Below, in pieces: positions 1-64,000 of a stretch of DNA of 64,000 bases (the first letter of the stretch is position 1; every line of letters begins with the position of its first letter). Location: the NCBI GenBank assembly GCA_916048055.1, contig CAJZHL010000014.1, forward strand, positions 372,001 to 436,000. The letters are read 5' to 3'. The DNA comes from Pedinophyceae sp. YPF-701. Its lineage: Eukaryota > Chlorophyta > Pedinophyceae. A model generated the notes under the pieces. It did not search any database and was not told where the DNA came from. It saw nothing but the letters and a program-made list of their open reading frames with translations. The position numbers were made by a program, and so were the translations under genes.

Positions 1-3000
1 GCCCACTTCCCGGACGTGATGGCGGCGCCCCAAGGCGGCGCTGCGAACGAGTCGACGTGGTCGGTGCTGCCGATCCGCATCGTGCACAATGGCTGGCCCG
101 CGGACCTCTTCCCTACAGCGGAAAGCGCAAGCCGCCAAGTCGAGCAGATTTTCTACGCACGAACGGTGATTGAGACCCCCGAGGCGGCCTCTGCGTCGTG
201 GATATTCCGCCACAACGGGGGGGTGCGGCTGCGCGTCAACATGGAGTACGTGTTCGCGAAAGGCACGTCGTCCGCGAGCGTCGAGGTTCCAGTCAGTCTC
301 AAGCCTGGATTCAACGTCATCGAAGTGCTGCTGCACACTGCCGGGGCGGCTCCGAGCTCGATGAGGTCGATGCTGGAGGCAGCCAGCCCTCAAGGTCGTC
401 GCGACCTCGCGCTGGCCGCTGCGTCCCTTTCTAGCGTGTCTGGCTTCTTCCAGGCGAAGGGCCACCAGGCTCGGGATCCCCGGGTCCACCTGCAGCAGAG
501 CGTTCTCCACGTAGCGCTGTCGGAGAGCGTCACCGTAGCATCAGATCGCATCATGTGGCAACGCTGGGCTTACAACGAGACGGGCAACGCGACGTCAGCG
601 CGCAAGGCATTCGACCTGCTGCCATTCAGGCTCGCGGGCGCATTCGTGCGGATGCCTGACGTTGCCGTGCACAAGAACCTACACGGCAATGTCTTCGCGC
701 GCAACCTGGACCGTTCCTTCGGCGAGGAGCACTACGCGGTCTACGCGCGAACGGCCTTCTCGTCCTCGCAGGCTTACTCGCTGGCGTTGAATGTCTCGTA
801 CGATTCGAAGATCGTTGTCCGGATGAACGGCATCGAGGCATTCGAGGACAACCCCAGCTCGTCAGAGCGCCCCGAGGTGTTCCGAACTGTCGTCATGCCC
901 GTCGCTGCAGGGGTGAATGTCATCGACTTCGCCCTTGCGAATGACGTCGGGCCCGGCTACGCCCGTTACGCGCGCAACCTGTGGAGCCTTCCTGGTTTCA
1001 CGCCACTGGATCCTTATGCGACCTTCGACAGAGATGCGGACCCAGACGCGAGCGGGCTGTCCCGTGAACCGATCATCGGCCCGAATGCGAGCAGACCCGG
1101 CGCGACGGTGGTGTGGAAACGCTGGAGCTGGCACTGTGTGCCCGGAACGGTGACAACGTCCAACTTCCAACACATCTCCCCGGACTCGAAATTCATCCAG
1201 GTATCGAACATCAGCACGAATCTTGACAATCCTGTGTATCTGTGGGAGAGGGAGCGCGATGGCTTCAGTGGTCGCACGTCGTCGACCGCAACACTGCCAC
1301 CATACCCTGGGTGGCCTGCATGGTGCCCCACTCCCACCCCCGTCCCGACCACGACTGCCCCGCCCACCACCACTGGACCCGCCACGACGACTGCGCCTGC
1401 AACGACCGCTCCCGCCTCTGGCACCTTCACGCGGGTGCCGTCCGAGACGATATTCGCGACGCTGGGGGCGCTGACCGGCAACACGACGGCGGACCTGGCG
1501 GCGATACGCGCGGCGGGGCTGACGGTGTTTGCGGTGCCGAAGACGGACAACGTGGCGGAGGCGATTGGCAAGGCGGCGTCGACGAGCGCGCTGGGCGAGG
1601 GCGAGTACGACTGTGCAGCGATCAGCGAGGACCACTGTGGGGTGTTTTACGGGGTGTTCTTCCAGGGCAACGCTTCCATGGTGGTGGAGTGGCAGCTGGG
1701 CAACTCGACGGACATGACGGGCTACTTTGAGCGGTACGCGACGGGCGACACGTACTCGTACAAGGTGTACAACCCGGGCCTGGGGGCGGTGACGAAGGTG
1801 TCGAACTCGTCGGTGACGCTGAGGATGTCGCTGTCGGACGCTCAGGGGTGGGAGGGAGCGTGCCCTGCTCAGCTGTCGTCGAGGGACGGCGCGTGGATGG
1901 CGAGCGACACGCTGGAGCTGCTGGAGGGCAACAGGCCGGCGTCGTCGTTCGGGTGCGGGAACGACGTGGACTGCTACGGGTTTGGAAACTTTGCCGGCAC
2001 TGACTCATCCGCGAACGTGCTGTACAACGGGACGAACGCGACGACTGGGGACGTGAAGGCGTACATTGTGTTTAAGGTGCGTGGGCGTGACTGCGTGCGT
2101 GCGTGGGCGGGACTGCGTGTGCACGTGTGCGTATGCGGGTGCGCGCGGCGTGTGCTGCGTGGTGTTGATATGCTGGGGAAAGCAATGAGTGGGTGCTGCT
2201 GTTGCCTTGCGGTGGTTTGCAGGAGTACTCGAGCTGCGGGACGCTGACGTCGTCGGACACGATATTCGCGACGCTGGGGGCGCTGACCGGCAACACGGCG
2301 GCGGACCTGGCGGCGATACGCGCGGCGGGGCTGACGGTGTTTGCGGTGCCGAAGACGGGCGACGTGGCGGAGTCCTTGGGCAAGGCGGCGTCGACGAGCG
2401 CGCTGGGCGAGGGCGAGTACGACTGTGCGAAGCTGGCGAGCCGGCACTGCGGACAGTTTTACGGGGTGTTCTTCCAGGGCAGCGCGTCCATGGTGGTGGA
2501 GTGGCAGCTGGGCAACTCGACGGACATGACGGGCTACTTTGAGCGGTACGCGACGGGCGACACGTACTCGTACAAGGTGTACAACCCGGGCCTGGGGGCG
2601 GTGACGAAGGTGTCGAACTCGTCGGTGACGCTGAGGATGTCGCTGTCGGACGCTCAGGGGTGGGAGGGAGCGTGCCCTGCTTCGCTGTCGTCGGACGACG
2701 GCGCGTGGATGGCGAGCGACACGCTGGAGCTGCTGGAGGGCGACAGGCCGGCGTCGTCGTTCGGGTGCGGGAACGACGTGGACTGCTACGGGTTTGGGAA
2801 CTTCGACTCAGGGGACTATTCCGCGAACGTGCTGTACAACGGGACGAACGCGACGACTGGGGACGTGAAGGCGTACATTGTGTTTAAGGTGCGTGGGCGT
2901 GACTGCGTGTGCACGTGTGCGAGTGCGTGCAGCTTGCGGCGAGACTGCGGATGCGTGTGTGTGGGTGTGCATGTGTATTGTTTTTTGTTTCCTTTTTGTT

Positions 3001-6000
3001 GGACGCTGCATGTGGCTGGTCCGTGCATCGACGGTGCCGGGGCGTGATGACTGCAGGGGTACGCGAGCTGCACAGGCTCGGGCACGGCTACGACCCCTCC
3101 TGCGCCGGCTACGACTGCTCCTGCTACGACTGCTCCTGCTACGACTGCTCCTGCTACGACTGCTCCCGGCTCCACCCGTGTGCCGTCCGAGACGATATTT
3201 GCGACGCTGGGGGCGCTGACCGGCAACACGGCGGCGGACCTGGCGGCGATACGCGCGGCGGGGCTGACGGTGTTTGCGGTGCCGAAGACGGGCGACGTGG
3301 CGGAGTCCCTGGGCAAGGCGGCGTCGACGAGCGCGCTGGGCGAGGGCCAGTACGACTGCAAGGCGATCTTGGAGGACCACTGTGGGGTGTTTTACGGGGT
3401 GTTCTTCCAGGGCAGCGCGTCCATGGTGGTGGAGTGGCAGCTGGGCAACTCGACGGACATGTTTGACTACTTTGAGCGGTACAAGACGGGCGACACGTAC
3501 TCGTACAAGGTGTACAACCCGGGCCTGGGGGCGGTGACGAAGGTGTCGAACTCGTCGGTGACGCTGAGGATGACGCTTACGAGAAACCAGCAATTTCCAG
3601 GATGTCCTGCTCAGCTATCAGCGGACGACGGCGCGTGGATGGCGAGCGACACGCTGGAGCTGCTGAATGGTGACAGGCCGGTGTCGACGTTCGGGTGCGG
3701 GAACGACGTGGACTGCTACGGGTTTGGAAACTTTGCCGGCACTGACTCATCTGCGAACAAGCTGTACAACGGGACGGACGTGACGACTGGGGACGTGAAG
3801 GCGTACATTGTGTTTAAGGTGCGAGGGCGTGACTGCGTGTGTGCGTGTGCGTATGCGGGTGCGCGCGGCGTGTGCTGCGTGGTGTTGATATGCTGGGGAA
3901 AGCAATGAGTGGGTGCTGCTGTTGCCTTGCGGTGGTTTGCAGGAGTACTCGAGCTGCGGGACGCTGACGTCGTCGGACACGATATTCGCGACGCTGGGGG
4001 CGCTGACCGGCAACACGGCGGCGGACCTGGCGGCGATACGCGCGGCGGGGCTGACGGTGTTTGCGGTGCCGAAGACGGGCGACGTGGCGGAGTCCTTGGG
4101 CAAGGCGGCGTCGACGAGCGCGCTGGGCGAGGGCCAGTACGACTGCGCGGCGATCAACAAGGGTCACTGTGGGGTGTTTTACGGGGTGTTCTTCCAGGGC
4201 AGCGCGTCCATGGTGGTGGAGTGGCAGCTGGGCAACTCGACGGACATGCTGAGCTACTTTGAGCGGTACAAGACGGGCGACACGTACTCGTACAAGGTGT
4301 ACAACCCGGGCCTGGGGGCGGTGACGAAGGTGTCGAACTCGTCGGTGACGCTGAGGATGACGCTTTCGAGAAACCAGCAATATCCGTTATGTCCTGCTCA
4401 GCTATCAGCGGACGACGGCGCGTGGATGGCGAGCGACACGCTGGAGCTGCTGAATGGTGACAGGCCGGTGTCGACGTTCGGGTGCGGGAACGACGTGGAC
4501 TGCTACGGGTTTGGAAACTTTGCCGGCACTGACTCATCTGCGAACAAGCTGTACAACGGGACGGACGTGACGACTGGGGACGTGAAGGCGTACATTGTGT
4601 TTAAGGTGCGAGGGCGTGACTGCGTGTGTGCGTGCAGCTTGCGGCGAGACTGCGGATGCGTGCGTGTGGGTGTGCATGGGTGTGTCTTGTTTGATTCTTG
4701 CACGATGCATGCGGCTGGTCCGTGCATCGATGGTGCTAGGTCGTGATGACTGCAGGGGTACACGAGCTGCCCAGGGGGCTCAGGCACGGCGACGACCGCT
4801 CCTGCCACGACGACGGCGGGACCGACAACATCGCAAGGTTCAACAACGCCGTCTCCGACGACGGCGGGACCGACAACACCGCAAGGTTCAACAACGCCGT
4901 CTCCGACGACGGCGGGACCGACAACGCTGCCAAGTCCAACGACGCTGTCTCCGACGACGATGCCGCCCGTGGCTCCTGGCCAGTACTCGCTGCTGTACTC
5001 GTCAACCAGCATCTACGTCCCGCCTCCTGCCTCCAAGCAGGTCACGTTCCAGCTATCGTACGAGGATGTCGTCCTTATTCGGGTCAACGGATCGGATGTC
5101 TACGTCGATCGCTCCGACAGGAAGTTCCTAGACGACTACTTCAACTTCACGTTGACGATCCCGCCCGGAACGACGTCGCTGGACATCAGCGTGATGTACG
5201 ACAACCTGCAGGGCCGGTACGGCCTCCTGCTTGGCGCGCTGAAATCCGTCGAGGCGCCACAGTCGCCTGGAAGCCGACGGCTCGCGCCCGCGGTGTCACC
5301 TGTCACCGGCATCGCAGCTCTTCCATCGAAGGACGGCAGGAAGCTCAGGTCGTTCGTTGATACCCCACTGGACCCGCTTCCGGGAGTTATTCGGGCGTCC
5401 TCCATCCTCTCTGGCACCAGCGGCGTCGTGTGGCGCGGCGTGCCGGGGTCCAGGATCCACGTGTCGGTCGCATTCCGTCTCCACGGGCCCGGAAACTCGA
5501 TCTGGGTGTCGTTCGGCGACCACCGGCCTGAGACGGGCGTAGAGTACGAGCCCAGCGGAGGCCTGCGCGTGTGGCTGAGTCACGAACTCGGAGCCCTCGG
5601 CGTTTCGCACGGCGGGCCCGGCAGAGCCGACATGCTCAGCACGCCCCTGAGGAGCTGGTTCCCCTTCCGGACGCGGGCGTGGTCGCGGCTGAACGTCTGG
5701 ATGGAGGCCGTCGTGGCTGAAGGCGGATGCAGTCTCTCGTGGGCCGTGTCCGCGCAACTGCACTCCGACGGCGGACTCAGCGTCGCCGCGAACACGGTAC
5801 TGAGCGCTGGGCCGTACCATGGCGGTCTCCCGAGCCCGGAGGGCATCGCGTCCATTGCGGTGGGCTCCAGGTCCCCGCCTGGCTCCGAGGTGTGGCTGCG
5901 CCGTCCATCGGTGACGACTGGAGCTGCTCCTGCCATCCCGGCACTTGGCTCGCAGGGACAGTGCGTCGTGCTGTCCGATCCGACGGTGACCGCGGCGCTG

Positions 6001-9000
6001 GCGTTCGGAGACGCGGCGCTAGGGGCTGCGAACGACGCAGTCTTGAACAAGCCCGACGCCCTCTCGCAGGGCAGTGTCGCGTGGAGGGCTGCGCTGGGCA
6101 CCAACTTCGAACTGGACTTCGACTTCCGGCTCACCGGCCCAGCAGAGGCGGCGGGCCTCGCGGGAGCCGTGTGGATCTTCATTGCAGACGGTGAGGATGA
6201 CCCGGGCTCGGAGGTCGGCAGCGACCCGTTCAGCCTGGTCTTCGACGCTGGGCAGGATCGCGTCCTGGTCGCCACGTCCGCGGGAAGGACGACGCTTCTG
6301 GCCGGGGCAGGCCTGGCCACGAAGTGCCGCGTGGGATGGTGCGGTGTGCGCTCGCGCTTCGACTTCGTCGGCTTGGAGCTCTCAGTGCGCTTGACTCTCA
6401 CGCTGCACTCGGCGCCGCGCCCCGAGGTGCTCGAGATTCAGATTCCGGAGCCGCCCGGTGGCTGGCCCAACCTGATGACGACAGCGACCATAGGTCTGGC
6501 TGGAGTCGCGCGCGAGGCTCAGGCCACCCTGTCCCCCGCGGGGCACTCCGTGCGCAGTCTCGCGCTCACGCGCGGCTGCCTCAACGTGTCCCCACGAGCA
6601 TGCGGTGGCGGCCCCGCATCCACGCTCGGAGGTGGGGTCTCACTGGTCGCGTCGCCCGGCAGGTCCCCGCTTGGGAAGCCGTTCCCTGCATTGCTGGGCG
6701 CAGCACAGGCCTTCAGCGACGTCCTCGACGTCGACAGCGCTCCGAGCAGTCAGGCAGACCTCATTGGCGAAGCTGTGGCCACCGGCGATGGGATCACCCT
6801 GTCAGGAGAGGCGGGCGGCGCAGGCGTGGCGTCCGCAAGTGCCATCGCGGGCTCGCGGGTGTCCTTCGGCGTGGACTTCTCCACGTCGGGAGGCTCCGGC
6901 TCGGGCAGCCCTGCAATCTGGGTCTTCCTGGCAGACACCTCTCGTGAGACGGCCTCTGCCTCCCACACCGTTCCGCTGGGTGGTCTGAGAGTGTTCGTCC
7001 TGCCTGCAAACGGGACCATTGCCGCCGTGGCCGGGGCCGCGGGCCCCCCGACCACGGTCGCCCAGGCAACGGCCAAGTCCTGCGCGGCCGGATGTCGCCT
7101 CGAGGTCTCGATCGCGCCGTCGGCGCAGCTCGGGAACGGGTTCGAGGTCTCGGCCGTGCTGCTGTCCGCGGGCGAGATGTCGGCGTCCGTCGCGGGCACT
7201 GCCGAGGTTGCCTCGTCCGCTGGCAGCATCGACATGTTCTCGCAGGCGTTCCTCGGCGTCGGCGCGATCTCCGGGCCCGGCGGCCCGGCAGTACACTTGT
7301 CGCGCGCCCGGCTCGGCTCGAGCTGCGTCGGAAGGCGGGCCTGCTCTGCGACTCTGCCCGACGGCGGGGTCAGACTGGCCTCTGCGCAGGAGGGGGGCAG
7401 TGGCGCCCTGCAGTGGCTCGTCTCGCCCGGGAGCGCGTTCGAGGTCGCGACGAGCTTCCGTTTCGATGGTCCCGGCGGCGAGTTCTTCATCTCCGTGGGC
7501 GACCAGGGCGCACCGGCCGAAGCCAACGGCGGTCTGAGGCTCTCTGTCAGTGCAGACACAAACGCGGTCGGGATCCGATACGGCCCTCTGGACGACCCGC
7601 TGGCGCTGACGCTCGCGGATGTGCCGGTGCCGGACACGCTCACAGGGGCCTGGTGCGACCTGACGGTCACGTTCCAGTACGCGGAGGACGTGAAGGGCGT
7701 CGAGTGCCACCGCGCGTGGGAAGTCGCGGCGTCGCTGTCCTGCCCAGGCTTCCCCCGGCCCCTCGACATGGCATCCGGGCCTCTGCCGGAGCCTGCCGCC
7801 GGCTGGTCGTTCGGCCGTGGAGGGGAGCGCGTGGTCCTGCGGGCGGGAGGCTCCGCAGGCAACCCGCGCGGGCGCTGGTACCCCACGCCGTGGATGCTTG
7901 GCCTGCGTGCGAGCGCGATCACTGGCGCAGTTGACGTCCCACCGCCGTCGCAGCCGTCGGACGCTTGCGCGGCCCTGAGTACGTCGCGGACGCTGGGCAC
8001 TGCGCAGGCCGTCGGCGCTGACGTGTGGCTGACTAGCAACGCGCCAAACATGCTCGGCGGCGTCAGGGCCGAGGCTGCAGTTGCAGGAGCAGCGTTCGAA
8101 CTTGGCACCAACTTCGCCATCCTGGGCTCGCGCGCGAACCCGGGAATCGGCGAGGCGCTTTGGCTGTTTGCGGGCACCGCTGTGGATCCGGCCGGCCTGG
8201 GCCCCCTCTTCACGGAAACGACCCCGGCCGCGGGAGTCCACGTCTTCGTTCGCGCGGCCGACGGAACGATCGGCGCCTCGTGGGGCGACGCGCGCTGGAG
8301 CACTTCCGGGGTGCAGTCCACCACTCTGGCGTCGAACGTCGACCTGCTTGGCGGCTGCTCGAGCGCGACGGCGATGTGCCGTCTGAGCATGCGCGTGCAG
8401 CTGCACGGTCAGGGCTCGCGCAAGGCTCGCCTCGTCGTCGAGCTCTCTGGCGGCTCCCTGTCGAGTCCGATCAAGGTGTCGGCGCTTCTTGACGAGCCGG
8501 CCGGGGGGTGGTGGGACACGACTGCCCCGGCGTTTGCAGGCGTCGCCGCACGCACATCGGCCGCCAGCTACGCGGCCCACGTCGTGCTCGACGTGCAGGC
8601 AGCCTCCTGCGAGGGCCCTAGCGTCCTGCGGACGTCGCGCCGTGGTCTGTCCACGGCCCTGGCGCTGCACCCGGGAATCAATCGGCGCCGTGCGATGCTC
8701 GGCTACCACGAGGCGGCGTTGAAGTCAGTGGAGGACCTGACTACGCTGAAGCCCATGACCCGCCGCCGCGCGCTGGGCTCCAACACGCGGGTCGGGATTC
8801 GGTTCTCCGGCGCAGCGAAGATCTTCATGCTCGAAGTCGTCTTCTACGCGGATATCCAGCAGGCGAGGAATGGCGGTTGGAAGGCCATGATCGGTCTGGA
8901 CGCGGCGCGCACTCTGCAGCGCCTGCCGTCGGTGGCCGGCATCGTCATGAACTGGCTGCCGCTCGGGACGACGATCTTCGGGACGGTCACCGCTCCCGGA

Positions 9001-12000
9001 GACTACCTCTTGTGGGACTACATGAACTACGAGAAGGGCTTCACCGAATGGTCCTTTGACAACAAGGTTCTGGTGCTGATGGCCGCTGAGCCAGACAGAG
9101 AGGGCGCTCTCTGGAAGGCAACGCAGAACTTCCTGGGCCCGATCGGGGGCGACATGGACAAGATGGGCGCGGTCGAGATCCACGTGGGCAACGCCTACGC
9201 GGGTGCGTTCGTGACGCTGGTGGGCGGGGTGCCACTGTGGCCTGGTTGCTGGATTGACTCGCTGGCCCTGGAGTTCATCTACGACGGCGGCGACTTCGAC
9301 CTGGGCTTCAGCGCGGGGCTGCTCATGCAGTTCGGGCAGGACATGGTGCTCTTCGAGGGGCGCATCTCCTTCAGTCTCGCCACCCTGGAGCTCAGCGGAG
9401 AGATCCAGATGATCTCCGACGACGGTTGGAGCAACCCGTTGGGACTTAACCCTGAGCTGCGCCTGCGCCGCCTCGGGGGCTCGATCGGCCTGTCGTTCGC
9501 GTCGGTGGCTGCGGGCGGCCCGCCTACGCCCACGTCGTTCTCTGTTGTCGGGGACATGGAGTGGGGCATCCGCACGTACCCGAACAGTCCGCTGCGAGGC
9601 AGCGTGTACCTGGACATCAACCTCATCAACCCGGCAGACGGCATCGTGGTCATCGTTATCCTGGACAACCTCTCGATGGGCCGCGCCATCCTGCCCATGT
9701 TCTCCAACCTGGGGCTGCCGATGCCCGGAACCCTTGTGCGGAGATTCTTCGACATGTTCGCGGTGAAGAGCATCGGGATAGGCGTCAACATGGCGCTGAC
9801 TCCAGTTCGCTTCCGCGAATTCACCTTCGTGCCAGGCGTCGAGCTCTGGCTGGAGGAGGCGTCGTTCGATGGCACGCCCCTCGCCTCGGCGCGCATCCTC
9901 GTCTCGTTCCTCCCTCCCAGCCTGGACGCGACTCTAGAACTGGGGAAGATCACCTTCGGTGCCGGCATCATCGCGCTGGAGGGCTCGAGCTCCATCGGCG
10001 GGCCCATCTGCTCGTTGTCCGTGGGCCTGCAGGCCGGCGGCTTCGAGCTCGGGTGCGATGGCAAGGGCACATTCGCCGCCCTCACGATGGAGTTCGAGTT
10101 CAGGATAGGCACGACCGGCGTGTTCATGCACGGAATATTCCGCCTCGGAAGCACACAGGGCGCGACTCGCCGCCGCCTCATGGCGGCCGCAGCCCCTGGC
10201 GGTGAGCTGCAGGACTTGCCGAAGACAGCTGAGCGTCTGCTGCAAGTGCAGCGGCAGGTCAGCGACGCCAGGCTCGAGATGATGTTCTCGGCCGGAATCG
10301 ACATCACGCGCGGGCTCAAGAACATCGCAGCGTTCGAGTTCCTGTTCCTGGCCGAGACTTCCGACCCGAGGGGCATTGGCTACGCGATCGTCGTCGGTCT
10401 GATCGAGAACGTGGTCGTGCTGTTCGACAGGCTCAAGAACGCGGCGATCGACGGCGCGAAGGAACTGCAGGAGAAGCTGGTTGCTAAGGCACGCGAAGGC
10501 GTGGAGCGGGCGAAGGCTGCCATCCAGGCGGCGGCGGAGGCCGCGGTTGAGCGAGTCAAGCGCAGGATCGACAGGCTTGATCGGGACTATCGCTACGCGG
10601 AGAACAAGCGACGTGGCCACGCAAGAGCATGCAAGTGGTGGAGGCCGCACCGATGTGCGGCGGCCGCTTTCTGGGCGGGCGCCAAGGTCACTATCGCTGG
10701 CCTGAAGGCTGCTGCAAGGGCAGAACTCGCGGTGGTGAGGGCCGCGGGGAGGGCGGTGGCATTCGTCGCGAACGCCATCTTGGACGCTGCATTGTATACC
10801 TTGGAGAAAATCACGGCCGCGGCGGCGTTCTTCGTCGCGGCGACCGTCCGAGCCGTCGCAGCGGTCGTCCAGCCCATCATCGAGGCAGTCGCGCGGGCGC
10901 TCATCGCCGTCGTCACGGCAGTGGACCTGAGCTGGTTCTTCAAGCTGACCAAGCTGTATGCAGCTGGGTCGATCGGGAGCGCGGAACCCTTCATTGCCGT
11001 GCAGATCAAGGGGCAGCTGCTGTCCTTCCTGCCCTTCGACGTCAATGTGAGGGCCAGCCTGAGCTTCAAGGGCATCGTCAGCGCCATCTTCAACCTTATC
11101 AAGAAGGACTTGATTGGGTGGTTCAAATCCAAGCTCCCAGTCTTCCGCAACCGTTTGCTTCTCACCCGGGACGAGACGCGCGAGTGTACGTACGACGAGA
11201 CCTTGGTGTATTTCGACGAGCTGGTTGCGCACGCCACCAGCCCGGACGGGTCGCAAGACTGGATCGACGGGTACCTTGCGTGGGTCGAGGAGAACGGCGC
11301 CACGTGCATCCACGCCTCCGCGGACGAGGGCGCGGGCGCCGCCGTGCACGCGCTGCGACTCGAGCGCCGCGCCCAGGCGGACCCTGTGTTCGCGTCGATC
11401 GCAGCCGCCGCGGACAGCGCCGTGCAAGCCATGGACCCGACCGCCATCATGACCCAGGCGGAAGAGGCCATGGTCGAGGCCGCAATCGCCAGCAGCGGAC
11501 AAGCGCCGCCCTCGAACGAAGTGGCGCAGGTGGCCGCGGGGATCGGAGTGGCTTCTGCGGAGGCCGGCAGCGGAAACGGCACAGCTGGCGCCCTGCCGGC
11601 TGGCAGTGAAGACGAAGTGACGTACGTCGATATCTCCGCCACCGTCGAGTTCTTCATCCCTCAAGAGTTGGTGACAGAAACGCTCGGCATCCCGGCGAGG
11701 CGGCAGCTCTCGGCGGACCCTACGCTCTCCTTTGTGGAGGGCGCGCACCCTGAGTTCGTCGGGACGTCCGGCGGCCGCCGCACGCTGTCGGTCGCAGATG
11801 ACCTCCAGCGTGCGGTTAGCTCCGTCGTCCGCCCGAACACCACATCGGGCGGGCCGCCCGCGTTCCAGACGTACAGCACTCTCGGGGTCACTGCCAGGGT
11901 GTTGAGGCACGACGAGGTGGCGACGGAGGACCCCGGTAGCGTGTTCGTCCAGGTCACGCTCAAGCGAGTCGCGAACCACGAGGCGGGGCACTTTGCGGGC

Positions 12001-15000
12001 GTTCTCGCGGGCCCTGTGGTGCGCCAGGCGCTCATGAAGACGATCAACCAGACGGTGCCTTGGGTCCCCGAGCAGCGCCTCGTTCGCGTGACGGCGGCCG
12101 ACGCCGACGCCGTCGAGGTGTTGCAGCGGGACTGCTCCGCGTCGCAGCTCGCGGCGGTCACGTCGGTCTACTTCGCGCACGCACCGGGCCCCTGGTCCGA
12201 GTGCAATGCCACCTGCGGCACCGCGCACCGTTCGCGCGGCACGACGTGCCGCACGTACCAGCAGGACAGCACGGGCGTCCACGTGCCCGTCGGGCCCGCA
12301 CCGGCCGCCCTGTGCGACTCGATGCCGGTCACCTTCCCGCTCGTGGAGAAGTGCCCCGTGCCACCGTGTCTGACCTACTCCGTCCAGGTGCAGGCGAGCG
12401 GGCAGTGCAGCAGGCCGTGCGGCGGCGGAACACAGGTCCCGGTGGTCGCGTGCGTGAACAACCTCGGTCAGCACGTCCACCTGGAGAGCTGCAACAGCAC
12501 CGAGGTCATGCAAGTCATGGCCCCGCAGCCCTGCAACACACAGAACTGCCCGCCGGGCGTCGCCGCGTCGACTTTCGCCGACCTCCCCGCCGCTCGGCTG
12601 TCGTTCGCCGTGGCAGCGTCCGCCGCGGAGAACACGGAGGTCGAGAGCGTGGGCGTGGACGTCATCGCTGGCAACCTCAAGCTGGGAGTCTGGGGGGCCT
12701 GCAACGCCACGTGCGGCGGTGGGGTGTCGACCAGGACCGCCCAGTGTCTCGCGGGGAGCGGACCGGAAGAGCTGCCGCTGGAGCGCTGCTCGCCCTTGTC
12801 GCGGGCGGAGCTGGAGGAGCGGGCGTGCAACGTGCACCCGTGCACCACGCACCGCTGGCGCGTCGGAGCCTGGGGACCCTGCTCGACGAATTGCACGACC
12901 ATCACTCCGCGCGAGCTGGGCGTGTACGACTTCGACGAGGGCTTCAGGCACCGCGACATCAGTTGCGTTGAAGTCGTCGCGGAGGGCGCCGCGCGAGTGC
13001 GCGAGGTGCCGGTCGCCTCGACGCTGTGCCAGGGCCTCGTGCGGCCCACGGACCGCAAGCCTTGCAACAGGTTTGCGTGCGCGGGCAGCCGCCCGTGCGA
13101 CAAGCCGGGCCTGTGCAAGAACGGCGCAACGTGCGCGGACGACGCGGCGAACCCGCGCGGCTTCGTGTGCAACTGCCCCGGGGCGCCCCACTACCACGGA
13201 ACGTTCTGCGAGACCCCGACCTTCTGCACGGGCGCGATGGCCATGCTCTTCGAGACCGGGAAGGAGGGCTGCTGCACTACGGGCGTCGTGAACCGCTACG
13301 GATGGTGCTGCACGGGCAACGAGCCCGCGCTCGATAGCAGAGGGATCTGCTGCGAGCGGTCGAGGATCGACGGCTGCGGTATCTGCGGCGGCAGGGGCGG
13401 CGGGTTCGACGCGGCGGGCGAGTGCTGCGAGGGCACGATCGACGCGCTGGGCAACTGCTGCCCGGCGCCGCTGCACACCGACGAGTGCGGGAGGTGCGGA
13501 GGCAACAACTACGGCTGCGACATCCGCGTGCCGATCTCCTCCGACCTGCCCGGCCTCGTGGCGCGCACCGCGGCGAACCTCGCGATTCGCCGGGACAGGC
13601 TGCGCATCGAGATCATCCAGGGCATCGGGATCAACCTCGTGGTCGAGAACCCCGAGGACGGCGGGCGGGACAACGTCGTCACCGCGGCGGAGGTCACGCT
13701 GGCCAGCCAGATGGCCGTGTCCACCATCGTCGCCCAGCTCGAGGGCTCCGGGCGGCGTTCTGTGCTGCAGACGGACACCACTCTGCTAGGGTTCGCGGTC
13801 CCCGTCGGGACCTGCGGCAACGGCCTGTGCGAGCACGCGGGGGAGAGGCTCGTCGTCGGGAGCAACGGTCCCATCCAGGGCTGCCTTTGGAGCCCCTCTT
13901 GGACGACCCTGGAGCCCGACTGCGCGACGGTCAGCGTCGTGTGCCCGGACCCCGCGAACACGGGCTTCCAGTGCTCCGGCCGCGGCGCGTGCGTGGCGGC
14001 CAAGGACGTGGCGGCCTCGCAGTACCCCAGCAACTACCCCGACTTCATGCACCTGGTCTCCGAGTGCTCCTGTCTGGCGCCCTACGACGGGCCGGGGTGC
14101 GAGGAGTGCGCCGAGGGCTGGTCCGAGGTCCCGGGATCTCGCGCCGCGGGCCTCGTGCTGTGCACCGGCGGCGACGGTTGGCCGCCCTTCGCGATCGCTG
14201 GGTCGGACGCGGAGGACCCGGGCCTCCCAGATGAAGATGAACGCATTATCGTCGGAGTAACGCTGCTGCTCGTGCTGCTGGTCGGATCCGCGGCGCTGTC
14301 GCTGGCGCTCGTCTGGTGGGCGCTGTCTTTCCCGAGAGCGGCGCCTGCCGCCGGCGTCGACGACAAGAGCAGGCAGAAGCGCGACGGCGAGGAGACCCCG
14401 CAGGCGATCGCGTGGGCGAAGCTTCACCTCGACGATCGTGATCCGGCGCGCGAGGGATCCAACGGAGCATGGGGTGTCGTCGAGGCTGGGAAGCTCGGTC
14501 TTGTTGTCGGCCCAGCGAGCCTGACGTCGCGTCTCATGGAGTGCCTCGTGCACAAGAGAAAGACCGCCGACGACGACCGCGTCGCCTGCCGGTGCGCGGC
14601 CGTGGTCGACGTCGCTGCGGCATCCGTCGATGCCGCGCCGCCCGGTCTGTCGTTCCTGCGCGCCGTGCAGCGCCAGGCCGACCTGTGCATGGACATGCGC
14701 TACAACGCCAAGGAACGGGCCGTCCGCGCGAGGAGGGCCATCGAGTCCCTGGGGCTCGGCGACGTCGTGGATGCGCGCGTCCCTGTCGGTCCGGAGGGCG
14801 AGTGGATGCGGCGCGCCGTCGTCATCGCCGGCGCCATCCTCGCTGATCCATCCGAGGTGCTCCTTGCGTCACCGTTCGACGGCGCCCCGGCCAAGGCGGA
14901 GCCGAAGATCTCGGCGCTTCTCGCCGCAGCGACTGCGAACGGGTCCCGCACGGTTCTGGCCACGGCGGCGGAGGCCTCCGCGACGAGGACCGCTGACGTG

Positions 15001-17007
15001 GCCACCCTCGTCGTTGTGGGCGACGACGGGCAGACGAGGCTGTGCGGACCGGCCAAGAGCGCGCACGCTGAGGCGCTGAAGAGGCTGGCGGCGACCGCCC
15101 AGGATCCGGACGCCCGCGCCGAGCACCTCCTGCAGGCTGCTGCGTGGAGCTGCGTGGGGCTCGACGCACATGCAGGCGATGCCCGGGGAGGGATCAGCTT
15201 CGCGCGGTGCTACGAACTTGCCGCCGCGGGCCGGTCGACGACGCCCGTCGACGGCATGAGGCGCGTGCCGTTCTTCCGCCAGGTCGCCGTCCACCTGGCC
15301 ACGTCGTTGCGCACAGGCTGGGTCGGACTGGTGCTGGCGCTCGCGGCGTGCCTCGGGGCCGGCATCGGCATCGGCCTCGTGCTGCTGGACTCCGCGGGCA
15401 CCAGGCCCGAAGACGTCGCTGACCGTGTCCACGCCATCGTCATGTCTGCGCTCGTCGGTGCGCTGCTGGCCCACGCCGCCGTGTTCCGTAGCGCACAGCC
15501 GCGCGGAAGCGAACCGCCCTCGCGGCCGGACGCGGCGCGGCTCTTTGCGCGCTGGGCGACGGACGCCACGCTGTCTCTCGCCCCGGCGCTGATCCTAGCG
15601 ATCACGGTGTACCTGATCGCGGGCTTCGTGGGGTCCTTCCCGCGCTGGAACCTGTGGCTGACGGGGCTCGCTCTCGGAGTGTTCGCGTCGTTTGGTTGCA
15701 CGCGCGCCCTCGCGGCCGTCCTGCCGTCGTCCGCGGCCCAGCTGGCGTCGCTGGTGGTGATTCTCGCTGGCGTGACGCTGTCCGGGGCGGCAGGGCGCGA
15801 CTTCAGCGCTATGCCCCGCGGCGTCCGGCTGCTGTCGCACGCGCTGCCGATCCCGTGGGCCGTGCGTGCGATGGCGACGGCTGAGCTGGCAGGGCGCGTC
15901 GCGGACCCCAACTGCGTCTCGGAGGCCACCTCCCCGCTGTCGGTCGGCCTCACGCTGCGGGCGTTCGTCCTCGGGACAAGCGACGCCCTCATCAGCGTGC
16001 CACGATGCGAGAGCGGCGACGATTCGCTGTCGCGTCTCGGCCTGCGCGCGACCACGGCACCGGAGGCCCTCGCGATCCTCGCAAGCATCGCCGTCGTCGC
16101 GCAGCTCTTCGCCATGTCTGTGGCCGTGCTGACGTACGTGATGCGCCGCCGGTTCTCCACGCCGCGCCGGGGCGTGGCAGTGCTGCCGAGCGACATGCTG
16201 AAGGAAGCCGCACGCATGTACAACGTCAACAAGGGTCCGAGCATCGTTGCGCCGCTGCCAGGGGCCAGGTCGTCGCTGCCCCTCGGGGGGTCCGGCACCG
16301 CCCCGTCGTCGGGCCGCCAAACCCCTCGGAGCGGGTCGCAACTTGCCCCGTCGTCTGGTCGGCGCACCCCTCGGGCCAGGACGAACCTGGCCGCGGAGCT
16401 GGCTTCCCTGGGCAGCGGCGGCCTGGCACCGCCGTCGCGGAAGCCCTCGACGATGAGGAGCGGGGCCTCGGACCTCCAGAGGGCGTCGAGTCTGGCCTCT
16501 GCGCTCTCGACGCACCAGGGCCACGGCGAGCTCACGGACCGCGGGCTGATGCTCGGCCTCACTGCGCCCGAGGGGCCGCGCAGCGCACGGGGCGAACCTG
16601 GCGCTCGGCAGGCATCGCGTCCGGCGAGCGCCGCGGGCGACGGGCAGCTGTGCGACCCAGTCGCAATGAAGGACTCCAGAGCCAGCAGCATGAACGAGCG
16701 AGGAGCCGCGCGACGCCCGCCCTCTGGCGACCCGGCCCGGGGCCACACGCACACCGAGGGCGCTCCTCTGGCTGCCAACGTCCAGGACGTGCCCGCCGAG
16801 GCGCCCAGTCAGCTGCGCCCTCCGATCCACAAGGGGCCAAGCAATGCCCAGCTCCAGGCCTCCGCGCGAGAGCCGCTCGAGGAGAACATCTCTACCATCG
16901 ACGTGCCTGACGAGGAGCTGCCGCGTCCGCGCGCGGCGCCCTCCGCGGACGACGTCGTGCCTTTCGCCGAGGCGCAGCAGGAGAGGCCTGGGGACGCGAC
17001 GAACTGA
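1..17007 (+). CDS. Giant modular surface protein with thrombospondin/EGF ectodomain and degenerate ABCG-type transporter (5' partial)
   Basis: Five exons keep phase 0 throughout: 1-2076 (open at the left edge), 2223-2888, 3057-3818, 3943-4605, 4756-17007, giving at least 5472 residues. In order: a PA14-like beta region (also repeated near 5000-5230), four copies of an unknown ~210-residue domain, Thr/Pro linkers, five lectin-like repeats (nt 5390-8620), a long beta-rich region, an Ala-rich helical stretch with Lys/Arg (10430-10930), four thrombospondin type-1 repeats (12180-13080), EGF and CC-rich modules (13090-14130), and one membrane span (14240-14335). Then follows a segment aligning with an ABCG nucleotide-binding domain whose motifs are all lost (14440-15130), six hydrophobic spans with ABC2-membrane character (15270-16150), and a Ser/Pro/Arg-rich tail. 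Many N-x-S/T sites fit a glycosylated ectodomain. Role unknown; adhesion or sensing is inference. The exon structure and single frame across 12 kb are well supported. Confidence 0.88.
1438..4605 (+). repeat. Four tandem exonic repeats of an unknown domain with paired introns
   Basis: Copies start near 1438, 2256, 3180 and 3976 and end exactly at exon ends 2076, 2888, 3818 and 4605, each closing on an AAG codon before a GTGCGT or GTGCGA donor. Each encodes about 210 residues with a conserved core including SMVVEWQLGNSTDM and a Cys pair in FGCGNDVDCYGFGNF. Introns 1 and 3 (2077-2222, 3819-3942) resemble each other, as do introns 2 and 4 (2889-3056, 4606-4755). The unit of duplication was therefore probably two exons plus two introns. 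Confidence 0.92.
3088..3175 (+). repeat. 15-bp minisatellite coding a Thr/Ala/Pro linker
   Basis: A 15-bp unit (gctacgactgctcct) is repeated about four times in exon 3, encoding ATTAP repeats. A similar Thr/Pro-rich linker is encoded at 1330-1430. Such linkers are typical of O-glycosylated stalks between extracellular domains. Confidence 0.85.
4807..4960 (+). repeat. 48-bp minisatellite coding a Thr/Ser/Pro linker
   Basis: At the start of exon 5 a 48-bp unit beginning acgacggcgggaccgacaac occurs about 2.5 times. It encodes TTAGPTTPQGSTTPSP-like repeats, a mucin-like stalk after the fourth domain copy. Confidence 0.85.
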
Positions 17008-17444
17008 CGGGTCGTCGACGCCGATGCATGCCAGCCCGTGGGTCACGGGTGCACGAACCCTCGACGTGAACGTCGCAGTCGGAAGGGGACTGTTGAATCA
17101 TCGACGTGTCGAACAGCACCCGCACAACAACATATTGCATTAAATTTTTTCCGCTGATCCAATGCGCACTAATAGTTGTCTTGTTCCAGGATCTCGCGAT
17201 TGCACATCTCGAACACGATCGTCAAGCTCTGGCTGCGAGCGCACGTGCGCGTTCTCAGCGAGTGACACCTTCGGGCAGTCTTCCAGAGAGGTCCGCAGCT
17301 GCACGAGACAAGACGGCGGGTGGCGTGCCACCTTTGCACGCCCTGCCTGCCTCAAGAGTGACGCTTGCGATGTGAACCCGCAAGGACACCCAACTCATGA
17401 CTCGCGCGCCTCACTCGGTCATCTATGTACGCGCTCCCCTCCCC
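17008..17444. other. Convergent intergenic spacer
   Basis: This lies between the stop of the giant gene and the stop of the minus-strand prolyl hydroxylase. It holds an unusually AT-rich patch at about 17126-17160 (attaaatttttt) in otherwise GC-rich sequence, likely 3' UTR or polyadenylation sequence for one or both genes. No gene is seen. Confidence 0.5.
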
Positions 17445-18776
17445 TCATGCGCGCAAAAACGGCGCCGAACGCACCCACTTCGTCGCGACGACCTTGTCGC
17501 CGGCCATGGGCGGACAGCCCGCGTGGCGTGCTCCAGGGTCCGGCACGGCCGGACCTTCCCCGCCAGGCACATAGGACCAGAACACGAGGGCGTCCCCGGC
17601 CTCCGGCTGCACGATCAGGGCGCCCGAGCCCGGTTCGCAGTAGCTGGGAGCTGTGCGAGCCACGGCGCGCGTTGGCAGGGTCGGCAGCGGAAACGGCGGC
17701 CCGTCCCGAGGTGCGTCCTCCTGCTGCGACGTGGACACCGCACGTGGTCGCGCCGGGGGTGGAGGGACGGGGCGGGGGCTCGCTGCGTTGCCGCGACCGA
17801 GCACTGCGAAGGGGAACGAGGTGCCCCCGCCCTCCGTCGCTGCCTGCAGGTAGACGATGACCGTCGCCACGCGGTCCCCACAGGCCGGACCGCCAGCACC
17901 CGGTCCGCACTCGGGTCCCCCGGCTCGCTGCAACGAGAAGAGAGCGATGGCGTGCCGCGCCGGCGTGAGGGCGCGGCGAGGTTCTCAGGCCGCGCGGATG
18001 CCGTGGCATGGCACTCATTGATGTCCCATATTGCTCTGGGCTCTCCTCACCTTGAGGAACTCGACGCACGCGCCCGACACCTCGTCGCCGGGATCCAGCG
18101 GACGGCAGCTGTCCATGTGCATCGCGTACTGCTCCCCCGGGCCGTACCGCAGGACGTGAAGACTCTCCCCGTGGTCGCGGGGCAGGCCAATCAGCTCGTG
18201 GACGCGCGCGTCGATGGCGTCGACGACCTCGTCCTTGCGACCCGACCTCCTGTTCAGAAACGCGCCCCTGCTCGTGCGTGCGGTCGACAGCGTGTCCGTC
18301 GCGACGACCTCGGACTGCTGCAGGATGTCGTCGGCCAGCGCCACGAGGTGGTCGCACTCGCGCGGGGACAGGAAGCCCCGCACGAGCACCAGGCGAGGAG
18401 ACCTGGGACTCAGGACCTCTGCTCGCGGGTGCCGGAGCGCCGCCGCTTCGACGGCCTCCCACGACAGGGAGTCCCATGGCGCGCTTCCAGGGCCGGACTC
18501 CGGGGGCATCCGCGCTTGACCTTGCGCGGGAACCGTCGACGGGTGGCTGGAGAAGACGCGTGCGACTGTTGCGAAGCTGACTCGGGCCGCCCTCGACCCG
18601 CTGCCGTCTCTCTGGAACGCAGCGAAGCCCGAGGCGAGCAGGAGCATCGAGAGGACCGACACGAGGACGATCAGGACGATCAGTGCCAGAACGACACGGT
18701 CCCCCCACACCGCCGCGGGGTTGTGGCTGTTCGAGACGATCCGGCGGCGGCGCGTGCGCTGCTGCTGCTTGGCCAT
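17445..18776 (-). CDS. P4H: Prolyl 4-hydroxylase, type II membrane form
   Basis: 2-oxoglutarate/Fe(II) dioxygenase that hydroxylates peptidyl proline, expected in the ER/Golgi lumen. Two exons: 18776-18051 and 17927-17445 (donor AAG|GTGAGG, acceptor TTGCAG, phase 0), 402 residues. The start MAKQQQRTRRRR followed by one long hydrophobic span matches the signal anchor of plant P4Hs; an upstream TTG in the open frame is not needed. The iron ligands are visible as HMD in YAMHMDS at the end of exon 1 and the distal His in ARHAGCPPMAGDK, with the 2-oxoglutarate-binding Lys in that same motif. GDALVFW and VATKWVR are family hallmarks. A Pro-rich insertion of about 50 residues sits between TSFPFA and the ALIVQPEAGD strand. 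Hydroxyproline is needed for algal wall glycoproteins (known); the target here is not visible. Confidence 0.93.
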
Positions 18777-19086
18777 CTTGGGCGCGTCGACCCGCGCTCG
18801 TGCGGTGTTTTCGGGACGTTGCAAAGCAATGATTTCCAAACTCGATATCTGAGCGCCGATTTCCGGTGTCTACAGTCGCGTGCGCCCGAGCAGCAAGCTG
18901 GAAACGGCCCACTTGCCCTTCGACAGGCGTCCTCTCACGCTCTCAATCACCTGGTGCTCAACTCTGCTCTCACAGGACGCGGAATGCGCTGGACGTGATC
19001 CCGGACCATCGGACGTGTGGCCGAGATGCGTGCCAGTGCCCCGGCCGCGCACGGACCCCTCCAAGAACTCCTCCCCCCCTCCTTAC
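18777..19086. other. Spacer between sulfotransferase 3' end and P4H 5' end
   Basis: 310 bp, likely carrying the P4H promoter and the 3' UTR of the upstream minus-strand gene. No coding signal seen. Confidence 0.4.
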
Positions 19087-20737
19087 TCAGCGCCAGCCCG
19101 CGTCCGACTCCAGGTAGTGGCTGTTCGCCCCCTTCTCCGCCAGGTCCTTCGTGACCGCAGCGCGCGCCTCCTGCACGTCGGGAGGCCCCGGGGACGCCCT
19201 CGGTCGACGCGGCACTTCCACCGTCGTCGCACGCCATGCCGGTCACGCGCCGCGCCGCACCTCTATCGACCGCGGGCACCGCATGCCAGCGATGCGCTCG
19301 CACGTGTCCGCCGGGAACGCCGCGTGGAAGGCCGCGTAGTGCTCCGGCAGGAACATGTGTGGCCACGTGTACTTGCCCGGGTTGCGGGACGTGGCGTGCC
19401 CCTCGGTCTGCGCGCCCCGCGTCACGTCGTAGTTGCCGAACGACTGGTCCGTCGTCTCGGGGTCGAGCTGCGAGGAGATGGGCGCGAGAGGTCGCAACGG
19501 AGGCGCACGGCGACGCAGGCCGGTGCGGGCGCGGGCGGAGCGGACGCCCACCTGCAGCCACGCGGCGATCCTCTCCGCCGCCGCGGACATGTCAGCGACC
19601 ACGTCCTCCAGCTGCATCGTGACGAACCTGGGGTCGCCGTAGTTCCACCTGCGCCCACAACGGCGCGCGGGCGCCGCAACCGTCGCCTCCGGCTCTCGCG
19701 GCGGTTCTCGCGCACCCTGCGCCGGCGCACGTCTGGGACTCGCCTGTACATCTCCTGTATCGTGTCCCAGGCCGACCCCTCCTGCATCTCGAAGAGGAGG
19801 CCGGCCGGGGGCGACAGGGACTTCAAGTGGGCCTGGTAGGTCAGGTTGCCGAGCTCGGGGAGCGGGACGTGCACCCACGCCTCGTCCGTGACGAGGTGGT
19901 ACCGGTAGCAGGAGCACACGACCTCGAACGGGTGCCGAACGGCGTGAATACCCCTGCGACGAGGACGTGTGTGGCTCGTGGGGCCCCAGAGGGGGGCGAG
20001 CACGGCGCGACGGGGGACCTGGGGGGCGAGATGTGCGGAGCCTTGCATCGAAGCACCTGACGTGGCTCAGCCCCGCGATCTTCCAGGCCTGGGAGTGGTC
20101 TTCGAACAGGAAATCCCCGGGGCAGGGCGCATCCTTCCCTTGCATGGCCGCGAGGCCCTCCGCTGCGGCGCGGTTCGGGGCGCGGAGCGATCGCTGCGGA
20201 ACGACACGGCGACGATCTAGCGGCGACGGCGGGTTGCAGGTCCTCACCGGGGTCGGAGACGTTGTGAAAGCGCAGTCCAGCCACTCCTGCGATCTCTTCA
20301 AACACGTTGCGCAGGAGGACCGTGCCGGTCTTGTGGTGGCTCAGAACGACGCGGTACGGGTCGGCTCGTGACGCCCCGACGCAGTGCGCGGGCAGGTCGG
20401 GATCCGCGACGTCGCTGGAGGCTTGTTGATCGCTGCGCCCAACAGCGGATCGGCGGAAGGGCCGAGCCACGACCACGGCGTCGTCGACGGACCGCTCGCG
20501 AACCTGCTCCAGGGCAACGCCGAGCAGCAGGACTCCGATCAGAACGACTCCGACGCCCTCCTGCACGGAATCGCGGCCACCTTGACCGAAACATGACCGC
20601 GGGGAGCACGACGTTCGCGGGTTTCGAGGCAGGCGCGCGACAAGACGGGCTCCGTGATCCGTCCCGATCGCGTTCGCGGAACGCGCGGCCCTCGGATCGC
20701 GGTGGGGCGATGCGAGTCGCACAGGAACAGCCGGCAT
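19087..20737 (-). CDS. PAPS-dependent sulfotransferase, putative Golgi type II membrane enzyme
   Basis: Six phase-consistent exons: 20737-20248, 20162-20057, 19953-19750, 19648-19552, 19467-19261, 19170-19087; 395 residues. The 5'-phosphosulfate loop is visible in VVLSHHKTGT, and the 3'-phosphate region in GIHAVRHPFEVVCSCYRYH, which only appears after joining exons 2 and 3. MQLEDVVADM and WLQ follow as in other sulfotransferases. A hydrophobic stretch (GVGVVLIGVLLLGVALEQV) about 57 residues from the chosen ATG fits a signal anchor. The last exon, ending in HYLESDAGWR, was recognised by phase and composition. The start is uncertain because the frame stays open further upstream. The acceptor substrate (carbohydrate or protein tyrosine) cannot be told. 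It sits directly upstream of P4H on the same strand. Confidence 0.85.
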
Positions 20738-21128
20738 ACCGCTGCAGCTTGGGGGGCGCGCAGCTGACCTGCAGCGTTCCGGCTCGAAGCCGGTACATGG
20801 CGTCAGTGTTTGTGCGATTCTGCCCTGGATCGCCGACACCCTGCCAGAAGATCCACGCCGGGCACGGAGCGAAACAAGACCCTGACTGACTGACAATTGC
20901 TGCAACACCCCCCCCCCGCAAGCTGCTGCACGGACTGACGTCGTTCGTGCTCGGCCGCTCCGGGGACACGGCCGTCGCGAGTGTACCTGCAGTACCCACT
21001 CAGCGGGTAGACGCTCGTTCCCAACGCAGACGCATGCAGCGCGCTCACACGCGGTGTGGCCTTTGGCACGCAGCTACCTCCCACGGGAGCACGTCAAGCG
21101 CGCATCAGGGCGTGCTGCGCGGCCGCTG
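20738..21128. other. Spacer with poly-C tract
   Basis: This lies between the LRR gene stop and the sulfotransferase start. It has a run of C residues at about 20907-20918 and, near 21027-21075, sequence weakly similar to the edges of the LRR duplication (gcatgcagcg and following). No gene is seen. Confidence 0.4.
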
Positions 21129-23493
21129 TCACAGGTCGTGCGTGCACCACTTGCGCCCGTCTCGCGTGAGCTCGACGCTCCGTCCAATCATCCTCGACAG
21201 GATGACATGCGCCCACTTCGCATCGTCGCTGCGCTCCGTCATGTCGTACATGTCGCCCTCGAAGTCCATCGCACGCAGCAGGGGCATCGACACGACCTTG
21301 CTGCTCGCCGCCCACACAGCGTCGTCCTGCTGATTCGCTTTGCCCGAGTCAGTGTCGTACACCATGATGAGCTCGAGCGCCGGCATCGAACTCGGCAAAG
21401 TGAGCGGGCTGAGAGTGAGCTCTCGAAGGCGTGACACCGCCCCAGCCGGAACCTCCTCCAAGTCGCACGAAGGCACCACGAGCACCTCCAGCGCGGGCAT
21501 GTGCTCCGGCAGCTTCGAAAAGTTGCTTGCGAGCGCGTTGAGCTTGACGAGCGCAAGGGCGCTCGACTGTGGCAGAGCGTTCTCGTGAAGGTTTCCGCAG
21601 CCGTTGATGTCGAGGTCCTGCAACCGATGCATGTGACCTGGAACGCTCCTCAGGTGCGAGTCTTCCGCCTTGAGGACCCGCACGTTCGCCGCGCTGCTCG
21701 CCGGCAGGAAGTCGTCGCGCGGGTCGCACAGTGTGACGTCGAGCTCCTCGAGGGCCGACATCCCCTCGGGCAGCTGCTCGAGCCAGCTGTCGGCCGCGTT
21801 GAGCTTGCGGAGCGCGCGGCGGCTCGACTCGGGGAGGAACTCCACTGCAAGGTTCTCGCAGCCCTCGATGTCGAGCACCTCGAGACGATGCATGTCCTCC
21901 GGGACCCTCCGCAGATCGGACTTCCCCGCCGCGAGGATGCGCACGTTCGCAGCGCTGCTCGCGGGAAGGAAGTCCTCGTGCAGCCATTCGCAGCGCTGCA
22001 TGTCGAGCTCCTCGAGGGCCGACATCCCCTCGGGCAGCTGCGCCAGCGAGCTGTCGGCCGCGTTGAGCTTGCGGAGCGCGCGGCGGCTCGACTCGGGGAG
22101 GAACTCAACGGCAAGGTTCTCGCAGCCCTCGATGTCGAGCACTGCAAGCCGTGCCATGCCCTCGGGGATCGAGGAGATGTCCGGGCCATACAGGCTCAGC
22201 TCCTCGATGCGCGCTGCGACGCTCGGCGGCAGCCAGCCTGTCGTCGACAGCTGCCCAGTGTTCACCGTGCGCAGCTGGATGCACCGGAGGCCCGTCATGT
22301 CCGGCGTGATGAACGAGCCTCCGGGATACAGGAGGCCGGACAGCCGCGCGATCGACGACGCAAGCTCCACGTCCGAGCCCGCCCACCAGTGCGGGCACGG
22401 GTCATTGCGCCCGGGCTGCACGGGCTGCGTCCAGCCGATCAGGCCCCGAGCAGGCTTGCCGCAGCCCCCCAGAGAGCCTCCGGACACCCTCTCGAAGAGC
22501 TTGGACCCCATCCGCGTGCCGAGGTCGCGTCCCACCGCCGTCCAGCGCGCCGCCGAGCTGCTGTCCAGCACTGCCCACAGCATCGCGGACGACGTGGCGG
22601 CGAGGGCGACCTTGTCCGCGTCAGGCAGCCCGGCGACGGCCGGCCCGAGCAGCCCCAGCAGCGCGCACGTCTCGATCGCCGCGTCCTGCACCCTGCGCTC
22701 GCAACACATGCCACGCGCTGGTGACGGTGAGGCCCGCCAGTGTGTGTGGTGCGCAGCACCGAGGCCGGCGGTCGCGGTGCCGGCAGCGAGGTGTACCGCG
22801 CGCGGCTGCCCGGCCGTCGTGCGAGCTGCTCACCTGGCCTCGCCGTCGTCGGCGCGCGGCATCTTGTGCGGCCTCGTCGTTGGAGCCTCTCCAGCCGCCT
22901 GCGCAGACACCGCACGGGACGCGCACGTGTGACGTCCAGCACCGCACTCGACCACGCCAGCACCTCCCGGCCTGCACCAGCGTCGTCCCACAGCAACAAG
23001 CACTGCTACTCGATCGCTGCCAACCACCACAGCGCGCACCTGGTCGGTCGCGGTGCATCGCCGGCCCGCGCCCAGAGGGAGCGGCGCCAGTACCGCGACG
23101 CCGTGTGTCTCGTGCGCGTCAGCGCCTGGCTCCCCGCCGGCCCCAGCGCCCCCTCCGCGCCCGGCCGCGACCGCCTGCTCCAGCGCAGCGTCCAGCGCTC
23201 TCGACAGGTCCCGCACGACCGCGGGGAGGCGCGCGCGGCCCGCGACTGCGTGCTCCGCCGCCGCTGCCGCGTTGACGGCGGCCAGCACCGCACTCAGCTG
23301 CCGCTTCAGCGTCCCCTCCCACTCCTGCGGCGCACAGCACGCCCGCTCCGCGCTGAGACGAGCGCACGCGAATGGCGGCGGTGCGAGGAGGTGTGGTGGA
23401 GTGCGGGCGCACCTGGACGGCGCTCTGGGTAGCGAGCGACTCGCGGAGCGGCTCAGGCGTCCCGGTACGGGGCGGAGTGTCCTCGTGCGGCAT
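21129..23493 (-). CDS. Leucine-rich repeat protein A (tandem pair)
   Basis: Four exons: 23493-23413, 23324-23040, 22898-22834, 22692-21129; 664 residues. The short first exon starts MPHEDTPP. Exon 2 is Ala-rich and helical, exon 3 is 21 codons, and exon 4 carries a conserved non-LRR domain and then LRRs. Repeats alternate a form like RLEVLDIEGCENL with a form like ALRKLNAADSSLAQLPEGM, followed by a C-terminal cap ending near 21129. Phases are 0, 0 and 2 at the three introns, and the same structure fits copy B exactly. No signal peptide, membrane span or NB-ARC is seen, so a cytosolic protein-binding role is inferred. An internal duplication of about two repeat pairs separates it from copy B. 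Confidence 0.82.
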
Positions 23494-24116
23494 TGCGCGC
23501 CTGTTCACGCTGCTGACCTATTACACGGCCCCGGGGCGGCTGTGCGGCGTGCTGTGTGGCCCGCGCGCGCGCGGACAGTGTGATCCGCGATGTCGACCTC
23601 CGTCGCCGATGTGCCAACGGACCACGCGCCCCCCCAACAGTGCGCGGCGGGAGGCCCCAGGGATGTCCACGGACGGGTTGTTTGCGGCGCAACCTGCGTG
23701 CTGCTCAGCGGCACGCGGGGGCGCGACTACCTCTGATGCGCTGTGACAGTCAGCACACAAGTCACCGGGGTGCTGCGACCCGGCTTGCGGACGCAGCCTC
23801 CATCGACAGCTGCCAAGTTGCGCTGTCGCGTCGCGACCTGACACGTGCCGGCGCGCTGCGCCGCCTGCCGCGTACTCGCGCCGTCCGGCAGCTGGCCGTC
23901 CTCCCCTGGAAGCCACATACGTGCCCCCGCTCCGCAGGTACACTGATGTTGCAGAGATGCAGGCGCACGCACAGTGGGCTTTGCGATCGGGACCTGGGAT
24001 GCGGTGACGCGATCTGATGCATGCAGCGCTCACATGCAGTGTGGTCTCGGCCGCGCAGCTACGACGTGCGAGGCCACGCTAGGCGCGTGTCGGACGTCTG
24101 TTGCACGCCCCCTTGC
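23494..24116. promoter_or_regulatory. Duplicated 5' flank of LRR gene A
   Basis: About 560 bp immediately upstream of gene A are nearly identical to the flank of gene B at 26377-26945, including small indels and single changes. They probably contain the promoter, copied with the gene. I see no defined motif. Confidence 0.55.
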
Positions 24117-24302
24117 TCACGTGCTATCGTCAGCCGCGCCCGTCGGTGCCAGGTCGACTGGCCGCCCGGTCATCCTAGAGAGCATGGCCTTCGCCCACTG
24201 CGCAGCGCGGCTGTCCTCCGTCATGTCGATCTTGTCGTTCACAAGATGAAAGACCCGCAGACGGGGCATCGAGACGACGCTGCCCTCGTCCCGCACAGCG
24301 TC

Positions 24303-24355
<53 letters not shown>

Positions 24356-24356
24356 C

Positions 24357-24403
<47 letters not shown>

Positions 24404-26376
24404 CGTCGTCGTGGTCGTCGTCATGCTCGGGCGCGGCCTGGACGTCTTCGTACGCGGCCTGGACGTCTTCGTACGCGGCCTGGACGTCTTCGAAGCTGTG
24501 GAAACGAACAACTTCGAGCGCCGGCAGCGATCCCGGCAGCCCTGACAGAATGCGCTCGTTTGCGGCGAGCTCTCGCAGGCGTGACACCGCCCCAGCCGGA
24601 ACGACTGTCACGTCGCTGGCAGACACGTCGAGCACCTCCAGCGCAGGCATGTGCTCCGGCAGCTTCGAAAAGTTGCTTGCCAGGGCGTCGAGGTTGACGA
24701 GCGCCATGGCGCTCGACTGCGGTAGGGGGTCGTCGCGTGCCAGGTTCCCGCAGCAGTTGACGTCCAGGACTTCCAGGCGACCCATCCCCCCGGGCAGACG
24801 GGAGATGCTTGATTCCTCCGCCTTGACGACGCGAACGTTGGCTGCGCTGCTCGCCGGCAGGAAGCCGTCGTTCAGCCATTTGCAGCGCTCCACGTCGAGC
24901 TCCTCGAGGGCCGACATCCCCTCGGGCAGCTGACGGAGGGAGCTGTCAGCCGCCTTGAGCTTCCGCAGCGCGCGGCCGCTCGACGCGGGCAAGCAGACCC
25001 TGTCGAGGTAGCGGCAGCCCTCGATGTCGAACACGGCAAGGCTGCTCATGCCCTCGGGGACGGAAGATAAGCCGCACAGGATCAGCTCCTCGATGCGTGG
25101 CGCGACGCTCGGCGGCAGCCAGTTGGCGACGGCCAGGGGCTTAATCCCGCACGCACTCACGTCGATGCACCGGAGGCCCGTCATGTCCGGCGTGATGAAC
25201 GAGCCTCCCAGCTCCAGGAAGCCGGACAGCCGCGCGATCGACGACGCCAGCTCCACGTCCGAGCCCGCCCACCAGTGCGGGCACGGGTCATTGCGCCCGG
25301 GCTGCACGTCCTGCGTCCAGCCGACCAGGCCCCGAGCAGGCTTGCCGCAGCCCCCCAGAGAGCCTCCGGACACCCTCTCGAAGAGCTTGGTCCCCACCCG
25401 CGTGCCCAGGTCGCGTCCCACCGCCGTCCAGCGCGCCGCCGAGCTGCTGTCCAGGACCGCCCACAGCATCGCCGACGACGTGGCGGCGAGGGCGACCTTG
25501 TCCGCGTCAGGCAGCCCGGCGACGGCCGGCCCGAGCAGCCCCAGCAGCGCGCACGTCTCGATCGCCGCGTCCTGCACCCTGCGCTCGCAACACATGCCAC
25601 GCGCTGGTGACGGTGAGGCCCGCCTGTGTGTGTGGTGCGCAGCACCGAGGCCGGCGGTCGCGGTGCCGGCAGCGAGGCGTGACGCGCGCGGCCGCCCGCC
25701 CGTCGTGCGAGCTGCTCACCTGGCCTCGCCGTCGTCGGCGCGCGGCATCTTGTGCGGCCTCGTCGGTGGAGCCTCTCCAGCCGCCTGCGCAGACACCGCA
25801 CGGGACGCGCACGTGTGACGTCCAGCACCGCACTCGACCACGCCAGCACCTCCCGGCCTGCATCAGCGTCGTCCCACAGCAACAAGCACTGCTACTCGAT
25901 CGCTGCCAACCACAGCGCGCACCTGGTCGGTCGCAGTGCATCGCCGGCCCGCCCCCAGAGGGAGCGGCGCCAGTACCGCGACGCCGTGTGTCTCGTGCGC
26001 GTCAGCGCCTGGCTCCCCGCCGGCCCCAGCGCCCCCTCCGCGCCCGGCCGCGACCGCCTGCTCCAGCGCAGCGTCCAGCGCTCTCGACAGGTCCCGCACG
26101 ACCGCGGGGAGGCGCGCGCGGCCCGCGACTGCGTGCTGCGCCGCCGCTGCCGCGTTGACGGCGGCCAGCACCGCACTCAGCTGCCGCTTCAGCGTCCCCT
26201 CCCACTCCTGCGGCGCACAGCACGCCCGCTCCGCGCTGAGACGAGCACACGCGAATGGCGGCGGTGCGAGGGCGTGTGGTGGAGTGCGGGCGCACCTGGA
26301 CGGCGCTCTGGGTAGCGAGCGGCTCGCGGAGCGGCTCAGGCGTCCCGGTATGGGGCGGAGTGTCCTCGTGCGGCAT
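24117..26376 (-). CDS. Leucine-rich repeat protein B with His-Asp repeat
   Basis: Paralogue of gene A with the same four exons: 26376-26296, 26207-25923, 25784-25720, 25578-24117; 630 residues. The N-terminal exons, introns and upstream flank are nearly identical to A, while the LRR region differs in sequence and repeat number. Intron 2 is 3 nt shorter than in A and carries an in-frame TGA relative to the exon 2 frame, which supports its being an intron. Near the C terminus the protein has three copies of EDVQAAY-like heptapeptides and then about 40 residues of almost only His and Asp, encoded by the microsatellite at 24298-24425. Function unknown; protein binding is inferred from LRRs. Confidence 0.82.
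24298..24425 (-). repeat. Coding (CAC/GAC) hexanucleotide microsatellite
   Basis: A run of gtcgtg units on the plus strand (His-Asp codons on the minus strand), with occasional extra GAC codons, sits in frame inside LRR gene B and is absent from gene A. Length is likely variable between strains. Confidence 0.9.
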
Positions 26377-27010
26377 TGCGCGCCTGTTCACGCTGCGGAC
26401 CTATAACACGGCCTCGGGGCGGCTGTGCGGCGTGCGATGTGGCCCGCGCGCGCGCGGACAGTGTGATCCGCGATGTCGACCGCCGTCGCCGATGTGTCAA
26501 CGGACCACGCGGCCCCCCACCAGTGCGCGGCGGGAGGCCCCAGGGATGTCCACGGACGGGTTGTTTGCGGCGCAACCTGCGTGCTGCTCAGCGGCACGCG
26601 GCGGCGCGACTACCTCTGATGTGCTGTGACAGTCAGCACACAAGTCGACGGGGTGCTGCGACCCGGCTTGCGGACGCAGCCTCCATCGACAGCTGCCAAG
26701 TTGCGCTGTCGCGTCGCGACCTGACACGTGCCGGCGCGCTGCGCCGCCTGCCGCGTACTCGCGCCGTCCGGCAGCTGGCTGTCCTCCCCTGGAAGCCACA
26801 TACGTGCCCCCCGCTCCGCAGGTACACTGATGTTGCAGAGATGCAGGCGCACGCACAGTGGGCTTTGCGATCGGGACCTGGGATGCGGTGACGCGATCTG
26901 ATGCATGCAGCGCTCACATGCAGTGCGGCCCCGGCCGCGCAGCTACGTCGCGCGTGGCCACGCCAGGCGCGTGTCGGGACGCGTGTTTCTGCAGTTGCGC
27001 AACCCCTGAG
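26377..27010. promoter_or_regulatory. 5' flank of LRR gene B and spacer
   Basis: This is the copy of the 23.5-24.05 kb flank up to about 26945, then unique sequence to the 3' end of the next minus-strand gene. No coding signal that differs between copies is seen. Confidence 0.45.
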
Positions 27011-28403
27011 TCATGTGCGAGCGAGCTCCGTGCTCGTCGGCGCGAGTGTCGCTCCCCGAGGGCGAGTCGCCGGCCGCATCCGGCGCGATCCTCGCGCCGC
27101 CATCACCGCCGCATCCCAATCTCCGGCTTGGTCTGCCTCATCCTCTCTCTCATAGTACTGCACCCTGGGTACGGGGTGTTCGACGTCATCGACGATCCGT
27201 CGCTTGACACCCGTCACCAGATCGACGTCCGCGGACACCGGGTGAAGGTCGCCCTGCAATTGCAACCGCAGCTGGCGGCGGGCGCTCTTTCGCTCGGGAC
27301 TTGGCAGAGATCTCTGTGCCATATGGCATGGGACAGCGCACACGGTGGGGGAGTGAGATCGTCGCGCGCACCTTGTCAGCGGTGCCGCAGGGCGCCATGC
27401 CGTTCGCAAGAGGGCCGCGGACGTCCAAGATCGCGGAGAGCGGGATCCCGACCTGCTCGCGAATCATGCCGGCAGACGTTGTCGCCCCGCGCACCTCGCG
27501 CGGCATCCGGTCGAGATCAACCAGGCCGCCTGTCAGGCGCTTGAGGTCCCGTGAGGCGAGGATCCTCGCGACGAGGATCCTGAAGCCCCCCGGGAGCGAA
27601 ACGTCCTCGACTGCACCAACCACAATGCACCAGTGGTCAAGTAGGAACCCGTCTCGCAGCACGAACCGGACGCGCACGTAGGCGCCGCGCTCGATGACCC
27701 AAGGCTCCCCGCCGTCGACCGTGACCTCGATCGGCGGGAAGTCGCCGAACTCGTCGACGACGGCCTGCCAGGTCGTCGGCAGCGTCGTCGACGTGCCGAG
27801 ACCGGCGTGCACGACGTCGCCGAGGTACACCCACATGCCGACCGGGGGCCGTGGCGCCGCCCCCGGGTCGCTCTGCGCAGGATCGACCGTGTGCACGATC
27901 GCCATTCCGTGAACTGGACGGAACAGACCAAACCAACCAGCGTCCGTGTTGCCGGTGCGTTTGCTGTCCAGCTCCCCCGCGTCGCCTGCGGAGGGCAGCG
28001 GCACGCGGCGCGAGGGGCTCGTCGCCGAAAGAAGTGGCGACGAGCACGTGCCCTCCGCCCGGAGCGCTGCGGCTTGGGCAGGCGGGACTGGCACGAGAGG
28101 CGGTGGCGGTGCAAAAACACCGCCGCTGGCCGGCAGTGGGGCCCCGACCTGCGCACCAGTGGTCGCACCGCGCCGCGCGATCGACGAAGCGGCCTGCGCG
28201 GCAGGCAGCGCCCGTACGACGCCCCGCCGCCGCGCGCAGTACGATGGCTCACCTGCGCGTGTGCCCCGAAACCATCTGTCAAGGGGCGATCCGGAGGACG
28301 TGTGCGGACGTCGCGTATCCCGGCCTTGGGCACACGGTCCACGACGAGAGGTCCGAGCGCCGACCTGTCTGCGGTCGTGCGCGACACAAACGCGCCGTGG
28401 CAT
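27011..28403 (-). CDS. Unknown protein, paralogue of the 32.0-32.9 kb gene (copy 1)
   Basis: I do not recognise the family. The last intron is supported: exon 28403-27372 ends GACAAG|GTGCGCG and exon 27253-27011 begins after TTGCAG, both phase 0. The shared domain includes EPWVIERGAYVRVRFVLRDG, then DHWCIVV, GGFRILVARIL and GGLVDLDRMP, and after the intron GVKRRIVDDVEHPVPRV. The other paralogue has matching blocks in the same order. Predicted mostly beta, no signal peptide or membrane span. The N-terminal 150 residues are Arg/Pro-rich and may be wrong: the frame is open upstream to 28685 and the ATG at 28403 is only one choice. Confidence 0.6.
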
Positions 28404-30201
28404 GAGAACCAAGGCTGGAAATCGCTGCCGCCGCGCATGCGAGGGCGCAGGGCGCGTTTCCCGACCGCATGCGACTTTTTCAAGGTATATAGATGGCGTT
28501 TCGTCGGGCCTGGGCGAGAGAGGGGCTCTCGCCCCGACGCGGTGGACGCGAACGTACAAACGGCCATTGCGGTCACCTGCCGCTGCCCGCCAGGGCCCGC
28601 CTCGCACGTGCCGCATCCAGATTCCACTTGTGGGCGGCTTGCGTGGACCACGACCGATGCCCGGCTCGCCCGAAGCTGCGCGCACGCACCACTACGCGCG
28701 GGGGATGAGAGGCGTGATGACAGGGCAGCGCGCGCGCGTGGCGGGGTGCGACGGTGGAGCAGTGGTGCTGGTCACGGGGACGCGAACCTGGCAGCAGAGA
28801 CCTCGCACGAGACCGCGGGTCACGAGCAGCGAGCAGGCCGCGAGCGCGCCCGAGGCGCTCGCATGGGGGAATGGCCAGCCTTGTCGCGGGAGCGCACGGC
28901 CCGCGCCAAGGCGACCACCCGCATGGCCATGAATGCAATGAAAGCGTCAGGGCGCGCCCAAGGACCGCGGCGAGGCTGGGGGTGTCTGGCCTGGAGGTGT
29001 GGCCGCAAGGGCCGGCGCGGGGACGCCGCCGCGCAGTCCCGGCGCTCTACAGCGCGGCCATCGCGGGCCGACGACCAAGTCTCCCATCCCGCGGACCCGA
29101 AAAGCCCCACACCGCGTGGAAGAGGACCTCGGGCCAACGGGGGAGGAGCCCGCAGGCAGCGCGGCGGAACAAGGAACCGCACTCGGAGCCCCTGCGGGAC
29201 CGCGGCGATGCTCATGCGCAGCCTCGGGGGGAAACTGTCCCCGGTGCGCGGCGCAGCCCGCTCTTTGCCCCGCGGGACGCGAGCTCACGCCCCTGCACGC
29301 CCCGCGTGACTTGCGCCCGACTGGAGCTGGCGCCCCCGACCAGCCCCAGAGCGCGCACCGGCCCGCCGCAGACATCGCGGGAGCCCGCGAGCACGCCACC
29401 CGCGCGCGCCCGCCCCCGCCGCATCCCCCGCGTCATCTCGCAGCGCTGCAGCCTGGTGACTTGCGGTCGCGCGCGCCTCGCGAATGCGGTGCACGCGGCC
29501 GCTTGTGCGGACCCTCGCGGCCCTGGTAGCCCGCAGGCCGCGCGCGACTCGCGTGCGCGGCGTGACTGTTTGCGATCGGTGCCTGACAGCTCCAATTCGA
29601 GGTCGTGCAGAGCCCGTGCCGGCGCGTGCGCCCACGCAGCGCAGCAGGCGCGTCGCTCGACGCCGGAGGACCGCGCTGGGCCGTCAAAATGCAGGTGTCG
29701 CCCGGAACAGGAGGTGCGGGGGGACCGGGGGCACGCCAGCGGGCGCGGGCTTGGTCGCGCGCTCCTGCGGGCCGGTGGTGGAGCGAGCCGAGGGTTGAGT
29801 GACGTCCATGCGCTCAGTCTGTAGCAAGCGCGACCTCGGGGGCGAAAAATCGGGGTATTGACCCTCGCGGCCGCTGCTGCAGCGGAGGGGTACCCAGGGG
29901 TCACATCAGGGCCGTTGTTTCCCGTCGCGGTGGCTGCAGCGTTGACCTAGCCGCCCAGCTGATCGCCTTGTTGTCTCATCGCAACAATGTTCATTTGGCT
30001 TTCCAGAGAGATAATGTTCGATCTCGTCGGGGTGCGCTCGCCCCGAGCCATGGAACAGCACGTTTACAGACTTCATTGTAATATACAAATTCCGCGTGGA
30101 GTAGGCAATAAATCTGCACTTGACAGTGTTTGTGGCTACATGCCCCGCTGGTGTCTGCCCGACGCAGGGGGGGGTGTATATGCCACGTCAGGGGGGGTGT
30201 C
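28404..30201. other. 1.8 kb GC-rich stretch without a supportable gene
   Basis: Several long open frames exist on both strands, but all are rich in Arg/Pro/Ala, lack recognisable motifs and have no splice-supported structure. From about 29950 to 30150 the base composition becomes notably more AT-rich before the tRNA gene. Confidence 0.4.
30177..30182 (+). promoter_or_regulatory. TATA-like element upstream of tRNA-His
   Basis: A tatat motif lies about 20-25 bp before the tRNA 5' end, where plant nuclear tRNA genes often carry one. It sits between two runs of G (about 30167-30174 and 30191-30197). Confidence 0.4.
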
Positions 30202-30272
30202 GCGCCCATAGTTCAGTGGTAGAACACCACGTTGTGGCCGTGGAGACCGCGGCTCAATTCCGCGTGGGCGCA
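30202..30272 (+). tRNA. tRNA-His (anticodon GTG)
   Basis: The full cloverleaf is visible: acceptor GCGCCCA pairs with TGGGCGC (30265-30271) and the discriminator is A. The D arm is GTTC/GAAC, the anticodon stem CCACG/CGTGG has loop TTGTGGC (anticodon GTG), and the T stem is CGCGG/CCGCG. The anticodon arm and following bases are the same as in plant nuclear tRNA-His as I recall it. No intron. The base before the gene is C, so the G at -1 needed by histidyl-tRNA synthetase would have to be added after transcription, as is usual in eukaryotes. Confidence 0.95.
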
Positions 30273-31996
30273 TGGCGTTTTGGTCATCAATGCCGCTCCT
30301 TTGCTGGGCTCCACTCCGCACGAGCACCCACCCCGCACGCTGGCCCACATGGCCGCCCCCCTGCGCCCGCTCGCCGCCGCCGCCCTGCGCCGCCGTCGCA
30401 CGCGCCCCGCCCGCGCTGCTCGGCATGCGACGCCTCTGCACAACGACCCAGCGCCGCGACGACAGCACACTCACACTCTCGCGTGCCGGGGAGCGCGCTG
30501 GCCGACCTCCGTCTAAAGCCGGCGGCGGCTGGGCCGCGCGTCGTTTTCGTGTGATGCACGACACCGCATGGGGTGTCCGAAGCGCACGGCAACGCTCCGA
30601 GACCAAACACCCCGCCATGGCCATGGAGGCGCTGCGCATGCCGGCACGCCGCCGTGCCGCCCGTTCCGAACGACGGAGAGGCTGGGCAGCGCTGCGCAGG
30701 GACGGAGTGCCGCCCCGCTTGCGTCGCCGTCCTCGTCGGCGGCGGATACAACGGGCCGAAGATTGCGGTGCTCGTCGCGGCGGGTCGCTGCTCAGGTGGC
30801 GCAACAACGCGAGGGACAGCGTGGAGCTGCGCGGCCGCGCACACTCGCTCCTCGAGCACGACGTGACGGCCAGGCGTCGCCGCGCAGAGGCTGCCCGCCT
30901 GGACAGGCACTGGGGCGTCGACACGCCCGCCAAAGGCTGCAACTCGCCTGCTGCGGAGTCCTCCTCGCACACGTCGCGTCGCGCCCGACCAAGGACCGTA
31001 GAGACGTCTCATCGACGCCCGGGCGCGGTGCGCGTCGCTCCTCTGCGCCCACGCAGCACGGGCGGGGGCGCTCAGTGTGCTGCTTCCTTCAGCCCGCCCC
31101 TGCCTCGCCAGCGCCCCCACCTGGCGGACCCGGCACCGCATCGGCACGTCCTGCGAAGGACCTGCTGGCAGCGCTGCAGCCAGACACCTGGCCCTCGCGT
31201 ACGAGGCCATGCGGCAGGGCAACCACCAGCCAGGCATCAACGGCCCTCCGCTGCGGTGCGGGACCGTGTGCGTGACGACGAGCTGCCCTCGGCCCAACGT
31301 AGTCCAGCTGCGTCACAAGCGCCGAAAGCAGCGCGGCACGCCGTGCGTGGCCGCGGGCGCACACTGGCATGGGAAACTGCTGCGTCGCGAAAAAACGCGG
31401 TCGGAAGGCCTCGCGGTCCGTCGCCGGGGCGCATGTGCGCCTCTATCAAGGTCTCTGCGTGATGTGCTGCGTGCGTGCGGCACAGCCGAGCCCCCACCAG
31501 GCCCGGCGGAGGGGCCTACTGCTGCCCTCACACCGAACCATCGCGGGCGGGCAGAGAGCGCAGTCCAGGCTCTGCCGCGCGACGCACTGGCGACCGTGGC
31601 GAGGGCCGGCGCGCAACGTCGCGGCAGTCGCCGATCGGCCCCGGGCCGCCCGCGACCCCTGTCCGACACGACCACCTGTCGCCCGACGCAGCCGACACGG
31701 GGGGGGTGTTGACCTCGTGGCTGAGCTGGAATGTCGGGCGGACTCCGCCCCCGAGAGCGCGAAACGCTTGCCTCGCTCCGTCCCACCGCGCCGCATCACA
31801 CTCCTCCTCTGATCTCTCCAGTCCGCGTGTGGGTGCGGACGGGTGCGCGGTCAGGTGTGCCGCGTCAGGCGACTGTTGCCAGCCCCGGACCTCACACGCG
31901 ACGCCGTCGCCGGCCCCCGCCGAAGCCTGGGGCGAGGGTCCTGGACGTCGTCAAGGACCCAAGTCCAGGCCAGCATCCGCTTGCGCCACGAGCTGG
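30273..31996. other. 1.7 kb stretch without a supportable gene
   Basis: Open frames on both strands are low-complexity Arg/Pro/Ala sequence. The only structure noticed is at about 31925-31955 (minus strand), where a short frame reads VLDDVQDPRPR. This matches the end of the last exon of the gene at 31997-32932 and is a possible duplicated exon remnant. Confidence 0.4.
30278..30281 (+). terminator. RNA polymerase III terminator
   Basis: A TTTT run starts 6 nt after the end of the tRNA-His gene. Confidence 0.6.
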
Positions 31997-32932
31997 CTAC
32001 TGGGTCTTAGGTCCCATATCCAGCATCTTCAGCCCCACCCACCACCTGGGACGAGGGTCCTGGAGGTCGTCGACCACCAGTCGACGCACGCCAGCAGCGA
32101 GGTCGAAGGCGACCGTGATGGGCAGCTGCACGGTGGTTTGAAAAAAGAAAAAACAGCTGTCAGGGGGGTGCCCGCCACGAGCGACGGTGGGGCGGTCGGG
32201 CACGCGCGCAGCAGCGTGCGATCGGCGTGTATCTCGTACCCAGTCGTCGAAACCGACCACGGGCGCCATGCCGTCCGTCGGGGCGCGCACGTCGGTGACG
32301 TCGCTGAGGGCTGCGGGCACCCGCTCCTCGATGAGCGCGGCACCGAACCCCGGCGAGGGCCCGTGCGGCTTGTCCCAGCCGACCCTGTCCGGGTCCACCT
32401 GCCCGCCGGACAGGCGCCGGGCGTCGAACGCGTCCGGGGCGCGTGCCACGATCAGCTCGTAGCCGCCCGGTGCCCCTTCTTTCGCGACCAAGGCGAGCGC
32501 GAGGCACCACTTGCTCACCCGCACTCCGTAGCGAAGCATGAATTCGACCAAGACCCACGATCCAGGCTGGATCGTCCACGGGCCGCCCTCGCCCACGGAG
32601 AGCTGAAAGGCCGGGAACGCCGACGGCACCGACATCTCGTCCATGAGCGCCGCCCACGTCACCGGGGGGTGACTCTCATCGGAGAGCCCCGCGTGGGCGA
32701 CGCACGACATGCTGGGCCGGTCGCATTCCACCACGCGCTGGCCATCCGCGTCCGTCGTTCTGTAGTACACGCGGGCATACCCGTCGTAACACAAGGCGAC
32801 CTCCGCGGTAACCCCAACGGGCTCGCCGCAGACCAGTGGCGAATTCCTCGGCACCATCGCCAGGACCACGACGTCGGTCCCGACCGGCAGCGACTCCAGC
32901 ACCGGGTACGGTGTTGTCCTTGCGCAGTCCAT
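31997..32932 (-). CDS. Unknown protein, paralogue of the 27.0-28.4 kb gene (copy 2)
   Basis: Same unrecognised family as copy 1. Exons 32932-32240 (ends GACTGG|GTACGAG) and 32125-31997 (after GTGCAG, preceded by a T-rich tract) join in phase 0; 273 residues from ATG MDCARTTPYP. Conserved blocks in order: VTWAALMDEM, GPWTIQPGSWVLVEFMLRYG, SKWCLALALV, GGYELIVARAP, LSGGQVDPDRV, and after the intron GVRRLVVDDLQDPRPR. The intron position is the same as in copy 1, which confirms common descent. The frame remains open about 190 bp upstream of this ATG with Pro-rich sequence like that of copy 1, so a further 5' exon is possible. No targeting signal seen. Confidence 0.68.
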   Translation of the reverse strand: MDCARTTPYPVLESLPVGTDVVVLAMVPRNSPLVCGEPVGVTAEVALCYDGYARVYYRTTDADGQRVVECDRPSMSCVAHAGLSDESHPPVTWAALMDEMSVPSAFPAFQLSVGEGGPWTIQPGSWVLVEFMLRYGVRVSKWCLALALVAKEGAPGGYELIVARAPDAFDARRLSGGQVDPDRVGWDKPHGPSPGFGAALIEERVPAALSDVTDVRAPTDGMAPVVGFDDWVRDTRRSHAAARVPDRPTVARGGHPPDSCFFFFQTTVQLPITVAFDLAAGVRRLVVDDLQDPRPRWWVGLKMLDMGPKTQ

Positions 32933-33809
32933 GGCCGATCGAACCGCCACCGCCAGGCTGAGGCCGGGCGGCGACACCACGGCCGCGGCGCTCTGCGGCG
33001 CCTGGGGAGGTGGCGTCGGCGGTTCCTCGCGGGCGGGACCTGCGGTGCACCGCGGGGCTCGAGCAGCCTCAGACAGCGGGCAGCCAGGAGATGCACGTAC
33101 GTGCTCGCGCGCTCACGCGGGTCCGCCCGCTTGAAGCGCGAGCACGATATTACCAGATCGCAAGGCCCGCTGCCGTGCTTGAGAGCGTGCCGCTGGGAGG
33201 ACGAGCGATGGAGTCGAACGCTTTCCATGCGAGATCGGAGCGGCCTGACAGCCGTGCCCCCGCTCAGACGACACCGCGGTCGTGTGTCACGCAACAGCGC
33301 GTCCGAACCGTGTCTCGCTGGCTCAGATCGCAATGCGACGCGGCGCGGGCGCGGAAAAGCAGAGCCTCCACACGAGACCGCGACTCGTGAGGCTGCCGAA
33401 CAGGGGCCTGGCGCGGCGCACCTGGCCCGTCTCCTGGCTTGGTCATTTGATGTGTTTGGTCGCTGCGGAGAGGCTCCCAGACGCACGCCACGGCGCGCGT
33501 TCTCTTGTGGACGCGCCTCCTGCGTCTTTTCTCGCGCTACGTGGCGCTGAACGATAGATCCACGGACCGCCACGGTGTCACGTGCCCAGCTGGCCCGGCC
33601 CGCAAACAGCTCCGGGCGGACGGACGGATGCACGCGCCGTGTCGACGTGGTTGACCGACCATGGAACAAAGTACCCCCCCCCGCGCAGACGACACCGCGG
33701 ATAGATCGGCGTTGGCTCGCACGCGCAGCGCCTGCTCTCGGCGTGCTCACACGCCGAGCATGGTGGCCCACGGCAGCTGAAACACCACGTCGAGAGCCAC
33801 CACGACATC
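32933..33809. other. Spacer, possible upstream exon of the minus-strand unknown gene
   Basis: The first ~190 bp next to the gene are open in frame and Pro-rich on the minus strand (TPPPQAPQ), without an ATG. The rest shows no gene. Confidence 0.35.
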
Positions 33810-34818
33810 CTACGCGCGCCGCCTGCCGCGCCGCCCGCTCGCTCCGGCCGCCCCTCCGCCCCCGCTCGCGCCCTGCACCGCGTCGCCTCCCACCACGTAC
33901 TCCACCAGCCACGGCACGGCCCGCGCGTGCCACCACGGCACCGAGGCCAGCGCGACCGCCACCGCGACGGCCCCGAGCGCGACGACCTCCGCGGCGTCCC
34001 ACGGGATCGGGCCCGTCATGCGCGCGAGCACGACGTTGTAGTGCATCTCCCTCGGCAGCGGCTCGCCCGAGAAGTGCACCCCGTCGCGGTGCACCTGCAC
34101 CAACAAAAAACAACAACACAACGGAGGCGCGCGGTCACGCGCCCGTGCCGCCCCCCGCGCTCGCAGCACGCACGCACGCATCGCCCACGCGCACCTCGAT
34201 CAGCGCCCCGGCCTCCGTCCCGTGCAGCCCGCCCCGCTCGTCCGCGCGAAACACCGCCTTCTCGACGTCGAGCACGCGCCGCCGACCCGCGCCCGCGGCG
34301 GCGGTGCGGCCGTGCGCGCGGGCGCGTGGGCCCGCGGCGCGTCGACGTGCGCGCCGCCGGGGCCGACGAGGCGGTCCACGGCGCCGGCGCGCGTCCTGTG
34401 GATGCCGACGGGCGTCACGTGGACGCGCAGCTTGGACACGCCGGGGAAGGAGACGCGGACCTCGTACGACGCCGAGGGGACCATGCCGGCGAGCGCGTAC
34501 CTGCACCGTCACGCGCGCGGCGGGGCACGCGCGCGTCGTCGGCGGCGGGGGGACGCAGGCGCTTCTTGTTGCACGAGTCGCTTCGTGCGAGGGGCGTCGC
34601 GCCAGCCATGCGACGACGGTCGATGCGGACGGAGCGTTTGCCATGCGAGGATGCGGGGGGGCGTACAGGACGGGGCCGTCATCGATGCGGTGGACCTGGG
34701 CGCGCCGTGGTTCCCCCGCAACCAGCACCGGCAGCGTCGCGCCGCCCTCCGCGCTCCACGCCGCCAGCAGCACCCTCAGCGTCAGCAGGAACGTCAAGAA
34801 CGACCACGCGCCCCTCAT
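33810..34818 (-). CDS. Conserved single-pass ER-type membrane protein (model incomplete)
   Basis: The pieces read: a signal peptide (MRGAWSFLTFLLTLRVLLAA) from ATG 34818; a luminal part with ASYEVRVSFPG (about 34490-34390); RRRVLDVEKAVFRADERG (about 34285-34230); and, after an intron (34194-34095, T-rich with GTGCAG acceptor), HRDGVHFSGEPLPREMHYNV plus one C-terminal membrane span. They resemble an uncharacterised plant family with SYEVR, LLNTEK, YNI and a terminal helix. Exons 34094-33810 and the upstream exon ending at 34195 join in phase 0. Two problems remain. The signal-peptide exon does not join in phase to the next block, and the frame changes inside a GC-rich linker (34290-34380) that has no AG dinucleotide to splice at. 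A missed micro-exon, a sequence error or a broken gene are all possible. Confidence 0.55.
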
Positions 34819-35695
34819 GGCGGCGCACTCATGATGCCGTCGGCGCCACTCCACGCCCCCACGCCACCAGCCAACGCCTCTTATGTGCCTCTCGTCGACG
34901 CGTGTCCGCCGAAACAGAGAAATCAACCCGTTCGTGCGCCCTGACGGAGTGTGACATACCTGACGCGGCCAGCGAGCCATTCGGGCGCGCGCACGGAGCC
35001 TCTCCGTGCGCGCGCGGAGTCCCGGGGGGGACCGATGCACGACACCAAGGTCGCCCCCGCCGCGCCATCGCCCCGCACAGCGCACGCCCGCGCGCACACC
35101 TGCCGCGGTGCTCGCCGGGCAGACGCACGCGCGAACGGCCGCAGGTGGGCGCGCGGTGACGCGGGGGCGGTGACGTGCGCGCGTCCGGTGGTGGTCGCCC
35201 TCGCAGGGCGCGCGCGGGGGCGGGATGGCGGGGGAGAAGCGGCGACTAGATACACCACGTCGTCAAGGTGAGGATGAGCGCGGGACACGTGCGGAAGCGC
35301 GCTCGTGCCTGCGCTGGCGCGCCCCCTCACCGGCTCGTCCCTGCAACCGACTCGGCTGACTGCGTCGTCCTTGTGCGCGTTCCCCCGGGCCTGTCCGCGC
35401 AGATGGGGATAGAGCTCCGAAGCGTGTTCGCGTGCAGCTCGGCGAGCCCCCCGTCCCGGACCCATCGCGTGGGCGGGGCAGAGGGAGAGGTCGTGGACAG
35501 AGATCGTGGGCTGGTCCCGGTGCGAGTCCCGCGTGCGAGGCCGCCCGGACGCTCAGTCACTCTTTGCGCGCGCCGCGACCCCAGAACACCGGTCATTCTA
35601 GGCTCTCACGCGCAGGGCAAGCCCCCCCGTACCCCTCGGCCGCACCCGGGCGCGGCTGGGCGCCCCGGGGCCGCGGTCCCGCGGACGGGGGGCGC
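34819..35695. promoter_or_regulatory. Divergent intergenic region
   Basis: 877 bp between two genes read outward, likely holding both promoters. Open frames here have no motif and no splice support. Confidence 0.4.
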
Positions 35696-38600
35696 ATGTA
35701 CGGAGGTCGGGGTCGGCGGGGACCGCGCGAGACCGCCGAGGATCGCTTCAGGCGGCTGGGCGTCGAGGAGAAGACGGAGGTGTTCCGCATCCGCTCGCGC
35801 CTCGACCTGGGCGGCGCGGGCGAGGGGCGCGAGGCCGCGGCGATGGCCGCGATGGCGGAGCTCGCCGAGGTCTTCAAGGACTGGCGGAAGTGCGACGACT
35901 TCAAGTGCGGCGCGATCCAGTACCACGCGCGCGCCCACCCGCAGCACAACTGTCCCCACACACCGCACCGTGCGCCCCCCCACGCACGCCGCGCAGGCTG
36001 GTGATGTCGACGGACGAGGAGCGCATGCTCGGCGGCAGCTTCCTGCCCCGGCGCGACGTGATCGAGCTGTGGCGCCAGAAGACGCGGATGGACGTGGTGT
36101 TTGACCGCGGGAGGTCGAGCTACTACTACAGGGCGCGCGACGAGACGTTCCCGCAGGACCGCAAGGGCGGGAAGCGCAACTGGAACCGCGCGGGCGACAA
36201 GCTCCAGGAGGTGCACGAGGCCGTCGAGATCTACGCGCTCCTGCCGTGCAACGAGTTCGGGGCGCGGACGCGCGCGACGAAGACGCAGTTCCTGGACGTG
36301 TGCGGCGGGCCGGGCGCGTTCACACAGGTGCTGCTGCGGGAGGCGCCGGAGCCGACGTTCGGGTTCGGCATCACGCTCAAGTGGGAGGGCATGAAGAAGG
36401 ACGACCAGTGGTACGAGACGCTGTTCGACCACCCGGCGTTCCAGCCGCTGTTCGGCGCGGACGGCACGGGCGACGTGCTGCGCGCGGACAACGTCGAGAG
36501 CTTCCGGAAGGCCGTCGGGGAGGCCACCTGCGACATCGTCGTGGCCGACGGAGGTGCGCCTGCGTGGCGGTCCGCTCTGACGGAGCCCGGCTCTCGCCGC
36601 CCGTGCCTCACCAATCCCGCGACCTCAAACTCCCGTTCGTGCAGGGTTCGAGATTGGTCGCGACGCCGAGGGGCAGCACATGGAGAACATCCAGGAGCTG
36701 CTGTCGTGCCCGGTGATCCTCGGGGAGGTGCTCATCATGCTGTCTGCGATCAAGGAGGGCGGGAACTTCGTGTGCAAGCTCTTCGACACGCTGTCGCCGC
36801 TGACCGTCTCCCTGCTCTACCTGAGCACGGGGCTCTTCCGCGAGACGCTCATCGTGAAGCCCTTCCGCTCGCGCATCGTCAACTCGGAGCGCTACCTCGT
36901 CTCCAAGGGCTTCCTCGGCCGCAGCAACCCGCTCTTCGCCCCCACGCGCGACATGCTGGCCGCCGTGCACGCCGCCATGGAGCCGCACAAGCTCGCCATG
37001 TCGCCCGGGTCGGTGGTGCCGCTGCGCTGGATGCTCGAGGACGCGGAGTTCACGGCGACCGTCAACGAGATGAACGCGCAGCTCGCGGGGAAGCAGACGC
37101 AGGGGCTGGTCCACGTGATGGACCTGACCTTCCAGCTGCTGTCCGCGGACAGGGTCGACCTGGGGCCGGAGACGGACGCGGTCGAGGCTAAGGACGGCGT
37201 GCTGCCGGAGTACAGCGCCGCGGCGCAGCGCATGATGAAGCTGATGCACCACGCGGAGGGCGAGGCGCTGGGACGCGACGCCAAGCGCGAGGTGCCGCAC
37301 ATCGGGGAGATGGTCGGGCGCGGGCAGACGCACCGCGGGGGGATCGGGCTGTACAGCGGGGCCGGGGCGGGCGCCGCGGCCGCGCGCCCGGGGCTCGGGG
37401 CCCGCCCGAAGCCGGAGCCCGGCGCCGCCGACGTCTACGGCGACGGCGGGCTGCCGCGGGCCGGGCTGGGGTTCCCGAAGGCGGACCCGGAGGCCGACGA
37501 CGCGCACGCAGTGGGGGCCGCGCCGGCGCCGCTCAGGCCCGACGTGGCGGCGCTGTACGGACCGGACGAGGACGAGGCGGGGGGTGCGGGGGCGGCGGCG
37601 GCGCCCCCGGACCCGTTCCTGGAGAAGTACCGGATCCAGAAGGTGCTGGGTGAGGGCACGTACAGCAAGATCCTGCAGGCGCGGAGCCTCGAGGACGGGT
37701 CGGTGGTGGCGCTGAAGATGGTGTCGCTGGATCAGCCGGGGGGGTTCCCGATCACGGGCCTGCGGGAGCTGCGCGTGCTGCAGGAGCTCAACCACCCGAA
37801 CGTGATGCGGGCGCGCGAGGTGCACGCGTCGACGGGCCACGCGCTCGCGGCCGCGCCGGAGGAGGACGGCGACGCCGGCGGCGGGGGGCACAAGGAGACG
37901 TTCACTGGGCGGGACGTGCTGTACCAGGTGCTCGACTTCATGGACAGCGACCTGGAGGGCTGGATCCGGCGGATGCAGCCGACGCTCCCCGAGGTGAAGT
38001 GCATCGTCGGGCAGACGCTGGCGGGGCTGGCGTACCTGCACAGCGTGGGGTGGATGCACCGCGACATCAAGCCGGCGAACGTGCTGATGGACCGGCACGG
38101 GCGCGTGTGCCACGCGGACTTCGGGCTGGCGCGGTTCGTCGGGCGCGACCCCAACGTCCTGCGGTGGATGACCCCGGGGCTGTTTTCCATGTGGTTCCGC
38201 CCGCCCGAGATCCTCCTCGGCGCGCCCAAGTACGGGTACGCCGCGGACGTGTGGGCGGTCGGGTGCATCCTCGGCTTCGCGCTGCGGGGCACCGTCGCGG
38301 AGCCCAAGCACCTCTTCCGCGGCGAGGACGAGCGCGACCAGCTCAGCAAGATCCTCGACCTGACCGGGGAGCTCAGCCTCGAGGACTGGCCCGGGGTCAA
38401 GAGCCTCAGGGGCGCGCAGATGGTGCGCCGCGCAGCCCCGCGCCCCGACGCGCGCCGCCGCCGCCCAGGACTCAAAACCCACGCACGCGCACAACAAACA
38501 ACGCAACGCTTTCCCCCGCCCCCGTCCGTCGCAGATCGAGTCGCGCATCCAGGAGGCCGGGATCCCGGAGTACGCGAAGCTGCGCGCCGCCCTGCCCGCG

Positions 38601-39232
38601 GACACGGACGACGCGGGGTTCGACCTCCTGCGGCAGCTCCTGCAGCTCAACCCGGGGAAGCGCATCACGGCCGCGGCGGCGCTGTCGCACCCGTGGTTCC
38701 AGTCGGAGCCGCTGCCGTGCGCGTCGGGCGAGCTGCGGCAGCTGGCCGCGGGGATGGGCCTGGAGATGGCTGCGCGCGAGGGGGCGCAGCAGGTGGACCT
38801 GACCAGGGGGCGCGGGCCGAAGAAGGCGTTCAAGACGGCCTTCTCCGCGCAGCACTACAAGAAGCAGTACACGGGTGCGTCGCTGGACGGCGGCCCGGTG
38901 TGCGCGCGTGCGCGCGTGGTAGTTGTTGTTGTTGTGGCCGGGTATGATTGTTTGATGGTGTCTCCGCGGACGCTGTGCTCGCAGGGGCGGACCGCCTCAG
39001 CCATCTCAAGCTCAAGAAGGCGGACGTCGCCGCCGAAGAGGACGGCAACGACGCAGACGGCGACGCAGCTCCGGCTGCGGGGGACGGCAACGACGCTGTG
39101 CCAGCCCCGGACGGCGAAGTCGCCGTCAAAAGAGAACCGGAGCACGAGGACGGAGACGGTGACGCCGCGGCGGAGGAGAAACCTCCTGCCGAGGCGTCTC
39201 CTGCACCTGCGGAAGAGAAACCAGCGGTGTGA
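35696..39232 (+). CDS. Fusion of CMTR1-like mRNA cap 2'-O-methyltransferase and CDK7-like kinase
   Basis: Five exons keep phase: 35696-35919, 35997-36553, 36645-38422, 38535-38874, 38985-39232; 1048 residues. Residues ~75-350 are an FtsJ/CMTR1 domain: SAM site FLDVCGGPGAFTQVLL, catalytic Asp in DIVVADGGF (formed across intron 2), Lys in NFVCKLFD, Glu in NSERYLVSKG, and an upstream RQKTRMDVVFD that matches the CMTR1 first-Lys region. After an Ala/Gly/Pro linker, residues ~585-960 are a complete protein kinase: GEGTYSKI loop, VVALK, HRDIKPANVL, DFGLA, and a PITGLRE helix at the CDK PSTAIRE position. DVWAVGCI and LLQLNPGKRITAAAALSHPWF are closest to CDK7. Both domains lie on one 1778-nt exon without a stop, so the fusion does not depend on splicing. 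The tail is acidic. Known: CDK7 phosphorylates Pol II CTD, which recruits capping; CMTR1 makes cap 1. Confidence 0.9.
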
Positions 39233-39774
39233 GCTCTGATGTGATGCCGCGGAAGGCCCGGACCCACGAGCAGCGTCGCGACCTGCCCGCCTGCAGCGCT
39301 GTGCGCGATCCGGGGCGCGGCGGGGTCGCTAGCTGCGCGGTGTCGGCCGCGGAGGCGTGCGCGCTGTCCGGGTGCGGAGGTCCTGACGATCGGACGCGGT
39401 CGCCGGGGACCGCCGGCCCACGGCGGGCGCCGGTCCTCGCGCGGCCCGGGCGATCCGTGCCGACCGTGGTTCCGGTCGCACCTGACGCAGGCAAGGAGCC
39501 AGCACACCGTGGCAGGCCCCGGGGCCGCCTCTGGGGCCTTGGCGGCCGGCGCCGCGTGCGCACGCACTAGTTCGAGCACGAGCTGGCCTTCGCGCTGCAT
39601 TCCAAGGGCGAGCGAGCACGGAGAGAGCGGGCCTGCGCTGCCCGGGTGCGCCGGTCCTGGGCCCAGCGTCTCGTGTAGGCCGCACCACGACGTTGGAGGG
39701 CCGTGGAGTGGCACCCGCTGGACCGCTCCTAGATCAGGCGGGCTGCCGCGCCCTGGGTTTCGGAGCCGGAAACG
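39233..39774. other. Intergenic spacer
   Basis: 542 bp between two plus-strand genes. Holds the 3' UTR of the fusion gene and the promoter of the glycosyltransferase. No further signal seen. Confidence 0.35.
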
Positions 39775-41879
39775 ATGGCATCCGACACGTTCAAGGTGAA
39801 GAAGCCGGTGGCAGCCCCGGGGCTGCAGAGCAGATGGGTGACGTGGATAGCGGTGGTGGCGGTGTTCTGGGCGCTACCGTTCGCGTTCATGCTCGGCCGG
39901 GGCGATATCGGGCTCGCGGGGCGGTACTCCCAGAGTGCGGTGACGCACGTCCATCGGCAAGCAATGCAGGTGCGCAAACCGTCGCCCATAGCCTCGCGAC
40001 ACGCGGTCCAAGATGCGCACCTGGTCGGTCTCTAGCCTGATGTGTCGCTGAGCTGGGAAGGCAGGGTCTGTTGCGTGCGCGCCGGGCGCCGCTCGCCCCC
40101 TCATTCCGAGTGCTCCGTCCCGATCGCGACGTGCTGCGAGCCGAGGCACGGAGCGACGCAACGACACCGCCCGCCGGACGTGATGCAGGGCGAGGAGGAG
40201 GCAACGGATCGCAAGAACGTCGCCCTGGAGGCGGTCAAGGACCCAGACGAGCCCCCCGAGAAGCAGGCGAGCGCCCGTGCCAGCGCGAGCGCGCCATGCC
40301 CGCGTGCGCAGAGCCCCGCGCCGGCGCGGGCTGATGCTGACCCACGCGCCCAGATATGCGTTCGCGCGGCGCCGTCCTCCAGCTGGTGCGCGTGCGGGGC
40401 TCACTGGCCGCGGCCAGCACGGGCTCCCGCTCTCCCGGGGTCGTCGAGACCGGCTCTGTGCCCGATTGCGACGCAGATGTGGCTGGGCCGGGAGGACCTG
40501 GACGACCAGATCGAGGAGCGCGCCAAGGAGATCATGGAGAAGGGAATCGAGGGATACTATCTTTCGGGTCAACGCAAGAACCCCTGCTGGTTCCTCCAGC
40601 TCGTCCTCGACGACATGAACCGCGACACCGGCGTCGTCGCCATGTCCTCGCCATTCGAGGACGCCTTCTACGACCGCGCCATGTGCACAGGCGCGCAACA
40701 CCCCCCCCCCCCGCCTCGCACCCTCCCCCAGCGTCCTGCAATGTGCACGGCCGCGCACCGCAGCCCCGCGGCACGTCGCCGCCCGCGGCGCCCCCGCGCC
40801 CACCTCGCCTCTGCCCGCGCCGCGTCCGCAGGCTTCTGGTGGGAGCTCAAGAAGCGCGGCGTGATCATGATCGGCGTGTCATCCTACGAGGAGTGGCCGG
40901 GCGAGATCGTCAACCCCTACGACTCGCGGTTCGTGCGCGAGGACCTCTGGGAGGTCGCGTCCGCCATGGAGGGCTGGCTGCACATGTTCCGGTGAGCGCC
41001 GGCCCCGACGTCGCACCGCAACGCGTGTGGCCCGCTCCCCCTCTCGTGCTCGCGTGACCGGCCTGTAGGCGCGCGGCCGCGACGCCAGGGCGGGCGTCCG
41101 CGCGCCCCGTCGGTCCCCTCCTCCGCCCTCACCTCGCGCCCCGTGCGGTGTTCGGCGCGCGCAGGCCGGAGCTGAAGCCGTGGCTGCCGCAGGGTGTGCC
41201 GCGGATCCTGATGTCCGAGTCCGACTTCGTGCACTCGGAGTGGGACGGGCTGCGGCCCGGGGCCTTCAACGTGGAGTACGACATGGTGTACGTCAACCGC
41301 GTCGCGGGCGCGGACTGGAACGTTTGGAACCGCAACTGGACGCTGGCGCAGGAGTCGTTCGTGCGGCTCATCAACGAGGCGGACTTCAAGATCGCGTCGA
41401 TCGACCGGCCGCTGGACCAGGAGCACATGGACCGGATCCGCGAGGACCGGCGCGACAACTACCACGTGATCGGGGACCTGGCGTGGGGGGACTGGCTGGG
41501 CTTCATCCAGAAGTGCCGCATGCTCTTCGTGCCCAACGTGCACGACGCGTCGCCGCGCGTGATCACCGAGGCCATGTCCGTCAACCGCCCCGTGCTCATG
41601 AACTGGTACATCGTCGGCGGGTGGAAGTACATCGAAGAGTCCACGGGGGAGTTCTTCTACGACGAAGACGACGTGGTCGCCGCGGCCACGCGCCTCAAGG
41701 AGCGCTTCGAGGCCGGGAAGACCAACCCGCGGAGGTACGTCGAGGAGAACATCGGGTACCGCCGCAGCGGCGCGCGCCTGCGCGCCTTCCTGGAGCTCGC
41801 CGTGGGGCCCGAGAGGCTCAAGAACGCGAAACGCGACGCCATCAAGCACGGCCTGCGACCCATGGGCACCGCCGACTAG
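39775..41879 (+). CDS. GT-B-fold glycosyltransferase (GT4-like), type II membrane protein
   Basis: Proposed exons: 39775-39969, 40189-40266, 40477-40690, 40832-40991, 41165-41879; 453 residues. A short cytosolic tail and one span (WVTWIAVVAVFWALPFAFML) fit a Golgi signal anchor. The body has GFWWELKKRGVIMIGVSSYE, PGEIVNPYDSRF, ILMSESDFVHSEW and then MLFVPNVHDASPRVITEAM, which resembles the donor-sugar binding region of GT4-like enzymes, with PVLMNWYIVGGWKYI after it. Family known to me only as uncharacterised proteins in algae and fungi; sugar and acceptor unknown. Two introns need GC donors (40267 and 40691) to keep the frame. The small second exon (GEEEATDRKN...) is chosen by composition and phase and could be skipped in frame. 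Confidence 0.82.
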
Positions 41880-41983
41880 GGACACGCGCGGCCGGAGCGC
41901 CGCCGGCGGGCTCTGCGGCACGGACGCCAGAAGCATGTGAGCAACTCACCTAATCACACCGCGCGCGCAGCAGGCATGCGCGT

Positions 41984-43724
41984 CTATCCCACCGCGCCCT
42001 CCTCGCGCGACACCCCCACCAGCCCGCGCAGCCGCGCCGCGGTTTTCGACCCCCGCTCCCTGCTCGACGACGACGACGCGCGGCCCGTGGCCGGGCTCCG
42101 CGGCGGCGATCGGCGGCCGGTGCCGGGCCTCCCCGGCGGCGCAGCGACCGCCGGGAGGGGTCCGGCCGCGCCGCCCGCCCTCCGCGCCCCGCCCCGCCCC
42201 TCGAGGAGGTCCTTTCGCTCCACCTCCTCCAACACCCCCCGCAACGCCCCCGAGTACTCCCGCATCTCCGCCTCCGTCGGCGGCTCCGCGTCCGCCCCCG
42301 CCACGCCCACGTCGTCCATCTCCCCCTCCAAGCACCCCGTCAGCCACTCCACGTCCTCCTGCAGCGCCTCCTGCTCCGCCGCAAACAACGCCGACAGCTG
42401 ACGCGACACCCCCGGGTCCTGGAGCATGCTCGCGAACCGCAGCCGGTCCCCCATGGCCTGCACCGCCTCCTGCAGGCCCTGCGCGCCCGTCGACGCCGTC
42501 GACGGCCGGCTGCTGCCGTCCACCACCAGCACGTCGGCGCCGCTGCTCCCGCGCACCGCCCCCGCGGCCGCCCGCGTGCCGCTCCCGGCGGACCGCAGCC
42601 GCCCGTGCTCGTCCGGAAAGCACCCGGCCGACCCCGGCCGCGCCGCGGTGCTCGGGCGCCCCCCCGAGGACGCCCCAGTGCCCGGACGCACGCCGTCCGA
42701 GGTGGACGGGTGGCTGCCTGGCCGCGAGGTGACGTGGCGGTACACGTTGCGGTGCCGGGCGTTCTCCAGCGAGAGTGCACGGGCCAGCGCGGGGTCCGAG
42801 GCGACGGCGCCGGGCGGCGGGAGGCCGCCAGCACTGGCGCGGAGCGCGGTCGGTGGTGGGGGGCCGCGCGGGGGGAGTCCCGGCGGGGTCGCGGGCGGGA
42901 CGGGCGCGAACGCCTGCGTGTTGGGCGGGGAGAGCGCCGCGCTGCCGCCGACGCGCGTCGCGACCGCCGCGATCAGCATGCGCAGTTCCGTCTCCACGAG
43001 GTCACGCGCGGGGCTGTGGAGGATGATGTTCTTGCGCGCCGCGGCGGTCTCGGTGCGCAGACGCACCTGTACGAGGGAGTCGGGGGCGGTCTGGGTGGGG
43101 GCGGGTGCGGAGGGAGCTCGAGGCAGCGGGGGTGGATGCGGGGCGCTCACCTCGCCGATGATCTCCGCGAGGGCGCTCGCTTCGTCGAAGAGCGACTTGT
43201 TGGCTTCAATGCGCGCAGTGCCGATCGCTCGCCGGACCTGCGCGTCGGGAACGCGGGCGTTGTCGACGTGAGTTGCAGGTGGCGCTCTGCACGCTGCGAC
43301 GCGCGGCTGCGTGCCTGGCGGGACGGGCCCTCGGCGGCGCGGCGAGACGGCGACGGTTGTGGCCCGGTGCGCTCGTCGCGCCGGCGGCTGGTCGGTGGCG
43401 CGAGCACGAGCGGCATCAGCGCCAGTGCGCTGAGAGCAGAGGAGCCGCGTGCCCGCCCGGAGCCAGCGGAGGGCCGAGAGGGCGGTGGAGTCAGCGCTCG
43501 GGCGGAGATGGTTCGCGTGAGCGCGCTGGGAGGGCGCGGGAGCGTTCGCAAGCGTCTGGCCAGCCGCGGGCGGTCGCTTCTTCTCAACAAGGGGAGCTTC
43601 GGCGCGAGCGTCTCACCTCGTCGTGCTCAGCCTCCGGGATGCTCCTGGAGATGTAGTCCCACAGCAGAGAGCGCACAACACGCAGCTCGTTCGCTGGCTG
43701 CACCACTGCCGCGGGTGCGGCCAT
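41984..43724 (-). CDS. CCDC24: CCDC24-like coiled-coil protein
   Basis: Three exons in phase 0: 43724-43617, 43237-43151, 43066-41984; 425 residues. The N terminus LLWDYISRSIPEAEHDE joined to VRRAIGTARIEANKSLFDEA matches the first helices of animal CCDC24. ARDLVETELRMLIA matches its second conserved block. AMGDRLRFASMLQDPGVSRQ with the long helix AAEQEALQEDVEWLTGCLEG matches the third. Between them lie Pro/Ser/Gly-rich linkers and a basic, Ser-rich tail. The molecular role is not established; CCDC24 is a candidate in centrosome/cilium lists (uncertain memory). Divergent from the OTU1 gene, with 512 bp between the two starts. Confidence 0.78.
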
Positions 43725-44236
43725 GGCTCACACCCCGCGCAGCAGCGCAGCCCCGCCGATCGCGCGCCACCGTCGTACGACCCAGAATCGCGGCCCGCGA
43801 CGACGCCCGTGTGAAAGTCTATGCGAGGCTCTCCAGAACGTCGCGTTCGCGCGCCCGGACCGGCGTGCAGGGCTTCGAAAAGGTCAGATGCCTGTGCAGG
43901 CTGTTCGTCCGTGATTGTTGAGCAGGACGCCTGCCGTTGACGCGGTTGGTGGAGCGCTTGACAGCGCGGGCCCGCACGGGCGCTGGTCCAACGAGGCGCA
44001 GGTGACGGTCGGACGTCGGAACTGGTACGACGAGCGCGTCGCGCGGAGGACCGACCGACTGCGGCGAGTCTGTGCAGCTCGAGTCGTCTCCTGCGCAGCG
44101 ACCGCGCCCATCGCGCTGTTCGGCACTGCGGAACAGAGCGCCGAGACGCTCGGCCGAGGAATTTCTGCCGCTGCAGCCCGGGACAGCGGCCAGCTGGGCG
44201 GCTAGCAGTGCGCCTCGCCGCGCACCGCGCTCCATT
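43725..44236. promoter_or_regulatory. Divergent promoter region, CCDC24-like / OTU1
   Basis: 512 bp between outward-reading genes; no open frame with support and no recognised box. Confidence 0.4.
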
Positions 44237-45541
44237 ATGCGGCTGCGGTGCCGTGGTCCGAAGGGACAGACGAACCTGACGAATATCACAGCGGAAACCA
44301 CGGGCGACGAGCTGCTGCGGGCCGTGATCGCTCAGTGTGGCCTCACGGACGCGAATCCCGCGCAGGTCGAGCTCGCAGCGGGATTCCCTCCGACCGCCAT
44401 CGATCTCTCAGATGGCCAGAAGACGCTCGCGCAGCTCGGAGTGCAGGACGGAGACACCCTGGTGGCGAAAATAGCCGCAGTACGTCCCCGCGGCACCACG
44501 CGCCACCTCCGTCCGCTGCAGCGGCGGAGCCGCTCCCCCGCGCCGCTCGGCCCGCCGGCACGCCCCCACAGTCCCCAACCCCATGCCGTCCACGCCCGCC
44601 GCGCCCGTGCCGCCGCAGGAGGTCCGGAGACCCGTCGCCGGCGCCGCGCCTGCCTCTGGCGCACGCACGGCGTCGGAGGGCGGTCCGGCGGGGTCCGCGC
44701 TCGACTCCGTCCCGCTGAACGACGGCACGGCGGCGCGCCTGGTCCGGCGGCAGGTGCCGTCGGACAACAGCTGTCTGTTCCGCTCGATAGGGTACGTGCT
44801 GGAGAAGACCATGGACGCGGCGGGGAAGATGCGGGCGACGGCGGCGCAGGTGGTGAGCAGCGACGCCACGACGTACAACGGCGCGTTCCTCGGGCGCGAG
44901 AACGAGGAGTACGTCGCGTGGATCCTCGACGACATGTGCGGAACCCCCCCCCCCTGCCTGACAGTGTGAAAGTGCCTGCCCTGGGTGCTGCGCCGCGCCG
45001 CGGTGCGACGGGGACGAGGTGCACGGCCGTGGTGTGCAGAAACTGGGGCGGCGCGATCGAGCTGTCGATCTTTTCGCAAGTGTTTTTGACGGAGATCGCG
45101 GCGTTCGACGTTCAGACGCGGCGGGTCGACGTGTACGGCGAGGGGAGCGGGCACGAGCAGCGCGTCATGGTCGTCTACAACGGCATCCACTACGACCCGC
45201 TCGGTGCGCGCCGCGGCGCCCCCGCGCCGCCCGGCACGCGGTCTGCGTTGTTCGTTTGCGCACTCACGTCGGTCGCGCTCCGTGTGCGCGCAGTCGTCGT
45301 CGAGAAGCCCGGCGCGCCGCAGGAGGAGGACGTGGCGCTGCTGGAGGTCGGGTCCGCGCGGTGCGACGCGGCGATGGCGGCGGCCGCGGAGCTGGTGCGG
45401 TCCTGCAACGAGCAGCGGAAGTTCACCGACGTCGCGGGCTTCTCGCTGAGGTGCGGGGTGTGCGAGAAGGGCCTCAAGGGGCAGAAGGAGGCCACGGAGC
45501 ACGCAGCGGCGACGGGACACGCGAATTTCGTCGAGTTCTGA
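44237..45541 (+). CDS. OTU1: OTU1/YOD1-type deubiquitinase
   Basis: Cysteine protease that removes ubiquitin; the family acts with Cdc48/p97 in ER-associated degradation (known). Four exons: 44237-44479, 44619-44935, 45040-45203, 45294-45541; phases 0, 2 and 1 all match; 323 residues. An N-terminal ubiquitin-like (UBX-like) domain (MRLRCRGPKGQTNLTNI) is followed by a Pro/Ala linker. The OTU domain has catalytic PSDNSCLFRSIGY (Asp and Cys), NWGGAIELSIFSQVF and catalytic His in YNGIHYDPL. A C-terminal C2H2 finger (CGVC...H...H in the last exon) completes the domain order of yeast Otu1 and human YOD1. All key residues are present. Confidence 0.95.
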   Translation: MRLRCRGPKGQTNLTNITAETTGDELLRAVIAQCGLTDANPAQVELAAGFPPTAIDLSDGQKTLAQLGVQDGDTLVAKIAAVRPRGTTRHLRPLQRRSRSPAPLGPPARPHSPQPHAVHARRARAAAGGPETRRRRRACLWRTHGVGGRSGGVRARLRPAERRHGGAPGPAAGAVGQQLSVPLDRVRAGEDHGRGGEDAGDGGAGGEQRRHDVQRRVPRARERGVRRVDPRRHVRNPPPLPDSVKVPALGAAPRRGATGTRCTAVVCRNWGGAIELSIFSQVFLTEIAAFDVQTRRVDVYGEGSGHEQRVMVVYNGIHYDPLGARRGAPAPPGTRSALFVCALTSVALRVRAVVVEKPGAPQEEDVALLEVGSARCDAAMAAAAELVRSCNEQRKFTDVAGFSLRCGVCEKGLKGQKEATEHAAATGHANFVEF

Positions 45542-46214
45542 CGAGCTAGCGCGCCGGGTCGCTTCGTTGCGCGGCGGCTGTTGCGTTCGGCGCTGCTTCT
45601 GCCTGGGCGGTGCCGGCGGGGCGTCGTGTTTTGTGACTCGCTGTGAAGCGGCAGATCACGCCAGCCCGCTTTGCTCAGCTCGTCTCCGCAGCGCACCGCC
45701 AACGACAGCAAGTTTGCGCGCGACACAACAGGCAGAGACCGTGATGCCGCGCACGGGACGGGACGCTGTGGCACGACCGCATTTGTGAGGTCGTCGGGAC
45801 CTGCGCGGGGGCCGTGTCGCTGAGGAAAGTGCACCGAGGGGAGTCTCGAATATGGGACCCCCCTGCTGAGCACGATCGGGAGCGGGGCGAGCCGAGAAGA
45901 ACACCTGCGCCGGCAGTTCGCGGCCGGCATTGCTCCCCTGCTACGGCGTGCGACGACTGCTGGCAAGTCTGAGATCAGTTTCATTGGAGGCCGCTCACGC
46001 ATACGCAGCGTGTAGGTTGCAGGCGCACCTGGCGAGCGAGGAGCGCGACTTCGTCGTTGTTTCCGTGGCATGTTTGTTCAGTAGGTCCCACCGCGCGAGG
46101 CCGCTTGCACGGGCCTTCATGGCACGGCCTATCCTAGGACAACGGGCTAGCTGTCCACTGCAGATGAGCGTCTGAGCGCTCCCCGGGCCCTCAGGCGGCG
46201 CCTCGAGGTCCTCC
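45542..46214. other. Intergenic spacer between OTU1 and LIG6
   Basis: 673 bp; no gene, tRNA or repeat recognised. Expected to hold the OTU1 3' UTR and the LIG6 promoter. Confidence 0.35.
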
Positions 46215-49200
46215 ATGCCGCGCGACACTGTTCCTCCACACAAGCTCGTACCACACACCGACTTCGCCGTCGATGCCTTCCAGTACGCGGCAGCAGCAGC
46301 GACGAAGCACACTGGAGCTTCCCGCCCGGGCCGTGGAATTCGCGCCTGGTTCCTTTCGCACGCCCACAGCGACCACTACACGGGCCTGACGGAACGATGG
46401 GACGCTGGGCCGATATACTGCTCCTCGATTACGGCGGACCTGCTCCAGCACCTGCTAGGTGACGCCCTGAATGACCACACCGTGCTCTCGTGTCAGCAGA
46501 TGCAGCTGCCGCCTGCCGTGCGCTTCAGTTCAAGTGCGTGCGTTCAGGCGGCTCCTTCCCACCGACTGAGCTGAACATGAAGTCATCACGTTGCACTGTG
46601 CCGTCGCAGGTGTTCCCGAGTCGCTCCTGCACCGGCTGCCGATGGACACCCCCACGGACGTCATGGGCGTCGAGGTCACCCTGATCGACGCGAACCACTG
46701 CCCCGGGGCCGCCATCCTCCTCTTCAAGCTCCCCAGCGGAGCGCGCTACGTCCACACCGGGGACTTTCGGTTCTCCCCCAGGATGATCGAAGACCCGCAT
46801 CTGCAGCGCTTCGTCGGCTGCGACGTGCTGTACCTCGACACGACCTACGGAGCCTCCCAGAAGCACGCGTGAGCTTCACACCCCCCTGGACAGCATGCAC
46901 AGTTGGTGTTGTTGCCGAGTTCAGCGGACCGCCAACAGCGCACGCCCCTCGATGCGAGTGCGCGCAGGTTCGGCCCCCAGGAGGAGAGCATCGAGTACAT
47001 CGCGAGCACCGCCGCGAAGGTGCTGGAGGAGGGGCAGAAGGCCAACGTCACGGTCGCCGTTGCCATCGCGACGTACGGGGTGAGTCTTTCAGCGCCCGAC
47101 CTGGCGTTCAACGTCGACGCTGTGCAGAATGTTGCCCACAGGCTCTCTGCCGCCCCCCACCTGCCCACATATCTCAAGAACCGACGTATATATGTTTTTG
47201 TATGTTTTCCCGGCCGCGTTGCGCAGGTCGGCAAGGAGAGGATTCTCACGGCCGTGCACCAAGCGACCGGGGTTCCGATCTGCGTCGACGACCGGCGCCT
47301 GGGCGTCCTCAGGCTCCTGCGCCTGACAGACGTTGACGTCGACAGTGCGTTCACCACGGACCGTGCCGCGACGTCCGTCCACGGCGTGCGGTGGAACGTC
47401 ATCGGCGAGACGTGGCCGTTCTTCCGCCCAAACTTCCAGGCCATGGAGGAGCTGCGCGAGGACCTCGGCGTCGACCGTCTGGTAGGGTTCGTGCCCTCGG
47501 GGTGGGTGCACAGCGCCCGGGACCGCGTGCGGAAGAAAGGCCCCCTGGAGGTGCACGTCGCGCCGTACTCCGAGCACAGCAGCTTCCCGGAGCTCGTCGA
47601 GCTGCTGAAATTCATCAAGCCGGGCGAAATGGTGCCCACCGTGGTCGGGGGAGGGGGGGGAGTCAACGGGGGGCCCAAGGCGAGAGCGCGCGAAGAGCGC
47701 AAGCTGCTCAAGCTCTTCTCGCCGTACCTGCACGGGTCCATGGCGAAGGCGGCGTTCATCTCCTCGGCGTTCGGGGGCGGGGCGAAGCAACAACAAGAAC
47801 CGAGCGGAGAACGGCCTGTGCAGGGGAACGCCGCGCCGGACGATGAGACGCGCGGAGATGCAGCGGAACAGAACGGTGATGACGCGGGTCCGGGTACTGT
47901 TCCGGCCTCGGGCGAGCACGACGCCAACGGCGAGCACGACGATGATGCCACGAATCAACCGCGGAGCGACGACGGGGACGGCTCCGACAGCGACGGCATC
48001 GTCATCGTGAGCAAGAACAATGTACAGCCTGGCGAGCGGAAAGGAAAGCGGAGAGAAGCTGACGGCGGGGCGCCGACGCGCGATCCAGACTGCGGCGACT
48101 CGCAGCTGTCGCCGGCGAAGGCAGCAGCGGTGGACGAGGTGCTCGCGGTGCTCGGAGAGGAGCTGCAGCGAGAGGAGGTGGTCGGCCTGCTGCGTGCGTC
48201 GCAGTGGCGGCCCCAGGACGCCATCAACAAGCACCTGGACGGTTCAAAGGCGGCGTCGCCGGCCAAGGGCACGACGGCGGGCGTAAAGCGGCCCCGACCT
48301 TCGCAGGACACGCCGAAGGGCTCGACGAAGCGGGGCAGCACGCCGCGCGCATCAGGACGACAAGCAGGGGGCGGCGCGAAAAGGGCGAAGACGGCGGGGG
48401 GCGGCGCAGCCCAGCGCAGCATCCTGTCGTTTTTTGCCCCCAAGCCGGGGGCAGCGAAGCAGGAAGCCGAGCCCGCCGCGGAGCCCGAGGTATTGGAAGA
48501 CGGCAGGTCCACGCCTGCGGAGGCGAACGGGAAGACTGCGGTGAGAAAGGGCGCAAGTGGGGGGGCGCTCGCGCACGAGGGTGCGAATTCCGCGCCGCTG
48601 TCCGTCTCGGACGACGAGCGGCCTGCGTCGCCCGCGCAGGATTCGCGTACCACGCAGCCGGACCCGGCGTGGCACTCTGAGCGCCGGGAGCAGCAGCCAG
48701 AGCATGAGGTGGAGGTCAGCACTCAAGATGAGAAGAAGAACCCCGCTGCCTCGATATTCCAGGGTGCGAAAAGCGCATCCGTTCCAGCAGCTTCGATCGC
48801 AGCCGACATCACCGTGCCCCTCGCGGACTACGACCCCGAAAAGGCAGTTGCCTGGGGCTCCGAAGACGAGGTTCCCTATCTGCACGTCGCAAACACACTC
48901 GAGGTCCTGGCGTCCACGTCCGGCCGCAACGCCGGCTCCGATGCGCTGACCAACATGTTCAGGTCCGTGTTCGCGCTGCGTCGCTCCGAGATCACCGACG
49001 TCGTGTACGCGACGATCGGGAAGCTGGCGCCCGACTACGAGGGCGGCGCCGACATGGGCGTCGGAGGCAGCACCGTCATCCAGGCCATCTGCGAGGCGAC
49101 GGGCACGCAGCGCGCCCGCATCTCGAAGCTTTACCGCGAGACCGGCGACCTCGGTGACGCGGCGGGGAAGCTGTCGGGCGGGCAGGCGCTGCTGCGCGCC

Positions 49201-50996
49201 CCCAAGCCCCTCACCGTCGCGAAAGTGATGGGCACGCTGCGGAAGATCGCCGCCGCGCAGGGGTCCGGCTCGCAGCTCCAGAAGCGCTCCGCGGCCGTCG
49301 GTCTCCTGCGCGCGTGCCGCGGATGCGAAATGCGCTTCCTGGTGCGCACGCTCTCGTCCAACCTGCGCGTCGGCGCGGGCTGGCGCACGGTTCTGGCCGC
49401 GCTGGGCCGCGCCGCGCTCCTCGACGAGGAGCGCCGGAACGGCAGCGCGCCGACGTCGGTGCCAAAGAAGCGCCTCGACGCTGCGGGGCAGCTGGTGCTG
49501 GACGCGTACCAGACGTGCCCGTCGGTGAACGAGGTCGTCGACGCGCTGCTGGCCGGGCCCGTCGAGGACCTGCCGGCGCGCAGCGGTGCGCGGCTGATGG
49601 CGCCCGTCCAGCCAATGCTTGCAATCCCCGTGTCGCCAGGTACGCACGCGACGCACGTTGCACCGCGATGTCCGCCACGGCGCCTTGCGTCACGGCGCCT
49701 TGCGCGGCTCCCGCGGCCCTGGTGTCTCGCTCATGTCGGGGGGCACTGCTGCTGTGCTCTCGTGCAGACGTCGAGGACCCCGCGGCGTGGGCCGTGACCA
49801 AGCTCGGCCTGCCTTTCCTCGCCGAGCACAAGTACGACGGCCAGCGCATCCAGGTGCATCTGTCCAGGGACGGCCGGGCGCGCGTCTTCTCCCGCAACTG
49901 CGAAGACCGCACCAAGGCCTTCCCGGACGTCGTCAAGGCCCTGGCAGCGGCCTCGCGACGCGACACGCTCATCGTCGATGCGGAGGTCGTCGGCATCGAC
50001 TGGCTGCCCGGCGTCAGCCGCGAACAGTGGCGGCCGGACGGCACCGGAGGTGCGGCGCGGCCGTACCGCCTGCGAGCCTTCCAGGAGCTCGCCACGCGCC
50101 CGCGCGGGAGCAGCACCACGACGGAGCCGCCTCCCGCCACGCCGGACATCGAGGTCTGCGCCTTCTGCTTCGACTTGTTGCTCGAGGACGGAGAGAGCCT
50201 CCTGCCGCTGCCGCTGAGCGAGCGGCGCGCGCGGCTCGCGGCGGCGATCGCGCCCACGACCGGCGTCGTCGAGGTCGCGCAGGGCACGGTGATTTCCGCG
50301 GACGACGCGGCGGGCGCGGAGTCCGACAGCACGGCACCAGCGGCGGCGCAAATCATGCAGCACATGTCGGAGGCGTGGGCCGCGGGGGCCGAGGGGCTGG
50401 TGCTCAAGGCGCTGCCTGACAAGGGCCATCCCGTGCCAGCGCCGGAGCTTCCGCTCGCGCCCGTGCCGTCGCGGTACGAGCCGGGGAAACGTTCGCAGTA
50501 CTGGATCAAGATGAAGCGGGACTATTTGAAGGAGCTCAGGGACTCGCTGGACGTGGTGGTGATCGGAGCGTGGTTCGGGACGGGGCGGAAGCACAAGTGG
50601 CTGTCGCCGTTCCTGCTCGCGGTGCGCGACCCCGACTCGGGCGACCTGCAGTCCCTGTGTCGCTGCATGTCCGGGTTCAGCGACGCGTTCTACCAGGAGG
50701 CGACGGCGCGGCTGCTCGCGAAGGCCGTGGAGGTGCCGCCGCCGTACTACCGCACGGGGGAGTCCCCCGCGGTGTGGTTCGGGGGGGAGTTGGAGGTGTG
50801 GGAGATCACGGGCGCGGACCTGAGCATCAGCCCGGTGCACCGCGCGGCGGAGGGCCGCGTCGCGGGCGCGGCGGGGGGCGTCGCGCTGCGCTTCCCGCGG
50901 TTCCTGCGCGTGCGGCCGGACAAGACCGCCGACGAGGCCACTGACGCCGCCAGGGTTGCGGACATGTACGCGGCGCAGACACGGCGGGCGCAGTGA
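46215..50996 (+). CDS. LIG6: DNA ligase 6: SNM1/Artemis-type nuclease fused to ATP-dependent DNA ligase
   Basis: Five exons: 46215-46533, 46610-46868, 46968-47079, 47227-49639, 49768-50996; all phases match; 1443 residues, close to the ~1400 of Arabidopsis LIG6. The N-terminal metallo-beta-lactamase/beta-CASP part has HAHSDHY, DANHCPGA, HTGDFR, LDTTYG and a C-terminal APYSEHSSF. The linker (residues ~480-780) contains an acidic patch followed by GIVIVS (SUMO-interacting type), a UBA/CUE-like helix bundle at ~530-569 and a PCNA-binding box QRSILSFF near residue 625. The ligase part has the DNA-binding domain, active-site Lys 1056 in HKYDGQR, EGLVLKAL, WIKMKRDY and an OB domain. Plant LIG6 acts in repair and seed longevity (known). 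A TGTAA at 51115, 119 nt past the stop, could be the polyadenylation signal. Confidence 0.95.
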
Positions 50997-51270
50997 CGGC
51001 GGCCGGGCCCCGGGGAGACGCGCGTGTGTGCGTTGTAGTCTTCACATGCCGTAACGGGCGTTCGCGACGACGGCCTCAGGACGTCGCGTGCGTTGATGAA
51101 TGGAGTACATGCCCATGTAATGCGGGCTCGGTGGAGCAGCACTGCGGGGCGCTCGACGGCGCACGGGGTCGCGATGGAGCAGTGGCTGGCGGCGCGCGGG
51201 TGCGCAGCCCAGAGGCGGGCAAAATCCAGCCTGAGCAGCAGGGGGGGGAGTGTCCCGACGCAGCGTGCGC

Positions 51271-52787
51271 CTAGGCCTCCTCGTGCTTGCGCGAGCGCGC
51301 GCCGAGCCGCACGTCGCGGCCCCGGCTCTTGCCGACGCCGACGAGCGCCATCTGCGACCGCACCCCGGCGCCCGTCGCCGCCCGCGCCCCGCGGAACGAC
51401 GGGTCGGAGGCCCAGCGCTTGAAGTCGTCCGCGATGCGGTTCATGAACGGCTTCTGGATCAGCCCGACCGTGCTGCCCATCCCCGTCGCGATCGTCGACT
51501 CCAGCAGGCCCTTGGGGACCAGCTTGAACGGGCCCGGCGGCTCGCCGCCCAGCTGCAGCGGAACAGCACACGGCGCCGCGGGCGTCAGCAGGGGGCGCGA
51601 ACCGCGGCGACACGGACGCGCGCGCGCGCGGGAAGCCGAGCAGAGGGCATCGGGCGCGCGCATTCGGGGCGCGGGTGCGTCGCGGGGTCGGCACCTCGAG
51701 GTTCGTGGAGCAGTACACGTGGGAATCCTTCCCCGCCGACTGCCAGGAGAACTTGGTGGAGCCGACGACGGTGACGGCCTCGTTGAGCGCGCGGATGATG
51801 GCCTGGGACCCCTGCGAGGGCGCGGGGCCGCGGGGAGCCCGGGTGTGCCTACCAGATAATGGCCGGTGCGGATGACGACGGGCGCGACGCGCCTGCCGCG
51901 GATGCCTATCGCGGCGGGGCTAGGGGTCGACGTGCATTCCGGGCGGCGCGGGAACGCGCGCGACTAGAGGCCGGGCGTCCCCTGCGCGTGAGCATTCCCC
52001 GAGGGCGGGCTCGCACGGCGCGGGGGCGACGCGGCGGCGCGCGTGGCGCGTGTGTCGGGCGCGAACCTGGAGCTCGAACTTCTCGACGTGCATGACGAGC
52101 GCCGGGTGGTCCCCTTCGATGCGTTCCGCGCGCAGGAGGACGTGGGGGCTGATTTTCAGGTCGAAGATCCTCATGTCCGGGACTACCAGCTCGAGGTGGT
52201 CGTTTCCGGCGAGGGTCATCTTCGCTCCTGCACGATACAGGGGCGGAGCAGCCGCAGGGATGGGTTTCGGGCGGTGCGTCCGCGGGCATAGGCTGCCCGA
52301 GCGCCGAGGCTAGCAACAGAGGCGACCTGGCCGGGCACTGCGGGCTGCCAGGTCCACGGAGGGGCCTAGGCCGCCAGCGCGGTGGCCGACATCGGAGAAC
52401 GAATTACGAGGAGCGTGATGGTCCGTGCAGACCGAGCACGCGCTGCGCACGGGCGCCGCGCGGACGGTCACCGTCTCGTCCACAGGTCGTCCTGAGAAGC
52501 GCTGCGAGCCGGGCGCGCGCGCGGACGAGCCGTGCGTCCGGACGAGCACGAGCCACCGGGGGCGCGCGCGGCGACCGCCCGAGGCCCGCTCCGTTCCCCA
52601 GCGGCCCGCGCGGGTTCCATCTCTGCCCCAGAGCACGGGGACGGTCAAGCGGGCGCGCACCGAGCGGGAGCTGCAGCTGCGCGAACTCCTCGAGCGGCAT
52701 CCGCATATACCGGTCCAGGGACAGCGAGGGGTCCGCGTTGTCGTGCACCTTCGCCGACGAAAACGCCTCCACCGGCACCTGCACCAT
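51271..52787 (-). CDS. DUF1997-family protein
   Basis: Four exons: 52787-52661, 52227-52067, 51811-51695, 51552-51271; phases 1, 0 and 0 match; 228 residues. Blocks read SLDRYMRMPLEEFAQLQLPLG, then LELVVPDMRIFDLKISP and HPALVMHVEKFELQ. GSTKFSWQS follows, with GPFKLVPKGLLESTIATGMG and FMNRIADDFKRWA at the end. This is the pattern of the plant/cyanobacterial DUF1997 family, often plastid-located (known), function unknown. The start is uncertain: another in-frame ATG lies at 52826, and a transit peptide could be encoded by a missed upstream exon. Convergent with LIG6, 274 bp apart. Confidence 0.78.
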
Positions 52788-54399
52788 CGACACGCAAGTC
52801 GCGCCGCGCGCGTCAGCTCCGCGCATCGCACAGCGTTCGAACGCCCGGGACACGCGCGTTGCGGCCAGTTCTACGCCGCTGGGCGCGGCAGCGGCGCAAT
52901 GGCGCTCCCTGCCGCGCAGGAACGCGGGGCAAGTGTCCAGGCCAAGAGCTGCCCAGCTGCAGCTCTCGTGGGGCGACGCGCGCGGCGGGGCGCGGGCCGG
53001 GGAGACACGCGCGGGGCGGCGGGGGCGCTCACCCGCACGTAGCTCCCGCTCTCTCCTCGCCCGTTGCCCTGTCCGAAAACGCGCGCGGCCGCGCAGCGCG
53101 CGGGGCGCCGGTGGCTGTGTGCGAGTGGCGGTGGGGGCGCGCCCAGGGGCGTGCGCGCGGCCGGGGGCGCCCGCGGCGCGGCGCGCGGGACGGTCCTAGA
53201 GCTGCATGGCTGGCACGCGGCCAACGCCGACGGCATCGCCTCTGGCGTGCGGCGCGGCGGGCTCAGTCGAGAGGTAGTAGGCTATCTGGAATGCGAAATT
53301 CACGAATGCGGATGGCTCGTTCGCTTCCTGGGTGCTCCTGGTGCACGCGTCCGGTGGTCCGCGTCGCAATGCGCGGGCCGGCGCGGCCAGCAGCGCCTCG
53401 AGCACGCCGTGGAAGGAGGTGTGTCGCTCCCTGGTCCCCACTCCCCCCCCGGCCCGCACAGCCGTACGCCCGGCGGCGCGTCAACGCTGGCCCGGCGGGC
53501 AGGCGCGGGCGCGCTGGCAGCTCGCCGGCGGGCGTCGGAGGGGCCGCGCGCTGCCCACGTGTCCGGTCCCACCCGCGCAAAGGTCCCCTGCAACCACAGA
53601 CGCAGTCAACTGCGGGTGGAGGTCGCGGGCCGCGGCGGCGTGAGCCAGCGCGCGGCGCGCCATGCAGCCCTGGGCCAGCGGTATCCAGGGCGGAGTCACG
53701 CGGCGCGGGTTCCGGCGTGGAGGGCGTGCGTCGGCCCGCATGTGAACACGGCGTTCACTGCTTCCCGGAATGCGTCGCCACGGACGGATCGGAGCGCGGG
53801 CTGCGGTTGACAGACCTCGCGTCTTTCGATGAAAGTGCCAAAGGAATCGTCGGGATGGTCCAGCGCGCCCCCGGCGGCCCCTGCAGCTCCGCGCTGGACC
53901 GGCGCCACGCCGGGGTGTGACCGCAGCCCTGGGGGGAATCCCGCGGTTCCCGGACCGCGAGAGGCCCGGCCGCGCGCGCATGGTATCGCGAGGGGCATCC
54001 CAGGAGGATGGCGGCCGGTCTGCGCCGCTCGCCTGGACGCACCGCCGCCCCAACCTCAATCCTCTCGCACGTTTCGCGAACGCGCGCCTTGTCCGCGGAC
54101 TCCAGGGGCGATGCCGCCGTGGCCGGTGATTTTCATTGCATATCATCACGGCTTGCGCCCCGTCGGCCTCCGAATCCGGCCTTGCTCGACGCGCCGGCAA
54201 TAGGGGAGTTTTATCGGATGGTGCGGAGGCGCCGCCCGGCTCTTCGGCGGCCCCGCGCGCGTGCGTGCCGCCATATTCACGCACCCCGCACATGAGGCTG
54301 CTCGTTTGATCGCAAGGCGAGCGCTTGCGAACCACATACAGTCGCGTCCGAGGATACGCAGTTGGAGGACGTGGGCTCGCACCGCGCCGACGAGCAGCG
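52788..54399. promoter_or_regulatory. 1.6 kb divergent intergenic region
   Basis: Separates the DUF1997 gene (minus) from the ERF gene (plus). One weak coding hint on the minus strand is listed separately (53196-53459). Otherwise only GC-rich open frames without motifs. Confidence 0.4.
53196..53459 (-). other. Possible small gene or terminal exon (weak)
   Basis: The minus-strand frame reads SFHGVLEALLAAPA, then EANEPSAFVNFAFQIAYYLS, ending at a TAG at 53196. The composition is more protein-like than its surroundings, and a CACCCAG acceptor precedes EANEP. No homologue recognised, no upstream exon found. Confidence 0.2.
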
Positions 54400-55988
54400 A
54401 TGGCGCAGGCGTCTGCGCCCGTCCCGCCGATTGGCCAGCAAATAGGCGCCGGGCGCGGTCCGGGGCACCCGCAGGACGGCAACAAGGGCGGATTGAGCTC
54501 CCTCTTCATGGAGAGCGCGGCCCCCCCAGGCTCCGCGGCGCTCGCGGCCCCCTCGATGACGTTGCCGGTGCCCATCCCGGGCTCCGCGGGTCTCTCGTCC
54601 GCCCCGTCGGCCGCGTTCAGCCTGCCCACAACCATGCCGATGTGGGTGCCCGCTCAACCTGGTGTATTAATGCCGGGCTTCCTGCCGCCCCCGAGCGGCT
54701 CGAGCACGCCCATCTACATCGGCTCGGCCGCCAGGCACAGCGGCAAGCCGGACAGCGGGTCGACGCTGCAGACGGGCTGCTCTCCGACCGGCACGGAGCC
54801 GAGCGCTGCCCAGACCGTAGTGCAAGGCGCGCCAGCGCACCGCCGCTTGAACCGCACGTCGATGCAGGGCGCGACCCCGGGCTCGCTCAAGGCCAATGCA
54901 CAGGTGCGAATGCGCGCGCGCGCGCGCCAAGGCTCGCTGCCGCGGCCAATCTGGCCGGGTCCAAATGAGCCCGTGCGGTTCGGCGGCCATCCGGGAAAAC
55001 CTCCGACGCGGCGCCCCTCGCCCGCAGATCGCCAAGGCAGGCGGCGGCCCAATCAAGTACCGTGGAGTGCGGCAGCGCCCGTGGGGCAAGTTCGCCGCCG
55101 AGATCCGGGATCCGACCAAAGGCGCTCGACTTTGGTTGGGCACGTTCGACACCGCCGAGGAGGCCGCGCGCGCATACGACCGCGCCGCCCGATCCATTCG
55201 CGGCCCGAAAGCCGTCACCAACTTCCAGATCGAGGACGGGGACTTCGAGGAGCCCGTCAGCGCCAAGGTGAGCATCGTCGCGCTTCTGGTCCGTTTGCGT
55301 CGCCGCGGCCTCGGCCGCGCCTCCCGCGCGCGCGCACGCGCCCCCCACACTCTGCTCGGGCAAACCTACCGCGCCATCGCCGACGTTGTCCCCAACTGCG
55401 GCACCCAGCGGGCCTAGCCCCTCGTACCAATCGAGCCCGTCGTTACGCCTCGCGACACGCTTCCCCCGCCAGCTGGCCGGCAAACTGCCCTCCCCAGATT
55501 CTCACCTCCCGCCCACGCCGCCCGTCGGCGCCCCCCGCATCGCCTACAACGCGCTGTCGCCACCTCAAGGTCACGCCCGCTCTGTGCGCCTGCAGGACTT
55601 CCACTTGCTCGCGCAGTCCGCTCCGGTCCACACCGGCGACCTCGAGGCCCGCTTCGGCGGCTCCAGGGCACGCCCGACGCACTCGGAGGAGACGGACGAG
55701 AAAGTCGAGCCGCAGCCGACGCGGCGATCCTCCAGGAGGTGCGCGCCTGCCTCGCTGGGGACGCGCCGCCGCGCGCGCCGCTCCCGGACGCGCGTGGGCC
55801 CGCGCTCCCGCTCGCGGCGCACTTGTCGCGCGTGCGAAGCGCTCGGCGGGCCGGCGGAGCGTCGCGCGCGCCCTGTGTTGCCGCGGCTGAGCCGGGTGGT
55901 TGACTGGGACTTCAACTGCAGGCACGAAAACAAGGAGATGGAGGACCTGGCCGAGGCGCTGCTCATGCTGGGCGGCATGGACGCGTGA
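54400..55988 (+). CDS. AP2/ERF-domain transcription factor
   Basis: Proposed exons: 54400-54903, 55028-55267, 55498-55569, 55596-55738, 55922-55988; phases 0, 0, 0 and 2 match; 341 residues. Exon 2 encodes almost exactly one AP2 domain: [46 protein letters not shown]. The WG and WLG motifs and RAYD are ERF-type, and the Ala and Asp typical of ERF rather than DREB base contacts are present (AAEIRD). The N-terminal 168 residues are Pro/Ser/Gly-rich, as in activation regions. The C terminus ends [20 protein letters not shown], an acidic helix that could bind a co-factor. Exon 3 (24 codons, basic) is the least certain part. Nuclear DNA-binding role inferred from the domain. Confidence 0.85.
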
Positions 55989-57454
55989 GCGACGTGCAGG
56001 ACGGTCGATGTACATACGCGCGCGACGCCGGGAAGGAGCGCCACGCAGGCTCCCGCTACGGGGGCGGGCGCTCCGGGCTGGTGGCTGCAGGCGGGGGCCG
56101 CCAGACCGGCCCCCCCGGGCCTCGTCGCGCGCTGGGCTGTCCCCGGCAAGCACCTAGTTTCTTCTGCTCGCTCTCCAGGGCGACGCGCCTGCGCCAGTGT
56201 CGTGCGGCCAGACGCAGGCCTGCATTTTGCCCGCCTGCTCAACACACACGCACTTGCCGGGCGTGGCTCCGCGACACGGGCGCGCACCAGCGTCGATCGG
56301 AGAGCGAGACGGCGCGGCCCCCGGCGCCCCAACACCCGGCGTCGGGCACGCGCCCAGCTCGTCCACGGCACTCGGTGCAGCCGTCCGAGGTCGCAGCATC
56401 GTCGACAACCCCGCCCCCTCCCCTTTTGCTTCCTTCTCCCTCCCCGACCCTCAACGTGGTGCCCGCGTCATGTTCCCCCCCCCTCCCCGCCACTGTTCCC
56501 CTCCCCCCCCCTCATTCCCTGGATAATTTGGCAATGACGATCACGTCGCGTCGAGGTACCGTCCAGTGCTTCCGACAAAGCTATTTCCACTCCATCCACA
56601 TCTGCCCTGCGCCACCGGCAGCGTAGCCGGACCCTCGCGCCAGGCGCAGCGCTTCTGCTCCCGCGCAGCCAGGCACCATGGCTGCCCGCAGACAGTTTGA
56701 CACTCCGCCCCTCGGCACCCGCACCTCCACACAGCGGTGCGCTGCCACGCCACTGCCGCACAGCGCGCCAGGGCGGAAGGGAAGATCTGCTTGCATGAAG
56801 GCGGGCCGCGCAAACTCTGGCATGCCCGGGCGTGCTCGCCCCCATGCGCCGCGGCATGTGTCTCCAAGCTATCTACCGAAACACCCCTCCCTGGACTCTG
56901 CACATACGGGGACGGTCTCGGTGCGTTCCGATGCCTAGGCCGGCCCAGAGCTCCCCTCGCCCGCCCGCCCCTGCGCGTGGCTGTGCGCACAGGGGCGCTC
57001 CTGGGCCATACATTGGGGTGGCCGGGGCCACGCGAACGCGAACGCGAACTCAAGCAGAGCCGCTGGATCCCGATCGACGCGGCGCCCCGTCCCGCACGGG
57101 TCGTGCGCGCCCCCAGGCACGTGCCACCTGCACAAGCCCCTCCCTCGGCAGTGCTCGAGTGGAGCATGTGAGTCTGACAGATCGGGCCGCAAAGGACTGA
57201 CTCAGTCGGTGACACCCCACAACAAGGGTGGAAGGGCGCTGGTGGGACGCCACATCGCGTTTGTCACTGCATGTTCAATACATCGCCCACCTGCGCTGGG
57301 GCGGCGATGCGCTGGCGTCCTGAACAGCAACGTATGCCACAGGGCCCGACACGCCGAGACAGCCGCGAGCCGCAGGGTGCGCCGACAAGCAGCTCTCACA
57401 CGGCTCCGTGTGCCGCCCCGCGTGCCCCCAAAACACCCCCCGGGCGGTCCACGC
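55989..57454. other. 1.5 kb convergent spacer with C-rich tract
   Basis: Between the 3' ends of the ERF and IF-2 genes. At about 56405-56530 there is a strongly pyrimidine-rich plus strand with several C runs of 7-9. No gene is seen. Confidence 0.4.
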
Positions 57455-60400
57455 TCAGCTCGACGCGGCCTCGGCAATCTCCTTCTGCTTCTCCCGCGCG
57501 CTGTCCCGGTCGGCCACGCGCGCCTCGCTGGCCTCCTCGAGCGTCCGGCGCTTCCGCACCAGCTCGTAGCACTCGATGACGTCCCCCTCCTGGAAGTCCT
57601 TGAAGCCCTCCAACCCCACGCCGCACTCCGTCCCCGCCTCCACCTCGTCCACCAGCTCCGTGAAGCGCCGGATCGACAGCACCGCGGCCTTCTCGACCGC
57701 GTAGTTCTTCCGCCCGCGCTTGACCGCCGCGAACGCCCCCTTGCGCAGCGCGCCGTCCACCACCTCCACGCCCGCCACCTTGCCGGCCTTGCCGCCGCCG
57801 AAGACCGCCTTCACCTCGGCCTTCCCGATGTCCATGCGCTCCATCACGGGCGCGAGGTGGCCCTCCATCATCCCGCGCACGTCGTCGATCAGGTCGTAGA
57901 TGATGCGGTACGTCCGAATCTCCACGTTCTGCTGCTTGGCGCGCGACGTGACCGACTCGCTCGGGGTCACGTTGAACGCCACGACCAGGCCCTGCGACGC
58001 CGCCGCGAGGTCGATGTCCGACTCGGTCACCTCGCCCGCGCCCGCCAGCAGGTACCGCAGCGAGACGCGGTCCTGCGGGAGGTTGCCCAGCGCGCCCTTG
58101 ATGGCCTCGACCGTCCCGGACGCGTCCGCCTTCAGGATGATGTTGATCCGCTGCAGCATGTCGTCCACGTCGATGCCGTCCACGGACACCAGCGTCGACG
58201 CCGTCACCATCGACTCGCCCATCTGCGACGCGAGGCGCTCCGTGCGCTCCGTCGCGCCGGCCTCGCCCGCCGCGGACCGCGCCGCCGACTCGTCCTCGTA
58301 CACCTGGAACACCGTCCCCGCCGTCGGCACCGCGTTCAGCCCAAACATCTGCACCGCCGTCGACGGGCCCGCCTCCTCCACCGTCGCGCCGCGGTCGTTC
58401 ACCATCGCGCGCACGCGGCCGAACGCCGACCCGCACACCACCACGTCGCCGACCTTGAGCGTCCCGGCCTGCACCAGAATGCTCGCCGCCGCGCCCCGCT
58501 TCTGGTCCATCTGCGCCTCGATCACCGTCCCGCTGGCGTTGCGCTTGGGGTTCGCCACCAGCTCCTGCACCTCCGCGACGAGCAGGAGCGTCTCGAGGAG
58601 CTCCGTCACGCCCGTGCCCTTCTTCGCGGACACGGGGATGACGGGCACGTCCCCGCCCCACTCCTCGCACAGCAGGCCGACCTCCGCGAGGCCCGCCTTG
58701 GTGCGCTCGACGTCCGCGCCGTCCTTGTCGATCTTGTTCACGGCCACCACGATCGGGACGCCCGCGGCCTGCGCGTGGCTGATCGCCTCGGTCGTCTGCG
58801 GCTTGATGCCGTCGTCGGCCGCCACGATGACGATGGCGATGTCCGTGACCTTGGCACCGCGCGCGCGCATCGCGCTGAACGCCTCGTGGCCCGGCGTGTC
58901 CAGGAAGCAGATCTCCCCCGCGGAGTCGTTGTCCCCCTCCACCCGCACGTTGTACGCGCCAATGCTCTGCACAAACACACACACACAAATGCGTGAGGCT
59001 CCGCACACGGGCGCGCGCGCAGCCCCCCGCACGGCCGCCCTCGCCCGCTCCTCACCTGCGTGATCCCGCCGGCCTCGCCGTCCGCCACGCGCGACTTCCG
59101 GATGTAGTCCAGCAGCGACGTCTTCCCGTGGTCGACGTGGCCCATCACGGTGACCACGGGCGGGCGCGCGACGAGGTTCTCCAGGTCCTCCTCGGACAGG
59201 AACTCCACGTCCTTCTTCGCGGACGCCGCGCTGTCCTCCGCCTCCAGCACGATCGCGTCGAAGTCCTCCGCCACCTCGCAGCACAGCTCCCGGTCCAGGA
59301 CCTGGTTCACCTGCGCCATGATGCCCTTCATGAACAGCGACTTGACGATCTGCGCCGGCGTCACCGCCAGCTTCTCCGCCAGCTCCTCCACGGACATCCC
59401 CTTGTCCGACACCTCGATGATCTCCTGCTTCTCCGGCCGGTCCCCCTCCGCGGCCTCCTTCCGCTCCGCCTTGCGCTTCTCGCGCGCCGCGCGCTTCATC
59501 GCGGCCGTGACCTTCGCGGGGCCCTCGGCGCCCGCGGGCCGGTACCGCCCGCGCCCTCCCTGCCGCCGGGACGCGCCCGCCCACGGCTGCCGCGCGCCCG
59601 CCGCGCCCGCCCCGCCGCGCCCGCCGCTCGGGGCGCCCGCGCCGTGCTGTCGCCGTCGCCGGCCTTCGTCCGGCGGCCTCGCCGCCCGCGGCCGCCCGCC
59701 GGCGCCTCGCCCGGGCCGTCGGCGTTCGGCGGGGGCCCGCGCCCGCGCCCGCCGCCCTTCTTGTCGCCCCCGCTCCTGCTGCGCCGCGGCTTGCGAACCT
59801 TGTCGTCGTCGTCGCCCGTGGGCTTCGGCTTGCGCGCCCGCCCGCGACGCACCAGGTCCTCCGGAACCTGCTTCGGCCTGCGCGGCGCGGCACAAGGGGG
59901 AGCGTCGAGGCTTGAGACAGCGTGGCGCGGAGGGCCGGCGCACGGGTTCCAGCTGCTGTCCGCGCGCGTGTGGACGGAGGTGGCATCGCGGAGCGGGGTG
60001 CACATGTCGGGGGAGCGGCGTGCTGCGCAGGGCCGGGGCTGGGAGCGGTTGGGCGCCGGTGTCGGCGTGGAGCGGCGTGGCGGCCTGGAGACGCACCTGC
60101 TCTGCTTCTTCGGCCGCGAGGGCTTGACGTCTAGCGTGACATCGTCACCATCTGCCGCGGAAACGCACACGGAGCGCGCGGGCGCGCTGCAGCGGGCACA
60201 TGAGGGAAGCAGGGGTGAGATGGGCCGGGGCGCGGCGAGCGTGGCCGACGTGTCAGGGTGGCGCGTTCTATAGGCCAGAGAGGCGCCGACACGTCGCCTG
60301 GACGCGTGCGCGTGGATCGAGCGCGGTCTCCGCCCGGTGCATCGCTGCCGCAGAGGCGTGCGGCGCAGGATGGAGGGCGCCGATTGCGACGCCCTGAGCC

Positions 60401-60773
60401 ATCCCTGGCGAACGAAAGTCGCTTTGTTAGCGATCTCATGTATGTTTCCGGGTATGTGGGGCAAAGTTGAGGTCAGAGAGCCCGTCACCGGGCCGGTGCC
60501 GAGCTGGAGCTGCTGGCTCGGCAGCAGCAAGCGCCGGCACGCAGCACAGAAGCGAGCTTCCGGCCTACGGAGGCCGCGAGGTTCAGGAGACGGGAGTGAT
60601 GACGACAGAACGGGCCAGGGACGCCCGGTGCGTCCAGTGGCCGGGCGTGCGACGGCAAGATGAGTGTGCAGGATGGAGCCACGAGTGACTTCCGGCGACC
60701 ACGATCGGGCGCAGACCGGGGAGGGGGCGACGGCCGCCCGGGGTCGCACGTAGGCTAAATTGGGGCGCCTCAT
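57455..60773 (-). CDS. infB: Plastid-type translation initiation factor IF-2
   Basis: GTPase that brings initiator fMet-tRNA to the organellar small ribosomal subunit. The last exons are clear: 59646-59056 and 58966-57455 (CAG|GTGAGG ... TGTGCAG, phase 0). They hold the N2-type domain with [10 protein letters not shown] and [14 protein letters not shown], then G1 [18 protein letters not shown], domain II, and the C-terminal IF-2 domains to the stop. SEEDLENL before [16 protein letters not shown] resembles Arabidopsis FUG1. Upstream, exon 60773-60097 (phase 2) ends in an Ser/Ala/Arg-rich stretch like a transit peptide and joins exon 59877. Between 59877 and 59646 either a 206-nt intron (59852-59647) leaves a 25-nt micro-exon, or a frameshift is present. 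The start is a guess within a long open frame. Confidence 0.88.
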
Positions 60774-61696
60774 GGACGCATTTCCCACTTCGAACCCCGG
60801 GAAACGAGGCGGGGCCGGCTACGACGATGGGCCGGCTGCGAATGAGGCCGTCTGCCCGCGCAGGCGGCAGCTCCGCGCAAGGCAATGCCCGCAAGTCACG
60901 GGATATGATCTGCATCTTGACAGGGGACGCGCGCACCTGAGCTCGACTTTCGACAGCGGAGAAGGCCTAACGCTCCCAGCCTTGAGGCTCAGCGCTCCTG
61001 CTTGCGCGCGGGGGGGCACCCCGGGCACACGGGTGAGTGTGAAAGGAAGCATAATGTACACGCCTCGATCTGGCCGCGCACACCCGCTCCAATGCGCAAC
61101 GTGACCGAGAGCCACAGAGGCAGTTTGGGGCGCTGTATAAAACAACAGGCCCCCACGCACAGGGCGCCGTGGTGTGTTCGCGGGAAGCCATGACGGTGAC
61201 GTCCTGCATCGCCTCCGCCAGACGCGCACTCATTCTTTGAATATTCGTGCTTGATTCGTGCGCTGGAGTGCCCAGGAGGCTGTGAGGGAGTCATCGCTGC
61301 CGAGTGCATTCGAGCGGCACACAGCGCACTCGCTTGCCAATTGCGTCGATGCTTCTTATCGGGGTCATTCGAGGGGTATCTTCTTCGAGGCTCCAAACCC
61401 TCAGTACCTGGTGAGACTCGGCAAACCTATCCTGGACCTGGGTTCAGCGCTTGGGCGCGCCTCGCGGATGCGCTCCGTCGTTCAACGCCGCGGACGTCTT
61501 CGCTCTGCCTCTCAGAGACCGCGCGCTCGAGGAACAGCGCGGACGACTTCCCCGTGCGCGCTTCGCGGAGCAAGCTTCTGTGACTGATATGGCTCCTGTC
61601 GGCGCCAGGACGCGCCATCGCCCACGTCCTCACGGAACTCCACTCACTCTGTGTTCGAGACGTGCTCGCACGCGCAGGTCGCGCGCGTCGGCACGG
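60774..61696. promoter_or_regulatory. Divergent region between IF-2 and HAD phosphatase
   Basis: 923 bp, locally less GC-rich (around 61190-61400). Likely holds both promoters. No RNA gene or coding signal recognised. Confidence 0.35.
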
Positions 61697-62811
61697 ATGG
61701 CATCTAGCTCAGCCGCTCAGCGCAGCGGCGCCCCGCCCACCTTCCGGTGCATCCGCCCGCCGCCTACGGCCAACCACGCCGGCGACAAGCCCAAGCTCAG
61801 CGGCGTCGTCTTCGACATGTGCGCCACGCGACCCCCCCACACCGCACTTTCACACACACTGACCTCCCGCGAAGCTGTCTCATTGCGCAGCCCGCCCGCG
61901 ACCGCAGGGACGGCACGCTGACGGTGCCGGTGATAGACTTCGCGGAGATGCGTCGGCGCGTCGGCGTGGGTCCCACGGGCGACATCCTGGACATAATTGC
62001 CTCGTGGAGCCCCGCGGAGCAGGAGCGGGCGCGGCGGGTGCTGGCGGAGGTGGAGGACGAGGCGATGGAGCGGATGAAGGTCATGCCGGGGGTGCCGCGG
62101 GTGTGCGAGCTGCTGGACAGGGCGAAGGTCCCGCGGGGCCTCGTGACCCGCAACGTGATTCGCAGCGTCAACCACTTCCACGACAACCACCTGGAGCACC
62201 CGGTGAGAGACGCGCAGAGCGGGCGCTCCCGGCGTCGCCCCTCGCGTCGGCTCGGCCGAACCTGCCTCTGCTCCTGCCGCCGACAACGTGGAACGGTTGC
62301 CGACAACTGCCTGGTGTTCTCTGCGCTTCCGTGCGTGCGGCCGGTGACGCTGACGGAAGGCGCGGTGCCGTGCTCGCTGCAGCCGTTCTCGCCAGCGTTC
62401 GGGCGCGAGTGCGGGCTGCCGTACAAGCCCGACCCTGGGGCGCTGCTGCACGTGTGCGGGATCTGGGGAGTGGACCCGCGCTTCGCTGCCATGGTCGGGG
62501 ACAGCGCCAAGGACGACATCGTCGCGGGGAACCGCGCCGGGATGACGACGATCCTCCTCGACACGCACGGCCGGTGCGCCCCACAACCGGCGCACCGCGT
62601 TGATCATCATGATGCATCGGCCATACGCTCCCGCGCTCGCTCCGGTGCGACCGCGTGCTCCGTGAGCCCCACACCTCCGCGCAGGTACGATCCAGACAAC
62701 ATGCCGGACCCCGAGCAGGTCCCCACGTACTATGTTACCACCATGGACGCCGTCGGAGACGTGTTCGAATCGGACTTCGACTTGTGCGCGCCCGAAGTCC
62801 GGCCAACCTGA
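61697..62811 (+). CDS. HAD-superfamily hydrolase (phosphatase-like)
   Basis: Four exons: 61697-61818, 61908-62202, 62383-62573, 62685-62811; phases 2, 0 and 2 match; 244 residues. The catalytic motif GVVFDMDGTLT, with both Asp residues, is created by joining exons 1 and 2. GLVTRNV is motif II (Thr), YKPDPGALLH holds the motif III Lys, and MVGDSAKDDIVAGNRAGM is motif IV. A helical cap lies between motifs I and II (PTGDILDIIASWSP). It resembles a conserved plant HAD hydrolase family whose substrate is not known to me. The first 25 residues are Ser/Ala/Pro/Arg-rich and could be a short targeting sequence. Confidence 0.92.
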
Positions 62812-62894
62812 CCTGACCGCCTGCACTCTCAGCCTCGCATGCGCCGCGCATCCGCGCGCCCCTGTGACGTCAGACTCGGCCAGACACCCCCCGG

Positions 62895-64000
62895 TTACAT
62901 GCGGCGGGCGCCACCGGCGCAGCGCAGCCCCTGCGCCGCCAGCGCGACCACGGGCCGCACCACGCGCCCGGCTCTGCCCCCCGCCATGCCCGCGAGGACC
63001 CCCACCGACCGCGCCCGTCGCGCCCACCGTGCCTCCCTCGGCACACCTGGAGGCACCCCCGGCACCCGTCTCCGCCGCTCCCCGCACGTCCCCGGTGCAG
63101 GCACGTGCGCCAACCGTGTCGTCAGCCCGCGCCACCGCCCCTGAGAGCCGCTGCTCCACCCAGAGCCCCCCACGCCACCCGCGCCTCCCTCCCCGGCGGC
63201 CTTGGTCCCTCGGCGCTTGGGCGGCACCGCCGCCGGCTCCTCCCAGATGTCCGCGGGGACGTTGTACAGCGGGTCCACGGGCGGCATCTCGAGCGTTCCG
63301 CCGTCGGGGTCGCGCACGCCCTCCCAGTCGCGCCCGTCCATCGCGACGTTCGACAGCGCGTCCGCGACGCCATTCTGTGCGCGAGGAATGTGCTCGATCG
63401 TGAACTCCGGAAACGCACCGCCCTTCTTGTAGTCGTCCTCGAGGCCTGCAAGTCAAGCGCGCACGGCACAACATTCAACGCAAAGCACAACATCCAACCC
63501 CCCCCCCCTCTTCAGTGCGTCTGCCACGTGGGATGCAGGCCCCACGGGGCTGGAGCGGCGGGCACCGCACCGTCCTGGCCACCCGTGCCGCCCGTGACGA
63601 TGCGTTCGACGGCGAGTTTCATCGCCAGGAGGTGTTTCGCGCTGACTTTGTACTCGTTGCGAACCTGGCGGACCACGAGGTCAGAGTCCCCCTGCACGAG
63701 AAGCGGCTTGGACCCCACGAGCGCGGCGGCCATGCGGAGGCCCGCGAGGAGGCCGAGCCACTCCGCCTCGTTGTTGGTGCGAGTGCCAGGGAGGCGGTGG
63801 CACGCCTGGGCAATGATCCTGCCCGTGGGCTCGCGCAGGACCGCGCCGGACCCGGCGACGCCTGGGTTGCCGCGGGCGCCCCCGTCGAAGTGAAGGACGT
63901 ACCCTGTCGCGTTGCGCGGGGCTGCGGACACCGGTGGCGGGCGATGTGATGCTGTGAGCCCCTTCGGTGCGCCATCTCGTTGCGTACGGTGCGCTTCTTC
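62895..64000 (-). CDS. RNase H-fold protein (5' partial at window edge)
   Basis: Exons 64000(edge)-63571 and 63445-62895, joined GGACG|GTGCGG ... TTGCAG in phase 1. The RNase H catalytic acidic residues are visible: Asp in LHFDGGARGNPG, Glu in NNEAEW, Asp in VQGDSDLVVRQV, and Asp in NGVADAL after HIPRAQ. The pattern is that of plant/archaeal-type RNase HI-like domains, which cut RNA in RNA-DNA hybrids. The frame remains open to the right edge, so an N-terminal part is missing. The C-terminal extension (PPVDPLYNVPADIWEEP, then Gly/Arg-rich) is not typical. No reverse transcriptase or integrase is seen next to it, so a host gene is more likely than a retroelement. Confidence 0.82.

Follow-up and report, generated by a model that had tools for sequence, protein, structure and literature searches.

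A predicted fusion of a CMTR1-type cap methyltransferase and a CDK-type kinase in Pedinophyceae sp. YPF-701

The gene described here lies in a window of 64,000 nucleotides (C14:372001-436000), the whole stretch of DNA that was analysed, and its source assembly of 27.9 Mb in 32 contigs was searched alongside it. The predicted product (Table 1) combines in the same spliced frame an FtsJ methyltransferase domain (residues 138-350, Pfam E 1.5e-23) and a protein kinase domain (Pkinase, residues 589-908, Pfam E 9.3e-45), the latter overlapped by a weaker tyrosine-kinase Pfam model. All four introns are GT-AG and measure 77-112 nt each. Exon 3 codes for K305 (36776) and E342 (36887) of the methyltransferase as well as for the kinase N-lobe and most of its C-lobe. 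The N-terminal extension encoded by exon 1 has no Pfam domain above cut-off, none was found in residues 916-1048, and neither a WW domain nor any other Pfam domain exceeded the cut-off in the N-terminus, the linker or the tail.

Table 1. Predicted features of the fusion gene, in positions of the window.
Feature	Position	Strand	Details
Gene model	35696-39232	+	five predicted exons, 1,048 codons, stop at 39232
Exon 1 (predicted), N-terminal extension	35696..35919	+	GT donor, joins exon 2 in frame
Exon 2, first methyltransferase part: K143 (36199), D259 (36547), SAM motif (36295)	35997..36553	+
Exon 3, 1,778 nt: second methyltransferase part, linker, kinase to residue 853	36645..38422	+	no in-frame stop
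Linker, residues 416-582	37109..37609	+	coding, in frame with both domains
Degenerate G-patch-like stretch (putative), residues 439-496	37178..37351	+	likeness to human CMTR1 G-patch region
CDK-type kinase domain, residues 589-908	37628..38699	+	spans exons 3 and 4
Exon 4, kinase C-lobe end and tail start	38535..38874	+	phmmer CDK alignments reach exon 4 residues
Exon 5, acidic C-terminal tail and stop codon	38985..39232	+

Elsewhere in the window, an open frame of 542 aa on the reverse strand (41987-43612) matches CCDC24 (Pfam E 1.2e-11), and another on the forward strand (41058-41876) has weak similarity to glycosyltransferase group 1, below the Pfam cut-off. Apart from a tRNA-His (GTG) at 30202-30272 on the forward strand, no Rfam match in the window exceeds the gathering score.

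An earlier, sequence-only reading of this DNA had placed both domains, the kinase complete, on one exon of 1,778 nt. What stands is the single spliced frame, with 1,778 nt free of in-frame stops; the domains themselves extend beyond that exon, since FtsJ residues 138-260, including K143 and D259, fall in exon 2 and kinase residues 854-908 in exon 4. An open frame alone is weak evidence here because GC is high (68-75% across four consecutive 1-kb blocks, 35-39 kb of the window) and because an antisense ORF of 748 aa, which overlaps the fusion gene and is without Pfam matches at E<=0.01, is open as well. The stop-free exon 3 together with its codon composition is stronger evidence. When exon 3 is divided into twelve 150-nt blocks, the last of which extends 24 nt beyond the exon, every block has a GC3 of 0.94-1.00, alike over methyltransferase, linker and kinase. 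Within the linker (37190-37609), the third position is G or C in 136 of 140 codons, whereas GC in the four introns is 72% (binomial P 3e-15), and a bias equally strong at some position class is reached by 33 of 606 same-size segments across the 64 kb. With both domains far above cut-off and a coding bias in the linker, the fusion does not appear to be a product of chance, and we consider it very likely that the CMTR1-type methyltransferase and the CDK-type kinase are predicted parts of one fused protein.

In the PDB, the methyltransferase part matches human CMTR1 best (E 4e-35 over query residues 109-415, with a further CMTR1 match at 2e-34); viral EP424R follows at 5.9e-10, the best tRNA 2'-O-methyltransferase at 7.6e-5 and SPB1 at 0.0042. 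By these comparisons the enzyme is closer to CMTR1 than to the FtsJ enzymes of rRNA and tRNA. K143, D259, K305 and E342 align with K-D-K-E of human CMTR1, which we take to be the human catalytic tetrad, and the claim that the CMTR1-like domain keeps its catalytic residues is thereby borne out. The likeness to the human protein includes 38% identity over a 221-aa core and the EN and NSERY motifs, and homology continues beyond the core to residue 415; unlike human CMTR1, the protein has no detected N-terminal G-patch or WW domain, and its C-terminal side consists instead of a linker with degenerate G-patch likeness and a CDK. By its domain, the K-D-K-E residues and its closeness to CMTR1, it is of the CMTR1-type cap 2'-O-methyltransferase kind, and it would be expected to methylate N1 of capped mRNA.

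Residues 439-496 align to the human CMTR1 G-patch region with a Smith-Waterman score of 55, against 25.6 +/- 4.4 for shuffled linkers. That score was attained by none of 5,000 linker shuffles and by one of 5,000 shuffles of the human piece, while for the four remaining parts of the protein the scores against the same region are 21-33. The Pfam G-patch model has no match in the linker, and the phmmer domain score for the stretch, 3.1 bits, is not significant alone. In our reading, residues 439-496 are a degenerate G-patch that follows the methyltransferase, which supports the assignment of the linker to the methyltransferase side. Since the stretch is without some of the consensus glycines, helicase binding would be doubtful.

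When phmmer aligns the protein with the complete CMTR1 chain of 835 aa, the match ends at query residue 415, equivalent to chain residue 511, so that by sequence alignment it stops ahead of the GTase-like domain. In human CMTR1, the GTase-like domain occupies residues 560-729 and the WW domain mediates binding to the Ser5-phosphorylated CTD, according to PMC6071836, and it is through the GTase-like domain that CMTR1 is anchored to the Pol II stalk, as described in PMC11139899. The kinase appears to sit at the Pol II-docking end of CMTR1 (GTase-like plus WW), a region that is undetectable here by sequence.

No other CMTR1-type gene was found in the assembly by a six-frame, exon-by-exon search that scored the best candidates only, a result that answers the suggestion of a separate CMTR1 elsewhere in the genome. 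The methyltransferase part gave five genomic matches at E<=1, three of which are its own exons; because the remaining two read as TRM7-like (on C8) and CMTR2-like (C5:239418), the fusion is the only CMTR1-type enzyme found. The C5 gene, whose best PDB match is CMTR1 (1.7e-14) with no CMTR2 among the matches listed, is presumably CMTR2-like, a label given on the basis of its motifs and of a further methyltransferase stretch, degenerate in sequence, that lies downstream. In this gene (C5:235500-244500), whose one-gene structure is putative, a canonical G-patch (C5:238201-238311, E 4.5e-9) also seems to separate the catalytic methyltransferase stretch from the degenerate one. The genome has 13 FtsJ matches, two of them from the fusion gene; by reading, others are SPB1-like (C13), TRM7-like (C8, two matches), MRM2-like (C12, two matches), TlyA-like (C10) and CMTR2-like (C5:239439), and those at C5:1082757, C4 (two matches) and C30 carry no label. 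Viral contigs yielded no relative, whether the query was the single protein or a two-sequence alignment. Among prokaryote genomes, five loci, all titled archaeal, have 29-32% identity to part of the CMTR1-type core, and four of these five contigs are titled Thermoplasmata, Thermoplasmatales or Thermoplasmatota.

The kinase keeps K618, E635, the HRD aspartate D734, the DFG aspartate D752 and the T-loop threonine T770, and its cyclin-binding helix reads PITGLRE (residues 629-635), which is PSTAIRE-like. Its P-loop is GEGTYS, with the third glycine changed to serine, and relative to the organism's own CDK11-like kinase it has inserts of 5 residues in the C-lobe and about 23 residues in the N-lobe. 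A structure model of the exon-3 part of the kinase predicts a high-confidence CDK fold that matches active cyclin-bound CDKs, and CDK2 is among the top matches by both sequence and fold. By fold, catalytic residues and PSTAIRE-like helix, we assign the domain to the CDK family and predict that it depends on a cyclin.

The fused kinase groups with CDK9/10/11/12 at 98/98 in a 14-row tree and at 94/98 in a 16-row tree, so that its placement among the transcriptional CDKs, as the sequence-only reading expected, is upheld. The trees are without human CDK8, CDK10 and CDK20 references. Own-genome kinases were drawn from 125 listed matches, of which 12 loci were read, as were seven fetched regions; nine such rows are in the 16-row tree and seven in the 14-row tree, which leaves out partial CDK20-like and MAPK-like rows. 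At the level of subclass, one tree joins the fused kinase to CDK9/12 at 67/58, and the other tree gives no subclass. Because its branch is long (2.01 in the 16-row and 1.98 in the 14-row tree, about 2 changes per column), the subfamily is unsure, and AU tests do not reject a grouping with CDK7 (p 0.193 in the 16-row and 0.147 in the 14-row tree), CDK1/2 (p 0.11) or CDK20 (p 0.227). Besides the 98/98 grouping, the kinase shares a PIT-x-LRE-type cyclin helix with CDK9/CDK12 and CDK10/CDK11, and with CDK9/12 also RPPE and an N-lobe insert at about the same place; it is unlike them in having 36-45% identity to the compared rows, a long branch and a methyltransferase fusion.

The kinase had been proposed to be CDK7-like. 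Although the AU tests do not reject CDK7 (p 0.15-0.19), we set CDK7 identity aside as the best reading because the genome has a separate CDK7-type gene and because the trees group the fused kinase elsewhere. Its helix, moreover, is PITGLRE and not the NRTALRE of CDK7. The separate gene, at C28:1122k, has CDK7 as its best PDB match at 264.7 bits (the best non-CDK7 row reaches 234) and the helix DRTAIRE, and there is no CDK7 among the best 60 of 2,493 PDB matches of the fused kinase.

The organism also has a CDK9/12-type gene (C14:540k), a CDK10/11-type gene whose best PDB match is CDK11B (C16:348k) and a CDK11-like gene (C21:169k). A capping enzyme is encoded at C8:794k and an N7-methyltransferase at C12:528k. 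Four Cyclin_N matches were found in the genome, one of which reads as T/K-like and one as H-like. The Pol II CTD (C26:68.7-69.2k) consists mostly of YSPTSPA repeats, with 30 SPxSP motifs counted. Over C26:68686-69240, almost every repeat has alanine at heptad position 7, and Ser7 is therefore essentially absent from this CTD. Separately, kinase matches with similar scores recur every 6-9 kb on one strand of C6:715568-778410 and may be a tandem array, and the genome holds a gene that reads as CDKB-like and 24 light-harvesting matches, both in keeping with a place in the green lineage.

Pcm1 of fission yeast is a guanine-N7 enzyme and not a 2'-O enzyme, and we know of no fusion in the trypanosome CRK9-CYC12 system. 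These two offer points of comparison. PMC10909489 describes fission yeast Cdk9 as coupling transcription to capping via Pct1 and Pcm1; Cdk9-Pch1/Pcm1 resembles the predicted fusion in that a transcriptional CDK is associated with a cap methyltransferase, and differs from it in that these are separate proteins in a complex. CRK9-CYC12 is alike in that a CDK, paired there with an L-type cyclin, is linked both to RPB1 phosphorylation and to cap4 methylation (PMC4783070), and the title of a work cited in that paper states that CRK9 controls both cap4 methylation and RPB1 phosphorylation. For the FtsJ-Pkinase or CMTR1-CDK architecture itself, no report was found in the open-access literature; the accessible portion of PMC3063783, which places FtsJ among S4 neighbours and describes an spb1_C+FtsJ protein in Arabidopsis, mentions no FtsJ-Pkinase protein. 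What we describe would be a new arrangement of two known families, in one genome, and not a new kind of enzyme.

Based on these observations, we favour, with moderate confidence, a model in which a single protein, the only CMTR1-type enzyme found, carries a kinase grouping with CDK9/10/11/12 in place of the Pol II-docking part and is tethered to transcription. On the simplest reading, the kinase would now do the Pol II docking, and it would probably write the CTD mark. A cyclin of T, K, L or M type would activate the fused kinase, which would then dock on and phosphorylate the CTD (YSPTSPA) or an elongation factor such as Spt5. Once docked, the kinase would keep the methyltransferase in place at the RNA exit while the cap is emerging. 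We propose that, because the methyltransferase would be held at this site, cap-1 formation would track CTD-kinase recruitment, with no separate reader domain needed. That the kinase ties cap-1 formation to transcription by this tethering mechanism is put forward tentatively. The coupling suggested by the sequence-only reading, in which one protein would phosphorylate the CTD and methylate the cap, is likewise an inference. We are more hesitant still to suggest that a writer has taken the place of a CTD reader, such that the same polypeptide would phosphorylate the CTD or Spt5 and make cap 1, with the entire cap-1 supply passing through the fusion. Several points weigh against the model: the kinase is divergent, with its long branch and the serine in its P-loop; the separate CDK7-type and CDK9/12-type genes could do all of the CTD work; and the authors of the CRK9 study suggest, in PMC4783070, that the effect on the CTD is indirect.

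The divergence from known CTD kinases and the retention of those separate genes would also fit an explanation that we regard as unlikely, namely that the two domains are fused but that the main targets of the kinase are its own protein, in cis, or other capping proteins, so that it would switch the methyltransferase on or off according to cell-cycle or nutrient state rather than write the CTD. An analogy exists in CK2, which phosphorylates the P-patch of human CMTR1 and thereby promotes its recruitment to Pol II, according to PMC11290353. However, the whole protein has only four SP/TP sites, two of which are in the methyltransferase part (S311 and S380), and the kinase would replace the Pol II-docking region rather than add to it.

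We consider it improbable that the locus yields two products, a free methyltransferase and a free kinase made by alternative starts, splicing or processing, or that it is an artefact of annotation or assembly. In-frame ATGs at 37232, 37235, 37244 and 37310 of the linker could start a kinase-only product; as the next ATG, at 37718, is already inside the kinase N-lobe, such a product would have to start within or before the G-patch-like stretch, so that even the candidate starts nearest the kinase fall on the methyltransferase side. The frame of exon 3 runs without a stop, and the coding-type GC3 of the linker is unbroken. A misjoin that kept both frame and coding bias within one exon would be unlikely. 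Finally, it is very improbable that the kinase half is a scaffold or neutral passenger with no catalytic role in transcription, for although the branch length, the P-loop and the inserts in both lobes might suggest as much, no catalytic residue has been lost, the T-loop threonine is present and the modelled fold is predicted to be like that of active cyclin-bound CDKs.

Coupling between CTD phosphorylation and capping is known so far from separate proteins that find each other. A natural fusion of a cap-1 enzyme and a transcriptional-type CDK would amount to gene-fusion evidence that the two form one working unit. It would also provide a single purified protein with which the coupling could be measured, in an organism where no second CMTR1 was found that might confuse the genetics. 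If the reading of a reader replaced by a writer is true, cap-1 methylation in this alga would be hard-wired to elongation entry, on the same nascent transcript.
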